Under the pieces are notes generated by a model, which searched no databases, had not been told where the DNA came from, and worked only from the letters and a program-made list of their open reading frames with translations. From Kovacikia minuta CCNUW1 (GTDB taxonomy: Bacteria; Cyanobacteriota; Cyanobacteriia; Leptolyngbyales; Leptolyngbyaceae), in NCBI RefSeq assembly GCF_020091585.1, contig NZ_CP083582.1, positions 3,658,001-3,722,000 of the forward strand: a stretch of DNA of 64,000 nt, read 5' to 3'. Numbering within the stretch: position 1 is the stretch's first letter; the number at the start of each line of letters is the position of its first letter. A program made the translations under genes and the position numbers. Shown piece after piece: positions 1 through 64,000 of the stretch.

Positions 1-950
1 GTCAGACATCGATCGCCCTTAACACGCCTGCTGCTCGCTCTGTTACAGCACTGGGACGGCTGGAACCGCAGGGAGAAGTGATCAGCCTGGCTGCATCGAG
101 TCAGGGCAGCCGAGTGGAGCAATTATTGGTGAAACAGGGCGATCGAGTCCAGGCGGGACAGGTGATTGCGGTGATGGATTCCCGCGATCGTCTGCAAGCC
201 GCCCTGGAGAGAGCACAGAATCAAGTTCAGGTCGCCCAGGCCCAATTAGAAAAGGTAAAAGCAGGGGCAAAAACCGGAGACATTGATGCCCAGGCAGCAA
301 CCGTCAACCGGATGGAAGCGGAGTTAAATAACGCCCAGGTGGAATATCAACGCTATCAAGCCCTCTACCGGGAAGGGGCAATTTCCGCCTCTCAGCTTGA
401 CAGTAAACGGCTAGTTTTAGATACAACACGGGCGCAGTTGCAACAGTCAAATAAGACATTACAGAGTGTGGCAGAGGTGCGTCCGGTGGATGTGCGGGCG
501 GCTGAAGCCGACGTGAATAGCGCCATGACCGCTGCCAAACAAGCCCAGGCAGACCTGGATCTGGCCTATATTCGCGCTCCCAGGGATGGACAAATTTTGA
601 AAATTCACACCTATCCCGGTGAAATTGTCGGCAATGATGGCATTGTAGAACTCGGCAAAACCGCTCAGATGTATGTGGTCGCCGAAGTTTACGAAAGTGA
701 CATTCAGCAGGTTCGTTTGGGGCAGAAAACCGTTATCACCAGCAGCGCTTTCAAGGGTGAAGCCCACGGATTTGTTGATGAAATTGGCTTGCAAATCAAG
801 AAAAAAGGAATTCTTGACACCAACCCGACCGCTGATGCGGATGCCCGCGTTGTGGAAGTCAAAATTCGTTTAGACAAATCGGGAAGCCGTAAAGTGGCAG
901 GTTTAACCAATTTGCAAGTCACCACACAAATTTTGCGAGACCAGGGATGA
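1..950 (+). CDS. devB: DevB-like HlyD-family membrane fusion protein (5' end outside window)
   Basis: This is the periplasmic adaptor of a DevBCA-type ABC exporter; in heterocystous cyanobacteria such exporters move envelope glycolipids, and in other cyanobacteria related substrates. The frame is open to the first bases of the window and encodes TALGRLEPQGEVISL just before an internal GTG at 78. That is the usual DevB N-terminal barrel motif, so the real start lies upstream. A biotinyl-lipoyl-like half (VEQLLVKQGDRVQAGQ) is followed by a long Ala/Gln-rich alpha-helical hairpin and a second lipoyl half (IRAPRDGQILKIHTYPGE). The stop overlaps the next ATG in ATGA, and devC and devA follow on the same strand. 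Family assignment is firm; the substrate is inferred only. Confidence 0.9.
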   Translation, partial: QTSIALNTPAARSVTALGRLEPQGEVISLAASSQGSRVEQLLVKQGDRVQAGQVIAVMDSRDRLQAALERAQNQVQVAQAQLEKVKAGAKTGDIDAQAATVNRMEAELNNAQVEYQRYQALYREGAISASQLDSKRLVLDTTRAQLQQSNKTLQSVAEVRPVDVRAAEADVNSAMTAAKQAQADLDLAYIRAPRDGQILKIHTYPGEIVGNDGIVELGKTAQMYVVAEVYESDIQQVRLGQKTVITSSAFKGEAHGFVDEIGLQIKKKGILDTNPTADADARVVEVKIRLDKSGSRKVAGLTNLQVTTQILRDQG

Positions 951-1156
951 ATATCAAAACGCTTCTACAAGCTGTTATCTGTACCCTTGTGCTGCAATTT
1001 GTAGCGTCCCTGTCTTCCACATCCCTAGTGGCTCGTTCTGAATTCCTTCAGGATGTTCCCAGGCTTTCCAAATTTCTGGGAGACAGGCAACAGCAACAAT
1101 CTGAGAGCAGCAATGCCGATCTCCCCTCTTTCCCCCACCCCCTATCTATTCCATGA
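947..1156 (+). CDS. Small exported-type protein of unknown function between devB and devC
   Basis: A 69-residue ORF whose ATG overlaps the devB stop (ATGA) and whose own TGA overlaps the devC ATG (ATGA again), so it looks translationally coupled on both sides. Residues 1-29 form a basic-hydrophobic signal-like segment ending near SLVA. The rest is polar, with a Gln run (around residues 48-51) and a Pro-rich tail. I recognise no family. DevB and DevC are normally adjacent without such a protein, so it may be a lineage-specific accessory or a chance ORF filling the gap. The exact double overlap favours translation. Confidence 0.5.
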   Translation: MNIKTLLQAVICTLVLQFVASLSSTSLVARSEFLQDVPRLSKFLGDRQQQQSESSNADLPSFPHPLSIP

Positions 1157-2307
1157 AACGCAGAATTCCCCTCGCATGGTTGCAGGTTAGTCGAGAACGC
1201 AGTCGTCTGGTTGTCGCAATGGCAGGAATTGCCTTTGCAGACATGTTGATGTTTATGCAATTGGGCTTTCGGACAGCGCTTTATGACAGTAATACGCAGA
1301 TGCACCGGAGCTTACGGGCCGACCTGGTGATGGTCAGCCCGCTGGCACGCAACATTGTCAGCATGTCCCACTTTCCGCGTCGTCGGTTGTATCAGGCAAG
1401 GGGGTTTGCGGGCGTGCAGTCAGTGGATGCGCTCTACACGGAATCGCGCCCCTGGAAAAATCCCCAGACCCGCCATGAAGATGGCATTTTGTTTCTTGGG
1501 TTTAATCCCGAAAAGTCAGTATTCAACCTGCCAGAGGTCGATCGCGCTGTAGACCAACTCAAACAACCGGATACGGTGATTTTTGATCGGGGTTCGCGGG
1601 GGGAATATGCCACGGCGATCGCCGCATTGGATAAAGGCAACCCCGTTCAGACGGAGTACGAAACCCGCAGGCTCACGATCACCGGGTTGTTTAAGGTGGG
1701 CGCATCTTTTGCAGCGGATGGCAATGTCATCACCAGTGACCAGACCTTTCTGCGTATCTTCCCCGATCGCAAACAAGCGGAAATTAGTGCTGGACTGATT
1801 ACCCTACAACCCGGAATCGATCCTAAACAGATGGCACAGGCTTTGCAGGCAAATTTACCCAACGATGTCAAAGTCATGACGTTACATGAATTTGCAGAGT
1901 TGGAAAAAGCTTACTGGGCAAACAATACGCCGATCGGATTTATTTTCAGTTTGGGAACCGTAATTGGTTTTGTGGTTGGCACCGTGATTGTCTATCAAAT
2001 CCTATCCAGTGATGTGACAGACCACCTGGCAGAATATGCCACGTTGAAAGCAATGGGTTTCCGGGATGGCTACCTGCTGCTGGTCGTGTTTCAAGAAGCG
2101 CTGATCCTGGCAATTTTAGGCTTCATTCCCGGTTATGCCATTTCGGTTGGTCTTTATGGGCTAACGAGAGGCGCAACAAATTTACCCTTATTTATGACCC
2201 TCAGCCGGGCATTGATGGTGTTGGTGTTGACGGTTGTCATGTGTTTAGTGTCTGGGGCGATCGCGACCCGGAAGTTGCGATCGGCTGACCCGGCAGAAGT
2301 TTTCTAA
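1153..2307 (+). CDS. devC: DevC-like ABC transporter permease
   Basis: Membrane component of the DevBCA-type exporter, 384 residues as usual for DevC. It has an N-terminal membrane segment (around residues 20-38), a large extracytoplasmic MacB-like domain (about 45-255), and three C-terminal helices typical of FtsX/MacB permeases. The sequence near 300 (ATLKAMGFRDGYL) is the cytoplasmic coupling region that contacts the ATPase, and the C-terminus LRSADPAEVF is the standard ending of the family. The start overlaps the stop of the preceding small ORF. It probably works with devB and devA and a TolC-like outer membrane channel encoded elsewhere. Confidence 0.93.
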   Translation: MKRRIPLAWLQVSRERSRLVVAMAGIAFADMLMFMQLGFRTALYDSNTQMHRSLRADLVMVSPLARNIVSMSHFPRRRLYQARGFAGVQSVDALYTESRPWKNPQTRHEDGILFLGFNPEKSVFNLPEVDRAVDQLKQPDTVIFDRGSRGEYATAIAALDKGNPVQTEYETRRLTITGLFKVGASFAADGNVITSDQTFLRIFPDRKQAEISAGLITLQPGIDPKQMAQALQANLPNDVKVMTLHEFAELEKAYWANNTPIGFIFSLGTVIGFVVGTVIVYQILSSDVTDHLAEYATLKAMGFRDGYLLLVVFQEALILAILGFIPGYAISVGLYGLTRGATNLPLFMTLSRALMVLVLTVVMCLVSGAIATRKLRSADPAEVF

Positions 2308-2402
2308 ATTTTGAATGATGAATTTTGAGTTATGAATTTTGAGTTATGAATCTAATTTCTTCATCCCCACTCCCCACTCCTCACTCCCCACTCCCTTCTC
2401 AT
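2308..2402 (+). repeat. Heptamer-type repeats running into the devA N-terminus
   Basis: Short degenerate 7-bp repeats of two kinds: GAATTTTGAGTTAT-like units before the devA ATG, then CCCCACT-like units at about 2367-2397. The second block is translated as a Ser/Pro/His-rich leader of devA. The same repeat vocabulary recurs in gaps across the window and matches the STRR class known in cyanobacteria. Confidence 0.75.
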
Positions 2403-3086
2403 CTCGCTATCTCCATCCAGGACCTGAACCACTTTTATGGGGTCGGAAACCTTCGTAAACAGGTTCTATTCAACATTAATTTGGAGATTCAGACTGGTGA
2501 AATTGTGATTATGACCGGACCTTCTGGATCGGGAAAGACGACATTGTTGAGTCTCATTGGTTGTTTGCGATCGGCACAGGAAGGCAGCCTCAAAATTTTG
2601 GGAGAGGAGGTTTGTGGTGCCGGTAAGCGACGGTTGATGCAGATTAGACGCAATGCGGGTTACATTTTTCAGGCTCATAATTTATTGGAGTTTCTAACCG
2701 CGAAGCAGAATGTGATGATGTCATTGGAATTGCATGATCACATCTCCTACGATGAGGCGGAAGCAAAAGCAGAAATCATGTTGGCGTCCGTTGGTCTTAG
2801 CGATCGGATGGAATATTACCCGGAGCATCTATCGGGTGGACAAAAACAGCGCGTAGCGATCGCCCGTGCCCTGGTCAGCCATCCCAAACTGGTATTGGCA
2901 GACGAACCAACGGCTGCCCTGGACAAAAAATCGGGGCGTGATGTGGTGGAACTCATGCAGCAACTTGCCAAAGAACAGGGCTGCACCATTTTACTGGTGA
3001 CCCATGACAACCGGATTTTGGATATTGCCGATCGGATTATTCAGATGGAAGACGGCAGTTTGACAGCCAATGCTCAACAAAGCTAA
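2346..3086 (+). CDS. devA: DevA-like ABC transporter ATP-binding protein
   Basis: ATPase of the DevBCA-type exporter (246 residues, MacB/LolD-like). Visible motifs are Walker A GPSGSGKTT (around residues 58-66), the signature LSGGQKQR (about 160), Walker B LVLADEPTAALD (about 180) and the switch His in LLVTHDNR (about 218). Conserved DevA sequence only begins near residue 21 (AISIQDLNHFYG). The first twenty residues are Ser/Pro-rich and come from a CCCCACT-type repeat, so either a short repeat-derived leader is translated or initiation occurs at an alternative codon downstream. Last gene of the operon. Confidence 0.93.
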   Translation: MNLISSSPLPTPHSPLPSHLAISIQDLNHFYGVGNLRKQVLFNINLEIQTGEIVIMTGPSGSGKTTLLSLIGCLRSAQEGSLKILGEEVCGAGKRRLMQIRRNAGYIFQAHNLLEFLTAKQNVMMSLELHDHISYDEAEAKAEIMLASVGLSDRMEYYPEHLSGGQKQRVAIARALVSHPKLVLADEPTAALDKKSGRDVVELMQQLAKEQGCTILLVTHDNRILDIADRIIQMEDGSLTANAQQS

Positions 3087-3353
3087 ACCGGGATTGCCGT
3101 ATAGGTGGACGGGTGGTATAGGTCTTGCGGGCAAAGATCCGTAAATTTCTCTGGAAATCTGCTTTTTCCCTAGAAAAACGGAAGCAGGCAGGTAATTATC
3201 CGGATGGTTTTTTAGCTGCGAGAAAGAATAGGTGACGATAAAAGTTCACAGCGAATTAATCAATCCGTAAAATCCCTGGGAAGAAGTATCAGTTATAGCT
3301 GAGATTCATACTTTTTGCCTGTGATTTCTACTAAGTAATACCGCGAGAAACCC

Positions 3354-3680
3354 ATGTCAAAACTACCGATCCTGTTGATTCTCCTATTGTTGTTGCTACT
3401 AGGGATTGGCGGAGGAAGAGGAAGAAGTTCTAATCAAGTCGCCAATAATGCCCAAACTTCCCAGGAAGACCAACAACCGCCCGCGAATAACATCTCCGGT
3501 CCTATTACCTCGCCAACGCCCACTCCCCCTAATTCAAATCCGCCAGCAGTTCCAACCCCTGCTTTATTACCTGGATTAGTCATTCTTTTAGGAGGAATTT
3601 TACGAAAGCAACGGATTCAACTTGCTCCATCCATTCATGAGGGCACAGGAGAACAATCCCCTGGTCATTCTTCCCGCTGA
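3354..3680 (+). CDS. Small surface-type protein with PTPA-CTERM-like C-terminal signal
   Basis: 108 residues. A very hydrophobic Leu-rich N-terminal segment (residues 5-19) is followed by Gly/Arg, a Gln/Asn/Pro/Thr-rich low-complexity linker, then VPTPALLPGLVILLGG and the basic RKQR. The VPTPALLPG motif followed by a hydrophobic helix and a basic patch is the layout of the PTPA/PEP-CTERM class of cyanobacterial C-terminal sorting signals. The protein is little more than signal, linker and sorting tag, so the core is missing or very small. A roughly 20-residue tail follows the basic patch. Function unknown. Confidence 0.6.
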   Translation: MSKLPILLILLLLLLLGIGGGRGRSSNQVANNAQTSQEDQQPPANNISGPITSPTPTPPNSNPPAVPTPALLPGLVILLGGILRKQRIQLAPSIHEGTGEQSPGHSSR

Positions 3681-3730
3681 AGGAATCCCCGATGCTAATT
3701 TTTTCTTCGCGTCCGTAACAGGGAAAACCA

Positions 3731-3919
3731 TTAATCCACAACTCGCAGCAACCCCATTTGCAGGCGATCAAACACCTGGTTGAGCAAGCTTCGCTCTTCT
3801 GGGCTAAGGATGTTTAGCGATAGGAGCAAATGTTGATCTTTACGGGTTATTTTGCGGGAATCCAGGATTCGATCAACGACTTCATGAACGAGGGACGAAG
3901 AAATCAGGGGGGCTTGCAT
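3731..3919 (-). CDS. Small conserved cyanobacterial protein (paralogue of the gene at 57905)
   Basis: I place the start at the ATG at 3919 (62 residues), because the frame upstream carries no recognisable sequence and runs towards the next gene. The core reads VDRILDSRKITRKDQHLL, then an Asn/Gln-VFDRLQ segment, and ends GLLRVVD. The gene at 57905-58108 has the same architecture (NRIIACGRITRKDQRQFM, NRVFELL, GRLRIVD). Two unlinked members in one window support a real protein family. No catalytic motif is visible; it looks like a short helical adaptor. No function is assigned. Confidence 0.65.
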   Translation of the reverse strand: MQAPLISSSLVHEVVDRILDSRKITRKDQHLLLSLNILSPEERSLLNQVFDRLQMGLLRVVD

Positions 3920-3959
3920 CAATTTCAAAACAAACTCAATGGTTTTAGTATGCGCCTGT

Positions 3960-4130
3960 TCCCTCTGGATCACGGTGACACCGTGATATCTCTGATGTGA
4001 TATTTGGATGAAAACCCTGTGATCAGGGTCATCTATGAAAAAACTCCCCCGCAGGGTAGAAGCAAAATGGGGTCTCAAAGTAAGAAAACGTAGGTGTGCT
4101 TTTACGGAAAGCACATTCACCCTACGAGAT
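3960..4130. promoter_or_regulatory. Cluster of inverted repeats between divergent genes
   Basis: The divergent gap contains a near-perfect dyad ATCACGGTG-A-CACCGTGAT at 3969-3987, a second short dyad CCCTG-TGAT-CAGGG at about 4015-4028, and a larger imperfect hairpin beginning CGTAGGTG and ending CACCCTACG at about 4090-4126. The first two could be operators; the third resembles the CGTAG...CTACG repeat hairpins seen elsewhere in the window. Regulatory function is inference only. Confidence 0.35.
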
Positions 4131-4184
4131 TTTGTGCGGGAACCCATTTCTTTGCCATTATGCAATCCACCAGAGGGGAAAGAT

Positions 4185-4805
4185 ATGCGATTTAAACCAG
4201 TGCCCCTGCTTGTCGCTGGTGTTGGGGTCTGTAGTTGGGGGATGACAACCGTTCTGCCGATCGAATCTGGCGGTGTACTTCAAACTGTTGCGCCGATCGT
4301 TCGCTATACGCAGCAATTCGCCCAGGTTCCCTACGAGCCAACTCCCTATCCCGTGGCTGAGGCAATGCTTGAACTCGCAAAGGTCACTCAAGATGATGTG
4401 GTGTACGACCTGGGGAGTGGTGATGGCAGAATTATCATCACCGCTGCTCAGAAGTTCGGCGCACGGGGAGTGGGAATTGACATCAATTCCCAGTTAGTTG
4501 AGGAAAGTCGAGAAAATGCCAGAAAAGCAGGGGTCAGCGATCGGGTTCAATTCCTAAAACAGGACTTGTTCAAAGCCGATGTCCGTCAGGCAACCGTTGT
4601 CACGTTATATTTGTTACCCAAAATCAACCTCAAACTGCGCCCCATTCTACTTCGACAACTGAAACCCGGCACCCGAATTGTTTCCCATGAGCACAGTATG
4701 GGCGATTGGAAACCCGATCAAATCGTTAAGATCGATGCTCCCGATCGTCTCCACACGTTGTACTACTGGGTTGTTCCTAAAGAAATTCCAGAGTATTTGA
4801 AATAG
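4185..4805 (+). CDS. Exported or membrane-anchored SAM-dependent methyltransferase
   Basis: 206 residues from the ATG at 4185, chosen because AGAGGGG sits just upstream and a signal-like segment (MRFKPVPLLVAGVGVCSW) follows directly. An ATG at 4035 in the same frame lacks both. The class I methyltransferase fold is clear from motif I VYDLGSGDGR, the acidic ribose-binding GVGIDIN, and FLKQDLFKAD. The ending (HTLYYWVVP) is typical of a cyanobacterial family of small methyltransferases. Substrate unknown. The signal segment is unusual because SAM is a cytoplasmic cofactor; the protein may be tethered to the inner face of the membrane. Confidence 0.8.
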   Translation: MRFKPVPLLVAGVGVCSWGMTTVLPIESGGVLQTVAPIVRYTQQFAQVPYEPTPYPVAEAMLELAKVTQDDVVYDLGSGDGRIIITAAQKFGARGVGIDINSQLVEESRENARKAGVSDRVQFLKQDLFKADVRQATVVTLYLLPKINLKLRPILLRQLKPGTRIVSHEHSMGDWKPDQIVKIDAPDRLHTLYYWVVPKEIPEYLK

Positions 4806-4943
4806 GCAACACAGCAGCCCTAAATCGGTTGTAAAAGCAGATCCTCAATTTTTAGCAGCAGCAGGGGATCGGAAAAATTTCTTCTGATGCCTCAAAAAGA
4901 TTGCTATATCTTGTAAATTGATTGCTTAAAAATCTGAGATTAA

Positions 4944-5741
4944 GTGATGAAATCGTTTTTACACCGCCCCCTGCGCTTTTTGCTGGTAGGACTTACGCTG
5001 GTTGTTCTGCTATTTGCCTGTCAGACCGCACCCAAAGCAGATTCACCCTCCACTCCCGCCGCTGCTGAATCTTCTCCCCAAGCCACTCCAATTTCTGCCT
5101 CTGGAAGTGGGCTAAGTTCTTCCCCTGCCCAACTCCCCAAACTGCCCTATGCCTACAATGCTCTGGAGCCATTTATTGATGCCCGGACGATGAAGCTTCA
5201 CCATGATAAGCATCATGCAACCTACGTCAAGAATTTGAACACTGCCCTCAAGGAGTTTCCTGACCTGCAACAGAAAAGCATCGAAGCAATCCTGACCAGT
5301 TTGGATAGCGTTCCTGAACAAATCCGGACGAAGGTGCGCAACAATGCCGGGGGACACCTGAACCATACAATGTTCTGGCAAATTATGGGACCCAAAAAAG
5401 GTGGAAAACCCACTGGGGCGATCGCAACCGCGATTAATCAAACGTTTGGCAGCTTTGATGCATTTAAGCAACAGTTCAATCAGGCAGGGGTCGATCGCTT
5501 TGGCAGTGGTTGGGTCTGGCTCGTTCGTAATCCCCAGGGGCAACTCCAAATTACAACCACCTCCAACCAGGACAACCCGATCACGGAAGGGCTGTCCCCA
5601 ATTATGGGAAATGACCTGTGGGAACATGCCTACTATCTTAAATATCAAAATCGCCGCCCAGAATACCTCAGCAACTGGTGGAATGTGGTTAATTGGGCAG
5701 AGGTAAATCGGCGCTATGAGCGATCGCAGACAGGTGGGTAG
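4944..5741 (+). CDS. sodA: Lipoprotein manganese superoxide dismutase
   Basis: Dismutates superoxide. The N-terminus is a lipoprotein signal with a lipobox ending at Cys26 (LFAC), followed by a Pro/Ser/Ala linker of about 45 residues, so the enzyme should be membrane-anchored outside the cytoplasm. The catalytic domain begins at [13 protein letters not shown]. Metal ligands are present in [17 protein letters not shown] and [18 protein letters not shown]. The GGHxNH context and the Gln in SNQDNP favour manganese over iron. At 265 residues it is longer than cytoplasmic SODs because of the anchor. Membrane-targeted MnSODs are known in filamentous cyanobacteria. It stands as a single transcription unit. 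Confidence 0.95.
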
Positions 5742-5838
5742 TGGTCACGGGTTATGAGTCATGGGGCGTTGGGCGTTGCTAACTCATCCCTCTCCCCCTA
5801 TCCCTTGGCCCGTCTCTCCTCCTACTCCCTATTCCCCA

Positions 5839-7026
5839 TCAAACCCGTGCGCCATCGGCAAACCGAATCTTGAGATAATCATCTTCGATTTTGGCTCCAG
5901 CCGGTTGGAGGGCTGCCAATGCCTGGGGTAAAACGAGGTTGCGGCGGTGATTGCCAATACGGATATTGAGTTCGTCTCCGGTTTTACTGAGTTCAATCTG
6001 GGTTTTTGCAATTCCTGGAAGATAAATCTCCAGGCTGTATTGCTGCTGATCCTGAACCACACGCAGGGTTGTTTCCTTGTAGTAAACCTGGGTTGGGTCT
6101 TCCTCCCCATAAAGCGTTTCCTTGAGGCGATTTAGCGCCTCCAACCCACACATTTCTTCCGAGTAAAGCGGAATTTCCTTAATCGGCAGGGGCGAGAAAT
6201 TCTGATGGATTTCTTGTCGGTGTTGTTGCTGAAGCTCCTTCCACCGTTGGAAAAATGAATCAGTAACGGAGTCGGGAATAATCCGGTTTGCCACCACCAG
6301 ATCCGTTGCGACGTTGTACAGGCTCAGGTAGGCGTGGGCCCGCAGGGATTCCTTAATCACCATTTTTTCCGGGTTCATGACCAACCGCACAGAGGTTGTG
6401 GCAGGGTCGGTCAGGACTTTTTCTAATGCCTCGATTTGTTCGTAAAACTCGTAGGGGGCATCCATTACCTCTTTGTCGGGCAGGGAGAAGCCTGCGATCG
6501 GTCGAAAAATCGGTTCTACCAGGGGTCGTAACGCCACCGAAATGCCCTGAAAGGGCTTATAAAAACGACGCATATACCACCCGCCTACTTCGGGTAAACT
6601 CAGGAGCCGCAATGCAGTTCCAGTTGGGGCGGAGTCAATAATCAGGACATCAAACTCGCCCTCATCGTAGTGGCGCTTCATGCGAACCAGACCAAAAATT
6701 TCATCCATCCCCGGCAAAATTGCCAGTTCCTCTGCCTGGACGCCCTCTAACCCCCGTGCCTGTAATACCTGGGTAATGTAGCGCTTAACCGCACCCCAGT
6801 TCCCTTCCAATTCCATCAATGCATCCAGTTCTGCGCCCCACAGGTTAGGGCGAACCAGCCTGGGGTCGTGTCCCAGTTCCATATCAAAACTGTCCGCCAG
6901 GGAGTGAGCCGGGTCTGTACTCAGGACAAGGGTTCGATGCCCCAGTTCAGCACAACGTAGCCCGGTAGCGGCGGCAACAGAAGTTTTTCCAACGCCTCCC
7001 TTTCCCGTCATCAAAATTACGCGCAT
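5839..7026 (-). CDS. ArsA/Get3-family ATPase with C-terminal Hsp20-like domain
   Basis: 395 residues. It has the deviant Walker [10 protein letters not shown] at residues 8-16, switch I-like [12 protein letters not shown], and [15 protein letters not shown] for switch II and nucleotide binding. There is no second ATPase half, as in Get3-type homodimers. From about residue 310 the chain is beta-rich ([10 protein letters not shown], then LVLPQAL and DDYLKIRF) and matches the alpha-crystallin/Hsp20-like domain fused to ArsA homologues in photosynthetic organisms (the Get3d type). Family knowledge suggests a role in handling hydrophobic clients. No arsenic genes are nearby, so an arsenite pump role is unlikely. 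Confidence 0.9.
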
Positions 7027-7123
7027 GTTGATCGAACCTTTCCTGAGAGTGATTTACATTCTTTTACTCTAATAGGTTTTAGGATATAGCAATTCTATTT
7101 GAGTGGTGAGAAGCGTCCGGTTA

Positions 7124-7291
7124 TAGCAGGGGTCAGGGGTCAGGAGTCAGGGGTCAGATAAAGGATGAAGGATAAAGGATAAAGGATAAAAAATTTATTT
7201 CCTCATCCCCTCATTCCCTCTCCACCGCCCCTACCTCCCTCATCTTCCCCATCTCCTTTACCTTCACTTCTGCCTTCTGCCTTTCGCTGTA
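7124..7291. repeat. Tandem heptamer repeats
   Basis: GGGTCAG-type units (about 7129-7167) are followed directly by ATAAAGGA-type units (about 7168-7192) and a C/T-rich stretch. They fill the gap between the ArsA-like gene and the broken M28 peptidase. Typical cyanobacterial STRR sequence. Confidence 0.75.
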
Positions 7292-8343
7292 TTAGTTTGC
7301 TGTGGTTAGGGGCTTGTTGCTACTGAGCAGTTGGGTAACCGCATCAACCACCCGTTGAGCCGAACCTGCGAAGAAGGTGCGATCGAGGGTTTCAACCGTA
7401 TCACTGGGTTGGTGGTAATGGGGGTTGCGGAAGTTGGCAGTATCCCCAACCATCACAGCTCCAATATTCTGCGCCCAAAAGGGGGCATGGTCACTCCGCA
7501 AGACATCGGGAGTAAACACGCCTTTAAACGGAATGGGCAGCGTCACAACGGGCGGCAGGTACTTGCCCTCATTCCTATTTGAGGATGACCCAAAGGCATC
7601 CAGTAGGGGTAAATGCTCCTGATGCGCCGATGACTCCCAAAAAATCACCTCGATCGCTGGGGGGGGTGATGGGCAATCCCTCTGGATACTTCTGGCATCC
7701 AGCCGTGCGGCAAGCGTAACCCAACATTTCCAGATTAACGACTCCCGCCAAATTGACGAGATTAGCTGCACGAGCTGTGAAAGCCAGACTGCCCTGTAGT
7801 CCAGTTTCCTCCGCATCAAACAGAGCCAGCTGAAGTCCACGGGGGGTTTGGGATTGCCCCAAAAGGCGGGCAATTTCTAATACAGTGGCGATCGAACTGG
7901 CGTTGTCATCGGCACCTGGAGACCCCGCTACCGTATCAAAGTGAGCTGTGACCAGAATTGTTCCCGCGTTCCGGATCTGTGCCTGCCCGTTGGGCAACGA
8001 CATTACTCCCCCCCTCAAATTGCTGAAGTTGTGGCTGCCAGCCCAGGCGAGTCAGGGTTTGCAACAGATATTCACGGGTGCGGGAGCGATCGCGCTCACG
8101 ATAGCGTTCAAAGTTGAGCGCTCGAATGTGACTGAATAGACGCTCTGCATCGACTTTTGGCGACTGCGCTATCTTTGCTGGTTGCAAGGGGGAAGGCGTA
8201 GCCGCAGGCGAATTCAATGGACGTGGGCTGGAGTTGACCTGGGGGAAGAACGGGTCGGTTGCTGTGGGCGATCGAATCACAGCACCAGCAACTGAAACCA
8301 CCAAAACGATGACGAAAAAGAGCGCTAACCCCCATCGATTCAT
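7292..8343 (-). pseudogene. M28-family zinc aminopeptidase, two frameshifts
   Basis: Reading through two +1 shifts restores a 349-residue M28 peptidase. The start is the second Met of the frame (8343), directly before the membrane segment WGLALFFVIVLVVSVAGAV. Frame 1 ends at NVVAQRAGTDPERG; the frame moves near 7958-7966 and continues with TILVTAHFDTV and GADDNASS (zinc ligands), FDAEETG and EMLGYACRTAGC. It moves again near 7624-7628 and continues HLPLLDAF...SDHAPFW (last ligand) to the C-terminus. All zinc-ligand motifs survive, so the lesions are recent or are sequencing errors. An exported or anchored aminopeptidase is expected if the gene is intact. Confidence 0.85.
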
Positions 8344-8395
8344 ATCAACCCACCCATAGTTCACAACTCACAATTCCAGTTCCTGGTTTCAGTGC

Positions 8396-8968
8396 TCAAT
8401 TTTCTTTCCAACGGGGGTTGAGCAAACTGGTCAGAATGTGGTCTTCCCATTTGCCATTAATTTGTAAATAGTCTCTGGCATAACCTTCTACAACAAAACC
8501 TAATTTTTTCAATAAATTACCACTCCGCTGATTGCGTGGCATATAGTTCGCCATGATGCGGTGATAGTTCAAAATATCAAATACATAGCGAATTGCTGCA
8601 TTCAAAGCTTCCTGCATAAAACCTTTTCCCTGTTTATCCTGGGCAAGGCTGTAGCCAACCACACAGGCATGAAAAGGCTCCCTGGAGAATTGGGTGAAAT
8701 TGATAATTCCAATCACTACTTTGGGGAAATCCCGTTCAAAAATGAAGAGTCTCAAGGATAATTGCTGGTCAAATTCAAGCAGGTTTCGTTCCACCTGCGA
8801 TCGCCAAAACTCCTCAGTAAAAAATTCCTTAGGTCGGATCGGTTCAAAGGGTATTAAAAAGGTACGGTTCTCAACATAATAGTGGGCAATTGGGGAGGCA
8901 TCTCGACCATTTGCCATGCGTACCATTAGTCTGGGAGTAGACAATTGGGGAGTGGATAAATACAACAT
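8396..8968 (-). CDS. GNAT acetyltransferase, RimJ/RimL type
   Basis: 190 residues with the layout of ribosomal-protein-alanine acetyltransferases: beta strands around VVIGIINFTQF and ACVVGYSLAQDKQGKGFMQEAL, where QGKGF forms the acetyl-CoA pyrophosphate loop, then NYHRIMANYMPRNQRSGNLLKKLGFVVEGYARDYL-like C-terminal elements. It probably acetylates a protein N-terminus or a small amine; the sequence does not decide which. The first residues (STPQLSTPRL) look partly repeat-derived. Confidence 0.88.
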   Translation of the reverse strand: MLYLSTPQLSTPRLMVRMANGRDASPIAHYYVENRTFLIPFEPIRPKEFFTEEFWRSQVERNLLEFDQQLSLRLFIFERDFPKVVIGIINFTQFSREPFHACVVGYSLAQDKQGKGFMQEALNAAIRYVFDILNYHRIMANYMPRNQRSGNLLKKLGFVVEGYARDYLQINGKWEDHILTSLLNPRWKEN

Positions 8969-9050
8969 TCTAGAGTTTAGATTGTAATTTTAAATTGTCG
9001 CCTTAGGGAATGAGTAGTAGCGATCGCTTTAGGTAGAAACGAAGCATCTA

Positions 9051-9151
9051 ATACCAAATTAAATAGTCCTCGTGGCACATCAATATTCTGTAGGGGCGTT
9101 TGGCCAAACGCCCCTACCCGATCTGTCGCGTTTTCAATTCAAATTGGTATA
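9051..9151. repeat. MITE-like element with terminal inverted repeats, copy 1
   Basis: Begins ATACCAAATT and ends AATTGGTAT, an imperfect terminal inverted repeat. At its centre (9090-9117) is a perfect 28-bp palindrome that starts GTAGGGGCGTTTGG and reads the same on the other strand. A second copy at 50064-50160 shares nearly all of the sequence but has a degraded right end. About 100 bp, non-coding. Confidence 0.85.
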
Positions 9152-9191
9152 AGCAAATCTTTTCAAATACTTTCTAAAGCTATACCAATTC

Positions 9192-9387
9192 TATAGCAGT
9201 CCGAAATCAGTTGTCAGATTCAGGAGCTTTGTGAGAAAGGATGCCACTAGAGCATTGGTACAGTATTTCGAGAAACCGGGTTTCTGGTGAGGATATTCAA
9301 CGAAACTTGAGCATCTCACAGAAGAAACCCGGTTTCTGTACCGGCGTTCTAGAATCCTTTCTCACAATCCAAATAGGATCGCGATAT
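9192..9387. repeat. Repeat of the ATAGCAGTCC family with another repeat nested inside
   Basis: The outer element starts TATAGCAGTCCGAAATCAGT and ends CTCACAATCCAAATAGGATC. Simple copies of this family are at 52122-52197 and 19352-19447. Here it is interrupted by a 107-bp element (about 9246-9352) with inverted ends CTAGAGCATTGGTACAG and, on the opposite strand, CTAGAACGCCGGTACAG, flanking AGAAACCCGG hairpin arms. The inner family also occurs at 10996-11080 and 58225-58302. Confidence 0.7.
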
Positions 9388-9460
9388 CTGAGTTGTGAGA
9401 AGCGTTTGGGTATCAGCCATACCAGCTTTTCGCTGACCACTGACTGTAATCATTCGATGA

Positions 9461-10927
9461 TTAAGTCTCGCTCATACTTGATTTGGGACTACCATACCTG
9501 GCTCGAATTTGATCGATTAAAGTATAAAAATCTGACCAATTATCTTCCTCAGCGATTGATTTCCAAGCTGCTTCAATCAGGGGGCGAACTGGAACAGTTG
9601 CCGGATTATGCTGATAAAGACGGGCTTGAATCTGTTCCATTTCTTCCTCAGGCAAACTTAACAAAAGATTGAAATAAAGGACTTTCCACTGGTTCCAAAG
9701 AGTGACCAATGCATCGTCCGATGTTGTTGCTTGACTGAAAATATTGCCGACATCTTCTCGCCAGGTATGATCAAATTGTTGCGCCAACTCAGCAAAGAAA
9801 CCGTGATAGCTAATTTCTGTTTCTTGAAGAATCTGAATCGTGAGATTTAACAACTCATTTGCCGCGGGTATTTCAATTTCATCAAATCCTAATTTACCCA
9901 GCATCCGTTGTCGATAGGCTGTCTGGTAGTAATCCCAAAAGGGGGACAAACCTGATTCCAAATCACGGGATGAAAGAACCAGTTCTAATGGGCGTTGCAG
10001 CATTTCTAAGTTTTGACGGCAAATAGTGGGTTGGTTGCCATAGGAATAAAGCCCGGAATAATCAAAATAAGCAGCGGTAAAGCGGAGATTGTATGCCGGA
10101 ATGAAGGCGTAGGGACCATAGTCAAAACTTTCTCCCGTAATCGACATGTTGTCCGTATTTAGCACCGCATGGCAAAAGCCCGCTGACATCCATTGGGCAA
10201 CCAGTTCGGCGACTCGTCGCACCAGTTCAGCGTAGAAGAGGACGTAGCGATCGCTTTGATTCGCCAGATGGGGGTAATAGGATTCGATTACATGATCCAG
10301 TAATGTTGCAATCAAATCTTTGCGCTTGAAGTAGTGCAACCGTTCAAAGGTGCCAAACCGAATGTGAGAACGACTGAAACGAACCATAACGGACGATCGC
10401 GTCGGGGATGGCTCGTCTCCCCGCCAGAGAGATTCTCCCGTTTCAACCAGGCTGAGACAGCGGGACGTGCGTACACCCAATCGGTGCAGAGCCTCTGCCG
10501 CAATGACTTCCCGCACCCCCCCTTTCAACGTCAACCTGCCGTCGCCGCCTCTAGAGTAGGGGGTTGTGCCCGATCCCTTGGTACCAAAGTCGTAAAGTTC
10601 CCCATCAACCCCGCGCACCTGACCATAGAGAAACCCCCGCCCATCTCCCAGAGCAGGGTTATATTCGCCAAACTGGTAACCGTGGTAACGCAGTGCCAAA
10701 AAGGGACGGATACCCTGGAACTTGCCAAAGGCTTCAATAAAATCCGCATCACTGACGGTTTTGGGATCAAGGTCCAGGAGGGGTAGCAACTCATCGTTAC
10801 GGAACCGCAGGATATGCGCGGGAAACTGAGCGGCAGCAACACGATCGTAATAGTCATCGCCAAGAAGTTCCAGAGCGGGTTCGTAGTCAAGCGACAGTAA
10901 GGGATTAGCGAGCATTGAGTTAATCAT
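9461..10927 (-). CDS. selO: SelO/YdiU-family protein adenylyltransferase
   Basis: Pseudokinase-fold enzyme that in studied members transfers AMP to protein Ser/Thr/Tyr. Family signatures are plain: [12 protein letters not shown], then [18 protein letters not shown] (nucleotide-binding region), [14 protein letters not shown], and [13 protein letters not shown] followed by DYGP (metal-binding Asn and Asp). I prefer the ATG at 10927, preceded by AAAGGA, over the ATG at 10954, giving 488 residues. Unlike many SelO proteins it ends without a selenocysteine or Cys-x-x-Ser C-terminus; the tail is [10 protein letters not shown] single gene flanked by repeats. Confidence 0.93.
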
Positions 10928-10995
10928 TCGTCCTTTAACGTTTTGGTAACCCATCTATCAGTTTCACACAGGCATGCAGCCCAAACGCTCTGACA

Positions 10996-11090
10996 CTAGA
11001 GCATCGGTACAGAAACCGGGTTTTTTCTGTAAAATGCCCAAGTTTCGTTGGGTACCCCTATCAGAAACCGGATTTCTTGGAATTTGGCAG
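10996..11090. repeat. CTAGAGCATCGGTACAG repeat, second copy
   Basis: Left end CTAGAGCATCGGTACAG followed by AGAAACCGGG, a spacer, and a partly matching arm AGAAACCGGATTTCTT. Same family as the inner element at 9246-9352. The right boundary is degraded. Confidence 0.6.
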
Positions 11091-11203
11091 GGGTGACATT
11101 ATCCGCAGTTCCCTCGTTGCTCTGTTATAACGAATCCTCAATCCGGCTGTGCCCTGTCGTCGGAAATAGCCATTCGCAAAGGATTTCTGGCTTCATTTCA
11201 CTT

Positions 11204-11548
11204 CTACTCAAATTCCAATTGCAGGTTTGGCATGAGTCGCCGGAGGTTTTTTAGTGATTTTTTTTGCCAAAGGATATCCTTTGAACCCTGCACTACAAGG
11301 TGAGTATTTTCATGGTCGCGCACCTTGAGGATAAACCTGGATAGCATAATAATTCCCGAACTATTCAGAAACTGAAGTTCTCGCAGGTTCAAGACCATCT
11401 TTGGAGGTGCTTGAACTGCAACTTCATCGAGCAATTTCACAATTGGGGCGTACTCTTCTAAGCCGCTTAGTCGCAACAGACCTAAACAAGTAACCGTTGT
11501 GGTAGCCGGGTCATATTGAATCTGATAGTCTTTGGTCTTAATCTCCAT
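11204..11548 (-). CDS. STAS-like anti-sigma antagonist-type protein (slr1659-like)
   Basis: 114 residues with a STAS-like pattern: an N-terminal strand pair, then KMVLNLRELQFLNSSGIIMLSRFI, where the NSSG segment occupies the position of the phosphorylatable Ser loop of SpoIIAA/RsbV. It resembles the cyanobacterial slr1659-type family, which is consistently found with an slr1658-type ATPase. It lies 39 bp downstream of that ATPase and of a SpoIIE phosphatase on the same strand. Expected role: the binding partner whose phosphorylation state is set by the two upstream proteins. The target is unknown. Confidence 0.8.
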   Translation of the reverse strand: MEIKTKDYQIQYDPATTTVTCLGLLRLSGLEEYAPIVKLLDEVAVQAPPKMVLNLRELQFLNSSGIIMLSRFILKVRDHENTHLVVQGSKDILWQKKSLKNLRRLMPNLQLEFE

Positions 11549-11587
11549 TACCTCAAAGCTCCATACGGCGTTACGGTTATCGGCTAT

Positions 11588-12166
11588 TTAAAGGGCAAGT
11601 TGCACCATCGTTGTGATAAGGGTGCAGGCTGGTTCCTGGGAAATGGTTTCAAACTTCCAGCCAATCTTTGCCTGATAATCGTTCATCATGGTTAGCAAGC
11701 CCAGACCGGAGTGGTTGAGGGTATCGTTTACCGCATTTCTTTCTAGTTGTTGAATGTATAATTCGTCGAGATCGGCGGTGATTAAGGTTTGAATGGTTGC
11801 CTGAAAAGGCGCGATCGCCTCAGGTGTGACGCTATTAGTGACGATGAATACGATCCGATCGGGATGCAACTGCAACTGAATACTGATACCAAACTGTGAA
11901 GACTCATCGTTAAACTTCATTGCATTTTCCAGTAATTCATTGGCAACATAGTTAACTGCACTTTTCACTTCTGCCTGCTGTTGAGTGATGGAGTCATCTT
12001 CAGAACCAGGGAAAAATGTCACCAGATAGTCAGCCAAAAAATCCGCTGACAGACCATTATTGCGCCAGCGTTTCTGTAGAGGAACTGAACTTGGAGAAAA
12101 TCCTAGCAGCAGATACTCCTGGCTTTTGGGCAGATTGTCAATGAACTCTCCAAATACTTGAGGCAT
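11588..12166 (-). CDS. Histidine-kinase-like ATPase, putative anti-sigma/switch kinase (slr1658-like)
   Basis: 192 residues. The GHKL ATPase motifs are an N-box NELLENAMKFND (about residues 78-89) and a G-box-like SGLGLLTMMNDY (about 153-164). No phosphoacceptor His domain is present, as in SpoIIAB/RsbW-type serine kinases. It begins 9 bp after the SpoIIE-domain gene and precedes the STAS-like gene, so the three should be co-transcribed. Expected activity: phosphorylation of the STAS partner, reversed by the phosphatase. Start and end fit the slr1658-like family. Confidence 0.82.
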   Translation of the reverse strand: MPQVFGEFIDNLPKSQEYLLLGFSPSSVPLQKRWRNNGLSADFLADYLVTFFPGSEDDSITQQQAEVKSAVNYVANELLENAMKFNDESSQFGISIQLQLHPDRIVFIVTNSVTPEAIAPFQATIQTLITADLDELYIQQLERNAVNDTLNHSGLGLLTMMNDYQAKIGWKFETISQEPACTLITTMVQLAL

Positions 12167-12175
12167 GATTAGCGA

Positions 12176-14653
12176 TTACTTTTGCTTAAGTACCAACAAT
12201 GTGATGTCGTCATAGATTTTTTGATCTCCAATATGTCTGTAAACATCATCAACCAATGCCTGACGAATTTCATGAACTGATTTTTGCCAGTTTTGGCTGA
12301 CAATTTCACACAACCGTTCCAGTCCGTACAGATCTCTGGTTGAATTTTCAGCTTCGGTGATGCCATCGGTATAGAGGACAACCCCATCCCCTGAGTCCAA
12401 CTGGATTTGGGTTTGAGTGACAAAGGCAGAAATGTCTGCCACCAAGCCCAGCGGAAATCCTAAATCATCCGTATCAATTTGTTCGATCTTGCCATCAGCA
12501 CGCACTACAATCACTTGCTCGTGCTGTCCACTGACTCTAATTTGACCTTGATCGTAGTCAAGCAAAACGAGCGTGATGTTTTTATCGGAGTTCATCCGGC
12601 GGGCATTTTCGTAGATCACCTGGTTGAGTGTATTTAAGAGCTGTGTTGAGTTGGTTTCTTGATTGATGAGTAGGGTCTTGACGGCGGTTTGCACCATCAG
12701 CATCAACATCCCACTCTCCAATCCGTGCCCCATCACGTCACCAATCCCAATTTTGACCAGACCATTATGCGTCTGAACATCGTAGTAATCGCCCCCAACC
12801 TCTGCGGCGGGTTCCATAAAGCCAGAAATCTCCAGTCCCTCAACCTGGCTGAGTTCGTCTTCTCTGGGCAAAATCATCTGCTGGAGCTGGCGAGTGACGG
12901 AGAGTTCGGCACTCATACGGAGGTTTTCGCTTTCTAACTGCTGGTTGAGTGAAACAATTTCCTGGTTGGCAAGGGCGAGTAGATGCAGACCTTCTTGCAG
13001 GCTGGCTTCTGCCTGTTTGCGATCGCTAATATCCCTGGCGATCCACAGCACCCGATTGTCTGGCAACGGCGAAACATTGGCAGAAAACCAGGTCTCCTGG
13101 TTTCCAATCGGCAAACAGTATTCGATATTGGTGATCACTTGCTGAGTTTCGAGGCACTGGCGGATAAACTTGAGTTGCAGGGCTGCCTCGGCTGGTGGCA
13201 ATTGCTCATCAATCGTTCCACCAATTTGTTCTTGCGGAGGTAGGAAGAAACGCTCTTCCAGAATGGGGGCAAGGATTTTGAGTACTCTTCCCTCCCCATT
13301 AAACACCATCGTGATATCAGACATGGCAGCAAATAAGGAACGCAATTCCGCTTCGGAATCGCGCACGGTTTTTGCTGCCCGTTTCAGGTCAGTAATCTCC
13401 CGCGACACCATGATGACTGTGCTTTCTGAGAGCGGGGAAACTTTGGCAGAAAACCAGGACTCCTGTTCTTCCATCATCAGACTGTACTCAATGCTGACCG
13501 TTTGTTGAGTTTTCAGAGCATGTTGAATACTTTCCAGATGGATATCTGCGGCAGTTTTCGGCAAATTTTCATGCACAGTCCTGCCGATCTGTTCAGTGGA
13601 TGGAATGAACAGGTCATTCGGATCAATGGCGGCAATTCTGAGGCAAGTCCCCTGATGATCAAAGACCGCAACGATATCATTCATTGCGGCAAAGAGGGCA
13701 CGTAATTCTGCTTCAGATGCTTGCAATGATGCTTCTGCCCGTTTGCGGTCTGTGATATCTCGTGCAACCCAAATCACCGTATTTTCCGATAGAGGGGAAA
13801 CCGTTGCTGTAAACCATAGTTCCCGATCGCCAATGGGCAGACTGTACTCAATATCGGTAATAACCTGTTGCGTTTCGAGACATTGCCGGATAAACCTTAA
13901 TTCCAGATCGGCTTGTACTGTTGGTAAAACTTCATGAAGTGTTTTGCCAATCTGGCTGATTGAAGGTGCGACAAAGAAATGATCATTGGTTGGTGCCAGA
14001 ACTTTTAGCATGCGTCCATCTCCGTCAATCACCAGAGTGACATCGGGCATGGCGGCGAAGAACGATCGCAGTTCAGCTTCTGAGGCTTGTAAAGCTGCTT
14101 CTGTTTGCTGGCGTTCCGCTTCGCCCTGTTCTCGCTCCTGTATTTCGCGTTGCAACTGCGCCATTGCGGCTTCCAGTTGATTCGACTTCTGCTCCAACTG
14201 CTGCGCTTTTTGAATCCACTGGGAAACCTCAGACAGCAAATCGATGACAATGGCTGAGCGTTCGGAGTTTGTCTCTTCCACCCCCAGCCAGGGAAGGGGG
14301 TTGAGCAGGTCGGTCGTGTGAACAATTTGAAATTGACCATCAGGCAAAATTTTGCCAATCCGGCACTGTTTCCAGACGTGATGATTGGGTTCGATCCGAA
14401 CTAGCCCACCCGGTGCCTCAAAGGTCTGACCATAGGCGGCAGTGCGGACGCGATCGGTCTCAAACGACTGCGCCAGTTCCACTGCTTGTTTCCATAGATA
14501 GACCTGGGCATAGGCGGCTGCGATCGGGTCACTGGTCACCCGTTCCTTTCCATAACGGGCTTTAAAGTTCTGGACAAACGCCTGGTTTGCAGGGATATCT
14601 AAGCTCTGGAAGTAGGTCCAACTGGCATAGTGCCCGGTGGCTGCATCCCCCAA
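12176..14653 (-). pseudogene. PAS-PAS-PAS-SpoIIE phosphatase portion of a frameshifted sensor
   Basis: C-terminal and larger part of a 1064-residue sensor split by one extra base at 14647-14651. In order: the end of a urea-binding-like domain (GHYASWTYFQSLDIPANQAF), a coiled coil rich in Gln/Glu, three tandem PAS repeats that each begin ASEAELR- or DSEAELR-FAAM and end with a DITDRKRAEA-like linker, then a PP2C/SpoIIE domain (EVGGDYYDV, GIGDVMGHGLESGM, VVLYTDGITEAEN, DDITLLVLKQK) with its metal-binding Asp residues intact. Expected to dephosphorylate the STAS partner encoded two genes downstream. It overlaps the N-terminal fragment because both frames are open there. Confidence 0.88.
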
Positions 14654-15371
14654 TTTGTTGCAGTTCCACCTCCGCCAGACTCACCCCCAGAATCGGGATG
14701 TCATCGGCTCTCATCCCCGCTGCCTGATACTGGCGGTAAAATAACACATTGCTGTCACCATTCAGCGTATTGAAGACGATATCGGGTTTGATTTGTTGAA
14801 TGTGGCGGATGATTTCCTCAAATGACTGAGTTCCCAGCATTACGTAGTCTTTCCCAACCACGCTGCCGCCCTGTTGCTTGAGTTGAGCGCTAATTAGTTT
14901 ATCGACTGTAAGGGAAAAAATATAGTCAGAACCTAGTAAATAGAATCTGCTGCCCTTGTTTTGCAACAGCCAGGTAACAGCGGTTTCCACCTGCTGGTTG
15001 GGACAACAGCCCGTATAGAAGATGTTGCGGGAACATTCCAGCCCTTCATACTGGAGCGGATACCAGAGCAGACGATTGCACGCTTCAACCACAGGCAAAA
15101 CGGCTTTACGGCTGGCAGAAGTCCAACAGCCAAAGACCGTTGCGACCTGATCCTGCTCAATCATTTTTTGGATTTTGACCGCAAAGGTTGCCGGATCAGA
15201 GGCACCATCTGCAATTACCGGTTCAATCATCCGTCCCAGGACACCCCCAGAAGCGTTGATTTCGGCAATCGCCATTAGTGCCGCATCCCGCAACGGCATC
15301 TCGCTGAGTGCCATTGTGCCCGTCAGCGAATGGAGAATCCCAACCCGAACCCCTACTTCAGGCTGATTCAT
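14562..15371 (-). pseudogene. Urea/amide-binding-protein-like sensory domain, N-terminal part of the frameshifted SpoIIE sensor
   Basis: Begins MNQPEVGVRVGILHSLTGTM and follows UrtA/FmdD solute-binding proteins closely (INASGGVLG, FGCWTSASRKAVLPVVE, LLWYPLQYEG, FYTGCCPNQQ, FYLLGSDYIF). There is no signal peptide, so the domain should sit in the cytoplasm as a ligand sensor and not as a transporter subunit. At the end, AEVELQQIG is followed in this frame by unrelated residues. Removing one G from the GGGGG run (CCCCC at 14647-14651 on the plus strand) joins it to GDAATGHYASW, as in UrtA. The intact protein would couple urea or short amides to partner switching. Confidence 0.87.
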
Positions 15372-15672
15372 GCGTCAGTGTCCCGCTTTTGCTTGCGATC
15401 AACCTATGCCTGCACCTCCTTGAAATAATTGGTTTGGGTCATTTTAGCCACCTGATGCTTCCCCTTGCCTGGACTGAGGACTAAGGACTGAACAAGGTTT
15501 GCCCGTATTCTTATCTCTCAAAAGGATGACATGCTAAATCAAATAATACCAAGTATTTTTTGATAATCACGATATTTGATAGACTCTATGAATTCAAATC
15601 AGTTCGGCACAGATCTCAAGCTGAAAACCGTGATAGCCTAACGCCCAAAAGTACTCCATGTCATGACTTGAC
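15372..15672. other. Intergenic region without recognisable feature
   Basis: AT-rich spacer between the start of the sensor gene and the 3' end of the protease gene on the same strand. I see no coding sequence, repeat family member or terminator that I could support. The promoter of the partner-switching operon is expected in its left part. Confidence 0.4.
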
Positions 15673-16329
15673 CTAACTGGCGTTTGCCCAGTCTTGACTG
15701 ATGAACGCTTTGATAACCTTGATCGGAGTCGCAAAGCTGATTCCCGTATTGGTTCCAGAAGGGGTTTGCAGAATCCCGCGATTGATCCCGATCATCTCGC
15801 CCTGGGAATTGAGTAGGGGACCACCGGAATTCCCAGGATGCAGAATCAGTTGGGATTGTAAATCCCCATTCGATCGCACCCTATTTAAAGTTCCTCGTGT
15901 TAGCACCCCTGGATAACCGAAGGGGCTCCCCAGCGCAAACACCTGCTGACCCACCCGAATATTTTCTGCATCTGCCAGAGACACGGTTGGAAAGTACTTC
16001 CATGCATTCAGTTGAATCAATGCCAGGTCATGCTGATGATCGAACCGAATTACCTGTCCAGGGTAACGATGACCATTCGACGTTTTGATCGACAGCCAGC
16101 CACTTTTTTCACCCCCCATCACGCCTTGCACAACGTGATAGTTGGTAATGACTAATCCCTGTCGATCGACAAGGCTACCAGAACCAATCTCCTTGCCAGC
16201 ATAAATCGTGATGACCGCTAAACGCGTTGTCTGGAACTTTAAGGAATCAGCGGAATGTTCCCGCTTTGCTTGGATCGGAACCACACTAGGGTTAGGAGAA
16301 CTGAACGCAGGAGAAGGATTGACTAACAC
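15673..16329 (-). CDS. Trypsin-like serine protease (S1C/HtrA-type catalytic domain without PDZ)
   Basis: 218 residues from a GTG at 16329; an in-frame TAG lies two codons upstream, so it cannot start earlier. The catalytic triad is visible: His in VITNYHVV, Asp in HQHDLALIQL, Ser in HPGNSGGPLL. The domain ends shortly after GISFATPIKVIKAFI, with no PDZ domain and no obvious signal peptide. Small PDZ-less trypsin-like proteases are common in filamentous cyanobacteria. Substrate unknown; an extracytoplasmic location would need a signal that is not evident here. Confidence 0.9.
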   Translation of the reverse strand: MLVNPSPAFSSPNPSVVPIQAKREHSADSLKFQTTRLAVITIYAGKEIGSGSLVDRQGLVITNYHVVQGVMGGEKSGWLSIKTSNGHRYPGQVIRFDHQHDLALIQLNAWKYFPTVSLADAENIRVGQQVFALGSPFGYPGVLTRGTLNRVRSNGDLQSQLILHPGNSGGPLLNSQGEMIGINRGILQTPSGTNTGISFATPIKVIKAFISQDWANAS

Positions 16330-16394
16330 AGATAGCTAAGCAAACGATTCACATATCTTTAGTTTCAAATCCGCTGGGAGTGCGTCCGGATAAA

Positions 16395-16462
16395 TTGGAG
16401 GACAGAGAGAGGGAGATGAGGGTGATGAGGGTGATGAGGAGATGAGGAGATGAGGAGATGAG
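16395..16462. repeat. GATGAGG-type tandem repeats
   Basis: Units of GGTGATGAG and GAGATGAG in tandem between the protease and response regulator genes. Non-coding STRR-like sequence. Confidence 0.7.
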
Positions 16463-16494
16463 GAAGAACCTCTGCTGGCTCCCCTATCTCCCTC

Positions 16495-17184
16495 CTAATC
16501 CGGCAACCCAAAGCGATAGCCTCTGCCGTAAACCGTATGAATCAGCGGAGGTTCTCCCTCGGCTTCAATTTTGCGACGCAGGAGGCGAATTTGGGCAGCC
16601 AGAACGTTACTGGTTGGTTTCTCAGAATTCTCTCCCCAAAGATGCTGATGGATTTGCTCATGGGTTAGCAGTTGATTGGGATAGCGCATTAAGTAGGCAA
16701 GGAGTTGGGTTTCTTTTTCGGAAAGCTCGATCGCCCGCCCACTTCGATATGCCCGTTGATTTGCCTCATCCAGTTCTAATTCGTCTATGCCAGGTCGTTG
16801 AACGGGAGGTGGAGACTCCAAAACGGTTGGACGGCGCAACAGTGCCCGCACTCTGGCAAGCAGTTCTCTCAGCTCAAAGGGCTTAACCAGATAGTCATCC
16901 GCTCCTGCATCCAATCCTTGCACCCGATCGTCGATCGTATCTTTTGCCGTCAGGAAAAGGACGGGGGTCGTATTGCCCTGAGATCTCAGCTGTTGGCAAA
17001 TCTCCAATCCCGACTGTTGTGGCAGCATCCAATCTAAGATCAACAAATCGTAATCCCCTTGTTGCACCAACTGGCTACCGCTGCTGCCATCGTAAGCGAC
17101 ATCAACCTCATAGCCCTCGCGAGTCAAAACCTGACCTAAGGGGTCTGCCATTTCAATTTCGTCATCCACCAGGAGAATTCGCAT
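16495..17184 (-). CDS. OmpR/PhoB-family response regulator
   Basis: 229 residues: a receiver domain with the acidic pair in LLVDDEIEM, phosphoacceptor Asp in LLILDWMLP (about residue 51), Thr in FLTAKD and Lys in YLVKPF, then a winged-helix DNA-binding domain (about 130-225) ending TVYGRGYRFGLPD. The closest look is to cyanobacterial RppA/NblR-like regulators, but I cannot decide among them. No histidine kinase is adjacent on this strand, so the cognate sensor is elsewhere. It is divergent from hisG across a repeat-rich spacer. Confidence 0.93.
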   Translation of the reverse strand: MRILLVDDEIEMADPLGQVLTREGYEVDVAYDGSSGSQLVQQGDYDLLILDWMLPQQSGLEICQQLRSQGNTTPVLFLTAKDTIDDRVQGLDAGADDYLVKPFELRELLARVRALLRRPTVLESPPPVQRPGIDELELDEANQRAYRSGRAIELSEKETQLLAYLMRYPNQLLTHEQIHQHLWGENSEKPTSNVLAAQIRLLRRKIEAEGEPPLIHTVYGRGYRFGLPD

Positions 17185-17185
17185 G

Positions 17186-17305
17186 TTAAAAGTTATGAGT
17201 TATGAGTTATGAGTTATGAATTATGCGTACCTTTTTATATATTCAAATATTCAAAACTCAAAACGCAAAACTCAAAACTCGAAACTCAAAACTTAAAGCT
17301 CTCCC
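17186..17305. repeat. GTTATGA and CAAAACT heptamer tracts
   Basis: GAGTTAT-type units followed by CAAAACT-type units occupy the whole divergent spacer between the response regulator and hisG, so any promoters must be embedded in or next to repeats. Confidence 0.7.
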
Positions 17306-17953
17306 ATGCTTACTGTTGCATTACCCAAAGGTGCTCTTTTGTCCGACAGCATCCGACTGCTGAAGGCGATCGGGCTGGATTTTAGCGCTTTTCTAGAGCC
17401 TTCCAATCGGCTGCTGCAAATTACTGACCCGACTGAAACCGCAAAGGCTTTGCTGGTGCGGAATTACGATGTTCCAGTCTATGTGGAATATGGTCAGGCT
17501 CAATTAGGGATTATCGGGTATGATGTGCTGCGGGAGAAAACACCCCAAGTTGCTCACCTGGCAGATTTGGGGTTTGGCAAGTGTCGAATGTCGGTGGCAG
17601 TGAAGCAATCCAGTCCCTACCGATCGGCATTGGAGTTGCCCTTGTATGGACGCGTTGCCTCTAAGTTTGTCCACTGTGCCCGTGAGTATTTCGACAGTCT
17701 GGATTTGCCCGTGGAAATTGTGCCCCTTTATGGCTCGGTGGAGTTGGGACCGATCACGGGGATGTCGGAGGCGATCGTCGATCTGGTCGCAACTGGAACC
17801 ACCCTTCGAGAAAATGGCTTGATTGAAACGGATATATTGTTTGAAAGCACCGCCCGCTTAATCGCCCATCCGCTCAGCTACCGGATTAATTCCAATGGTC
17901 TGCAAGAATGGATTGAAAAAATCCGCTCCGCAGCTCTGGTTGTTACAAGCTGA
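17306..17953 (+). CDS. hisG: ATP phosphoribosyltransferase, short form
   Basis: First enzyme of histidine biosynthesis (ATP plus PRPP to phosphoribosyl-ATP). 215 residues, the short HisG form that lacks the C-terminal regulatory domain and needs HisZ as partner. Recognisable segments are [11 protein letters not shown] at the start, [14 protein letters not shown], and the PRPP loop region [19 protein letters not shown]. Alone on its strand; hisC lies about 36 kb away, so histidine genes are dispersed, as usual in cyanobacteria. Confidence 0.95.
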
Positions 17954-17954
17954 A

Positions 17955-18093
17955 ATAGGGCAGAAGACAGGATGGGGGAGTGGGGAGTGGGAGGGAGTGG
18001 GGAGTAGGGAGTAGGGGAATGTTGAATTTAGAAATTTCCCATTTCTCCCCGTCCTCTGACTCCTGACTCCTAACTCCTGACTCCTAACCCCTG
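17955..18093. repeat. GGGGAGT and ACTCCTG heptamer tracts
   Basis: GGGGAGT-like units, then CTCCTAA/CTCCTGA units between the convergent hisG and alpha/beta hydrolase genes. The complementary composition could form stems in a transcript, but no classic terminator is evident. Confidence 0.65.
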
Positions 18094-18957
18094 TTAGCGC
18101 TTGTAAACAATAAACCCTGCGATCGCATCCAGCAATGCCTCTGGTTCATCTGCTCGAATCGCATGTCCACTATTCTCAAAAATCCGCAGGTCTGAATTGG
18201 GAATTGCCCTGGCGATTTCTTCCGAAAACTCTGGTGGACAGATCCAATCATGTTTTGCCCCAATCACCAGGGTTGGAGCTGTAATGTTGGGTAATTGCTG
18301 CCGGATGTCATAGGAACGGAGAAAGCCGCCAAAGGCAGTATTGATCGCATCAGGGGAGAGAATCGCCCGTTCCCATGCTTTAGCAGGTGGCGCGTCTGGG
18401 TCAGCGGTAATCGAGTACAGGGTGCGGGTCACCCGAAAATACTCCCGCAGTTGCTCCTCAGATTCAAACGTGCCATCCCAGAGATGTTGGGCAATCGCCC
18501 GTTGCTCCTCCGTTCCCCGCTCTGCCAAAATCTCCTTTGCCCGCTCCAGAAACCGAGAATCGGGAACGGTCACAATTACAATCAGGTGTGAGACCTGCTC
18601 TGGATAGCGGCTGGCATAGGTTAGCGCTACCATACCGCCATAGGATGCACCAATCACCACAATTTTGCCCAAGCCAAGATACTGGCGCAGTGCTTCCATA
18701 TCTTCTACATTATTGTCCAGCGTGTAGGTTTCCTTTGGACCCCGTGCCGACCTGCCCTGCCCCCGGTGATCAAAATAAACCAACTGCATTTTTCTGCTGA
18801 GCGGTGAGAAGGTGGGTTTAAACCCTGTATGGTCTGCCCCTGGTCCACCGTGAATTAAAAAGGCGACGGGCTTTTCTCGCATTCGAGAACCATCCACAAC
18901 CAGTCCGGCACCTTCCACATCAAAATAGATCTCCGTATCTCGAACTTTTGCTTTCAT
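18094..18957 (-). CDS. Alpha/beta hydrolase, proline iminopeptidase-like
   Basis: 287 residues from the ATG at 18957 (MKAKVRDTEIYFDVEGAG), which starts exactly where the family homology begins; an upstream GTG/ATG extension has no conserved sequence. The oxyanion-hole motif HGGPG, DHRGQGRS, nucleophile elbow GASYGG (Ser), catalytic Asp in AKHDWICPP and His in NSGHAIRADEPEAL are all present. The HGGPG plus DHRGQGRS pattern belongs to the S33 prolyl-aminopeptidase group, but many of these act on esters or lactones, so the substrate is open. Confidence 0.88.
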   Translation of the reverse strand: MKAKVRDTEIYFDVEGAGLVVDGSRMREKPVAFLIHGGPGADHTGFKPTFSPLSRKMQLVYFDHRGQGRSARGPKETYTLDNNVEDMEALRQYLGLGKIVVIGASYGGMVALTYASRYPEQVSHLIVIVTVPDSRFLERAKEILAERGTEEQRAIAQHLWDGTFESEEQLREYFRVTRTLYSITADPDAPPAKAWERAILSPDAINTAFGGFLRSYDIRQQLPNITAPTLVIGAKHDWICPPEFSEEIARAIPNSDLRIFENSGHAIRADEPEALLDAIAGFIVYKR

Positions 18958-19224
18958 GCACAACTCGCTTATTTGATATTTATGCAAGGCGTAAGAGCAA
19001 AATCCTACAGGCAAACGGTTTGGTTATCAATTGTCATCCATCAGCCTTTTGCTAACCACTGATCGCTCCAAATGGTTATTTAAGTCTCGATCGCAATTGA
19101 TCTGGTACAACTGCTATTTATTTGCAAATATTTGTTGGAATTGTTGGGGTTCTATTTTTTAGGTTTTTGTCCGTTTATTATCTTCACTCTAAATTGAAAC
19201 CGTTTAGTAACAAGAACAAAATAA

Positions 19225-19347
19225 AATCGGTAACTTGTAGGGGCTTAGCATTTGGGCAGAAACCTTTGCCATCGCCGAAAGCGTCTCTGCCGAATGCTAA
19301 GCCCTTACGACTGGAATTGCCGATATTGTTTAATTCGCAATCCTTAG
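19225..19347. repeat. Palindromic repeat with GTAGGGGC boundary
   Basis: Left arm TTGTAGGGGCTTAGCATT, right arm GAATGCTAAGCCCTTACGAC, then TTTAATTCGCAATCCTTAG. The outer right sequence resembles that of the element at 54798-54925, although the cores differ. Confidence 0.6.
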
Positions 19348-19351
19348 GTTA

Positions 19352-19447
19352 GCGATATAGCAGCCCTGAATCATTTATGAAAAAGGAGAGTTGTGAAAGT
19401 CTTTCCCTCTGGGAAAGTCCTTTCAGAATCCAGATAGGATCGCTATA
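19352..19447. repeat. ATAGCAGCCC-family repeat
   Basis: Starts GCGATATAGCAGCCCTGAAT and ends CAGATAGGATCGCTATA; the ends are inverted repeats of each other. An internal hairpin lies around CTTTCCCTCTGGGAAAG. Related copies at 9192-9387 and 52122-52197. Confidence 0.65.
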
Positions 19448-19585
19448 CATCAAAGGAAACAGAGGTTTTGAGCAACCCGGATTCAGCACGCTGGACTAAT
19501 TAGATTCCCTTCTTGTTAGCACTAATTTTTTAAGGGGCACTCTAACAGAGAAAAACGTCCTTCGTTGAAAAGGTTGAGTGGCTCT

Positions 19586-22500
19586 ATGAACCTTGCACAA
19601 ACCGCGATCGCCCTTCCTGGTTACCACTTTACCGAACAACTCTATACAGGCTCTCGAACATTGGTTTACCGGGCGGTGCGTGAATCAGACCAACAGCCTG
19701 TAGTCATTAAACTGTTGAAAAATGAGCACCCCACATTTAATGAACTGGTGCAGTTTCGCAATCAATACACCCTTGCCAAAAGTCTCAACCTTTCAGGCAT
19801 CATTCAGTCCTATAGCCTGGAACCCCACCGGAATGGCTACGCGCTGATCATGGAAGACTACAACGGCACTTCTCTGCGCCATTTCTCCCAGGGCAACCCC
19901 CTCAACCTGGAAAAATTCTTTCCGATCTCCCTGCAACTCACAGATATCCTTGGTGAACTTTATCGCAATCGGATCATTCACAAAGACCTCAAACCTGCCA
20001 ACATTTTGATCAACCCACAGACCTATCAAATCAAACTGATTGACTTCTCGATTGCTTCCCTACTGCCCAGAGAAATGCAGGAAATTCAGAATCTGAACGG
20101 TCTGGAAGGAACATTAGCCTATCTATCGCCCGAACAAACGGGACGGATGAATCGGGGAGTTGACTACCGCAGCGATTTCTATTCCTTGGGAGTCACCTTT
20201 TACGAACTATTGACAGGACGATTGCCGTTTCAATCCAATGATCCCATGGAATTGGTGCATTGCCATCTGGCAAAACAACCGATTCCGCCGCATCGGATTA
20301 GGGAACAGGGATTGAAAGGCAGAGGGCAGGAGGCAGAGGGCAGGAGGGAAGACGCGAGCACACGGGGACACAAGAACACGGGGACATGGGAATTTGGGGA
20401 CGCGAAAACCCAGGACACTCAGCACTCAGCACTCAGCACTCAGCACTCAGCTTCAACTCAAAACTCTTCCCCACTGCCCACTCCCCACTCTCCACTCCCC
20501 ACTCCGATTCCCGAAGCGCTCTCCAACATTGTGATGAAACTGATGGCGAAAAATGCTGAGGAGCGCTATCAGAGTGCAGTGGGCTTGAGACACGATTTGG
20601 AGAAGTGTCTGTACCAGTGGCAGCAAACAGGCAATATAAACTCCTTTGCGTTGGGAGAGCGGGATGTTTGCGATCGCTTTTTGATTCCCGAAAAACTTTA
20701 TGGTCGAGAGGAAGAGGTTACCGCATTACTGGCAGCATTTGATCGGATAGCAGGGGGGCAGGAGCCAGAAGCCAGAAGCCAGGAGCCAGAAGGCACGGAA
20801 ACATCAATTCAAAATTCAAAATCCAAAATTCAAAATTTTCCTCCTCCCCACTCCCCACTCCCCACTCCCTCTTCGCGTAGCGAACTCATTCTTGTCACAG
20901 GTTTTTCTGGCATTGGCAAAACAGCAGTGGTGAATGAAATTCACAAGCCGATCGTCCGCCAGCGGGGTTATTTCATTAAGGGGAAATACGATCAGTTCCA
21001 GCGTGATGTTCCTTTTTCAGCATTTGTGCAAGCCTTCCGCGATCTGATGGGGCAACTGTTGAGTGAAAGCGATGCCCAATTGGAACAGTGGCGGCAAAAA
21101 ATTCTGTCTGCGGTAGGCGAAAACGGGCAGGTCATCATTAAGGTGATTCCTGAGGTAGAACACATTATTGGTACCCAACCGCCTGTTTCTCATCTTTCTG
21201 GCGATGCAGCTCAAAACCGCTTTAATCGATTGTTTTCCCAATTCATTCAGGTATTCGCCAGGGCAGACCATCCGCTAGTCATTTTCATTGATGATCTGCA
21301 ATGGGCAGATGTCGCTTCATTAAAGTTGATGCAGTTGCTAATGAGTGAAGCCCAAAGCCATCATCTTTTGTTCATTGGTGCCTACCGGGATAATGAAGTT
21401 GCTCTAGCCCATCCACTCATGCAAACGCTAGATAAGGTTCGGAAAGCAGGCACGAGGGTCAGTACAATCACGCTGACTTCTCTATCCCAAAAATCTGTCA
21501 ATCAACTAATTGCAGACACCTTAAGTTGTTCCCCAGCTCTGGCATCACCCTTAACGGATTTAATTGTCGGCAAAACGCAGGGAAATCCATTCTTCACCAC
21601 CCAGTTTTTGAAAACACTGTATGACTACGGGCTGATTACCTTCAACCGGGATGGCAACTATTGGGAATGTGATGTTGCCCAGGTGCGATCGCTTTCCCTG
21701 AGCGAAGATGTGGTCGAGTTTATGGCAATGCAACTTCAGAAGTTGACTTCAGAAACTCAAACCATCCTGAAACTGGCTGCCTGTGTTGGAAACTATTTTG
21801 ATCTGGCGACCCTGGCGATCGTTTCGGAACAATCTCAAACAGAAGTAGCAGCAAACCTGTGGCAGGCACTTCAGGAAGGATTAATTCTGCCACGGAATGA
21901 GGTCTATAAGTTTTATCAGGAGTTAGGAGAATCAGCTACCACTTCTGGCTCGTCTGCTCTAAATTCTGGCTCTTGTGTGTACAAATTTCTTCACGATCGC
22001 ATCCAACAGGCAGCGTATTCACTGATCTCTGAGGAGCAGAGACCTTCGATCCATCTGAAAATAGGTCAACTGCTTCTGAGTCACACTCTGGATATAGAAC
22101 AGGACAACAAACTGTTTGATATAGTCAACCACTTAAATATGGGATTGAAATTGATTGTCCAGCCAGCAGAAAAGGAGCGAATTGCCCAGTTAAACCTATT
22201 TGCCGCGCAAAAAGCCAGATCTGCAACTGCCTATGAATCCGCGCTGAGCTATGCAACCGCAGGAATCACCCTATTACCGTCTGATTGCTGGCAGAGTCAA
22301 TATGACCTGACCTTAGTGCTGCATGAATTAGCGGCTGAAAATGCCTTTTTAGCCAGAAATTTTGAGCAAATGGAGCATTGGGCTGAGACTGTATTGCAGC
22401 AAGCGAAGACATTGCTTGATCGGATAAAAATTTACGAAATCCAGATTCAAAACTACATATCGCAATATCGACCATTGGATGCGATCGCCCTGGGGAAAAA

Positions 22501-25500
22501 GGTACTGAGTCAGCTTGGGATTCAATTGCCTGACCAACCTACCGAGGCAGATATTCAGCAAGAATTTCAGCATACAGCCGCCCTGTTCGCTGGTAAATCA
22601 ATGGAGGAGTTATTAAATCTCCCTCCCATGACGGCATCCGCACCCCTCGCGGCGATCAGAATTGCAGCGAACACCGCCCCAGCGGTTTACTTTGCGGCTC
22701 CCTCCCTGTATCCACTTCTGATTTTGTCCCAGGTGAATGTTTCCATTCAGCATGGCAATGCATCGGTATCTGCCTTCTTTTATGCCAGCTACGGCCTGCT
22801 TTTGAATGGCATTTTACAGGACATGGAAGCCGCCGATCGCGCCAGCAAGCTCGCATTGGGGGTGCTTGAAAAACTGAATGCCAGGGAATTTGAAGCGAAA
22901 ACCCGGTTCATTTTGGGCGCACTGGTTGTGCATGGAACGGCGCATCTGCAAACATCACTGAACTTTTTACGGGAGAGTTATCAAATTGGGCTAGAAACCG
23001 GTGACATTGAGTTTGCAGGTCATGCCACTTTTAATAGTTGCCATTATGCTTACTTTTCCAGTCAGGAACTCGAAACGTTGGAACGAGATACTCAAACTTA
23101 TAGCCAAATGTTGGTGAAATTCAAACAAGTCATGCAGCTTAACTACTGTCAGATGTTTAGGCAAGTGGCTTTAAACCTATTGGGTCGTACTAATAATCCC
23201 CAACTTTTGGTCAGTGCCATCTACGATGAAGCACAGGCTCTTCCCCAATTGCTGGCAGCAAATGATCACATGGGGCTACATTTCTTCTATTTGCATAAAC
23301 TGATTCTTGGTTATCTGTTTGGTGACACGGTACAATCCCTGTCAGAGATGGCGATTCAGGTTAGGCAATATCTAAAAGCAGGTACGGGGCTTATCACAGT
23401 ACCGATCTTCTACTTCTACGAATCTCTTGCTACGTTAACTGAAAATTTGAGCGCGGCCTCTGAATGCAGCGGTCGCCTGAACCAGGTCGCAGAAAATCAG
23501 ACAATGTTGCAAAAGTGGGCATACCATGCACCGATGAACTATTTACATAAGTGGCATTTGGTGGAGGCAGAAAAGCATCGAGTATTGGGAAATAAGGTGG
23601 AAGCGATCGATCAGTACGATCTCGCCATTGCTGGAGCCAAAACCAATGGCTACATCCAGGAAGCAGCACTCGCCAACGAACTCGCTGCCCGTTTCTATCT
23701 CAACTGGGGTAAAGAGCGCATTGCCCAAGACTATATGATGGAAGCCTACTACGCCTATAGTCGTTGGGGAGCGAAAGCCAAAGTGCATCATTTAGAGCAA
23801 TGCTACCCACAACTATTAGCCCCCATTTTGCAACAGCGGCAGCAGTCATTAACACCCACGGAAACAATCCTGACGATTCCGGTTCATACCAGCAAATCTT
23901 CCACCTCTAGCAGCGTTACAGAAACACTTGATTTGGCAGCGGTGCTGAAAGCCTCACAAACCCTATCCTGTGAAATTGAGCTTCATAAACTGGTGTTTGC
24001 ATTACTGGAAGTGGTGCTCGAAAGTGCAGGTGCTCAGAAGTGTGCACTCATGTTATTGCAAGCGGAACAGTTGATGTTAGTAGCAACCAACTCTGCAAAC
24101 TTTTGCCCAATCAAACTCTGTGCTATTCCAATAGAAGATAGTCATGACATTCCGATTAGCCTTGTCAATGCGGTCAAACGCAATCTACAGCCAGTGATAA
24201 TTACAGACGCAACCCATCATCCACAGTTGGCATCGGACCCCTACATTCAGCAGAATCAATCCAAAAGCGTGTTGTGCACACCCATTCTGCATCAGGGTAA
24301 ATTGCTCGGTCTGTTGTATTTAGAAAATAACCTGACGATCGGCGCTTTTACCAGCGATCGGGTCGAACTACTCAACCTGCTTTGCGCCCAGGCAGCCATT
24401 TCCCTCGAAAATGCCCGTCTTTACCAGCAATCCCAGGCTTACGCTCAACAGTTGGGGCAGTCGCTAAAGTCCCTCAGATTAGCTCAGTTCGCCATTGACC
24501 ACGCTAATTTACCCATCTGGTGGATCAAGCCAAATGGCCAGATTTCCTATGCCAACACCGCCGCCTGTCGTGATCTTGGCTGTCCTCAAACAGACCTTGC
24601 CAATAAATACGTGTGGGATTTTAACCCCGACTTTCCGCCAGACGCCTGGGAGGAACACTGGCAAAACCTTAAACAGAAAGGTTCATTGAGCTTTGAAACC
24701 CGCAATGTTAACCAATCAGGAGACAGCTACCCGGTTGAAGTCAGGGTTAATTACCTGGAACTAGACGGAGAAGAATACAACTGTGCATTTGTGCAAAATA
24801 TCCGCGATCGCAAACAAGCGGAAATTGCCTTGCAGCAAAGCGAAAAGCGGTATCGCTCCCTGGCGACAGTTACCTCTCAAATCGTCTGGATGACTGATGC
24901 AGAAGGGTGTGTTGCTGATATTCCAGACTGGCGGGCCTATACCGGACAAACTGTCGAGGAAGTCAGGGGACATGGGTGGGTAGACGCACTTCATCCAGAG
25001 GATCGAGAGCTTACCTTTCAGGTTTGGATGCACGCAGTTGAAACCAAAAGCTGGTACAAGATTGAGTATCGCCTTCGAGCCGCAGATGGTAGCTACCGTT
25101 ACTTCCATGCTCAGGGGGTGCCCATTCTGGCGGAGGACGGTAGTATCCGAGAATGGATTGGTACCTGCACTGATATTGAAGATCGTAAACGTGCCGAAAT
25201 GCAGCTAAGCCAGCGAACAGCAGAGTTGGAACAAACCCTACAGGAACTCCAAAATACTCAGACACAGATGGTGCAGGCAGAGAAAATGTCGAGTTTAGGC
25301 CAGCTCGTTGCCGGAGTTGCCCACGAAATCAACAATCCAGTTAACTTCATTTTTGGTAATCTGACCCATGCCAATACCTACACCGACGACATTCTGGGAT
25401 TGCTAAAACTCTATCAAAAACACTATCCGGTTCCCCATCCCGAAATCCAGGAAGAAGCGGAAACGATCGACCTGGAATTTTTGTTGGAAGACCTACCTAA

Positions 25501-26158
25501 ACTTCTATCATCTATGCGCATTGGGGCAGAACGAATTCAGAAAATTGTGGCTTCCCTGCGGACCTTCTCGCGCATGGATGAAGCCGAAGTCAAAGCAGTC
25601 GATATTCATGAAGGCATCGATAGTACGTTGATGATTCTGCAACATCGATTGAAGGCAAAACCAGAGCATCCCGGTATCGAGGTGATCAAAAAATACAGCA
25701 ACCTGCCCCAGGTCGAATGCTATGCCGGACAGTTGAACCAGGTGTTTATGAATGTGTTGAGTAATGCGATCGATGCTTTGGAAGATAGTTCTCAATTCTT
25801 AGTTGTCAGTTCTCAGTTAAAAGACAAAACTCAAAACTCAAAACTCAAAACTCAAAACTTTCCTGCGATTACCATCAATACTGCTCTGATTGATGCAAAT
25901 CAAATTGAAATCCGGATTGCAGATAATGGACCAGGCATGCCAGAAATGGTTCGCCAACGACTGTTTAATCCCTTCTTTACAACCAAACCCGTGGGTAAAG
26001 GAACGGGCATGGGTTTGTCAATTAGCTACCAGATTGTGACTGAGAAACACAACGGTTCATTTTTCTGCAATTCCCAACCCGGACACGGGGCAGAATTTGT
26101 GATTCGAATTCCGATTGGACAAAGCCATGTATCTCACCCCGAAAACATCAGGAATTAA
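19586..26158 (+). CDS. Giant hybrid Ser/Thr kinase - AAA ATPase - GAF - PAS - histidine kinase
   Basis: About 2190 residues from the ATG at 19586 (MNLAQTAIALPGYHF). Order: Ser/Thr kinase-like domain (about 10-350; VVIKLL Lys, IHKDLKPANIL catalytic loop, LIDFSIASLL where DFG is DFS, GTLAYLSPEQTGRMNRG); AAA/NTPase (about 435-700; Walker A GFSGIGKTA, Walker B FIDDLQWAD); long TPR-like helical region; GAF (about 1450-1618); two PAS domains (about 1628-1868); coiled coil; HisKA with phosphoacceptor His near 1913 (GVAHEINNP); HATPase with N-box and GTGMGLSISY. This is the HstK/PknD-type hybrid class. Three low-complexity insertions (about residues 238-308, 390-431 and 2067-2093) derive from intergenic-type heptamer repeats. 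A close paralogue follows 134 bp downstream. Confidence 0.92.
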   Translation: MNLAQTAIALPGYHFTEQLYTGSRTLVYRAVRESDQQPVVIKLLKNEHPTFNELVQFRNQYTLAKSLNLSGIIQSYSLEPHRNGYALIMEDYNGTSLRHFSQGNPLNLEKFFPISLQLTDILGELYRNRIIHKDLKPANILINPQTYQIKLIDFSIASLLPREMQEIQNLNGLEGTLAYLSPEQTGRMNRGVDYRSDFYSLGVTFYELLTGRLPFQSNDPMELVHCHLAKQPIPPHRIREQGLKGRGQEAEGRREDASTRGHKNTGTWEFGDAKTQDTQHSALSTQHSASTQNSSPLPTPHSPLPTPIPEALSNIVMKLMAKNAEERYQSAVGLRHDLEKCLYQWQQTGNINSFALGERDVCDRFLIPEKLYGREEEVTALLAAFDRIAGGQEPEARSQEPEGTETSIQNSKSKIQNFPPPHSPLPTPSSRSELILVTGFSGIGKTAVVNEIHKPIVRQRGYFIKGKYDQFQRDVPFSAFVQAFRDLMGQLLSESDAQLEQWRQKILSAVGENGQVIIKVIPEVEHIIGTQPPVSHLSGDAAQNRFNRLFSQFIQVFARADHPLVIFIDDLQWADVASLKLMQLLMSEAQSHHLLFIGAYRDNEVALAHPLMQTLDKVRKAGTRVSTITLTSLSQKSVNQLIADTLSCSPALASPLTDLIVGKTQGNPFFTTQFLKTLYDYGLITFNRDGNYWECDVAQVRSLSLSEDVVEFMAMQLQKLTSETQTILKLAACVGNYFDLATLAIVSEQSQTEVAANLWQALQEGLILPRNEVYKFYQELGESATTSGSSALNSGSCVYKFLHDRIQQAAYSLISEEQRPSIHLKIGQLLLSHTLDIEQDNKLFDIVNHLNMGLKLIVQPAEKERIAQLNLFAAQKARSATAYESALSYATAGITLLPSDCWQSQYDLTLVLHELAAENAFLARNFEQMEHWAETVLQQAKTLLDRIKIYEIQIQNYISQYRPLDAIALGKKVLSQLGIQLPDQPTEADIQQEFQHTAALFAGKSMEELLNLPPMTASAPLAAIRIAANTAPAVYFAAPSLYPLLILSQVNVSIQHGNASVSAFFYASYGLLLNGILQDMEAADRASKLALGVLEKLNAREFEAKTRFILGALVVHGTAHLQTSLNFLRESYQIGLETGDIEFAGHATFNSCHYAYFSSQELETLERDTQTYSQMLVKFKQVMQLNYCQMFRQVALNLLGRTNNPQLLVSAIYDEAQALPQLLAANDHMGLHFFYLHKLILGYLFGDTVQSLSEMAIQVRQYLKAGTGLITVPIFYFYESLATLTENLSAASECSGRLNQVAENQTMLQKWAYHAPMNYLHKWHLVEAEKHRVLGNKVEAIDQYDLAIAGAKTNGYIQEAALANELAARFYLNWGKERIAQDYMMEAYYAYSRWGAKAKVHHLEQCYPQLLAPILQQRQQSLTPTETILTIPVHTSKSSTSSSVTETLDLAAVLKASQTLSCEIELHKLVFALLEVVLESAGAQKCALMLLQAEQLMLVATNSANFCPIKLCAIPIEDSHDIPISLVNAVKRNLQPVIITDATHHPQLASDPYIQQNQSKSVLCTPILHQGKLLGLLYLENNLTIGAFTSDRVELLNLLCAQAAISLENARLYQQSQAYAQQLGQSLKSLRLAQFAIDHANLPIWWIKPNGQISYANTAACRDLGCPQTDLANKYVWDFNPDFPPDAWEEHWQNLKQKGSLSFETRNVNQSGDSYPVEVRVNYLELDGEEYNCAFVQNIRDRKQAEIALQQSEKRYRSLATVTSQIVWMTDAEGCVADIPDWRAYTGQTVEEVRGHGWVDALHPEDRELTFQVWMHAVETKSWYKIEYRLRAADGSYRYFHAQGVPILAEDGSIREWIGTCTDIEDRKRAEMQLSQRTAELEQTLQELQNTQTQMVQAEKMSSLGQLVAGVAHEINNPVNFIFGNLTHANTYTDDILGLLKLYQKHYPVPHPEIQEEAETIDLEFLLEDLPKLLSSMRIGAERIQKIVASLRTFSRMDEAEVKAVDIHEGIDSTLMILQHRLKAKPEHPGIEVIKKYSNLPQVECYAGQLNQVFMNVLSNAIDALEDSSQFLVVSSQLKDKTQNSKLKTQNFPAITINTALIDANQIEIRIADNGPGMPEMVRQRLFNPFFTTKPVGKGTGMGLSISYQIVTEKHNGSFFCNSQPGHGAEFVIRIPIGQSHVSHPENIRN
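20416..20450 (+). repeat. Five tandem CACTCAG heptamers inside the kinase reading frame
   Basis: Exactly five 7-bp units, followed by CCCCACT-type units to about 20512, all within the Ser/Thr kinase domain. Because 7 is not a multiple of 3, gain or loss of one or two units would shift the frame. Confidence 0.9.
25826..25853 (+). repeat. Four tandem AAAACTC heptamers inside the HATPase-coding region
   Basis: Four exact 7-bp units plus a variant fifth, translated as Gln/Asn/Ser/Lys/Leu-rich sequence between the N-box and the ATP-lid half of the histidine kinase. The same heptamer is common in intergenic gaps of this window. Confidence 0.88.
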
Positions 26159-26291
26159 TCGAGAGACAGGTAGCAAGCTTATTCACCATCCAACCCCCAA
26201 TTTTCCCGTTCTCCCATAGTTAGGTATAAGCGCTCGTCGGGCACCTTAATCTACAAGGGCAAAAAGGGCAAAAAGCGCAGGCAACAATCCT

Positions 26292-28589
26292 ATGAATATC
26301 GCCGTAAATCTGACTGAAACCATTTCTGGATATCGTCTGGTTGAAAATCTCTATGACGGTTCTCGCACAACGGTTTATCGAGCAATTCGACAGGCAGACC
26401 CGACAGAACCCGAAGATCAACAACCCCTCTCGGTTGTGATTAAACTACTCAAACGGCAATATCCCAGTTTCAGTGAGTTGGTGCAGTTCCAGAATCAGTA
26501 TGCAATCACCAGGCATCTCAACATTCCCAACATCATCAAGTCCTACAGTCTGGAACCCTACCGAAACAGCTATGCTCTGTTAATGGAGGACTTTGGCGGC
26601 ATTTCTCTGCGCCAATTTACTAAAGGGCGATCGCTCCCCTTTGAGCAATTTCAACCGATCGCCCTGCAACTGGTGCAAATTCTGCATCAGCTGCATCATC
26701 AGCGTGTCATTCATAAAGACATCAAACCCGCCAACATTTTGATCCATCCAGAGACACAACAGATCAGACTGATCGACTTCTCCATCGCCTCGCTGCTGCC
26801 CAGGGAAACCCAGGAGATCCAGAACCCCAATACGCTGGAGGGGACTCTGGCCTACCTTTCGCCAGAACAAACCGGACGCATGAATCGGGGCATCGACTAT
26901 CGCAGCGATTTTTACTCTTTAGGGGTAACATTTTTTGAGTTGCTCACTGGACAACTGCCCTTTCAGGCTGGCGAACCGAGGGAATTGGTGCATTGCCATA
27001 TTGCTAAACAACCACTCTCAATCTGTGACCTCAATTCTGAGTTGCCCCTAATGCTGGGCGAAATTGTCCGTAAACTAATGGCAAAGAATGCCGAAGACCG
27101 TTACCAGAACGCCATTGGCCTCCAGCACGATTTAATCCAATGTCAAAAGATAGGGCAGTCTGCAAACAAACACTCCTGGTTTGAACTGGGACAACGGGAT
27201 CTGTCCGATCGCTTCCTCATCCCGGAAAAGCTCTATGGGCGGGAACAGGCCGTTGCAACACTCCTGGACGCTTTTGGGCGGGTTGCCAATGGAGCCATTG
27301 AGCTAATGTTAGTAGCGGGTTTTTCTGGGATTGGCAAAACCGCAGTTGTAAATGAAGTCCACAAGCCGATCGTCCGCTGGAATGGGTACTTCATCAAAGG
27401 TAAGTTCGACCAGTTCAACCGCAACATTCCCCTGAGTGCCTTCGTGCAAGCCTTGCGTGATCTGATGGGACAACTACTCAGTGAAACCGATCAGCAAGTA
27501 GCGCAGTGGCGGGATAGGATTCTGTCTGCACTGGGCGAAAATGCTCAGATCATCATAGACGTGATCCCCGAACTGGAGCAGATTGTTGGCAAGCAGCCAC
27601 CCGTACCCGACCTCACAGGCAGCGCTGCCCAGAATCGCTTTAATCTACTGTTTCAGAAGTTCGTTGCAGTGTTTGCGACTTCAGCCCATCCGCTGGTGGT
27701 GTTTCTCGACGATTTGCAGTGGGCAGACTCAGCCTCACTTAACTTGATCCAGATGTTGATGAGTCAATCTGAAGCTGGCTATCTGCTGCTCATCGGAGCT
27801 TACCGCGATAACGAAGTTTCTCCAACCCATCCATTGATGCTAACGCTGGAAGCGATCAAAAAAAACAGCGCAACACTCAACACCCTGCCCCTAAACGCCC
27901 TGCACCAGAACCACATCAATCATTTGATTGCCGACACATTCAGTTGTTCGACCGAACTGGCACTGCCATTAACCGAGTTGGTCTATCAAAAAGCCAAAGG
28001 CAATCCATTTTTCACAACACAATTTCTCAAGGCACTCTACGAAGACGGACTGATTACATTTGATTGGAAGAGTGGTTTCTGGCAGTGTGATGTAGCCCAG
28101 GTGCGATTGCTTTCCCTCACGGATGATGTGGTGGAGTTCATGGCGCTCCAACTTCAAAAATTGCCTGCTGAAACCCAGAATGTGCTTAAACTTGCCGCTT
28201 GTATCGGCGCTCAGTTTGACCTGGGGACACTGGCCATCGTCTCAGAAAAATCTCAAGCAGACGTTGCAGCCAATTTGTGGAAGGCATTACAGGAAGGGCT
28301 GGTGCTCCCACAGAGTGAGGTTTATAAGTTTTATCAGGAGTCAGGAGTCAGGAGTCAGAATCCAGGAGAATTAGCCATTGCTTCTGACTCTCGAATTCTG
28401 AATTCTGGCTCCTGTGTCTACAAATTTCTGCACGATCGCGTTCAACAAGCGGCTTACTCTTTAATTGAGCAGGGGCAAAAACAATCCATCCATCTTTTAA
28501 TTGGGACGTTACTTTTAGAAAATTTATTAGCCACTGAACGAGAAGATCGGTGGGTGCATCCCAGTTATGCAATGAGTAGGAATACTTAG
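26292..28589 (+). pseudogene. Second giant hybrid kinase, N-terminal half (Ser/Thr kinase and AAA ATPase), cut by IS insertion
   Basis: Paralogue of the preceding gene. The native frame runs from 26292 to the target site at 28544-28551; the last dozen codons (to the stop at 28589) are IS sequence. It contains the kinase domain (IHKDIKPANIL near residue 140, LIDFSIASLL, LSPEQTGRMNRG), the ATPase with Walker A GFSGIGKTA near 346 and Walker B FLDDLQWAD, and the start of the helical region. Joining it across the IS to the frame at 29748 gives a 1839-residue protein with the same order as its neighbour but no PAS domains. Three TCAGGAG heptamers (28334-28354) lie in frame. The truncated 765-residue product could still fold as a kinase-ATPase. 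Confidence 0.9.
28544..28551. repeat. Left 8-bp target-site duplication
   Basis: AGATCGGT, identical to 29740-29747; part of the codons for D-R-L in the interrupted kinase. Confidence 0.9.
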
Positions 28590-28645
28590 GCAGCGAATTG
28601 GGAAGACTCGATTATGCTGAAGGGACCCCCTACTATTTCCCAAGG

Positions 28646-29715
28646 ATGCCGACGATGGATGCTGAGAAACTTCAACAAATTCAAGCTCACGCTCGTGCGA
28701 TAGCGGCATTGCTCTACGATGAAACTGCCCCAGAGCAATTAACCACCCTTGAAGGCATCGAAGCGGCAGTAAGAGGACATGTCCTGGAGCAGGTCAGTCC
28801 AGAAATCGGTAATTTTTTATCACAAGGGCAAGCGGTCCTAGCAGCGGACGAAGTCGGCAACTCAAAAGCATCCTTGGCAGCATCAGCCTCACCGAAAACC
28901 AAGCGAAAGTCTTGAACGTGAAAGAGCGCACTCAGTTAAGTCCTTACTTGGAGAAATGCTGCTTGATTTTGAGTGCGAATGTGTCCTATGAGCGATCTGC
29001 TCAAGATATTCCGATTCTAACGGGAATGAAGGTTTCCAGAGGGACACAGCAACGGTTAGTGCATCGGCAGTGCTTCGAGTTGCCACGAATTGAAACCGCA
29101 GTGGAGGAAATGAGTATTGATGGCGGCAAGGTGCGGATTCGTACTCCAAAAGGAGAGATTTGTAGATGGCAGGATTACAAAGCTGTGAATCTGCATGGAC
29201 ATTGCTGTGAGGCATTTTTGCAAGACAATGAGCAATTAGTCCAATGGGTCAACGAACAACCGCTGAACACTCCGGTTACTTGTCTCGGTGATGGTCATGA
29301 TGGGATTTGGAACTTGTTTGCAGGGATTGCTGAAGTCAGCCAACGACGTGAGATTTTAGATTGGTTTCATCTGGTCGAAAATCTGTACAAAGTCGGTGGT
29401 TCACTGCAACGATTAGCCACTGTGGAAAGCTTGTTGTGGCAGGGTAACGTAGATGGCGCAATTGAGCAATTCACGGGTTGGCAGCATGAACAGGTTGACA
29501 ACTTCATCGCCTATCTCACCAAACATCGTCATCGCATTGTCAACTATAGTTACTACCAAGCCGAAGGCATTTCAATTGGGTCGGGCATGATTGAATCGAC
29601 GGTGAAGCAGATCAGCGCACGTATCAAACTGACCGGGGCACAGTGGAAAGCGGACAATGTGCCGCAAGTGTTGCTGCACCGTTGCGCTTATCTCAATGGG
29701 CAACTCTCACTCTAA
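28646..29715 (+). CDS. ISKra4-like transposase made by -1 frameshifting
   Basis: The N-terminal frame (MPTMDAEKLQQIQAHARAI to EIGNF) and the catalytic frame (from ATC at 28819 to 29715) overlap. A canonical slippery heptamer T-TTT-TTA at 28813-28819 joins them as GNFFITRASG. After the slip the chain continues RQLKSILGSISLTENQAKVLNVKE, which is conserved transposase sequence lying upstream of the first possible start of the second frame, so frameshifting and not independent initiation must produce it. The zero frame alone ends at 28915. Acidic positions in MSIDGGK, CLGDGHDGIW and GSGMIES are candidates for the catalytic triad. About 356 residues. Confidence 0.82.
28813..28819 (+). promoter_or_regulatory. 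-1 ribosomal frameshift slippery site
   Basis: T TTT TTA in the zero frame (codons AAT TTT TTA), the X XXY YYZ pattern. The -1 frame has a stop (TAA) at 28810-28812 and is open from 28813 onward. Confidence 0.75.
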
Positions 29716-29730
29716 GACTTACAAGACTGG

Positions 29731-32700
29731 GATGCACCCAGATCGGTTGTTTGAAATAGTCAATCATTTGAATGTGGGTAAGACCTCGATCGTTCATGCT
29801 GCAAAACGAGCGGAACTCGCCCAGCTTAACTTTTTGGCTGGATGTAAAGCCAAAGCTTCCACAGCCTATGCCGCCGCCTTAATGTACATCTCAACAGCGA
29901 TCGATCTCTTACCTGATGACTGTTTTGAAAGCAATTATCAACTCAGTTTTCAGCTATACAAAGGACGGGCTGAAGCTGAATACTTAAATGGCAACTTAAA
30001 AGCGGCTGAACTGTGGATTGAGCGAACCCTGGACAAAGCCAAAACGCCCCTGGAAAAAGCCGATGTCTTTAACATGGCGATCGTTCAATATACCCTGCAA
30101 GCCAAATATTCAGACGCCATTCATGTTGGTCGTCAGGCACTTGCTTTGATTGGTATCGATTTACCCGAAAAAGATTTAGAAGCAGCGCTGGATGCAGAAC
30201 TCTCAGCCTCAACCAACATCTTAAAAGATGGTTCCTTTGCTGTGCTGTCTGCGTTGCCTATCATGATGCAACCTGAGCAGAAAATGGCGATTAAGCTGTT
30301 AATCAGTATGGGTCCCCCAACCTATCGATCACACCAGAGATTGTGGTCTGTGATTTGCGCGAAAGCTGTTAATCTATGCTTGCAATACGGAAATACACCG
30401 GAAATTGGCTATATCTATCCTGCTTTTGGGGGATTGCGAGGATATGCACTAAACACCTACCAGGGAACGGATCAATTACTGGAAATTACCCTCCAATTGA
30501 TCCAATTCTTTAACGATAAATCTGCTGAAAGTGTTGCTTACTTAATGATTGGTAGCTCTCTCAGGCATTGGTCGCACCCCCTCAAGGTAGCCACTGAAGA
30601 TTATCTTTCATCCTACCGTGTGGGTTTAGAGTCGAGCAATTTACAGTATGCCGCCTATGCCTTTGGGCATAATATGTATTGCCGTTTCTATCAAAGTGTT
30701 CCCCTCGACCAACTCTTTGAAGAAGTGACTGAATCGCTAAACTTTAGCCAAAAATATAAGAATCAGTGGGCGATCGATCTATTGTTAGGAGGGCAGGCGA
30801 TCGTTTCAGGATTGATGGGCAATCAGGAAAAGGGAAGTTTTCTTGATCGGGCGATGTTTGACCCCGAAAGCGAGTATCTAACACAATGTAAAGACCACAA
30901 AAACTGGCAGGTTATTTGTATTTTCAATATTCTAAAAACTCAGGCTCTTTTCTTTTTCGATCGCCTTGATGAAGCCCTGGAGTATGGCAAGCAAGCGGAT
31001 GCGGAAATTATTAATGTTGCTCCTCAGGGTTTGCTGCCCTATACCCACCATGTGTTTACCTATGCACTGCTGTTGGTTTCACTCTACCCCAATGCAGAGG
31101 AATCTCAAAAACTAGACTACTGGCAAAAAATTGAGACCTATCGAAACCAACTTAAAATTTGGGCGCAGAACTGTCCCTCTAATTTTTTGCACCTGTGGTA
31201 TCTGGTTGAGGCAGAAGTCGCTCGAATTTCTAAGAATTACTTAGAGGCGATCGAACAATACGATCTCGCCATTACTGAAGCAAAAGCCCACGGATACCTC
31301 CAGGAAGAAGCACTGGCCAGTGAACTCGCAGCTAAGTTCTATCTCAACTGGGGCAAAGAAGAATTTGCTGCCAGCTATATGCAAGCTGCCTACTACGGCT
31401 ATGCCCACTGGGCTGCGAAAGCGAAGGTTCAAGATTTAGAGCGCCGCTACCCCAAATTACTTGCGCCGATTTTGCAACAGCAAATAGTTTTGTCACCCAA
31501 TGAAACCGTTTTTGCATCAAACCCGCTCACGACTCTTCAGGCTTCCGGTACGCAGTCTTCCTCTAGCAATACCAGCATTTCCGATACCCTTGATCTGGCA
31601 ACTGTGCTCAAGGCATCCCAGGCCCTTTCCAGCGAAATTCAACTCGATCGGCTACTGGCAACATTGCTCCTTACCGTTTTAGAAAGTGCTGGGGCAGACA
31701 GGGGCGCATTGCTGATGCCCCAAGAGAATCAATGGTTTGTGAAAGCACTTGCCACCGTTGATCAGCCCGTGCGGGTTCAATCCATTGCTTTAGCCGACAG
31801 TGGGGAGGTTCCCCACACCTTAATTAACAGCGTCAAACGGAGTTTACAGCCCATTGTGGTTGTGGATGCTGCTGCCCATCCCGCCCTGGCAACAGATGCT
31901 TACATTGTTCAACAACAACCCAAAAGTATCCTTTGCACACCGATTCTTCAGCAAGGTAAACTGACTGCAATTTTGTATTTAGAGAATCATGTCACGGTGG
32001 GAGCGTTTACCACCGATCGCCTGGAACTATTTAACCTGTTGTGTATTCAGGTGGCTATCTCGTTAGAAAATGCTCAGATCTATCAACAGTCACAAACTTA
32101 TGCCCAACAGCTAGAACAAAAGACACACGCCCTGGAAGAAGCCCTGAATGATTTGCAAAACGCCCAATTGAAGATTGTCCAAAGCGAAAAAATGTCAGCG
32201 CTCGGTAACTTAGTTGCAGGCGTAGCCCATGAGATTAATAATCCGGTTGGTTTTATTGCAGGCAACTTACAACCCGCACTTGAATACGTCCAAGATACGT
32301 TCAGGCTGCTTGATTTATATGAACAGGAATATCCTGAACCGGCTGCTGCCATCCAATCAGAAATCGAAGCGATCGACCTGGATTACATCCGTGAAGATTT
32401 GCCCAAGCTGATTGGTTCAATGCAGGTTGGGGTGGATCGCATCCGTAGCATCAGCACTAGCCTCAGAAGCTTTTCCAGAGATGATAAGGACTACAAAGTA
32501 CCCTTCAATATTCACGAAGGGATTGATAGCACCATCATGATTCTTAAGCATCGGTTAAAAGCCAATGACGATCGTCCCGCCATTAAAGTGCGAACTGACT
32601 ATAGCAACATTCCCACGATCGATTGCTTTCCTGGACAACTGAACCAGGTGTTTATGAATATTTTGGCAAACGCGATCGATGCGCTGGAAGAAGCAAATCA

Positions 32701-33007
32701 GAAACGCTCATTCGCAGATCTGCAAACAAACCCCAACCGAATTGAAATTCAAACTCGATTCAACGAGTCTGAGAACCAGGTTGTGATTCATATCCGAGAT
32801 AATGGCATTGGGATCTCAGATGATATTCAGAAACGGATTTTTGATCATTTATTTACAACCAAAGCCGTCGGGAAAGGAACCGGATTAGGATTAGCGATCG
32901 CCCATCAAATTGTAGTTGAAAATCATCATGGCTCCATCAACGTGCATTCTCAGCCTGAGATCGGAACTGAATTTACGATCGTCCTGCCAGTCTTACCTGA
33001 CACCTGA
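29731..33007 (+). pseudogene. Second giant hybrid kinase, C-terminal half (helical region, GAF, histidine kinase)
   Basis: The native frame resumes at the right target duplication. An ATG within the right inverted repeat (29731) is in frame and could give a stand-alone product of about 1091 residues. It contains the TPR-like helical region, GAF (SDTLDLATVLKASQAL onward), a coiled coil, HisKA (GVAHEINNPVGFI) and HATPase (NQVFMNILANAIDAL, RDNGIG, GKGTGLGLAIAHQ). Compared with its neighbour, the two PAS domains between GAF and HisKA are absent. Whether it is expressed depends on transcription out of the IS. Confidence 0.88.
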
Positions 33008-33029
33008 CACCTGTTACCCGTCACCTGCT

Positions 33030-34478
33030 TCAGGATCGTGATACGTCTGCAAATGCCTCGTATTGGGCTTCGTTGATTCGTCCAGCTTGATACAGAGTTT
33101 CGGTAATTTCAGAAATGGTTAACACCGAATGTGCCCGGTAGCCGTTGGCGGATAAACGGTCCTTCACGCCTTGCTCGTGATCCATAAAAACCACAATATC
33201 CTGTACCATCAAGCCTGCCGACTGAAGTTTGGCAGCTCCTTCCATTGCACTATTGCCACTGATGAGAATGTCATCAACAACGACAACCGTTTCTCCGGGT
33301 TCAAAGTTACCTTCAATCACACGACGAGTTCCATGCGCTTTTACCTCCTTACGGGGAAAGATCATCGGTCGGTTCAAATGCAATGCCAATCCAGTTGCGG
33401 TGGGCAAAGAGCCATAGGGAATCCCTGCAATGCGATCGAATTCTAATGTTTTGAGAATGACAGCATAGGCAGTCAGAATCTGATGGAAAAGCTGAGGGTT
33501 GGAAATAATCTTACGGAGATCAATGTAATAAGGGAAAACCGCTCCGGATGCCTGCACAAACTCACCAAACAGAATGCAACCGATATCGTAAAGCTGCAAA
33601 ATCAAGTCCAGATGGGGATGCTGGTTCAGGATGCAGACATCAGGCATCCACAGATCGCACGTTGAACCTTCCCGCACAATTTGAGTTCTAATCTGGTTGA
33701 CTTGTTCCCGCAACGACTGCACAAGTTCACCGGGATGCTCCTGACTGAGCCAATCCTGGGGAACAGGGATCAGCAAACCTTCGCCATAGGCATCCAGACC
33801 AGCGGTCAGAATTTGGGGTAAGTCCGTTCCTTCTTGCCAGATGCTGCGTACCAGGATGACCCGTTCGGGTGCGATCGCCCGTACTTTTGCCAGCACGTCT
33901 GGTGTTGTCGTTCCCACCTCTAACCCCAGTTGTCTGGGAGTACCCCAGGTTCTCGCTTCCTTCGCAACCTGTAAATAGAAGGGCGTTTCTGGCGTGGGGT
34001 AATCCTGCAATATGCCTGCGGCAGGATTGGAGGTACAGCACAACACGAACACCGCTTTACCGGAATGCACCAAAAAGGGGGCAACGTGGTCCTGCCCAGC
34101 ATAGGAACACAACGTAATGGCATCGACCTGCCACTGCCCAAACACCGTTTGAGCAAACAGAGTGCTGGTGTTCAGGTCACTGTGCTTAGCATCCAGAATA
34201 ACTGGAATATGGGGCGGGATGGCTGCGATCGTCTCTTGTAGAAGTGCCATCCCAGGCGCACCCAGTGCTTCATAAAACCCCAGGGTGGGTTTGTAGACAC
34301 AGACGAGATCAGCCGTTTCTGCAATCACAAACTGTAACCAGTCTCGCAAACCAGCAATCAGGGTATCAGCTTGATTGCTGTAACGGGAGGGCAGTAACTC
34401 CGGGTTGGGATCAAGCCCTACAACCAGAAGACTGGAGTTGCGAGCGATCGCCGCCTCTAACCGATCAAAGAAGTGCAT
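33030..34478 (-). CDS. pyrFE: Bifunctional orotidine-5'-phosphate decarboxylase / orotate phosphoribosyltransferase
   Basis: 482 residues from the ATG at 34478 (MHFFDRLEAAI); the frame extends upstream only through repeat-derived Leu/Pro/Ser sequence. The N-terminal OMP decarboxylase domain (about 1-275) has LLVVGLDPNPELLP and the catalytic DAKHSDLNTST. The C-terminal orotate PRTase (about 290-482) has the PRPP loop VVVVDDILISGNSAMEGA and IPYGSLPTATGLA. It performs the last two steps of UMP synthesis. Domain order is the reverse of animal UMP synthase; this PyrF-PyrE order is known in cyanobacteria. Divergent from ocp. Confidence 0.94.
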   Translation of the reverse strand: MHFFDRLEAAIARNSSLLVVGLDPNPELLPSRYSNQADTLIAGLRDWLQFVIAETADLVCVYKPTLGFYEALGAPGMALLQETIAAIPPHIPVILDAKHSDLNTSTLFAQTVFGQWQVDAITLCSYAGQDHVAPFLVHSGKAVFVLCCTSNPAAGILQDYPTPETPFYLQVAKEARTWGTPRQLGLEVGTTTPDVLAKVRAIAPERVILVRSIWQEGTDLPQILTAGLDAYGEGLLIPVPQDWLSQEHPGELVQSLREQVNQIRTQIVREGSTCDLWMPDVCILNQHPHLDLILQLYDIGCILFGEFVQASGAVFPYYIDLRKIISNPQLFHQILTAYAVILKTLEFDRIAGIPYGSLPTATGLALHLNRPMIFPRKEVKAHGTRRVIEGNFEPGETVVVVDDILISGNSAMEGAAKLQSAGLMVQDIVVFMDHEQGVKDRLSANGYRAHSVLTISEITETLYQAGRINEAQYEAFADVSRS

Positions 34479-34822
34479 GGTGCTTTTGATAGGAAGTATT
34501 TCTAAGCTACACCGACTTGGTTGTAAAGGCAGAAAGCAGGAGGCAGAAGGTAGAAAAACCAGAGGGATAACCCACACCCCACTTCACAAGACTGCGGCTG
34601 ACTGATCTAAAAACCGCTGTGACTAGAAGCCACTGAGGAGATGTTAAGCAAAATTTATTTCTTAAGGAACTAAAGATAAGACAAACTCAAGATAAATTTA
34701 CTTAACAATTCGACACAATACTGTAAAGTAATGTAAAGAAAATGAAAGCAAGCCTGTCTAAAAGGTAAATTCTTTCAACTTTCAGTGCAGATTCACTGTC
34801 TTTTCCTTAGGAGATTCGTATC
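34479..34822. other. Divergent promoter region of pyrFE and ocp
   Basis: Contains a short repeat (about 34576-34620, with CTGACTGATCTAAAAACCG, also at about 42640-42682), then an AT-rich stretch before ocp. The ocp ribosome site AGGAG is at 34809-34813. No further regulatory box could be assigned. Confidence 0.5.
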
Positions 34823-35170
34823 ATGCCGTTTACAATTGACTCGGCTCGTGGCATTTTCCCTGGTACTCTGGCTGCTGATGCAGTACCGGCAACAACTGCT
34901 AGATTCAATCAGTTAAAGGCTGAAGACCAACTGGCACTGATCTGGTTTGCTTACCTGGAAATGGGCAAGGCGATTACGATCGCCGCTCCCGGAGCAGCGA
35001 GTATGCAGTTTGCCGAAGCAACATTAAACCAGATCCGGCAAATGTCTGCTCGCGAGCAAACCCAGGTCATGTGTGATCTGGCAAACCGTGCTGATACGCC
35101 CATTTGTCGCACCTATGCCACCTGGTCTGCCAACATTAAGCTGGGTTTCTGGTATCAGCTTGGAAAATAG
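34823..35170 (+). pseudogene. ocp: Orange carotenoid protein, N-terminal fragment ended by an in-frame TAG
   Basis: Encodes residues 1-115 of OCP, the blue-light-activated carotenoid protein that quenches phycobilisomes. The start MPFTIDSARGIFPGTLAADA, preceded by AGGAG, is canonical. Carotenoid-contacting Trp41, Tyr44 and Trp110 are all in place. The frame stops at TAG (35168-35170), at a position that is Trp, Leu or Phe in homologues (GxWMxQG context), so one base change from TGG or TTG explains it. The next codon is ATG and the frame continues unchanged to a normal C-terminus. The break falls inside the N-terminal helical domain (residues 1 to about 165) and not at the interdomain linker, so it does not mimic natural HCP/CTDH pairs. 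Confidence 0.93.
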
Positions 35171-35782
35171 ATGGATCAGGGATTGGTTGCGCCAATCCCA
35201 GAGGGCTATAAACTGTCTGCCAACGCTGCTGCTGTACTCCAAGCCATCAGAGAACTGGAGTCGGGTCAGCAAATCACGGTCTTGAGGAATTCTGTGGTGG
35301 ATATGGGCTACGACCCTAGCAAACTGGGGAGCTATACCAGAGTTGCCGAGCCTGTTGTGGTGCCTAAGGAAATGTCGCAGCGCACCCAGGTCACGATCGA
35401 GGGGATCGATAACCCAACCGTATTGAGCTACATGAATAATTTGAATGCGAATGATTTTGATGCCCTGATTCAGTTATTTGTACCCGATGGTGCGTTGCAA
35501 CCCCCCTTCCAAAAGCCGATCGTGGGCAAGGATGCTGTCCTCCGGTTCTTTAGAGAAGAATGCCAGAACCTTAAGTTAATGCCAGAACGAGGAGTTGCCG
35601 AACCCGCGCAGGATGGATACACCCAGATCAAAGTAACAGGGAAAGTACAAACCCCCTGGTTTGGCGCAGGGGTTGGAATGAATATGTCCTGGAGATTTTT
35701 ACTCGATCCCGAAAACAAGATTTTCTTTGTGGCAATTGACTTACTGGCGTCTCCAAAGGAACTCTTAAACCTGGTTCGTTAA
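35171..35782 (+). pseudogene. ocp: Orange carotenoid protein, remainder after the stop
   Basis: Same frame as the upstream fragment, beginning at the ATG directly after the TAG. It carries the last part of the N-terminal domain (VAPIPEGYKLSANAAAV), the linker, and the whole NTF2-like C-terminal domain (YMNNLNANDFDALIQLF, PPFQKPIVGKDAVLRFFREECQ-type sequence, VQTPWFGAGVGMNMSWRF, ending DLLASPKELLNLVR). With the stop codon read as an amino acid the protein is 319 residues, the normal OCP length. Termination-reinitiation at the adjacent ATG could yield a separate C-terminal protein, but its N-terminal domain would be incomplete. Confidence 0.93.
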
Positions 35783-35791
35783 ACAGGGGAA

Positions 35792-35825
35792 TGTGAAAAA
35801 GGTTTCCTTGGAAACCTTTTTCACA
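35792..35825 (+). terminator. Strong hairpin after ocp
   Basis: A perfect 16-bp inverted repeat (arms TGTGAAAAAGGTTTCC and its complement around TT) starts 9 bp after the ocp stop. There is no U-run immediately 3', so it may be a weak terminator or attenuator between ocp and frp, or an mRNA-stabilising stem. Confidence 0.6.
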
Positions 35826-35960
35826 AAGCTTCCCTATTTCACGCATGATTTAGACCTACTGGATATTCTGTTTCAAATTAGCAAAGCAGTAGGATAGGCA
35901 AGGAAAAATCGCCCATTTCATTACGGAATTTTAATTTAATAATGTCAATTAAATTTGATC

Positions 35961-36293
35961 ATGCAAGCAGCAGATACAGATTGGTCTAAAACAGAGAAGA
36001 AAGTTGCCCAAGCAGCCTTCAAAACAGCCTATGAGCGGGAGGTCAGCGCGTTGATTAAGGACGTGCGGGATCATTCAAGTACGATCGTCGAACTGGATGA
36101 CCTCTGGCGTCTCCATGATTTCCTAAGTGCCAGGAGACATGACATTGATGGCAAATACGATTATCGATATTCAGTGCTGATCTTTGTCTTTGCTCGCCTG
36201 CTTAAGGAGGGATGGCTCCAGCTTGGTGAACTAGAAGGTTTAGAGAGAGACAAACTTGCCAAGATATCATCTTTAGCACGGATGCAAGAATAA
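35961..36293 (+). CDS. frp: Fluorescence recovery protein
   Basis: 110 residues from the ATG at 35961. FRP binds the C-terminal domain of photoactivated OCP, speeds its return to the orange form and detaches it from phycobilisomes. Conserved core sequence is visible: LDDLWRLHDFLSARRHDIDGKYDYR, SVLIFVFARLLKEGW and LEGLERDKLAKI. Position right after ocp on the same strand is the usual arrangement. The gene is intact even though ocp carries a stop. It ends 13 bp from the convergent methyltransferase gene. Confidence 0.93.
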   Translation: MQAADTDWSKTEKKVAQAAFKTAYEREVSALIKDVRDHSSTIVELDDLWRLHDFLSARRHDIDGKYDYRYSVLIFVFARLLKEGWLQLGELEGLERDKLAKISSLARMQE

Positions 36294-36306
36294 CAAGAGG
36301 AGCAGA

Positions 36307-37713
36307 TCAGTCAGCCCTATCACCCAACCAGCGCAAAACAACAACCTCTTCTCGGATTTGTTCCTTCGTTGCTGTTGCCAGTCGAGTCCGGAATAAATCA
36401 ATGCTGACTAATTCGTAACCCAATACTTGAGCAATCTCTGCCAGAAGTTGACCTGTGCGAATCATTACTCGCAGGTAAGACGCCTGATCTCCAACGACGT
36501 AGGCTAACTGAGCACCGGGACGCAAAACAGTCCTTAATTCTGCCAGATGTTTTGCCATGCCTCCAAAGTAGAGTTTCGTCACCCTGGCGTACATCCGTTC
36601 AAATCCACTCGTTTTACCCAGTTCAATTCGCCTTGCTTCGATCGTCGCTGCAATCCGTTGAATTTCCGCATGGGAAGCAACCCATTGGTCATCATCATCC
36701 GTTTTATAAACATTCCGAGTGTTCGATCGAACTAATCCTCGCTTCAAGGCTTGTAACTCAGCCCGGTTATGAATGAAACCGAGGAGAACGGTTTCTAACC
36801 GAGTTGTCCGAGTGTAATCTTTCTCGTTGGGATAGGGAGGTGAGGTAATAACCGCATCGATCGAACGGGGTGCCAAAATCTGTGAAATTTGGCGCGAGTC
36901 AGCATGGTAGGCGATCGTCGGTGTAGAAGGGAGCTTTTGAAGTTCAGGCAAATCGCGGGCAATGGTTTCTACCTCCCTTAACCAGGCATCAACCACGGGT
37001 GCATCCGTTTTGGCAGCGCCAACTCCCACTTCTGGACCAAAATGCAAATTACTGATGGTAGAAACTAATGCTTTAGCAAGCGCCAACGACTCATGACCGG
37101 AGTACCGCTGATCATGATGCTGCTGCAACTGTTCCTGTAAAACTAACGTTTTATGTAGGGGCAGGGGGCTAATTGAGTTTGCCAACAACAGCTTGAAACT
37201 TTCTTCTGGAAGGGTTAGTCGTTCCTTGCCATATTTTGCGATCGCACCCTGGGTTGCATCAGCAACCTTAACCGCATGGGCTAGTAAAGCATCGGGATCA
37301 GGTGTCCAATCTACTTTTAACTGGCTGGCAAGGCGAGCCATGGGATTTGCTTCCACCCCAACACCTGGAATTCCGAGCTTTTTGCATTCAACGATCGTGG
37401 TGCCTGTACCGCAGAATGGATCGAGCACCTGGTGCTGCTGATTTACCCCAAACCGTTTCAAATAGTCCCGCACCAGATGGGGTGGATAGGACAAAACAAA
37501 TCGGTACCAATCATGGGCGGGACGATCGGCAACAGAGAGTCGATTAATTTCTGTACGGTATCGGCTCTGTTTACGCTCAGTCGTTGATGGAGCAGGCTCC
37601 GGGTATTGCACAGCTTTATCAATGATAATATCCGAACCATCTCTGCAAGAGACATCTGCACTAAAATACACCACTAATAGGGTAAAAGCAAACAAAAAGG
37701 TTACTGCCCACAC
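36307..37713 (-). CDS. Orphan site-specific DNA methyltransferase (SPPY type)
   Basis: Up to 468 residues. SAM-binding motif I VLDPFCGTGTTIVECKKLG (about 96-114) precedes the catalytic motif ITSPPYPNEKDYTR (about 288-301); SPPY suggests N4-cytosine, though adenine methylation cannot be excluded. The Met at 37713 begins a hydrophobic stretch atypical for such an enzyme. A GTG about 34 codons downstream (near 37611, before QYPEPAPSTTERKQ) is a plausible true start. No restriction endonuclease or specificity gene is adjacent, so it is probably a solitary, housekeeping-type methyltransferase, as is common in cyanobacteria. Recognition site unknown. Confidence 0.85.
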   Translation of the reverse strand: MWAVTFLFAFTLLVVYFSADVSCRDGSDIIIDKAVQYPEPAPSTTERKQSRYRTEINRLSVADRPAHDWYRFVLSYPPHLVRDYLKRFGVNQQHQVLDPFCGTGTTIVECKKLGIPGVGVEANPMARLASQLKVDWTPDPDALLAHAVKVADATQGAIAKYGKERLTLPEESFKLLLANSISPLPLHKTLVLQEQLQQHHDQRYSGHESLALAKALVSTISNLHFGPEVGVGAAKTDAPVVDAWLREVETIARDLPELQKLPSTPTIAYHADSRQISQILAPRSIDAVITSPPYPNEKDYTRTTRLETVLLGFIHNRAELQALKRGLVRSNTRNVYKTDDDDQWVASHAEIQRIAATIEARRIELGKTSGFERMYARVTKLYFGGMAKHLAELRTVLRPGAQLAYVVGDQASYLRVMIRTGQLLAEIAQVLGYELVSIDLFRTRLATATKEQIREEVVVLRWLGDRAD

Positions 37714-37933
37714 TAAATGTCCCCGTGGGTTCCTCTAAATCTGAAATTGATTACTGCCTATTGGAGACGTTCTGTAAGCTCTGCCAAAAGATTGACCCTG
37801 GAGGAGGCACAAAGCGGATTTCGATCCTCTCCAGAACTGGAAATCATTGCTCTGAACCCAGGAATGAGAATAATTCAAAAATCAGATGAATGACAGGGTG
37901 AGGAAAGCTATCATCAACGAATAACTATTTTGA

Positions 37934-39088
<1,155 letters not shown>

Positions 39089-39155
39089 CAGGTATATGGA
39101 GAATAATTAGTAATCGGTAAAATGGAAATTAACAAAACAGCTCACAGGCATTCCC

Positions 39156-39389
39156 ATGAACTCAACGACTAGCTTGCTAACGCGCATTACTCAAACTCCT
39201 GGTCAATGTGGTGGTCGTCCTTGCATCCGAGGGATGCGAATTCGAGTTACTGATATTTTAGAAATGTTGGCTGAAAATGTTACTGTTACCGAGATTTTAG
39301 AAGATTTTCCTGATTTGGAACTTGCAGATATTCAAGCTTGTTTATTCTTTGCCGCACGGCGCACTGATTTTCCTAGACTGACGGCATGA
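39156..39389 (+). CDS. DUF433 antitoxin-like protein
   Basis: 77 residues. TPGQCGGRPCIRGMRIRVTDILEML, then VTEILEDFPDLELADIQACLFFAARR, is the DUF433 signature (VapB-type antitoxin-like helix-turn-helix). The stop overlaps the next start (ATGA at 39386), typical of a toxin-antitoxin operon. Confidence 0.9.
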   Translation: MNSTTSLLTRITQTPGQCGGRPCIRGMRIRVTDILEMLAENVTVTEILEDFPDLELADIQACLFFAARRTDFPRLTA

Positions 39390-39727
39390 AGATTTGGGTT
39401 GACGCGCAATTGCCCCCAACTTTGGCAAATTGGATGGCTGTCACCTTTGGACTAGAAACTGCTGCTTTACGAGACTTATCGCTTCGAGATGCTCAAGACA
39501 TCGAAATTTTTGCCGCAGCACGATCCGAAAATGCTGTGATTATGACGAAAGATAGTGACTTTGTTGATCTGGTGTGTCGCCTAGGAACGCCTCCTCAAAT
39601 CCTGTGGATCACCTGTGGTAATGTTACAAATCGCAACCTGCGGTAATTACTCGCAGCGGCTTTGCCTGATGCGTTAGAACAGCTACGGCAAGGAGAAATG
39701 ATTGTGGAAATCAGCAATACTCCCTAA
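39386..39727 (+). pseudogene. DUF5615 PIN-like toxin with premature TAA
   Basis: MKIWVDAQLPPTLANWM, ARSENAVIMTKDSDFVDLV and PPQILWITCGN are the DUF5615 PIN-like motifs with acidic Asp residues. The frame stops at TAA (39644-39646) after NRNLR. In the same frame it continues LLAAALPDALEQLRQGEMIVEIS to a second stop at 39727, which matches the normal C-terminus of this family. A single change from CAA or GAA explains the stop. The shortened 86-residue form keeps the presumed active site but loses the last helix and strand. Partner of the DUF433 gene. Confidence 0.85.
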
Positions 39728-39838
39728 ATTGCCATTTGAACTTGCAGCAGATGAAGCGATCGCTACTTTTGAGGAAGGGGATTTCGATCGTAGAATCTAC
39801 AGCCACAGGAACTAAACAGAAGAGGGAATCACCAAAAA

Positions 39839-40948
39839 TTAAAACGTTAGCACTGTTCGAATTGCATCACCCTTATGCATCAGGTCAAACGCTTCATTGA
39901 CTTGATTAATGGGCATCACATTGGTAATCAGATCATCAATATTGATCTTGCCGTCCATGTACCAATCCACAATTTTGGGTACATCCGTGCGTCCCCTCGC
40001 GCCACCAAAGGCACTGCCCCGCCAGACCCGCCCCGTCACCAGTTGAAATGGACGGGTGCTAATTTCCTGCCCTGCCCCGGCAACGCCAATAATAATGCTC
40101 TCACCCCAACCCTTATGGCAACACTCCAACGCTTGCCGCATTACCTTGACATTGCCAATGCACTCAAAGCTGTAATCCGCCCCGCCCTTTGTCAGTTCCA
40201 CCAGATAGGACACCAGATCACCCTCAACTTCACTGGGATTGACAAAGTGAGTCATGCCCAACTTTTCTGCCAATGCTTTTTTCTTCGGGTTCAGGTCTAC
40301 ACCCACAACCATATTTGCACCCACCATGCGGGCACCCTGGATCACATTTAGCCCAATGCCCCCCAACCCAAACACCACAACGTTGGCACCTGGTTCCACT
40401 TTAGCGGTATTGATCACTGCCCCAATGCCAGTGGTAACGCCACAACCGATGTAGCAAACCTTATCAAAGGGAGCATCTTCGCGGATTTTTGCTACCGCAA
40501 TTTCGGGTAACACCGTGTAGTTGGCAAAGGTGGAAGTACCCATGTAGTGGTGAATCAGGCTGCCGTTCCTTGAAAAGCGGCTGGTGCCATCGGGCATTAG
40601 CCCCTTTCCTTGAGTTCCCCGAATTGCCTGACATAAATTTGTCTTCTGGCTGAGGCAGTACTCACAGTGACGACACTCTGGTGTGTAGAGCGGAATCACA
40701 TGATCTCCTGGTTTGACCGATTTCACCCCCGGTCCCACTTCCACGACCACGCCTGCTCCCTCATGCCCCAGGATAGTCGGAAACAGACCTTCAGGATCGG
40801 CACCCGAAAGGGTATAGGCATCCGTGTGGCAAACCCCGGTGGCTTTTATTTCCACCATCACTTCCCTTTCTTTTGGCCCTTCAAGTTGAACCGTTTCAAT
40901 GCTCAACGGCTTCCCTGCTTTCAGGGCAACGGCTGCTTTAACATCCAT
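39839..40948 (-). CDS. frmA: S-(hydroxymethyl)glutathione dehydrogenase (class III alcohol dehydrogenase)
   Basis: 369 residues, full length. Oxidises the glutathione adduct of formaldehyde with NAD+, and can reduce S-nitrosoglutathione. Catalytic zinc ligands are in [13 protein letters not shown] (Cys), [12 protein letters not shown] (His) and IGCGVTTG; structural zinc cysteines are in [17 protein letters not shown]; the Rossmann motif is [12 protein letters not shown]. No formaldehyde-responsive regulator or FrmB-type hydrolase is next to it. A heptamer tandem lies just upstream of its start. Confidence 0.95.
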
Positions 40949-40973
40949 AATTTAGCTCCAATATCTAAGGCAA

Positions 40974-41029
40974 AAGGTGGTAGATGGTAGGTGGTAGGTG
41001 GTAGGTGGTAGGTGGTAGGTGGTAGGTGT
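40974..41029. repeat. Eight-unit GGTAGGT-type heptamer tandem
   Basis: About eight tandem 7-bp units (TAGGTGG register, first ones variant) directly upstream of frmA, in its presumed promoter region; copy-number change could alter promoter spacing. Confidence 0.9.
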
Positions 41030-41145
41030 GAGTTAGTCACTGTTGACTGTGACTGTTCACTGTTTACTGCTTTACATCTCCCCCATCTCCCTCATCTTCC
41101 CATCCCTCATCCCTCATCCCCACCCCCTGCCTTCTGCCTCCTGCC

Positions 41146-42483
41146 TTACCTTTGAAATCCTTTCTTTGCTTTCTTTTTATCCTTGTCTTTCGGCTTGGAT
41201 TTACTGACTTCCGCCAGGGCTTCTTGAAATAGCTCGTGTAGATGCAGCGGTACGCTGGCAATTTCGGGTAGGTCTGGTTGCAGGGGTTTTTTATACTCTT
41301 GAAGCAGGGAATCTAGATCGGTTTCAAGATCAAACGTTGGTCGTTCTAAGATGGTTTGTAAAATCACTTCAAGTTGAGTGGGATAGGCAGCAGCCAGGCG
41401 ACGCCAGATAAATGCATTAAAGGTTTGGTTTTCCAGGTATTTGCGAACCAGAGCTTCGCTCCCCTGGATGCTCTGCCAGTCCTCTGTTTCTAGCAGGGTC
41501 TTAAATTGGGTGTAGGTTGGCAGAAACATCTGTCCCCAGCGGGGATCTGCTAGCACGGTCACTTTTTCTGCTTTCTTCAACTCAGGTGGTAGCTCCACTT
41601 TGGGCGTTACCATTTTGGTGACGGTTTCCTTACTTTTCATCATGGCAGCGACAGATTTGGCATCTGTCCCCATCGTTTCTGCCATTTCTTCAATCTCATC
41701 GTCGTCAATGCCGGCTTCTTCAGCAATTTCAGCCATTGATTTCGATTCGTCGATGCCTGCTTCCGCCAGTTGCTTTTTGGCAATAATCGACTGAAATTCG
41801 GCAATTTTTTTACCGAGTTCGTAGCCCGACATGGTGATTTCGTCGCTGCCAAAGAAATCTAGAAAGTCCTGGTGATATTTCTCGACCGATCGCCACGCCT
41901 CTTCCAACAACTCCGGTGCATCGCTGTAAAGAAACCCCTTATAGCTATCCTTAAAGTTGCCGATCGCCACCGCCAATTTGGGTTTCCCTAAGCTCCCCAT
42001 CAATGTAAATGGTCCCGAAAACGTCCAATACTCGTTTGTTACGGGGGCAATTCGGGTCAGGATAATTTCACCTGGCTTCGCCCGTTCCAGGTCTTTCTGA
42101 GTTGTAGGGCTGTCTGGTTTTACTGTGTAATGCTTTGCGGTTAACCAGTTCATTAACTCAAACCCATCAGGCAAAATTTGCGTGACGGCGAATAAGCCAA
42201 TGAAAGTACGCTGCCAATTTTGCAACAGTTGCCGATCGTCCTTCGACAATTCCTTAGCGTGACTTTCGACAAATAGATCGATCGGCGTTTTGTCTCTAAT
42301 CTTGCCTTCTGTTAAGAATCGATCAATAACCAGGGTTTGTTGCTGCCCTCCCTGTTGCGACGATTTTGCCAACTGCTCCGCCGAAAAAGTTTCCAGCGCG
42401 ACCGCCAGATCACCATCCGCATCCAGCACGTAATCTATCAAAGCCTGTTTTAGTTCCCGCGATCGCTCTAAGATTGCTTCCAC
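41146..42483 (-). CDS. Uncharacterised protein with highly charged C-terminus
   Basis: 445 residues; I recognise no named family. It is soluble and helix-rich, with a central acidic segment (AEIAEEAGIDDDEIEEMAETMG, around residues 255-275) and a strongly basic tail (KPKDKDKKKAKKGFQR). Segments such as LFAVTQILPDGFELMNWLTAKHY and PGEIILTRIAPVTNEYW suggest a compact N-terminal domain. No signal peptide or membrane helix. Codon usage and HIP1 sites are like the neighbours. Probably a conserved cyanobacterial protein; no function can be inferred from its neighbours. Confidence 0.75.
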   Translation of the reverse strand: MEAILERSRELKQALIDYVLDADGDLAVALETFSAEQLAKSSQQGGQQQTLVIDRFLTEGKIRDKTPIDLFVESHAKELSKDDRQLLQNWQRTFIGLFAVTQILPDGFELMNWLTAKHYTVKPDSPTTQKDLERAKPGEIILTRIAPVTNEYWTFSGPFTLMGSLGKPKLAVAIGNFKDSYKGFLYSDAPELLEEAWRSVEKYHQDFLDFFGSDEITMSGYELGKKIAEFQSIIAKKQLAEAGIDESKSMAEIAEEAGIDDDEIEEMAETMGTDAKSVAAMMKSKETVTKMVTPKVELPPELKKAEKVTVLADPRWGQMFLPTYTQFKTLLETEDWQSIQGSEALVRKYLENQTFNAFIWRRLAAAYPTQLEVILQTILERPTFDLETDLDSLLQEYKKPLQPDLPEIASVPLHLHELFQEALAEVSKSKPKDKDKKKAKKGFQR

Positions 42484-42858
42484 TGGTTGCCCTCAACAAT
42501 CACTTTTGCCAAAATACGACCTTAACACCTGAACATGCAACCAGCACAGGACAAAATTTATTTGGTTAGCAAAAATTTCTAAATTCATAAAACCATGGAA
42601 CTATCACAGCCGATTGACTGTAGATTAATCACACCTCGCGCCCCACTTCACAACCTGGGACTGACTGATCTAAAAACCACTGTAATTTGAAAATTGATGT
42701 AAATCGATGTCCGTAACTCTACCTTAGGGAGAGTATTTAAAGAACCAAGCATGATATTTTCTCTCTAGCTACGAGATAGAACATTCGCTTTAGCCTATTC
42801 CCATTGCTCGAAGTGCCCAAAACCCCTTCTATTTCGCTCAGATTGGAGTTTCCCAGTT
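42484..42858. other. Divergent intergenic region
   Basis: Holds the short repeat with CTGACTGATCTAAAAACCA (about 42640-42682, shared with about 34576-34620). Otherwise AT-rich, with no supported gene. Promoters for the uncharacterised gene and the O-antigen-ligase-like gene must lie here. Confidence 0.5.
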
Positions 42859-44331
42859 ATGTGGTCAGAGAAATATAGAAACGCTTTCTCCCAACCTGTT
42901 TTCTGGGTGGGTGTAGTAGGAATCGCGACAGGTCTGATGGCAGGGGTGCTTTCTGGGGTAAAACCAATTTATTTGGGTTTGCTATTCGTTCTGTTAGCAC
43001 TTCTGCTGTACTTTTTTACCAACTTTGAGCAAGCGGTTCTGGGGCTTTTGATTTTGCGCAGTTCCCTCGATATTTTTTCTGCCCAGCAACTCCCTGCGGT
43101 ACTCGCGATCGGCATCGATGGGCTGACATTGCTATACATTGCGGTTCAACTGTTTCGAAAAAAGCCGATACACGTTGACAACTTTTTTTGGATCTTTGCC
43201 GCATGGGTAGCTTCGCAAGCATTATGGATCGTGCTTTTGCCCATAGGCGGCTTGGGATTTGACGGTTCCTATCTATCCGTTGCCATTCGGGAGTGGGCGC
43301 GTTTGTTCTCCTGTCTCATGATCTATCTATTGGTGATGCAACTTAAAAATCGTATTGCCCCTACCAGAGTCATTTCACTGCTTTTTTTGGGACTGGTTAT
43401 GCCCCTTACCGTCGCTACTTTGCAAGCGATCCTGCCCGCATCAGCCCTACCAGAAATTCTGTCTGCCAAAACATTTGGTGACGCCTCTCGAATTAGTGGA
43501 ACGCTGGGTCACTCCAATACGTTTGCAACATTTTTACTGCTCTTTGTTAGTCTGACCTGTTGGAAAATCAAACAAGGGAACAATCGCTTACCGTGGATGC
43601 TCCTTCTAGGCGTCATTCTTTTTTTCTACGTGCGCACAATGGCATTGTTTAGCCTGTTGATGTTAGCGGTGTTTGTTGTGGTTCTAATTACCCCTAAAGC
43701 AAATCTGCTTAAGGTGGTGGCTGGTTTACTTCTGGTGGGAGGGACGATCGCGCTGTTTGCCAGTACAGAGTTTGGGCAGGCTCGTCTGGGTTCCCTGGCA
43801 AATACACCCCTGCTGAATCGGGATATGGACATATCCAGAGCCATTTTGCTCTCGGCTGGTGACAATAACAGTTTTAATTGGCGGATTGCCCAGTGGAACT
43901 ATCTGCTTGAGCAATGGCAGCAGTTTCCGATCTTCGGCTACGGTTTAGGCACAAGTATCCATGTCAGCACCAATAAGCTGTTACCCCACAATGACTACAT
44001 CCGGGCATTAGTTGAAGAAGGAATTGTGGGTCTAATCGCCTTTTTGGCTTTTCTGGGAATCCAGGTATTGTACCTGGTGCGTTTAATCCGTTCGGCACCT
44101 CACAAAACAGTTCAAGCTGATTTTTGTCTAACGTTGTTAGCTGTGCTTCTGGCACTTCCAATCGGCATGCTGACTGAAAATATTTGGAGCCATACCACCT
44201 TCTTCTTTTACTGGTGGACGTTGTTTTCAGTAGTAAGTTGGGACTGGAATCAACTCCGAATCAGAAGTCAAGAATCAGAAGCCAGGAGTCAGGCGGCGGG
44301 GGTGAGATATCAGGTGCTGGAGAAAGGATAA
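42859..44331 (+). CDS. O-antigen ligase / polysaccharide polymerase-like membrane protein
   Basis: 490 residues with about 11-12 predicted membrane helices and the Wzy_C signature in a large loop: FNWRIAQWNYLLEQW, IFGYGLGTSIH and LPHNDYIRALVEEGIVGLIAF, with the conserved Arg and His. It ends in a tail (RSQESEARSQAAGVRY) that comes from AGAAGTCA/CAGGAGT heptamers and is probably not structural. Expected role: polymerising or ligating exopolysaccharide at the outer face of the cytoplasmic membrane. Convergent with an SGNH hydrolase that may modify the same glycan. Confidence 0.85.
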   Translation: MWSEKYRNAFSQPVFWVGVVGIATGLMAGVLSGVKPIYLGLLFVLLALLLYFFTNFEQAVLGLLILRSSLDIFSAQQLPAVLAIGIDGLTLLYIAVQLFRKKPIHVDNFFWIFAAWVASQALWIVLLPIGGLGFDGSYLSVAIREWARLFSCLMIYLLVMQLKNRIAPTRVISLLFLGLVMPLTVATLQAILPASALPEILSAKTFGDASRISGTLGHSNTFATFLLLFVSLTCWKIKQGNNRLPWMLLLGVILFFYVRTMALFSLLMLAVFVVVLITPKANLLKVVAGLLLVGGTIALFASTEFGQARLGSLANTPLLNRDMDISRAILLSAGDNNSFNWRIAQWNYLLEQWQQFPIFGYGLGTSIHVSTNKLLPHNDYIRALVEEGIVGLIAFLAFLGIQVLYLVRLIRSAPHKTVQADFCLTLLAVLLALPIGMLTENIWSHTTFFFYWWTLFSVVSWDWNQLRIRSQESEARSQAAGVRYQVLEKG

Positions 44332-44404
44332 GGGGCAGAGGGTAAAAGGGAAAGGGGAAAGGGGAAAGGGGGAAAGGAGAAATTTAATTCAAAACTTAAA
44401 ACTC

Positions 44405-45808
44405 CTAATTTCCAGGAGCAGTGGCGGCGCTATTTGGCTTCGGTTGAACTAGTAGTTGCTTGGCGATCGTCTCATACAGTTGGTCTGCCAATACAGTATT
44501 TGCCTCATCCGTAAGATGAATCGCATCTTGGAATGCTTCTCCGGCAAAATTTGAATAGGCATTATTCAGGTTTAAGGTAACAACCCCTTTAGGAAAATCA
44601 GCTTTAACCTGCTCTATCGATTGTTGAAGTTGGGTGTAGCCCGTTTTGACTCGCTCTGTATAGGTAGAACCCAACTGATCCAAAATCTTCTTCTCATGGG
44701 GAGAAAGATGCTTCGGATTCCGACCGGAAATTTCGGGTTGGAGTGCCAGAATCAACGGAATCTTAGCAGCGGAAGTGAGGCGGGCAATTTGCTCCAGGTT
44801 ATTGCGGTAACGGGTAGTCCGCTGGCTCAGTTCCTTAGAATCTGCGGTCAGATGTTGCGCCAAAACCTTTTCACTGCCCGCAGGTGGAATTAACTGATGA
44901 ACCGCATCCTGAGGGCGTAATACCCAGTACTGAAATCCACGAATCAAATAGGATTGGTAAACCCAACGCTTTAACGACTGATTTACATCCGAGAAGAAAT
45001 GCCCCGATGCATGGGTCAGTAATTGCTCGTTACCAGGAATATCTGTTCCTTCCTGGCTACTGGGCACCAGCAGATCGGCATAACCGTCTACTACCACCAC
45101 AAAGTTGGGCTGGTAGGTCAGGATTTGCAACGCCAGTTGAGATAACTCATTACTCGACATATAACCAGGAACCGCTGCATTAACAACCCGATAGCGGCTC
45201 TCACGAATTTTTGATGGCAATGCCATTGCCTTAGCTAATTCGTCAGCAAAATAGGGCATCACATCCGGGCGAAATTTCTTCGGATTGCTTTTCTGGGTTG
45301 CCACCTGCTGATTCAAAAGGGTTTCCAACTTGCTAGCAAATGTGGTTTGGTTGTTGGAACTGAGTTGCCCAAACGCAGTTGAACCACCCAATATAAAAAT
45401 TCGCACTTCATCCTTAGATTTGGAGGGAGCGATCGCCTGATCCGATCGAAACCCTTGGGCATTAATGCCCCAGACATTGCTCTGTTGATTGCCCACCAGA
45501 CGATAGCCCATCAGCGGACTGTACTTCACCTTCAAACGTCCCTGATTGGGTAACCCTTCAAACGGTTGACCAGAAGAATTAAGATATTTCAACCGATAAG
45601 CAGTGATATTGAGGGGTTCGCCCTGGTAAGCATCTAGTTCAGGTGCTTTTCCAGAAAAACCGACAACCACCCGCATCAGAAGCTCTAGAACAATTAGGGC
45701 TAGAGGAATGCTCAGCAGAATCATCCAAAGCCGAGGAAACGGGCGTTTTTTGCGGCTGAACCTATAGCTGGAGGTGTATTTAATCGGTTTGCGGTTCGTC
45801 TTTAACAT
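44405..45808 (-). CDS. Membrane-anchored SGNH/GDSL hydrolase
   Basis: 467 residues. An Arg/Lys-rich N-terminus is followed by one membrane helix (about 30-50), placing the catalytic domain outside the cytoplasm. Block I is IFILGGSTAFG (nucleophile Ser), an Asn/Gly block lies in VVNAAVPGYMSSNE, and the terminal DxxH block is DAIHLTDEAN. The layout resembles acyl-esterases or acetyltransferases that modify exopolysaccharide. Tail-to-tail with an O-antigen-ligase-like gene, which supports a glycan role. Confidence 0.82.
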   Translation of the reverse strand: MLKTNRKPIKYTSSYRFSRKKRPFPRLWMILLSIPLALIVLELLMRVVVGFSGKAPELDAYQGEPLNITAYRLKYLNSSGQPFEGLPNQGRLKVKYSPLMGYRLVGNQQSNVWGINAQGFRSDQAIAPSKSKDEVRIFILGGSTAFGQLSSNNQTTFASKLETLLNQQVATQKSNPKKFRPDVMPYFADELAKAMALPSKIRESRYRVVNAAVPGYMSSNELSQLALQILTYQPNFVVVVDGYADLLVPSSQEGTDIPGNEQLLTHASGHFFSDVNQSLKRWVYQSYLIRGFQYWVLRPQDAVHQLIPPAGSEKVLAQHLTADSKELSQRTTRYRNNLEQIARLTSAAKIPLILALQPEISGRNPKHLSPHEKKILDQLGSTYTERVKTGYTQLQQSIEQVKADFPKGVVTLNLNNAYSNFAGEAFQDAIHLTDEANTVLADQLYETIAKQLLVQPKPNSAATAPGN

Positions 45809-46221
45809 TCAGCGTTCCCTCAACTAACCAATAACAACCATCGTGCTTCCTTTCCGAATCTCTATAGGGGAAGCACCTGGAAAAAATGCACTGAACTGCA
45901 CTCAAGAAAATTCACACCCTAATTCACAGGAGCAGAAAATTAATTTCAAGTTTCAACAGCGCACCCTGTCTCACCCGTTCTGTTGAGAAATCTTGATTCA
46001 CCCAGTTTCGATCGCCCCTGTTCAATCGTAGAAGTTACTCAATTATGGTTGATTGGTTTTGCATCTTACTACTAAACGTGCCCCTTGTGCAGCACTTGCT
46101 TTTTTGTCCATAACTTGAAGAAGTTGCCACATGTCTGACCCTGGCACTTCTCCCAAAGGGCAGATCAATTCGGTAAATGCTGAAAGTTTAGGATTAGATA
46201 CCCCCTCCCCCCTTCCCCTTC
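45809..46221. other. Intergenic region without recognisable feature
   Basis: Upstream of the SGNH hydrolase and downstream of the permease. A short plus-strand frame starting at 46131 (about 54 codons) overlaps the 3' end of the permease gene on the other strand and is not convincing. No repeat family member found. Confidence 0.4.
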
Positions 46222-48186
46222 CTACCCTCCCACATGAATTGCAGGACGCCGCTCAGGATTTTTCTCAGCCCGACGCAACACCTCACGGGTAACCACTGCA
46301 ATATCACCCTCGCCAAACAACATAAAGCGCAGCAGGTATTGAATGGGATTGCCTTCTACCCAACCAAAGTAGGCGTGAGGTATCTTCCCTGTCTGGTCGC
46401 GCAGGTAAAACAAGATGGCGGCAATGGTATTAGGTACGGCAGCTCCTTGAGCTTGTAAGATTCGGTATTTTCCAACCTGTACCCCCTGTACCCGAATGTT
46501 ATCCACGAATTCGGATGCATCAGATACCTGGATTTCAAGAAATAAAACTGAATCTGTCTCTGGAATATGGTTATCCTCACGAACCTCTTTTTCTTTCATA
46601 AAATATTCCTGCTCATCCCCTTCGTTGCGGCGGTTTGCAATCAGCCGGATGGTTCCCTGGCTTGCTTCCTCCTCAGTGATAAAGCGATGAGCGGTTTCGT
46701 CGATTTCAATATGGTCAAATCGTAGTTCTGTCGATCGCCAAACCCGTGAAACCAGTGAAGTGACAATGATCGTGCCAATAAAAAAAGCTGCGATTCTAAT
46801 CCCTTCAGGGCGTTCAATGATATTGGTGATAGTGGTATAAACAAATACCAGAGTAATGACTCCAAACGTCCAAGTTCCTCGGCGGGAATGATGGCGATGA
46901 GCAGCAAGCGTCACCGCAAAGGCAGCAGAGGTCATCAACACCAATACACCAGTGGCGTAAGCTCCCCCCTGGGCTTCCACACTTGCTCTAAAAAGAATGG
47001 TAACAACAAAGGCGATCGCGGTATAGACCAGCACCAACGGACGAGTAGCCCGTGCCCAATTAGGTGCCATTCCATAGCGCGGCAAATAGCGGGGAACAAT
47101 ATTTAACAGCCCTGCCATTGCCGAAGCACCTGCAAACCAGAGAATAGAAATGGTACTGAGGTCGTAAATGGTTCCGAAACCCTCCCCTAAATAGAGATGG
47201 GCAAGGTATGCCAGGGCACGCCCATTCGCTCTGCCACCAGCCTGGAACTCCTGGGCGGGAATGAGTAGGGTTGTCACCAGACTGCTGGTAATCAGAAAGA
47301 AGCTCATGATGACCGCCGCCGTGGTCAGCAGCTTATGGGTGTTGTAAATCCGCCCCTGGGGACGTTCCTCTGTATCGCTGCTTTTTCCTTGAACCAATGG
47401 CATGACTGCCACACCCGTCTCAAACCCAGAAAGCCCTAGCGCCAGCTTTGGAAATAGGATTGCACTTACCCCTAGCATGACTAAAGGATTACCGTGGTTG
47501 GCGAATAGGGTAGTTTGCCAATCAGTGATTACCGAGGGATGACTGATAATTTGATGCGCACTAACACCGATGGCAATTAAATTCAACAGGAGGTAGGTGC
47601 CAACCAGGAAAACTGCAATTCCGATCGCCTCTCGGAATCCCTTGAGAAACACAGCTCCCAGCAACGTAACCAACGCCAGCGTAATGCCAATCTCATGCCC
47701 GTGCAGAGCCTTTGGGACGAGGGGATTTTCGACGACATGGGCGGTTGCGTCAGCAGCGGAAAGAGTAATAGTAATAATAAAATCCGTTGCCACAAAACCC
47801 AACAAACAGAGAACCAGTAGCTTACCCTGCCACCAGGAGAGAAGATGCTCCAGCATGGCGATCGACCCCTCACCGTGGGGGCTAATATCCGCCACCCGAC
47901 GGTAGATCGGCAGTGCCCCAAACAAGGTCAGCAGAACCAGAATCAGGGTCGCAAAAGGAGACAAAGCACCCGCAGCAAGGGCTGCAATCCCAGGTTGATA
48001 ACCCAGCGTTGAAAAATAATCAACCCCGGTTAAACACATGACTTGCCACCAGGGATGTTTACGATGCGTTGTTTCCTTAGAATATGCGCCTGCCTTTTCC
48101 GCTGTCTTTCCCCGCCGATCTTCCTCAAGCAACCAACGCACAAACTTTTTGCGCGATCGTCTGGCCGAACTCATCTGCCTAGCCAT
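46222..48186 (-). CDS. APC-superfamily permease with C-terminal soluble domain
   Basis: 654 residues. The N-terminus is basic and cytoplasmic (about 45 residues); about 12 membrane helices follow from [20 protein letters not shown] to about residue 475, with [16 protein letters not shown] as a typical APC unwound-helix region. The remaining 170 residues are soluble ([52 protein letters not shown]). Likely an amino acid or potassium transporter of the KimA-like side of the superfamily; the sequence does not decide. Single transcription unit. Confidence 0.82.
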
Positions 48187-48259
48187 TACTTACTACTCCT
48201 GTTGCCTGACTGTTACAGGTTATAGCAAGCTTTGGGGCTACTTCAATGAGATCCTTTCG

Positions 48260-48359
48260 GATGTCCCAACCCAGAATAGGAGTTAGGAGGCAGGAGGCAG
48301 AGGTTAGAAGAAGGCAGCGATTCCAACTTCTGACTTCTAACACCCGCTCCTACTGGTCT
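48260..48359. repeat. AGGAGGC/CTTCTGA heptamer-type repeats
   Basis: Short degenerate heptamers between the permease and the DJ-1-like gene. Non-coding. Confidence 0.6.
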
Positions 48360-48935
48360 CTATCGTGCCGCTGAAACTTGTTGTTTCTGATGCTTTCCTT
48401 CCGCAAACTCTTCAATAATTTTGCGGTTGAAAGCAGGAATATCCTGAGGCTTGCGGCTAGTTACCAGACCTTGATCGACGACGACTTCTTGATCGACCCA
48501 GTTCGCCCCAGCATTTTTCAAATCCGTTTGCAACGAGGGCCAGGAAGTCACCGTTCGGTCCTGAACCACATCTGCCTCAATGAGAGTCCAGGGACCGTGG
48601 CAAATCGCCGCAACAGGTTTTGCCGCATCAAAGAAAGAGCGAATAAAACGAACCGCCTTTTCCTGCATGCGGAGTTGATCTGGATTGGCAACTCCACCCG
48701 GAAGCAACAGTGCATCGTAGTCATCCGGGTTGGCACGATCCAGCGTTACATCGACAGGGAACTCGTCCCCTTTATCAAAATGGTTCCAACCCTGAACCTT
48801 ATCGTTATTGGGAGAAATAATATGGGTTTGGGCACCTGCCTGTTCTAAAGCTTGCTTGGGTTCGGTTAGTTCAACCTGTTCAAATCCATCGGCAACAAGG
48901 ATTGCCACTTTTTTGTTATTGAGTTCTTGCGTCAT
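48360..48935 (-). CDS. DJ-1/PfpI-family protein (YhbO/YfkM-like)
   Basis: 191 residues with the class I glutamine-amidotransferase-like fold: Glu19 in ADGFEQVE, the LLLPGG loop (about 77-81), and nucleophile Cys112 in AAICHGPW followed by the partner His. This is the stress-protease/deglycase-like subgroup (general stress protein 18). Expected function: protection against reactive carbonyls or a chaperone or hydrolase role. Standard start and length. Confidence 0.92.
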   Translation of the reverse strand: MTQELNNKKVAILVADGFEQVELTEPKQALEQAGAQTHIISPNNDKVQGWNHFDKGDEFPVDVTLDRANPDDYDALLLPGGVANPDQLRMQEKAVRFIRSFFDAAKPVAAICHGPWTLIEADVVQDRTVTSWPSLQTDLKNAGANWVDQEVVVDQGLVTSRKPQDIPAFNRKIIEEFAEGKHQKQQVSAAR

Positions 48936-49236
48936 TTCTAAATCTCCGTAAAGGGGGAGTAAGGGATAAGGAACGGGAAGTGGGGAATGGAGAGTGGGGA
49001 GTAGGGGAGGACTTCAGATTGGGATACCTGAGGAATATCAATCCATTCCTCTCCCTCTTGTAACCAAACTCGAACCGAGATCCCTCTACCAAGTGGTTTA
49101 GTTTCACACAGCACATCAGTTCAATTTCCATTCATCCCCCATTCCCCAACTTAAAACTCAAAACTTAAAACTCAAAACTCCTCCCCCACCTCCCTCCAGT
49201 AAGCTAAAGAGAGAGGGCAATAAAACACGAAGGGCA
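48936..49236. other. Intergenic region, partly repeats
   Basis: GGGGAGT-type units around 48950-49010 and CTCAAAA-type units around 49148-49185. Divergent promoters of the DJ-1-like and MtfA-like genes are expected here; no specific box recognised. Confidence 0.5.
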
Positions 49237-50064
49237 ATGTTGGAAGCGATCGCAGTTTTGCTCATCATTGGACTGGTTACCGCGGGGATTCTAGCTTATC
49301 CACACCTCATTGCTCAGCGGCGAAACCGGCTCAAACATCGCCCTTTTCCACCCCTGTGGCAGGCTGTCGTCGAAAACCATCTTCCTCTCTATGTCCACCT
49401 TTCTCCAGTTGAGCGCAGACGGCTTCAGGGACACATTCAGGTGTTTCTGGCTGAAAAACAGTTTATTGGTTGTCAGGGTTTACAGGTGACGGAGGAAATG
49501 CAGGTTGTGGTCGCAGCGATCGCCTGTCTGCTGCTGCTCAATGAACACTGCAACTACTTTCCCAGACTGCGATCGATCCTGGTTTACCCCGATGTGTATT
49601 TTGTCAATGAAACAACGGCTGTAGACAACTTAGTGGTTCAGGAAAGACAGGTGGCAAGACTGGGAGAATCGTGGACCCGCGACCAGGTCGTGTTGTCCTG
49701 GAAGCAGGTAAAACAGGACACACGCAACTGGAAGGACGGACAAAATGTTGTGTTGCATGAATTTGCCCATCAACTCGATCAGGAGGACGGAACAGCCGAA
49801 GGGGTTCCAGTGTTGCAACAAAACGCCGACTATTCCACCTGGACAAAGGTCATGACAGCGGAATACCAGCAGCTTTGTCATGCTGTACAACAGGGCTTCA
49901 AAACGGTGCTAGACAGCTATGGAGCCACCAATCCTGCGGAATTTTTTGCCGTTGCCACAGAAACCTTCTTCGAAAAACCACGCCAACTCCTGAACAGCTA
50001 TCCAGCTTTGTACGAGCAACTGCAACACTACTACCAGCTTGACCCGGCACGATGGGGGAAATAA
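49237..50064 (+). CDS. mtfA: Zinc-dependent peptidase, MtfA/M90 family
   Basis: 275 residues. An N-terminal hydrophobic segment (residues 2-22) may anchor it. The family segment (PPLWQAVVENHLPLYVHLSP) is followed by the zinc motif HEFAHQLD around residue 174 and a downstream acidic ligand region (NPAEFFAVATETFFEKP), as in MtfA. The E. coli MtfA acts on the Mlc repressor and shows aminopeptidase activity; Mlc is not expected in cyanobacteria, so the substrate here is unknown. A MITE-like repeat follows immediately. Confidence 0.9.
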   Translation: MLEAIAVLLIIGLVTAGILAYPHLIAQRRNRLKHRPFPPLWQAVVENHLPLYVHLSPVERRRLQGHIQVFLAEKQFIGCQGLQVTEEMQVVVAAIACLLLLNEHCNYFPRLRSILVYPDVYFVNETTAVDNLVVQERQVARLGESWTRDQVVLSWKQVKQDTRNWKDGQNVVLHEFAHQLDQEDGTAEGVPVLQQNADYSTWTKVMTAEYQQLCHAVQQGFKTVLDSYGATNPAEFFAVATETFFEKPRQLLNSYPALYEQLQHYYQLDPARWGK

Positions 50065-50160
50065 TACCAAATTAAATTGTCTTCGTGGCACATCAATATC
50101 CTGTAAGGGCGTTTGGCCAAACGCCCCTACCCGATCTGTCGCGTTTCCAATTCAAATTGC
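50064..50160. repeat. MITE-like element, copy 2
   Basis: Nearly identical to 9051-9151: starts ATACCAAATTAAATTG and has the same central GCGTTTGGCCAAACGCC palindrome (one mismatch in the left arm, TAAGGGC for TAGGGGC). The right terminal repeat is incomplete. It begins right at the mtfA stop codon. Confidence 0.85.
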
Positions 50161-50224
50161 TCTGAAAATAGCCCTAATTTTTATCCTTTGGGGTGCTGAA
50201 AAGTCAGCATGAACGATTGTTATG

Positions 50225-50399
50225 AGAATTAGGAATTAAGAGTTTTGAGTTTTGAGTTTTAAATTGAAGCTGAGTGCTGAGAATTTTGAATTTCTTTCTG
50301 ACTTCTGACTCCTGACTTCTGACTTCTGACTTCTGACTTCTGACTCCTGACTGCTAACTCCTAACTCCTAACTCCTAACTCCTGACTCCTAACTCCTGA
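50225..50399. repeat. Long heptamer tract (CTGACTT / CTAACTC)
   Basis: TTTTGAG units, then many tandem CTGACTT and CTAACTC units ending one base before the dapB stop. This is one of the longest heptamer arrays here and lies between convergent genes. Confidence 0.88.
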
Positions 50400-51227
50400 T
50401 TACAAAATCTTCTCCAATCCATACACTAGATTTTTAAGCTGAATGACTTTGCGAATCGCCAGTAATACACCGGGCATGTAGCAGGCACGATCGCTGGTAT
50501 CGTGGCGCAGGGTATAGACCTGACCAGGAGCACCAAAAATGACTTCCTGGTGGGCAATTAGACCGGGCAGGCGCACGCTGTGAATCCGAATATCCGCTTC
50601 GGCGTGGCTCCCCCTGGCTCCAGGCAGTTTTTCGGTTTCCTGTACAGCGGGCGGATTGAAGGATTTACCATACTCTGCCAACATTTGGGCAGTTTGCAGC
50701 GCAGTTCCGCTGGGAGCGTCGGCTTTTTGATTGTGGTGCAGCTCAATAATTTCAACGTGGTCAAAATGCTGGGATGCCTGAATTGCTGCCTGTTGCAGCA
50801 GAACCATTCCGATCGAAAAATTGGGGATAATTAGACAACCCGTACTGGCTTTATCGGCAAACTCTGCCAGGTCTCGAATTTGCTCTGGACTCAGCCCAGT
50901 TGTCCCAACGACCGGACGCACTCCGTAGGCGATCGCCGATCGAATATTCTCATACACCGAATCGGGGTGGGTAAAGTCCACCATTACGGCAAGTTGCTTT
51001 TCCTGAGACACAAACGCCAGCATGGGCTGAAAATCGTTCGTGATTGGCACTTCTAATGGATCGCAACCCGCCAGTTCTCCAGCATCCTGCCCCTGATACT
51101 CCGGGCTACGGTCTACCGCTCCCATTAAAACCATATCCTCTGCCTGGGCGACCGCTTTAATCACCTCGCGCCCCATTTTACCCGCTGCACCATTCACCAA
51201 GACTGGAATGGGAAGCTGACCTGCCAT
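50400..51227 (-). CDS. dapB: 4-hydroxy-tetrahydrodipicolinate reductase
   Basis: 275 residues; lysine and diaminopimelate pathway, reducing the DapA product with NAD(P)H. Visible motifs are the Rossmann [24 protein letters not shown], and the substrate and catalytic segment [18 protein letters not shown], with the active-site His pair and Lys, then [22 protein letters not shown]. Complete and standard in length. Confidence 0.96.
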
Positions 51228-51297
51228 AGTTAATACCGTAGCTTTGTGGACTCTGGTATTTTATAGCGGTTTTTACTCAAACAGGGTAGGACTGAAA

Positions 51298-51405
51298 CCA
51301 GGAGGCAGGAGTTAGGAGCCAGGAGGCAGGAGCCAGGAGGTAGGAGTCAGGAGCCAGGAGGAGAAAGCCCTTCTGGATTCTGGCTCCTGGATTCTATTTC
51401 CCAAA
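51298..51405. repeat. AGGAGGC-type heptamer tract
   Basis: Repeated CAGGAGG/CAGGAGT units upstream of dapB, between it and a possible small gene on the same strand. Confidence 0.7.
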
Positions 51406-51600
51406 TTAGTAGCTATCCTCCCCAGGAACGCGATCGCCCTCAACCTCTGAAATATTTTGTGCCAGCGCAGCAACCCGGATTGCCTGCCACTGGCAAAATA
51501 GATCAAATTCATTCAAATCACTGGCACGGTAGCGTCGAATGGCCTGATCCAACTCCTGGGAAGTTTGGGGAATGGGAACCGCGCAGGAAATCTCTAACAT
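51406..51600 (-). CDS. Possible small hypothetical protein
   Basis: 64 residues starting MLEISCAVPIPQTSQELDQAIRR, with AAGG seven bases before the ATG. Composition is that of a real helical protein (EFDLFCQWQAIRVAALAQNISEVEG), not of a repeat translation. No family recognised. It could share the dapB transcript. Moderate support only. Confidence 0.5.
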   Translation of the reverse strand: MLEISCAVPIPQTSQELDQAIRRYRASDLNEFDLFCQWQAIRVAALAQNISEVEGDRVPGEDSY

Positions 51601-51874
51601 CGGTCAACCTTGTAAACGACAAATGGAATACGACTGTGTTGAACTATCCGTATTATTCCCAGGATCTCAAAGACAAATGGTAAAGTTACCAAAAAGTATC
51701 AAAAAGTACAGAAAAGTTTTGATGAATTTATATTGTTTCTTGGAAATTAGAACCTACGGCCGAAGTACTCCAATTCCTGACCTCCAGGCAAGGTCATCCC
51801 TCCAGCGATGTGAATCTTTAAACCCAGCAGCCAAAGCTATAAGTGGGAGGGTGCCATTAAATATAAGACCCGTG

Positions 51875-51937
51875 TCGGTTGGGTTGAGGCACGAAACCCA
51901 ACGCCTGCATGGGTTACACTATCGTTAACCCATCCTA
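51875..51937. repeat. GTTGGGTT...AACCCATCC palindromic repeat
   Basis: Contains TTGGGTTGAGGCACGAAACC and GGGTTACACTATCGTTAACC segments with inverted GGGTT/AACCC arms. A related half-element GGATGGGTTAGGCGGTAGCC is at 54957-54990. Confidence 0.5.
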
Positions 51938-51992
51938 CTTTTATTGCAACTACCTACTTATTAACCTGGCAATATTTGATCTTGCATTCGCT

Positions 51993-52072
51993 GTAGGGTG
52001 CTGTTAGGCATCGCCGTAACGCACCGCCAACCCATGCCTCGGCGCGTTACGCTGTCGCTAACAGCACCCTAC
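51993..52072. repeat. GTAGGGTGCTGTTAG palindromic element
   Basis: Arms GTAGGGTGCTGTTAG and CTAACAGCACCCTAC are perfect inverted repeats of 15 bp around a core that itself holds GTAACGC/GCGTTAC arms. Confidence 0.8.
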
Positions 52073-52121
52073 GCAATCATGGCGCAATTCCAAAATATGT
52101 AGGAACAAAAGCTGCCGGGTT

Positions 52122-52197
52122 AATAGCAGTCCTAAATCAGTTGTGAGGAAGAATTCGATCGGAATCCTTTCTCACAATCCAAATAGGACCGCTATAT
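52122..52197. repeat. ATAGCAGTCC-family repeat, uninterrupted copy
   Basis: Starts AATAGCAGTCCTAAATCAGT, ends CAATCCAAATAGGACCGCTA; the ends are inverted repeats. It shows the empty structure of the composite at 9192-9387. Confidence 0.75.
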
Positions 52198-52457
52198 TCC
52201 TCCAGGTTCTAAAAGTGTGGTTGAAAAGAGATCGGTTCGGTTTGATACCAAGAAAGCAGCTTTTCAAACATCCTCTAAAAGGAAAACCGGGATTGTACGG
52301 TAAAATTCAGGAAGAAATATAAACTTTTAATAAGTGCTGGCAAAGTTATTCCCTTTGGTTGAAGCAGTGTCTTTCGACTTAATGCTGTATTGACTTTCTG
52401 GAGGGATTAGTTATATTCCATTAGCAAGCGAATTTGGACGGTAAAGGGGGCGCATCT

Positions 52458-53411
52458 ATGAAATTAAGTGTAATCTTGCCCTGCTACAACGGGGAAGATA
52501 CGCTGGCAGTTCAATTGGAAGCACTGGCAAATCAGCAATGGTCAGGTTCCTGGGAACTGATCTTCGTCAACAACGGTTCCACGGATCAATCTGTGGAGAT
52601 TGCTGAAAGTTACCGCGATCGCTTCCCTGAACTCCGTATTGTGAATGCCTATACCCCCCCAGGTCCCCGATTGGGTGTACCCCACTCCTACAATGTTGGA
52701 ATTAAAGCTGCGACAGGAGATGCATTCGTTTTTTGCGAATCAGACGATGAGGTTGGTTATGGCTGGCTAATGGCAATGGGTCAGGCGCTGCTTGAGCACG
52801 AATTCATCGCGGCTCGAATTGACTATCGCAAGCTGAATCAACCCTGGCTCTGGACAATGGACAGTGATGCCTACCACCAGGAGACAGAGTTAGCCCCCTG
52901 TCCCGTTCCACCCCATTTACCCTATGCCAGGGGTTGCACATTTGGCATGCGTCGATCGGTTTACGAAGAGTTAGGAGAACTCAACACCGGCTTCCCCTGT
53001 TCAGTTGACACCGAATATTGCTGGAGAGCACATCAGGCTGGAATCCCCATTCGCCTTGTCCCTGAAGCAGTCATTCACTACCGTTTGCGTCACAACTTTA
53101 AGGCAATGTACAAGCAAGGTCGCACCTGGGGAAAAGACTTTATGCGTTTGTGCCGACGCTATCAAAGCAAAAATCATTTGGGCGATTTTGCCGCTCTCAG
53201 GCTAATTCTACGCATTCCAAAATCCCTTCTGAAAGGAGCCTGGCTTTACTGGCAGATGTTGATGAAAGTACCAGGTAGCCGTACACGATATGCCCGATGG
53301 ATCTGGATGCTTGGTTATGGGGTTGGCGAACTGCAAGGCATTTTTGCCCCTGTTGAGGAGATTAGAGCTCAGATCAACGTCAACACGCCTTCAGCGGTTT
53401 CATCCCACTGA
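52458..53411 (+). CDS. Family 2 glycosyltransferase
   Basis: 317 residues from the ATG at 52458, preceded by AAAGGGGGC and opening with the fold start MKLSVILPCYNGEDTL. Nucleotide-sugar binding is seen in FVNNGSTD, the metal-binding acidic motif in FVFCESDDEVGYGW (DXD position), and FPCSVDTEYCWRAHQAG supplies the catalytic acidic (ED/DTE) region. The C-terminus has amphipathic or hydrophobic segments (LKGAWLYWQMLMKVP) that may bind the membrane. Acceptor unknown; likely surface polysaccharide. Followed by a rho-independent terminator. Confidence 0.88.
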   Translation: MKLSVILPCYNGEDTLAVQLEALANQQWSGSWELIFVNNGSTDQSVEIAESYRDRFPELRIVNAYTPPGPRLGVPHSYNVGIKAATGDAFVFCESDDEVGYGWLMAMGQALLEHEFIAARIDYRKLNQPWLWTMDSDAYHQETELAPCPVPPHLPYARGCTFGMRRSVYEELGELNTGFPCSVDTEYCWRAHQAGIPIRLVPEAVIHYRLRHNFKAMYKQGRTWGKDFMRLCRRYQSKNHLGDFAALRLILRIPKSLLKGAWLYWQMLMKVPGSRTRYARWIWMLGYGVGELQGIFAPVEEIRAQINVNTPSAVSSH

Positions 53412-53521
53412 TTCCCTGGCATTAACCACTTGCTATACCAGTTTAGGATCTGTCCTAAGGTAGATAGTCACTTTTGGAAACTAAAACGATTATGAAAGAG
53501 TGAGGAGTGCAAAACGAAAGC

Positions 53522-53573
53522 GAAAGCCCCTGGAGTCGAAACACGGAAAGACTTCCAGGGGCTTTTGTTTTTG
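53522..53573 (+). terminator. Rho-independent terminator after the glycosyltransferase gene
   Basis: Stem arms AAAGCCCCTGGAGTC and GACTTCCAGGGGCTTTT with one bulge, followed by GTTTTTGTT. A classic GC stem plus T-run. Confidence 0.88.
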
Positions 53574-53602
53574 TTCCAGCTTGGTTCAACCCATCTCACC
53601 CA

Positions 53603-53642
53603 GTCGTAGAGATGCGATGAATGCATCTCCACCCTACGACAT
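53603..53642. repeat. CGTAG hairpin repeat
   Basis: GTCGTAGAGATGC and GCATCTCCACCCTACGAC form an imperfect hairpin in the gap before hisC, similar in style to the hairpin at about 4090-4126. Confidence 0.5.
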
Positions 53643-53741
53643 CGTAATTAAACAACATTTTTAAACCACCACTATGGGACGAGAAGCGATCGCGCCGCAG
53701 ACCCAGTCTGATAGAGTGAGGGTCTGATACTCAGTAGCGTC

Positions 53742-54791
53742 ATGACCTCCTACTTTCGCCCCAACATCAATACGATGGCTGGCTATGTTCCTGGCGAACA
53801 GCCTAAGCCTGGGACAAAGATCATCAAACTCAATACCAACGAGAACCCCTATCCTCCCTCTCCAGCAGCGATCGCGGTTCTCAGGAATTTGGACAGTGAA
53901 TGGCTGCGGCGTTACCCCGACCCTTATGCCAACGATTTTCGCCGCGCTGTTAGCGAAGTGTTGGATGTTCCCACGGATTGGATCATGGTTGGCAACGGCA
54001 GTGACGATATCCTGAATGTGATCATTCGCGCCTGTGCCGAAATTGGACGGAAAGTTGTCTACCCGATGCCAACCTATGTGCTGTATCGCACCCTGGCGGA
54101 AATACAGCCTGCGGAACGCATCGAAATTCCCTATGGGGAGAAATACCACCTACCAATGGAAGAACTCGTAGCAGCAAACGGCGCTGTGACTTTCATTGCA
54201 TCTCCCAACAGTCCCTCTGGGCATGTCGTTCCGATCGACACGTTGCGAGAATTAGCCTCCCGGTTGTCCGGTATTTTAGTCGTGGATGAGGCTTATGTTG
54301 ACTTTGCCAATGAAACAGCATTGCCCCTTGTGAAGGAATTTGAACAGGTCATAGTCGTGCGGACCCTATCCAAAGGCTACGCTCTGGCAGGGTTACGCCT
54401 GGGGTTTGGAATTGCCAATCCCAAATTATTGAGTGGATTGTTTAAAGTCAAAGATAGCTACAACATTGATGCGATCGCCTGTGCCGTTGGAACTGCGGCA
54501 ATGCGAGATCAGGATTACAAAAATGCCTGTGCCGAAAAGGTAAAAGCCTCCCGTGCAACCTTAATGGGAGATCTCAAACAGTTGGGCTTTCAGATTCGGG
54601 ACTCCCAAACCAACTTCTTGCTGGCACAGCCTCCTCAAAACAATGCAGAGCAGATTTATTTGGCATTAAAAGAACGGGGAATTCTTGTCCGCTATTTCAA
54701 CCAACCTGGTCTGACCGACAAATTACGAATTACTGTGGGTACGGACGAACAGAATCAGATGTTGATAGAAGCATTGCTGCATCTGGTGTAA
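53742..54791 (+). CDS. hisC: Histidinol-phosphate aminotransferase
   Basis: 349 residues; transfers an amino group from glutamate to imidazole acetol phosphate with PLP. Fold type I signatures: LNTNENPYPPSP, VGNGSDDIL, VVDEAYVDFA, the PLP-lysine in TLSKGYALAGLRLG, and NFLLAQP plus LRITVGTDEQN near the end (phosphate-binding Arg). Complete. Stand-alone gene. Confidence 0.95.
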   Translation: MTSYFRPNINTMAGYVPGEQPKPGTKIIKLNTNENPYPPSPAAIAVLRNLDSEWLRRYPDPYANDFRRAVSEVLDVPTDWIMVGNGSDDILNVIIRACAEIGRKVVYPMPTYVLYRTLAEIQPAERIEIPYGEKYHLPMEELVAANGAVTFIASPNSPSGHVVPIDTLRELASRLSGILVVDEAYVDFANETALPLVKEFEQVIVVRTLSKGYALAGLRLGFGIANPKLLSGLFKVKDSYNIDAIACAVGTAAMRDQDYKNACAEKVKASRATLMGDLKQLGFQIRDSQTNFLLAQPPQNNAEQIYLALKERGILVRYFNQPGLTDKLRITVGTDEQNQMLIEALLHLV

Positions 54792-55231
54792 TTGAGCTTA
54801 GGATCGTGGATTAAATAACCTCCGAATTTTGTACGGGCGGGTTTTGCCAAGAGACTTACTCATAGTCAGCAGATCTTGGTCAAACCCGCCCCTACGACCG
54901 ACTTTATTTAATTCCCATTCCTTAGAAACTTGCAAACAAATAATATCTCAGACGTAGGATGGGTTAGGCGGTAGCCGTAACGCATCGCAGGCATTTATTT
55001 TTACGCAGATCCCTTAGGAATTTGCAGGTAGATAAAGCACCAGCGCCGATATACAAAATCGAGGGGCAGGAAGTCAAGCCAGGAGAGCCAATCTTCTCAT
55101 GATTTAAACAGAAGCGGGGCCAGGCATGAAAGAAGATACAACTTTTACCTTTGGGGAACCTTAGGGAAAGAGTCAAAATCATTTGCTCTAGCCTTACTTA
55201 AACCCTTCGTAGAAGTTTCGAGGAGGACCGC
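54792..55231. other. Gene-free interval with repeats
   Basis: A palindromic element (54798-54925) and a partial GGATGGGTTAGGC repeat (54957-54990). The remainder to 55231 carries no supported gene. The strong ribosome site GAGGAGG at 55220-55226 belongs to the next gene. Confidence 0.6.
54798..54925. repeat. MITE-like palindromic element with GGGCGGGTTT core
   Basis: Outer inverted ends TTAGGATCGTGGATTAAATA and, on the other strand, TAAGGAATGGGAATTAAATA; inner arms GGGCGGGTTTTGCCAAGA and TCTTGGTCAAACCCGCCC. The outer right end resembles that of the element at 19225-19347. Confidence 0.7.
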
Positions 55232-56101
55232 TTGCTGTTGCGATCGCCTGTATTTTCAACTTTGAACAAAAGCACACTGCTGGCTACAAGCCTTGCCATC
55301 CTTGCTGCTGTACCCACCGTTGCCAACGCCTCAATTGTCAAATCTTCGTCTACAAACCTGAATCAATCAATTACCAGTAACCTTGATCAGGCAACTGCTC
55401 ACCCTCTGACCACTACAGCTCAGCAAACCTGGCTGGTGGCAGACAGGGATCATAAAAAAGGACGCGGAAACGATCGCGATGATGATGATGATCGGCGGGG
55501 AGCCAGGATTGATTTAAATCGGGCTAAAAATCTTGCCCGTCAAGCCGCAGAGGAAGCAAATGGTGGTATCCGGGTATACCGGGCAGAGAATTCCATGCAC
55601 GGACCTGCAAGCCAATGCCCCTACGTGGATCAGGGAGATTCCTGGGTATTTACCTTCCTGGGCGGACGACCTGGTTCCTCCAGAATGACAACTCAGAGTG
55701 TGGTGACGGTTTATAAATACACCTCCAGAGTGGTGATTGGTTACAACGGCCCCATCCGCAACGTTCAACAAACTCAGTTTTCTAGCTTCTCAACCAGTCA
55801 ACGTACAGTCCTGGTTAACCTGTTGCGGGGAAACTGCGAATGTAACTATCTGCTGACTAGTGCATTGCGGTCCCAAATTCTAGGCCAGGCGCGATCGCTC
55901 CCCCCTGGAATCCAAAAGCAACTCCTGCGTGGCAAGGGATTACCCCCTGGGATTGCCAAGAAACTGGTGTTTTTGCCCAAACAAGTCAACAGTTACATCA
56001 ATTTGCCGAACTATTACAATCTCGGTGTGATTGGTTCCAATCTCGTCGTTATCGATCAAGTCAATTACCGGGTAATTGATATGATCTTCAACGTTTTATA
56101 G
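55232..56101 (+). CDS. Exported hypothetical protein with LPPGI repeats
   Basis: 289 residues. The TTG start at 55232 is supported by an ideal GAGGAGG five bases upstream. The signal peptide is residues 1 to about 34 (TLLATSLAILAAVPTVANAS). A low-complexity charged stretch (DRDHKKGRGNDRDDDDDRRG, about 72-91) is followed by a Cys-containing domain (SQCPYVDQGDSWVFTF, then GNCECNYLL). Near the C-terminus SLPPGIQKQL and GLPPGIAKKL repeat the LPPGI unit, and the ending (VVIDQVNYRVIDMIFNVL) resembles RcnB/CigR-like periplasmic proteins. A C-terminal RcnB-like module is my inference; the function is unknown. Confidence 0.7.
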   Translation: MLLRSPVFSTLNKSTLLATSLAILAAVPTVANASIVKSSSTNLNQSITSNLDQATAHPLTTTAQQTWLVADRDHKKGRGNDRDDDDDRRGARIDLNRAKNLARQAAEEANGGIRVYRAENSMHGPASQCPYVDQGDSWVFTFLGGRPGSSRMTTQSVVTVYKYTSRVVIGYNGPIRNVQQTQFSSFSTSQRTVLVNLLRGNCECNYLLTSALRSQILGQARSLPPGIQKQLLRGKGLPPGIAKKLVFLPKQVNSYINLPNYYNLGVIGSNLVVIDQVNYRVIDMIFNVL

Positions 56102-56132
56102 GAACGTTTTGTCGAGAATATCCATCACCCCA

Positions 56133-56167
56133 AGATCCCCGACTTTTCCCAAAAAAGTCGGGGATCT
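56133..56167 (+). terminator. Hairpin terminator-like element (AGATCCCCGAC family)
   Basis: Perfect arms AGATCCCCGACTTTT and AAAAGTCGGGGATCT around CCCAA, then AAATTTTT. It lies 32 bp after the exported hypothetical gene. Related hairpins lie downstream of crtH and of the small gene at 60991. Confidence 0.8.
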
Positions 56168-56237
56168 AAATTTTTAGCGAAAGGATCAATCAGTACTCCG
56201 ATACACTAGAGAACATTGCCCGTTCTTCAATCACTGC

Positions 56238-57185
56238 ATGACCATTTCTGCAAGTTCTTCCTCCCAAACGACTCAATCTGAGCATTCCAATTCCATTGCT
56301 AAAGCCATTTCAACGGAATGGGATGCGATCGTCATTGGCTCAGGCATTGGAGGACTGGTCACCGCCACCCAACTGGCAGCGAAGGGAGCGCAGGTTCTAG
56401 TGTTGGAGCGTTATCTGATTCCAGGTGGCAGTGCGGGCTATTTTGAGCGTCACGGCTATCGGTTTGATGTGGGAGCCTCCATGATTTTTGGCTTTGGGAA
56501 TCGGGGTACCACCAATCTGCTCACCCGTGCCCTAGAAGCCGTCAATGTCAGCCTGGAAACGATTCCTGATCCAGTTCAGATTCACTACCACCTGCCCAAC
56601 GGTTTAGATCTCAAAGTCCACCAGGATTACGAAAAATTCTTGCAGGAATTGATTACCCTTTTTCCCCACGAGCAGGCAGGAATTCGTCGTTTCTACGATG
56701 AGTGCTGGAAGGTTTTCAACTGTTTGAACGTAATGGATTTGCTCTCCCTGGAAGAACCCCGGTATCTGACGCGGGTCTTTTTCCAGCATCCCTTTGCCTG
56801 TCTGGGACTCGTCCAATACCTGCCCCAAAATGCTGGAGATATTGCCCGCCGTTATATTAACGATTCAACCTTGCTGAAGTTTATTGATATGGAATGCTAC
56901 TGCTGGTCGGTTGTGCCAGCAGACCGCACTCCAATGATCAACGCAGGCATGGTGTTTAGCGATCGTCACTATGGTGGGATCAACTATCCCAAAGGGGGCG
57001 TTGGGCAAATTGCCCAAAAGCTGGTCGAAGGCTTACAGAAGTGTGGTGGACAAATTCAATACAAAGCCAGAGTCACCAAAATTCTGCAAGAAAAGGGGCG
57101 GGCTGTGGGAGTACAACTGGCATCCGGTGAAATTTATCGGGCGAAACGCATCATCTCCCAACGCCACCCGCTGGGACACGTTTGA
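56238..57185 (+). pseudogene. crtH: CrtH-type carotene isomerase, N-terminal fragment (frameshifted)
   Basis: FAD-dependent CrtISO-type enzyme that converts poly-cis lycopene to all-trans in cyanobacterial carotenoid synthesis. This frame holds the FAD dinucleotide-binding motif [31 protein letters not shown] and [12 protein letters not shown], and runs normally to KRIISQ. One extra C in the CCC at 57157-57159 then leads to a stop at 57185. Skipping one base gives [16 protein letters not shown], the conserved sequence, which continues in the next frame. The restored protein is 521 residues, normal for CrtH. Confidence 0.92.
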
Positions 57186-57804
57186 AAAGCTGATTCCCCC
57201 AGAGCAAACGCCACCTGCGGAGCGTAAGTGGCAACAGCGCTACCAGAAATCTCCCAGCTTCTTGAGTTTGCATCTGGGCGTTAAAGCCGATACCCTTCCC
57301 ACCGGAACCGAATGTCACCACATCCTGCTGGAAGATTGGAACCGAATGGAAGACCCAGAAGGTACCATTTTTGTCTCCATTCCTACCCTTCTAGATCCGG
57401 CTCTGGCACCGCCCAACCATCACATCATCCACACCTTTACCCCCAGTTGGATGGAGGACTGGCAGGGGTTGTCTCCTACCGAGTACCAGCACCGGAAGGA
57501 AGCCGCCGCAGGGCGAGTTATCGCTCGGCTAGAAAAGATTTTTCCGAATCTGTCTGCCCATCTGGACTATCAGGAAGTGGGTACCCCCCGCACTCACCGT
57601 CGGTTTCTGGGACGGGATGACGGCACCTATGGTCCCATTCCCAGCCGCAAACTGAAGGGGCTATTGGGCATGCCCTTCAACCGGACTTCTGTTCCAGGAC
57701 TGTACTGCGTGGGAGACAGCACCTTTCCAGGGCAGGGACTCAATGCCGTTGCCTTCTCTGGCTTTGCCTGTGCCCATCGCGTTGGGGTAGATCTGGGCTT
57801 TTAG
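57160..57804 (+). pseudogene. crtH: CrtH-type carotene isomerase, C-terminal fragment
   Basis: Continuation in the +1 frame from [11 protein letters not shown] to the end: SFLSLHLGVKAD, ILLEDWNRMEDPEG, HTFTPSWMEDW and the C-terminal FAD-contact motif GLYCVGDSTFPGQGLNAVAFSG. No independent start with a ribosome site is visible, so this part should not be made unless the frame is restored. Followed by an AGATCCCCGGC hairpin. Confidence 0.9.
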
Positions 57805-57819
57805 TCCAGGGGGACGCCA

Positions 57820-57884
57820 AGATCCCCGGCTTCTATCGCTGAATAGGCGGTACCTACAAAGTTTTTATCAGAAACCGGGGATCT
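57820..57884 (+). repeat. AGATCCCCGGCTTCT hairpin, second copy
   Basis: Arms AGATCCCCGGCTTCT and AGAAACCGGGGATCT enclose a 35-base loop. It is 15 bp downstream of the crtH stop, so it may act in transcription termination. Confidence 0.7.
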
Positions 57885-57904
57885 AAAACACCGCTACGAT
57901 CGCA

Positions 57905-58108
57905 TCAATCTACAATTCGTAGCCGCCCTGCCCGCAATAATTCAAACACCCGGTTGATCAGGTCGTGCTCGGCTTGATTGATGGTCTGCTGAGACAAAAG
58001 CGCAGACATAAATTGCCGCTGGTCCTTCCGAGTAATTCTTCCGCAGGCAATAATCCGATTCACCATCTGTTCCACGTCACTATCGGGTAGATGAACCTTT
58101 TTTGTCAT
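57905..58108 (-). CDS. Small conserved cyanobacterial protein (paralogue of the gene at 3731)
   Basis: 67 residues from the ATG at 58108 (MTKKVHLPDSDVEQM). It has the same core as the gene at 3731-3919: NRIIACGRITRKDQRQFM, a short Gln-rich turn, INRVFELLRAGRLRIVD. Helical and probably an adaptor or regulatory peptide. It is convergent with crtH. No function known to me. Confidence 0.75.
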   Translation of the reverse strand: MTKKVHLPDSDVEQMVNRIIACGRITRKDQRQFMSALLSQQTINQAEHDLINRVFELLRAGRLRIVD

Positions 58109-58453
58109 ATTCCAAAGACCCCGATTCGCACTCAACTCACTTAATTGTCAAGGATTGCGACACAAAATTAAGAGATCTAAATCGCAATTACGGGTGATAT
58201 TAATCACATTTGCAATATCCGTATTCCGAGAAACCGGGTTTTTGAAGAGGATAGACACGAAAATTAGGCATTCCACGGAAGAAACCCGGTTTCTGTCCTA
58301 ATAAAGTCAAAATCTATGGAGAGCGATCGCTGTACTTTGGATTCTATGTTAAAACTCTACAGGACAATCGCTCTACAGATAGTGTAGACTGTGAACCTCA
58401 AGTCCTACATTTAGTCATGTAGCCGACATTACCCTAACAAAGTGAGACAGCCT
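58109..58453. other. Upstream region of nrdJ with a repeat
   Basis: Contains an AGAAACCGGG-type repeat (58225-58302) and then an AT-rich stretch before nrdJ. I looked for a cobalamin riboswitch, which might be expected ahead of a B12 enzyme, and saw no convincing core. Confidence 0.5.
58225..58302. repeat. AGAAACCGGGTTT repeat, third copy
   Basis: Arms GAGAAACCGGGTTTTTGA and GAAGAAACCCGGTTTCTG around a 40-base spacer, related to the elements at 9246-9352 and 10996-11090. Confidence 0.65.
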
Positions 58454-60790
58454 ATGGTTCGAGAGCTTGAACAGATCCGCGCCAGAGACCTGACAAAGAG
58501 TGGATCTGCCCCTCACCAGGATTCCGCTTCACCCACTGGTCAATTCCCTGCAACTGCGCCCGCTGCCAATCCCGTCTTTTATAGAACCTACAGCCGCCGG
58601 GCTGAAAACAAACGCGAACCCTGGGAAGAGGTACTTCAACGAACCACTGGGGGACTGGTCAAACTGGGGAAGCTGACCCAGGCGGAAACAGACCTGATCG
58701 AGCAAATGCAGCGCGAGTTGAAGAGTTTGCCCTCTGGTCGCTGGCTGTGGGTGGGTGGAACGGCGTGGATTGAGAAGCCCGAAAACTTTTCGGGTGCCTA
58801 CAACTGCACCAGCACCAATGTCACTGATTGGCGTGCCTTTGGGCTGATGATGGACTTAGCAATGATGGGCTGTGGTACAGGAGCCATTCTGGAGCCGCGT
58901 TATATCAACCAATTGCCCCCGATCCGTAATCGGCTGGTTGTGAAAGTTGAAGGACAGTTGGGAGCTACACCTGCTTCACAACGCCAGGAACGCACTCAAG
59001 TCACGATTGATGAAAACCAGGTTGGGATTCGGGTCGGAGACAGTCGCCAGGGTTGGGTGGAATCCTATCAGGCGTTGTTGGAACTTTCTACAAACGATCG
59101 CTTCACCGGAGACGTTCAAATTACCGTGAACCTGAGCGACGTTCGGGCTGAAGGGGAAATCCTGAAAGGGTTTGGGGGGGTGGCGAACCCAATTCGCTTG
59201 CCGGGACTGTATGAGCGCTGTGCTGGAATTCTAAACAAAGCCCTGGGACGGCAACTGACCTCCGTCGAGTGCTGCCTGCTGATTGATGAAGCGGCGGCTA
59301 CCGTGGTTGCTGGGAACATCCGGAGATCAGCGGGGATGCGCCAGGGAGCCAGCAACGATGAGCCGTTTGCCGTCGCCAAAGATAACCTCTGGCAGCAGGA
59401 TGAGCAGGGTAACTGGCGGATTGACCCCGATCGGGACGTGCTGCGGATGGCAAACCATACCCGCGTTTACCACCACAAGCCAACCGAGCAGGAATGCATT
59501 GATGCCGTTCGCAAGCAGTTCTACTCCGGTGAGGGAGCAATCCAGTATGCACCCGAAGCGATCGCCCGTTCTAACAAGGATCTGCTCACCACTCTCGCAT
59601 TAAAGACTGAATTTCTCCAAGCTTACAATCAGGGAACAGCAAGAAACTGGCTTCAGCAGCACTATCCGCAAATGTCTGCTGATGAGCTAGAGCATCGCTT
59701 CGAGCGCTACGGACTTAACCCATGTGGCGAGATCCTGGGTAGTAATTTTCACTGCAACCTCTCAGAAGTTCACCTGAACCAGCTCGATCCGCTCAACTAT
59801 CAGGAACAGGAAGCTGCTTTTAAAGCGGGTGCTCTATCTGTTGCCGCCCTGCTCAACCATCACTTCGCTGAACCACGCTATCAAAAATCTCGCGAATTAG
59901 ATCCGATCGTCGGCGTTTCCTTCACCGGACTGTTTGATTTCTTCGTACACGCGTTTGGCGTTGAATGGCTGAGATGGTGGGAAGCAGGTAGACCCGATAC
60001 TGTAACTGGGTTAGCCTTTAAGCAGAAAGAACAGGAGTATTTGTCGTTTTGGCGTGAGACTGTAAATCAGGCGGTCTGGGAGTATTGCGATCGCCATCAG
60101 CTCAAGCGTCCCAACCGTTGCACCACGGTTCAGCCAGCGGGAACCAAATCCTTACTGACAGGAGCCAGTCCGGGATGGCATCCACCCAAAGCCCAACGCT
60201 TTATTCGTCGGATCACGTTCCGTAAGAACGATCCGGTAGCGCTGGCTTGCCTGGAGTATGGTTACAGCATTGTGCCTTCCCAATCCGATAAGGATGAAAA
60301 CGGGAACTTACTCAATGACCCCTTCGATCCGCGCTGTACCGAGTGGTTGGTCGAAATTCCAGTCGAAGTTTCCTGGGCGAACCTGCCTGGAGCGGATGAG
60401 ATCGCGATCGAAAAATTCTCGGCAATTGCACAGTTTGACTTCTACATGCAGGTGCAGACCCATTACACGGCTCATAACACCAGCGCCACGATCGAACTAA
60501 CGGAAGCCGAAGTAGAACCCTTAGCCCAGCGGATTTACCAGGCGATTGCCAACGACGAAGGGTATATCAGCGCAGCGCTTCTGGCGCGGTTTGATGCGCC
60601 CTTCCCGCGCCTACCGTTTGAGAAGATCGACAAAACTACCTTCGAGCAACTCCAGCAGGAGGTCAAAATCCGCCAGCGTACCACCGACTTTTACGCTGCC
60701 CTTAGCCGTTATGACTCTGGATTCAGCCTTGCCGAAGGTCCAGCTGGATGCGACAGCGACAAATGTATGCTGCCGGAGAAGAAGGGGTAA
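58454..60790 (+). CDS. nrdJ: Adenosylcobalamin-dependent ribonucleotide reductase (class II)
   Basis: About 778 residues from the ATG at 58454; a GTG at 58442 is an alternative start. Makes deoxyribonucleotides with B12 and without oxygen or a second subunit. Signatures: GAYNCTSTNVTDWRAFG (substrate-site Cys), MMGCGTGAILEPRYINQLPP, GNIRRSAGMRQG, the active-site NPCGEI (radical Cys and Glu), CTTVQPAGTKSLLTGASPGWHPP, and a C-terminal Cys pair (CDSDKCMLPEKKG). Many cyanobacterial NrdJ genes carry inteins, but none is present here. Monomeric triphosphate-reductase type by overall layout. Confidence 0.94.
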   Translation: MVRELEQIRARDLTKSGSAPHQDSASPTGQFPATAPAANPVFYRTYSRRAENKREPWEEVLQRTTGGLVKLGKLTQAETDLIEQMQRELKSLPSGRWLWVGGTAWIEKPENFSGAYNCTSTNVTDWRAFGLMMDLAMMGCGTGAILEPRYINQLPPIRNRLVVKVEGQLGATPASQRQERTQVTIDENQVGIRVGDSRQGWVESYQALLELSTNDRFTGDVQITVNLSDVRAEGEILKGFGGVANPIRLPGLYERCAGILNKALGRQLTSVECCLLIDEAAATVVAGNIRRSAGMRQGASNDEPFAVAKDNLWQQDEQGNWRIDPDRDVLRMANHTRVYHHKPTEQECIDAVRKQFYSGEGAIQYAPEAIARSNKDLLTTLALKTEFLQAYNQGTARNWLQQHYPQMSADELEHRFERYGLNPCGEILGSNFHCNLSEVHLNQLDPLNYQEQEAAFKAGALSVAALLNHHFAEPRYQKSRELDPIVGVSFTGLFDFFVHAFGVEWLRWWEAGRPDTVTGLAFKQKEQEYLSFWRETVNQAVWEYCDRHQLKRPNRCTTVQPAGTKSLLTGASPGWHPPKAQRFIRRITFRKNDPVALACLEYGYSIVPSQSDKDENGNLLNDPFDPRCTEWLVEIPVEVSWANLPGADEIAIEKFSAIAQFDFYMQVQTHYTAHNTSATIELTEAEVEPLAQRIYQAIANDEGYISAALLARFDAPFPRLPFEKIDKTTFEQLQQEVKIRQRTTDFYAALSRYDSGFSLAEGPAGCDSDKCMLPEKKG

Positions 60791-60960
60791 GGAGAGGGGG
60801 AAGATGGGGAGAGGGGGAAGGTGGAGAAGACGTAGAGACACGGGGGCACGGAGACGCGGAGAATTAAAATTCAAAATTCAAAGTTGCTCCTCACTCCTCA
60901 CTCCCTATTCCCTTCTAACTCCTCATCCCTCACTCCTCACCTTTCCCACGTTACAATCAA
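60791..60960. repeat. Heptamer and purine-rich repeats after nrdJ
   Basis: GGGGAAGA-type, GAGACACGG-type and CTCACTC-type short repeats fill the gap. Confidence 0.6.
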
Positions 60961-60990
60961 TCAAAGACGACCTAGCGTGAGGAAATTAGC

Positions 60991-61200
60991 GTGTTTATTG
61001 ATGAGCTGACGCCTGTTTTTAAGGAACTGACCCAACAGCCCGTTGCTTTTCTGGGAGGCTTTTTCTCTGGGCTATTGCGTCTAAATCTGGCAGATGATCC
61101 AGTCAAAAGCTGGTTGGATCAGCAAGCAGGGGTTTCCTACCCAACTACTATAGAAGTTCAGAATGGCAAAAGCGGTCCCCAATCGATTTCGATCGACTAG
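60991..61200 (+). CDS. Small conserved protein, UPF0426-like
   Basis: 69 residues from a GTG preceded by GAGGAA. FKELTQQPVAFLGGFFSGLLRLNLADDPVKSWLDQQ is a compact conserved core with a Gly-rich turn, and the tail ends SGPQSISID. It resembles small plastid and cyanobacterial proteins of the UPF0426 type; I am not certain of that name. No function known. It is followed by an AGATCCCC hairpin. Confidence 0.65.
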   Translation: MFIDELTPVFKELTQQPVAFLGGFFSGLLRLNLADDPVKSWLDQQAGVSYPTTIEVQNGKSGPQSISID

Positions 61201-61233
61201 GGACACTCGCTGAATTGCACAGGACTGATGCAA

Positions 61234-61299
61234 AGATCCCCAGCTTCTCCAATAGAGTAACTCGTAACGGTTTGAGTTCTTACGAGAAGCCGGGGATCT
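61234..61299. repeat. AGATCCCCAGCTTCT hairpin, third copy
   Basis: Arms AGATCCCCAGCTTCTC and GAGAAGCCGGGGATCT between convergent genes, 33 bp after the small gene and 20 bp before the pentapeptide-repeat stop. It could serve as a terminator on both strands. Confidence 0.7.
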
Positions 61300-61318
61300 G
61301 GTCATTGCTTGAGTTCTC

Positions 61319-61957
61319 TCAGCCCTTAGTTTTGGCATCCAGAGTGGTGCCGATCGTGCAAGCTCCCGCAAAAATCGTGCCTGCCAGGTTGGTCTTTTCC
61401 AACTCTGCACACAGCAAATTTGCGCCTGCCAGGTTTGCGCCTGCCAGATTCGCACCTTGCAAATCTGCTTCTTCTAAATTTGCCTCAGTCAGCAGCGCGC
61501 CCTGCAAATCCGCCTGAGTTAGATTTGCTCCATGAAGATTGGCATTGCTCAGGTTGGCTCCCCGCAGGTCAGCACCGCGCAGATCCACCCCTTGAAAATT
61601 GACTCCCATCAAATTTGCACCACTGAGAAAGGCTCCCGCAAAGTTAGCTTTACTGAGACGCGATCGCATCAGGTTCGCCCCCCGCAGATTCGCCCCCCGC
61701 AGATCGGCTTCCGTCAGATCCGCTTGCATCAAATTTGCGCCGGTCAAGCTTGCCCGCAGGTCCGTTCCCACCAGCCGACAACCAATCAAATTTGCCCCTT
61801 CCAAGTTCGCACCATTTAGCGTCGCCTGGCTAAGATTTGCCCCTGTCAGCTTTGCCCCCGCCAGGTTTGCCCCCTGAAGCTGCTGGCCCGACAAATCTTC
61901 ATCTTCCAAATCTGCACCGGGAAGTAGTTTAGCCATATGGGAGGAGAGCGTGGACAT
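61319..61957 (-). CDS. Pentapeptide-repeat protein
   Basis: 212 residues from the ATG at 61957 (MSTLSSHMAKLLPGADLEDEDL); upstream codons in the frame are repeat-derived Lys/Leu/Thr sequence. From about residue 15 nearly the whole chain is A(N/D)LxG-type pentapeptides, roughly 36-38 copies, predicting a right-handed quadrilateral beta-helix of about nine coils. No signal or partner domain. Cys residues recur in a few repeats (LIGCRLVG, LLCAELEK). Function unknown; 74 bp downstream of a DICT-domain sensor on the same strand, so possibly co-transcribed. Confidence 0.92.
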   Translation of the reverse strand: MSTLSSHMAKLLPGADLEDEDLSGQQLQGANLAGAKLTGANLSQATLNGANLEGANLIGCRLVGTDLRASLTGANLMQADLTEADLRGANLRGANLMRSRLSKANFAGAFLSGANLMGVNFQGVDLRGADLRGANLSNANLHGANLTQADLQGALLTEANLEEADLQGANLAGANLAGANLLCAELEKTNLAGTIFAGACTIGTTLDAKTKG

Positions 61958-62031
61958 AGGAGTTTTAAGTTTTAAGTTTTGAGTTTTAAGTTTTGAGCTG
62001 ATGCTGACACCTGACACCTGGCACCTGACAC
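61958..62031. repeat. AAACTTAAAACTC and ACCTGACACCTG heptamers
   Basis: Heptamer tracts separating the DICT-domain gene from the pentapeptide-repeat gene. Confidence 0.6.
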
Positions 62032-63447
62032 CTACCTAAACAAATCATCTCCACAGTGAGAGTCAACCAGCCACAGTCCAGCGGAGATTTTTGGGGTGTT
62101 GACGGAGAGGTTAAGCCCCTGTTGCAATCCGTAAACGAGAAGCGCCAGAGTATCGACTAATTTAGGGTCCCAGCGATCGCCCTGTTCCTGCTGGCACACT
62201 TCCAGTGCCTTTGTCATCCACGTTTCGGGTGGGGCGGAGGATTTACCCGTTTCTGTAGCAGCGCTGCGGAGGGTTGCAAGTTCCTGTTGAAAGTGCGCTG
62301 CCAATCCCAAAATTCTGGACTCCAGAGGAATCTCGTCTCCAGCAAGTTTGGCGGGTTGCCCGGTGCCATTCCAATGCTCAGTCTGATGGGTAATGATGGT
62401 AGCGATCGCCCGCATTTGGGGCATGGTTCGCAACACCTGTGCCCCTGGTACCAGTGGACAACTGGGGGCAACATCGGTGGCAGCGTCGCCGTAGCGAGAA
62501 CTACCAGGGCTGAGATCCGTTTCTGTTTTTTGCAGCGGCGCAAGCCGATGGAGCAAACCTGCCAGCCGCAGTCGGTTCAGTTGCCAGGCGGGTAGGTCGA
62601 GCAACTGCCCAATCGCCTCTACCAGGGCAGCAACCTCTGAAGCCGCGTTGGGATTCGTGCCATCTGCCTGATCCGTTAACTGCGCCATCCGCAGAAACGC
62701 CTGCACCTCGTTCGATACCAGATTGCTATCCAAAATGTCCTGGTGCAGGGCAAAGCTATCGGTTTGTGCAACCAGATTCAAATTTGTCTGCCATGACTGG
62801 AGATAATCCACAACACGAGACACGATCGGACCTGGATCTTCCCGTTCTCCGGTCTGGGCTGCTGCAATTTCCTGTACTTGAGCCGAGAGCCTGGTTGCCA
62901 GTTCTGGGTTATAGCGTTGAATGTGGTCGATCGTCAACTCCACCGTTTCCTGGATCAGATTCGCTTCAAAGGTCCAGAATCCGTAGAACTTGCGTTCCAG
63001 ATCCTGTGTGGGTGGTCCCTGTTTGCCATAATCGTCAGATGAAAGTTCCTGGCACAGAACCATTGCCGTGTAGCTGGGAGCCAGAATCATCAAGTGCCAT
63101 TCTTGGGCAACCGGATCAGACGGGTCTAGATTGACCAGTTCCACATTTGCCCGTTGACTGGTGGGATGCTCGGCGAAGCCCGAATCGGGGGCTGCCATGA
63201 TCACAACCTGATGGGAACTATCCGCAATGTCAGCGTAGCGATCGGCTTCCTGAAGATACCATTTTCCCCGCTGAAATGCCGTAATCACCAGAGGCTTGGT
63301 GCGACTGGTGAGAATGCAATCTTCCAATGCATGGCAGAGAGCAACCAGAGTATTTTTGTAATAAACACCAAAGTTCAACGGGCGTTTGCCAGGTTGACCC
63401 GGTTGGTGTGCCTCCTTCAATTGATGCAGGATCGAGCCTTCTAGCAT
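62032..63447 (-). CDS. DICT sensory domain protein with degenerate HD-GYP-like C-terminus
   Basis: 471 residues. The N-terminal region (about 1-200) contains YYKNTLVALCHALEDCIL and WYLQEADRYADIADSSHQVVIMA, which fit the DICT sensor domain that in cyanobacteria accompanies light and cyclic-di-GMP proteins. The C-terminal region (about 290-420) aligns with HD-GYP phosphodiesterases: AGLLHRLAPL, then THQTEHWNGTGQPAKLAGDEIPLESRIL. The GYP tripeptide is GQP and the Asp expected after RILGLA is missing (AAHFQQ), so catalysis is doubtful. It probably binds a nucleotide or acts as a scaffold. Confidence 0.8.
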   Translation of the reverse strand: MLEGSILHQLKEAHQPGQPGKRPLNFGVYYKNTLVALCHALEDCILTSRTKPLVITAFQRGKWYLQEADRYADIADSSHQVVIMAAPDSGFAEHPTSQRANVELVNLDPSDPVAQEWHLMILAPSYTAMVLCQELSSDDYGKQGPPTQDLERKFYGFWTFEANLIQETVELTIDHIQRYNPELATRLSAQVQEIAAAQTGEREDPGPIVSRVVDYLQSWQTNLNLVAQTDSFALHQDILDSNLVSNEVQAFLRMAQLTDQADGTNPNAASEVAALVEAIGQLLDLPAWQLNRLRLAGLLHRLAPLQKTETDLSPGSSRYGDAATDVAPSCPLVPGAQVLRTMPQMRAIATIITHQTEHWNGTGQPAKLAGDEIPLESRILGLAAHFQQELATLRSAATETGKSSAPPETWMTKALEVCQQEQGDRWDPKLVDTLALLVYGLQQGLNLSVNTPKISAGLWLVDSHCGDDLFR

Positions 63448-63721
63448 GATAGAGAGTCAGTCAAACTGGACCACCACAGGCGGATTCTCAGTTTAGCGAA
63501 TCCATCCTCAGGTTCTTAACATAAGTTTACCATCTAATTGTGATCTAGGAAGCAGGAATTCGCTAAGTGTTGAAGATGAGGGAGTGGGGATGCACGGACG
63601 AGGCGTGAAAGGTGCTCTGAATCTGGATTTTGCCCCCTTCTGCCTTCTGTTTTTCTCCTGGTGTCTTCCTATCGTTCCCGTCATTCCAATCTCTCTTTCC
63701 TCCTGGCTCCTGACTCCTGGA

Positions 63722-64000
63722 TTAATCCCCAGGTCGAAAGGGTTTACGGATTTCAAAGGAAACTGAGTTTAGCGGCTTCTTTTTGAAATTAGCAGGTTGG
63801 GGGGTTTGGGCGGGTTGGATGGGAAAAACGTCTGACTCAGAAATTTCTGGTTCTTCGTAATTTGGAGGGGAGGGGAGACTGGTCAACTTGTCATAGTTGG
63901 AGACGATCGCCAAAAAGACCCCACCCAAAATAAAGATCGGTAATGGCAAGGAAAACTGTTTGAACCATTGCAACAATTCCGTTGCACCAAACAAAAAGAG
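63722..64000 (-). CDS. Partial membrane protein of unknown function (5' end outside window)
   Basis: The frame is open to the window edge (LFLFGATELLQWF...), so the start lies beyond 64000; a TTG at 63994 is only an internal candidate. One membrane helix (LPLPIFILGGVFLAIVSNY) is followed by a Pro/Glu-rich soluble tail ending FEIRKPFRPGD. No family recognised. It resembles small thylakoid or plasma membrane proteins with a cytoplasmic tail. Confidence 0.7.
   Translation of the reverse strand, partial: LFLFGATELLQWFKQFSLPLPIFILGGVFLAIVSNYDKLTSLPSPPNYEEPEISESDVFPIQPAQTPQPANFKKKPLNSVSFEIRKPFRPGD

Follow-up and report, generated by a model that had tools for sequence, protein, structure and literature searches.

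An in-frame TAG interrupts ocp1 of Kovacikia minuta CCNUW1: probably a recent null allele

The gene for the orange carotenoid protein (OCP) is the main light-protection gene of a cyanobacterium. In Kovacikia minuta CCNUW1, an OCP1-type gene at positions 34823-35782 (forward strand) of the window, i.e., the whole stretch of 64,000 nucleotides that was analysed, is open throughout except for a TAG at codon 116. Most probably, this ocp1 is a recent nonsense (null) allele generated by a change of TGG to TAG. A preliminary description of the locus had listed a null mutation, stop-codon readthrough, a two-chain OCP formed by termination-reinitiation and a base-call error side by side without ranking them. 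Here, the null allele is ranked first with a base-call error as its main rival, while there is little positive support for readthrough or a two-chain OCP.

An OCP1-type gene divided at codon 116

Translation of ocp1 gives 115 residues, the TAG, another 203 residues and a terminal TAA in a single frame, i.e., 318 sense codons plus TAG or 319 positions, which bears out the earlier claim of two same-phase frames parted only by this stop (Table 1). The second frame opens with the ATG of Met117 and encodes the rest of the N-terminal domain, the linker and the C-terminal NTF2 domain. Accordingly, the Pfam profile Carot_N is shared by both halves, with profile positions 3-102 on the first chain and 104-151 at the start of the second, followed by NTF2. 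With an X placed at the stop, the frame can be aligned over 319 positions with 6pq1 and 7qcz, two OCPs of solved structure. One stop among 319 conserved positions is more than chance, and the two frames are plainly one interrupted gene.

Table 1 Features of the ocp1-frp region (window coordinates)
Feature	Position	Strand	Basis
AGGAG, Shine-Dalgarno-like, 9 bases 5' of the OCP1 start codon	34809..34813	+	read from sequence
OCP1 first frame up to and including TAG; encodes residues 1-115 of the carotenoid-binding N-terminal domain	34823..35170	+	translation; Pfam Carot_N 3-102
In-frame TAG, codon 116; TGG (Trp) in 29/29 relatives	35168..35170	+	translation; comparison with relatives
Second frame, same phase, residues 117-319	35171..35782	+	translation; Pfam; alignment with relatives
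Putative 9-pair RNA hairpin, starting 8 bases 3' of TAG	35179..35199	+	folding comparison, 110 OCP sequences
frp, fluorescence recovery protein, intact	35961..36293	+	Pfam FRP full length; only genome match

Read through the TAG, ocp1 scores above the Pfam curated cut-off for both Carot_N and NTF2, while under the standard code no single translated chain carries both domains. Residues W41, W110, Y203, W279 and W290, to which the OCP literature assigns carotenoid contacts (with Synechocystis numbering of the C-terminal domain off by two), do not vary among the 28 sequences that make up alignment A1. By pairwise identities rather than a tree, the gene is closer to the OCPs of relatives (74-92%) than to a paralogue on replicon C2 of the same genome (63%). 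Its partner frp is also present: as previously described, it stands intact downstream, where the match spans the entire 99-position profile of Pfam FRP, and it is the sole FRP match found in the genome. As a gene, the locus is a normal OCP1, whereas the stop is probably not a feature in its own right when regarded as a genetic device.

The position of the break was also placed correctly by the preliminary description, which had put it inside the N-terminal domain and thus apart from the known HCP/CTDH split, in which the genes are divided at the interdomain linker. Codon 116 lies within Carot_N and, according to a structure model with a mean pLDDT of 73, within a predicted helix of residues 103-118; two further helices of the N-terminal domain (133-143 and 147-159) are predicted in the same model past the break.

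The genome of 8.56 Mb in three contigs holds additional OCP-related genes that lay beyond the view of the preliminary description. An intact second OCP of 319 residues is encoded on C2 (629696-630652), and two HCP-like genes and one CTDH-like gene are found elsewhere. The most similar PDB entries of the C2 protein are 8pyh and 8pzk, and it is matched at 73-78% on plasmids of Nostoc sp. C052, Aulosira laxa NIES-50, Chroococcidiopsis sp. CCNUC1 and Gloeothece citriformis PCC 7424. Some of these plasmid genes are located near high-light stress genes, one of them near ftsH4, a response regulator and a desaturase, and the C2 gene itself stands after FtsH-like and PII-like genes, as read from their translations. 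Close copies (69-83%) are also present in other genomes of the family, namely G011, G289 and G272, and as a piece in G016. OCP1 is reported to be the FRP-regulated type, while OCP2 and OCPx recover without FRP (PMC10172135); the C2 gene is a likely OCP2 candidate. As a separate observation, psbA-type genes gave nine matches.

Origin and age of the stop codon

Comparison of codon 116 with related genomes, as the preliminary description had proposed, gave TGG followed by ATG in 29 of 29 OCP loci of relatives, this number comprising search matches with a locus, apart from a few more full-length matches without one. The ocp1 stop is therefore most simply explained by one G-to-A transition at 35169. 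The same TGG followed by ATG is found in the C2 paralogue. Among the best 80 of 346 named OCP loci, some of them records identical to the relatives' loci, 72 carry Trp, 5 Leu and 3 Phe as residue 116, and internal stops are absent from all 80. Both comparisons fit the earlier expectation that TGG or TTG at this codon would make the gene an ordinary OCP. The same description had drawn attention to the ATG directly following the TAG. This adjacency is real, but it is no extra coincidence: since Met117 is the same in all 28 aligned sequences of A1, a stop at codon 116 will have ATG next to it in every case. According to this alignment, the ATG following the ocp1 TAG is the inherited Met117 codon, not a new start.

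Apart from the stop, the gene does not display any decay. Relative to the closest relative (G013, OCP protein 92% identical) and with five outgroups, 9 amino-acid changes were assigned to the lineage of ocp1 itself and 13 to that of the relative, with 3 unplaceable. At the same time, 143 codons differ only synonymously between the two genes, 48 in the first part and 95 in the second, and synonymous change far exceeds amino-acid change in both halves. Besides codon 116, only residue 50 is rare compared with the 29 relatives at a well-conserved column. Neither half thus shows signs of relaxed constraint. A nonsense pseudogene is characterised by a premature stop with intact homologues elsewhere, which is the case for ocp1, but also by relaxed constraint or further lesions, and here no second stop, frameshift or excess amino-acid change was found; this absence is expected if the break is recent. 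Had ocp1 been inactive over the whole branch, hundreds of amino-acid changes would be expected by a rough estimate, which would date the break to roughly the last 1-2% of the branch; since synonymous sites are near or at saturation relative to the closest relative, this age is to be read as approximate. Either the break is very recent, or the stop is a base-call error.

The partner gene leads to a similar conclusion. Among 42 genomes of the family, some of which are drafts, an OCP match (E 1e-60) was obtained in 35 and an FRP match in 29. All seven genomes without an OCP match (G010, G012, G015, G017, G021, G022 and G295) also have no FRP match, so loss of the system recurs, while six genomes (G001, G003, G008, G016, G025 and G027) have an OCP match without FRP. 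As OCP1 and FRP have repeatedly been lost together, yet frp is intact in K. minuta, the ocp1 break should be recent.

In the class as a whole, an OCP match at E 1e-60 was found in 259 of 388 genomes, and among the matches listed the only stop was that of the window's own gene. The first set of 58 genomes contains one other broken OCP, in G009, where two frames meet near residue 143. This Leptolyngbyaceae-type OCP1 (C353, 18915-19870) is frameshifted in a draft assembly and possibly represents an error. Additionally, G041 holds an OCP copy with its C-terminal part in another frame.

Broken genes were also sought more broadly by a codon-usage search for stops flanked on either side by 60 or more open codons, a scan that misses frameshifts and short pieces. 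Candidates numbered 34 in 784 kb of the K. minuta genome and 16 in 400 kb of the closest relative, and most of them, inspected by eye, are gene ends adjoining another gene or antisense frames. By this inspection, breaks within one protein were limited to OCP, a response regulator and transposases in the 784 kb, and there were none in the 400 kb of the relative. The response-regulator gene (L237, 5167-5460; C1 7104957-7105460) carries an in-frame TAG and has lost its C-terminus, its frame ending after 174 codons compared with about 250 in the intact genes of relatives; it is an ordinary pseudogene.

Consequences of the stop and competing explanations

If ocp1 is indeed a null allele, a normal gene would have been hit recently by a single nonsense change that turned codon 116 from TGG into TAG, and translation would end inside a helix of the N-terminal domain. 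The resulting chain of 115 residues would be devoid of the final portion of the carotenoid-binding domain, including the two predicted helices past the break, and of the whole light-sensing C-terminal domain; it should fold poorly, should not bind carotenoid stably and would presumably be degraded. OCP1-type, FRP-regulated quenching of the phycobilisome would then be missing, whereas residual OCP-type quenching might be provided by the intact second OCP on C2 and carotenoid handling by the HCP-like and CTDH-like genes. The intact frp would persist because the time for its decay has been insufficient. We infer three elements of this course of events: a genuine TAG, the lack of any working product and a take-over by the second OCP. 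Several points speak against the null allele: frp and the second half of ocp1 show the full preservation expected of genes whose product is still being made; the potential hairpin 3' of the stop is unusually stable; and no other genome among the class-survey matches listed carries a stop in this gene, so that this particular lesion is not known to be habitual in the family.

The main alternative is a base-call or assembly error, in which case the true codon would be TGG and the gene an ordinary intact OCP1. All of ocp1 but one base looks fully constrained, frp is intact, and a single wrong base is credible in an assembly of 8.56 Mb. However, this assembly consists of three contigs with a completeness of 100, base substitution is not the commonest error of long reads, and the other in-gene stops in 784 kb, mostly judged by eye, were confined to genes prone to decay, among them the truncated response-regulator pseudogene. 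An error of this kind is hence considered rather unlikely, albeit a serious competitor of the null allele.

A further group of explanations takes the stop as tolerated or even used, either by hairpin-stimulated UAG readthrough yielding low and possibly regulated amounts of OCP1, or by a two-chain OCP made via Met117, so that the dose or reversibility of quenching would be set at translation. Even taken together, we regard these as improbable. For readthrough, an amino acid would have to be inserted at the UAG often enough to give useful full-length OCP1, perhaps with the help of the hairpin. Apart from the preservation of both ocp1 halves and of frp, this would agree with the hairpin at 35179-35199, which ranks first in stability among 110 OCP segments (98 distinct) at this site (-15.9 versus a median of -8.0 kcal/mol), a stability matched by only 20 of 2000 random synonymous versions. 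Moreover, the base after the stop is A, and U in this position is reported to lower readthrough in E. coli (PMC5289835). Yet the hairpin was examined after the fact in one sequence and is not present in this form in the closest relative, which ranks 54 of 110, and no unusual stability is seen for the 131 bases surrounding the stop, since 64 of 200 shuffled versions are at least as stable (z -0.35). The stop is found in 0 of 29 relatives and, being so recent, has had little time for domestication. Additionally, a suppressor tRNA was sought by a tRNA family search, in which 150 of 599 first-look candidates were scored and 99 matches obtained. These were inspected with ARAGORN, two uncalled ones carrying the loop triplet GTG and being taken as His. 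The anticodon CTA occurs in 0 of the 99 matches, tRNA arrays included, which bears on cognate decoding of UAG and not on near-cognate readthrough. Readthrough of ocp1 to a useful extent is therefore judged highly improbable.

Two long tRNA arrays, each with 33 tRNA genes called and in largely the same order, were observed at about 2775793-2779301 on the main contig C1 (L199) and about 1067852-1071868 on the second contig C2 (L200). They recall the 26-gene trn operon on a megaplasmid of Anabaena PCC 7120, which is reported to answer translational stress (PMC10272220). Separately, genome-wide recoding of TAG was considered and rejected, the share of TAG among terminators being about even: within 784 kb of the genome, it terminates 80 of the 267 open frames that reach 300 codons or more, and 139 of 432 if the limit is set at 200 codons.

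Coupled termination-reinitiation, as described in bacteria and archaea (PMC6728339), would let the ribosome stop at the UAG and restart at the adjacent AUG, giving a second chain of residues 117-319 that either pairs with the first chain or serves on its own as a CTDH-like carotenoid carrier. While the spacer-free TAG-ATG in principle favours restart and the same junction also divides two real-looking genes here (L167) and in the closest relative (L192), few long frames end in a direct TAG-ATG junction (1 of 432), the ATG is the inherited Met117 and did not arise as a start for this purpose, and the junction would break a predicted helix and splits Carot_N in a way unlike HCP/CTDH, which makes this the least probable of the readings considered.

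Significance and relation to known OCP systems

No report of a broken OCP gene, be it a pseudogene, a premature stop codon or a frameshift, was found in the literature as represented by titles and the beginnings of abstracts, and the literature consulted likewise yielded no report of translational control of photoprotection via full-length or two-chain OCP. If ocp1 is a null allele, K. minuta CCNUW1 offers a small natural experiment, as frp and a plasmid-type OCP are present in the strain but a working OCP1 is not. With it, one could ask whether photoprotection can rely on the second OCP and how quickly FRP is lost after OCP1. Should full-length or two-chain OCP be made after all, this would represent an apparently unreported translational control of photoprotection. 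The case also advises caution in scoring OCP1 as present in this genome by homology alone.

Compared with the known OCP1/FRP system, ocp1 of K. minuta is alike over its full length (92% to the closest relative) and in both domains, and frp follows closely downstream, an arrangement shared with G013 and other relatives; it differs by the TAG at codon 116, owing to which no single full-length chain results under the standard code. The second-type OCP of plasmids is more distant, the broken gene being only about 63% identical to that type. With an HCP/CTDH pair, ocp1 would share the presence of two chains if its second half were made, but such pairs are split at the linker, whereas the ocp1 break falls within the N-terminal domain and in a predicted helix. 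Finally, ocp1 resembles ordinary nonsense pseudogenes in that its stop derives from one transition, and is set apart from them by a reading frame that, on either side of codon 116, is as yet free of further decay.
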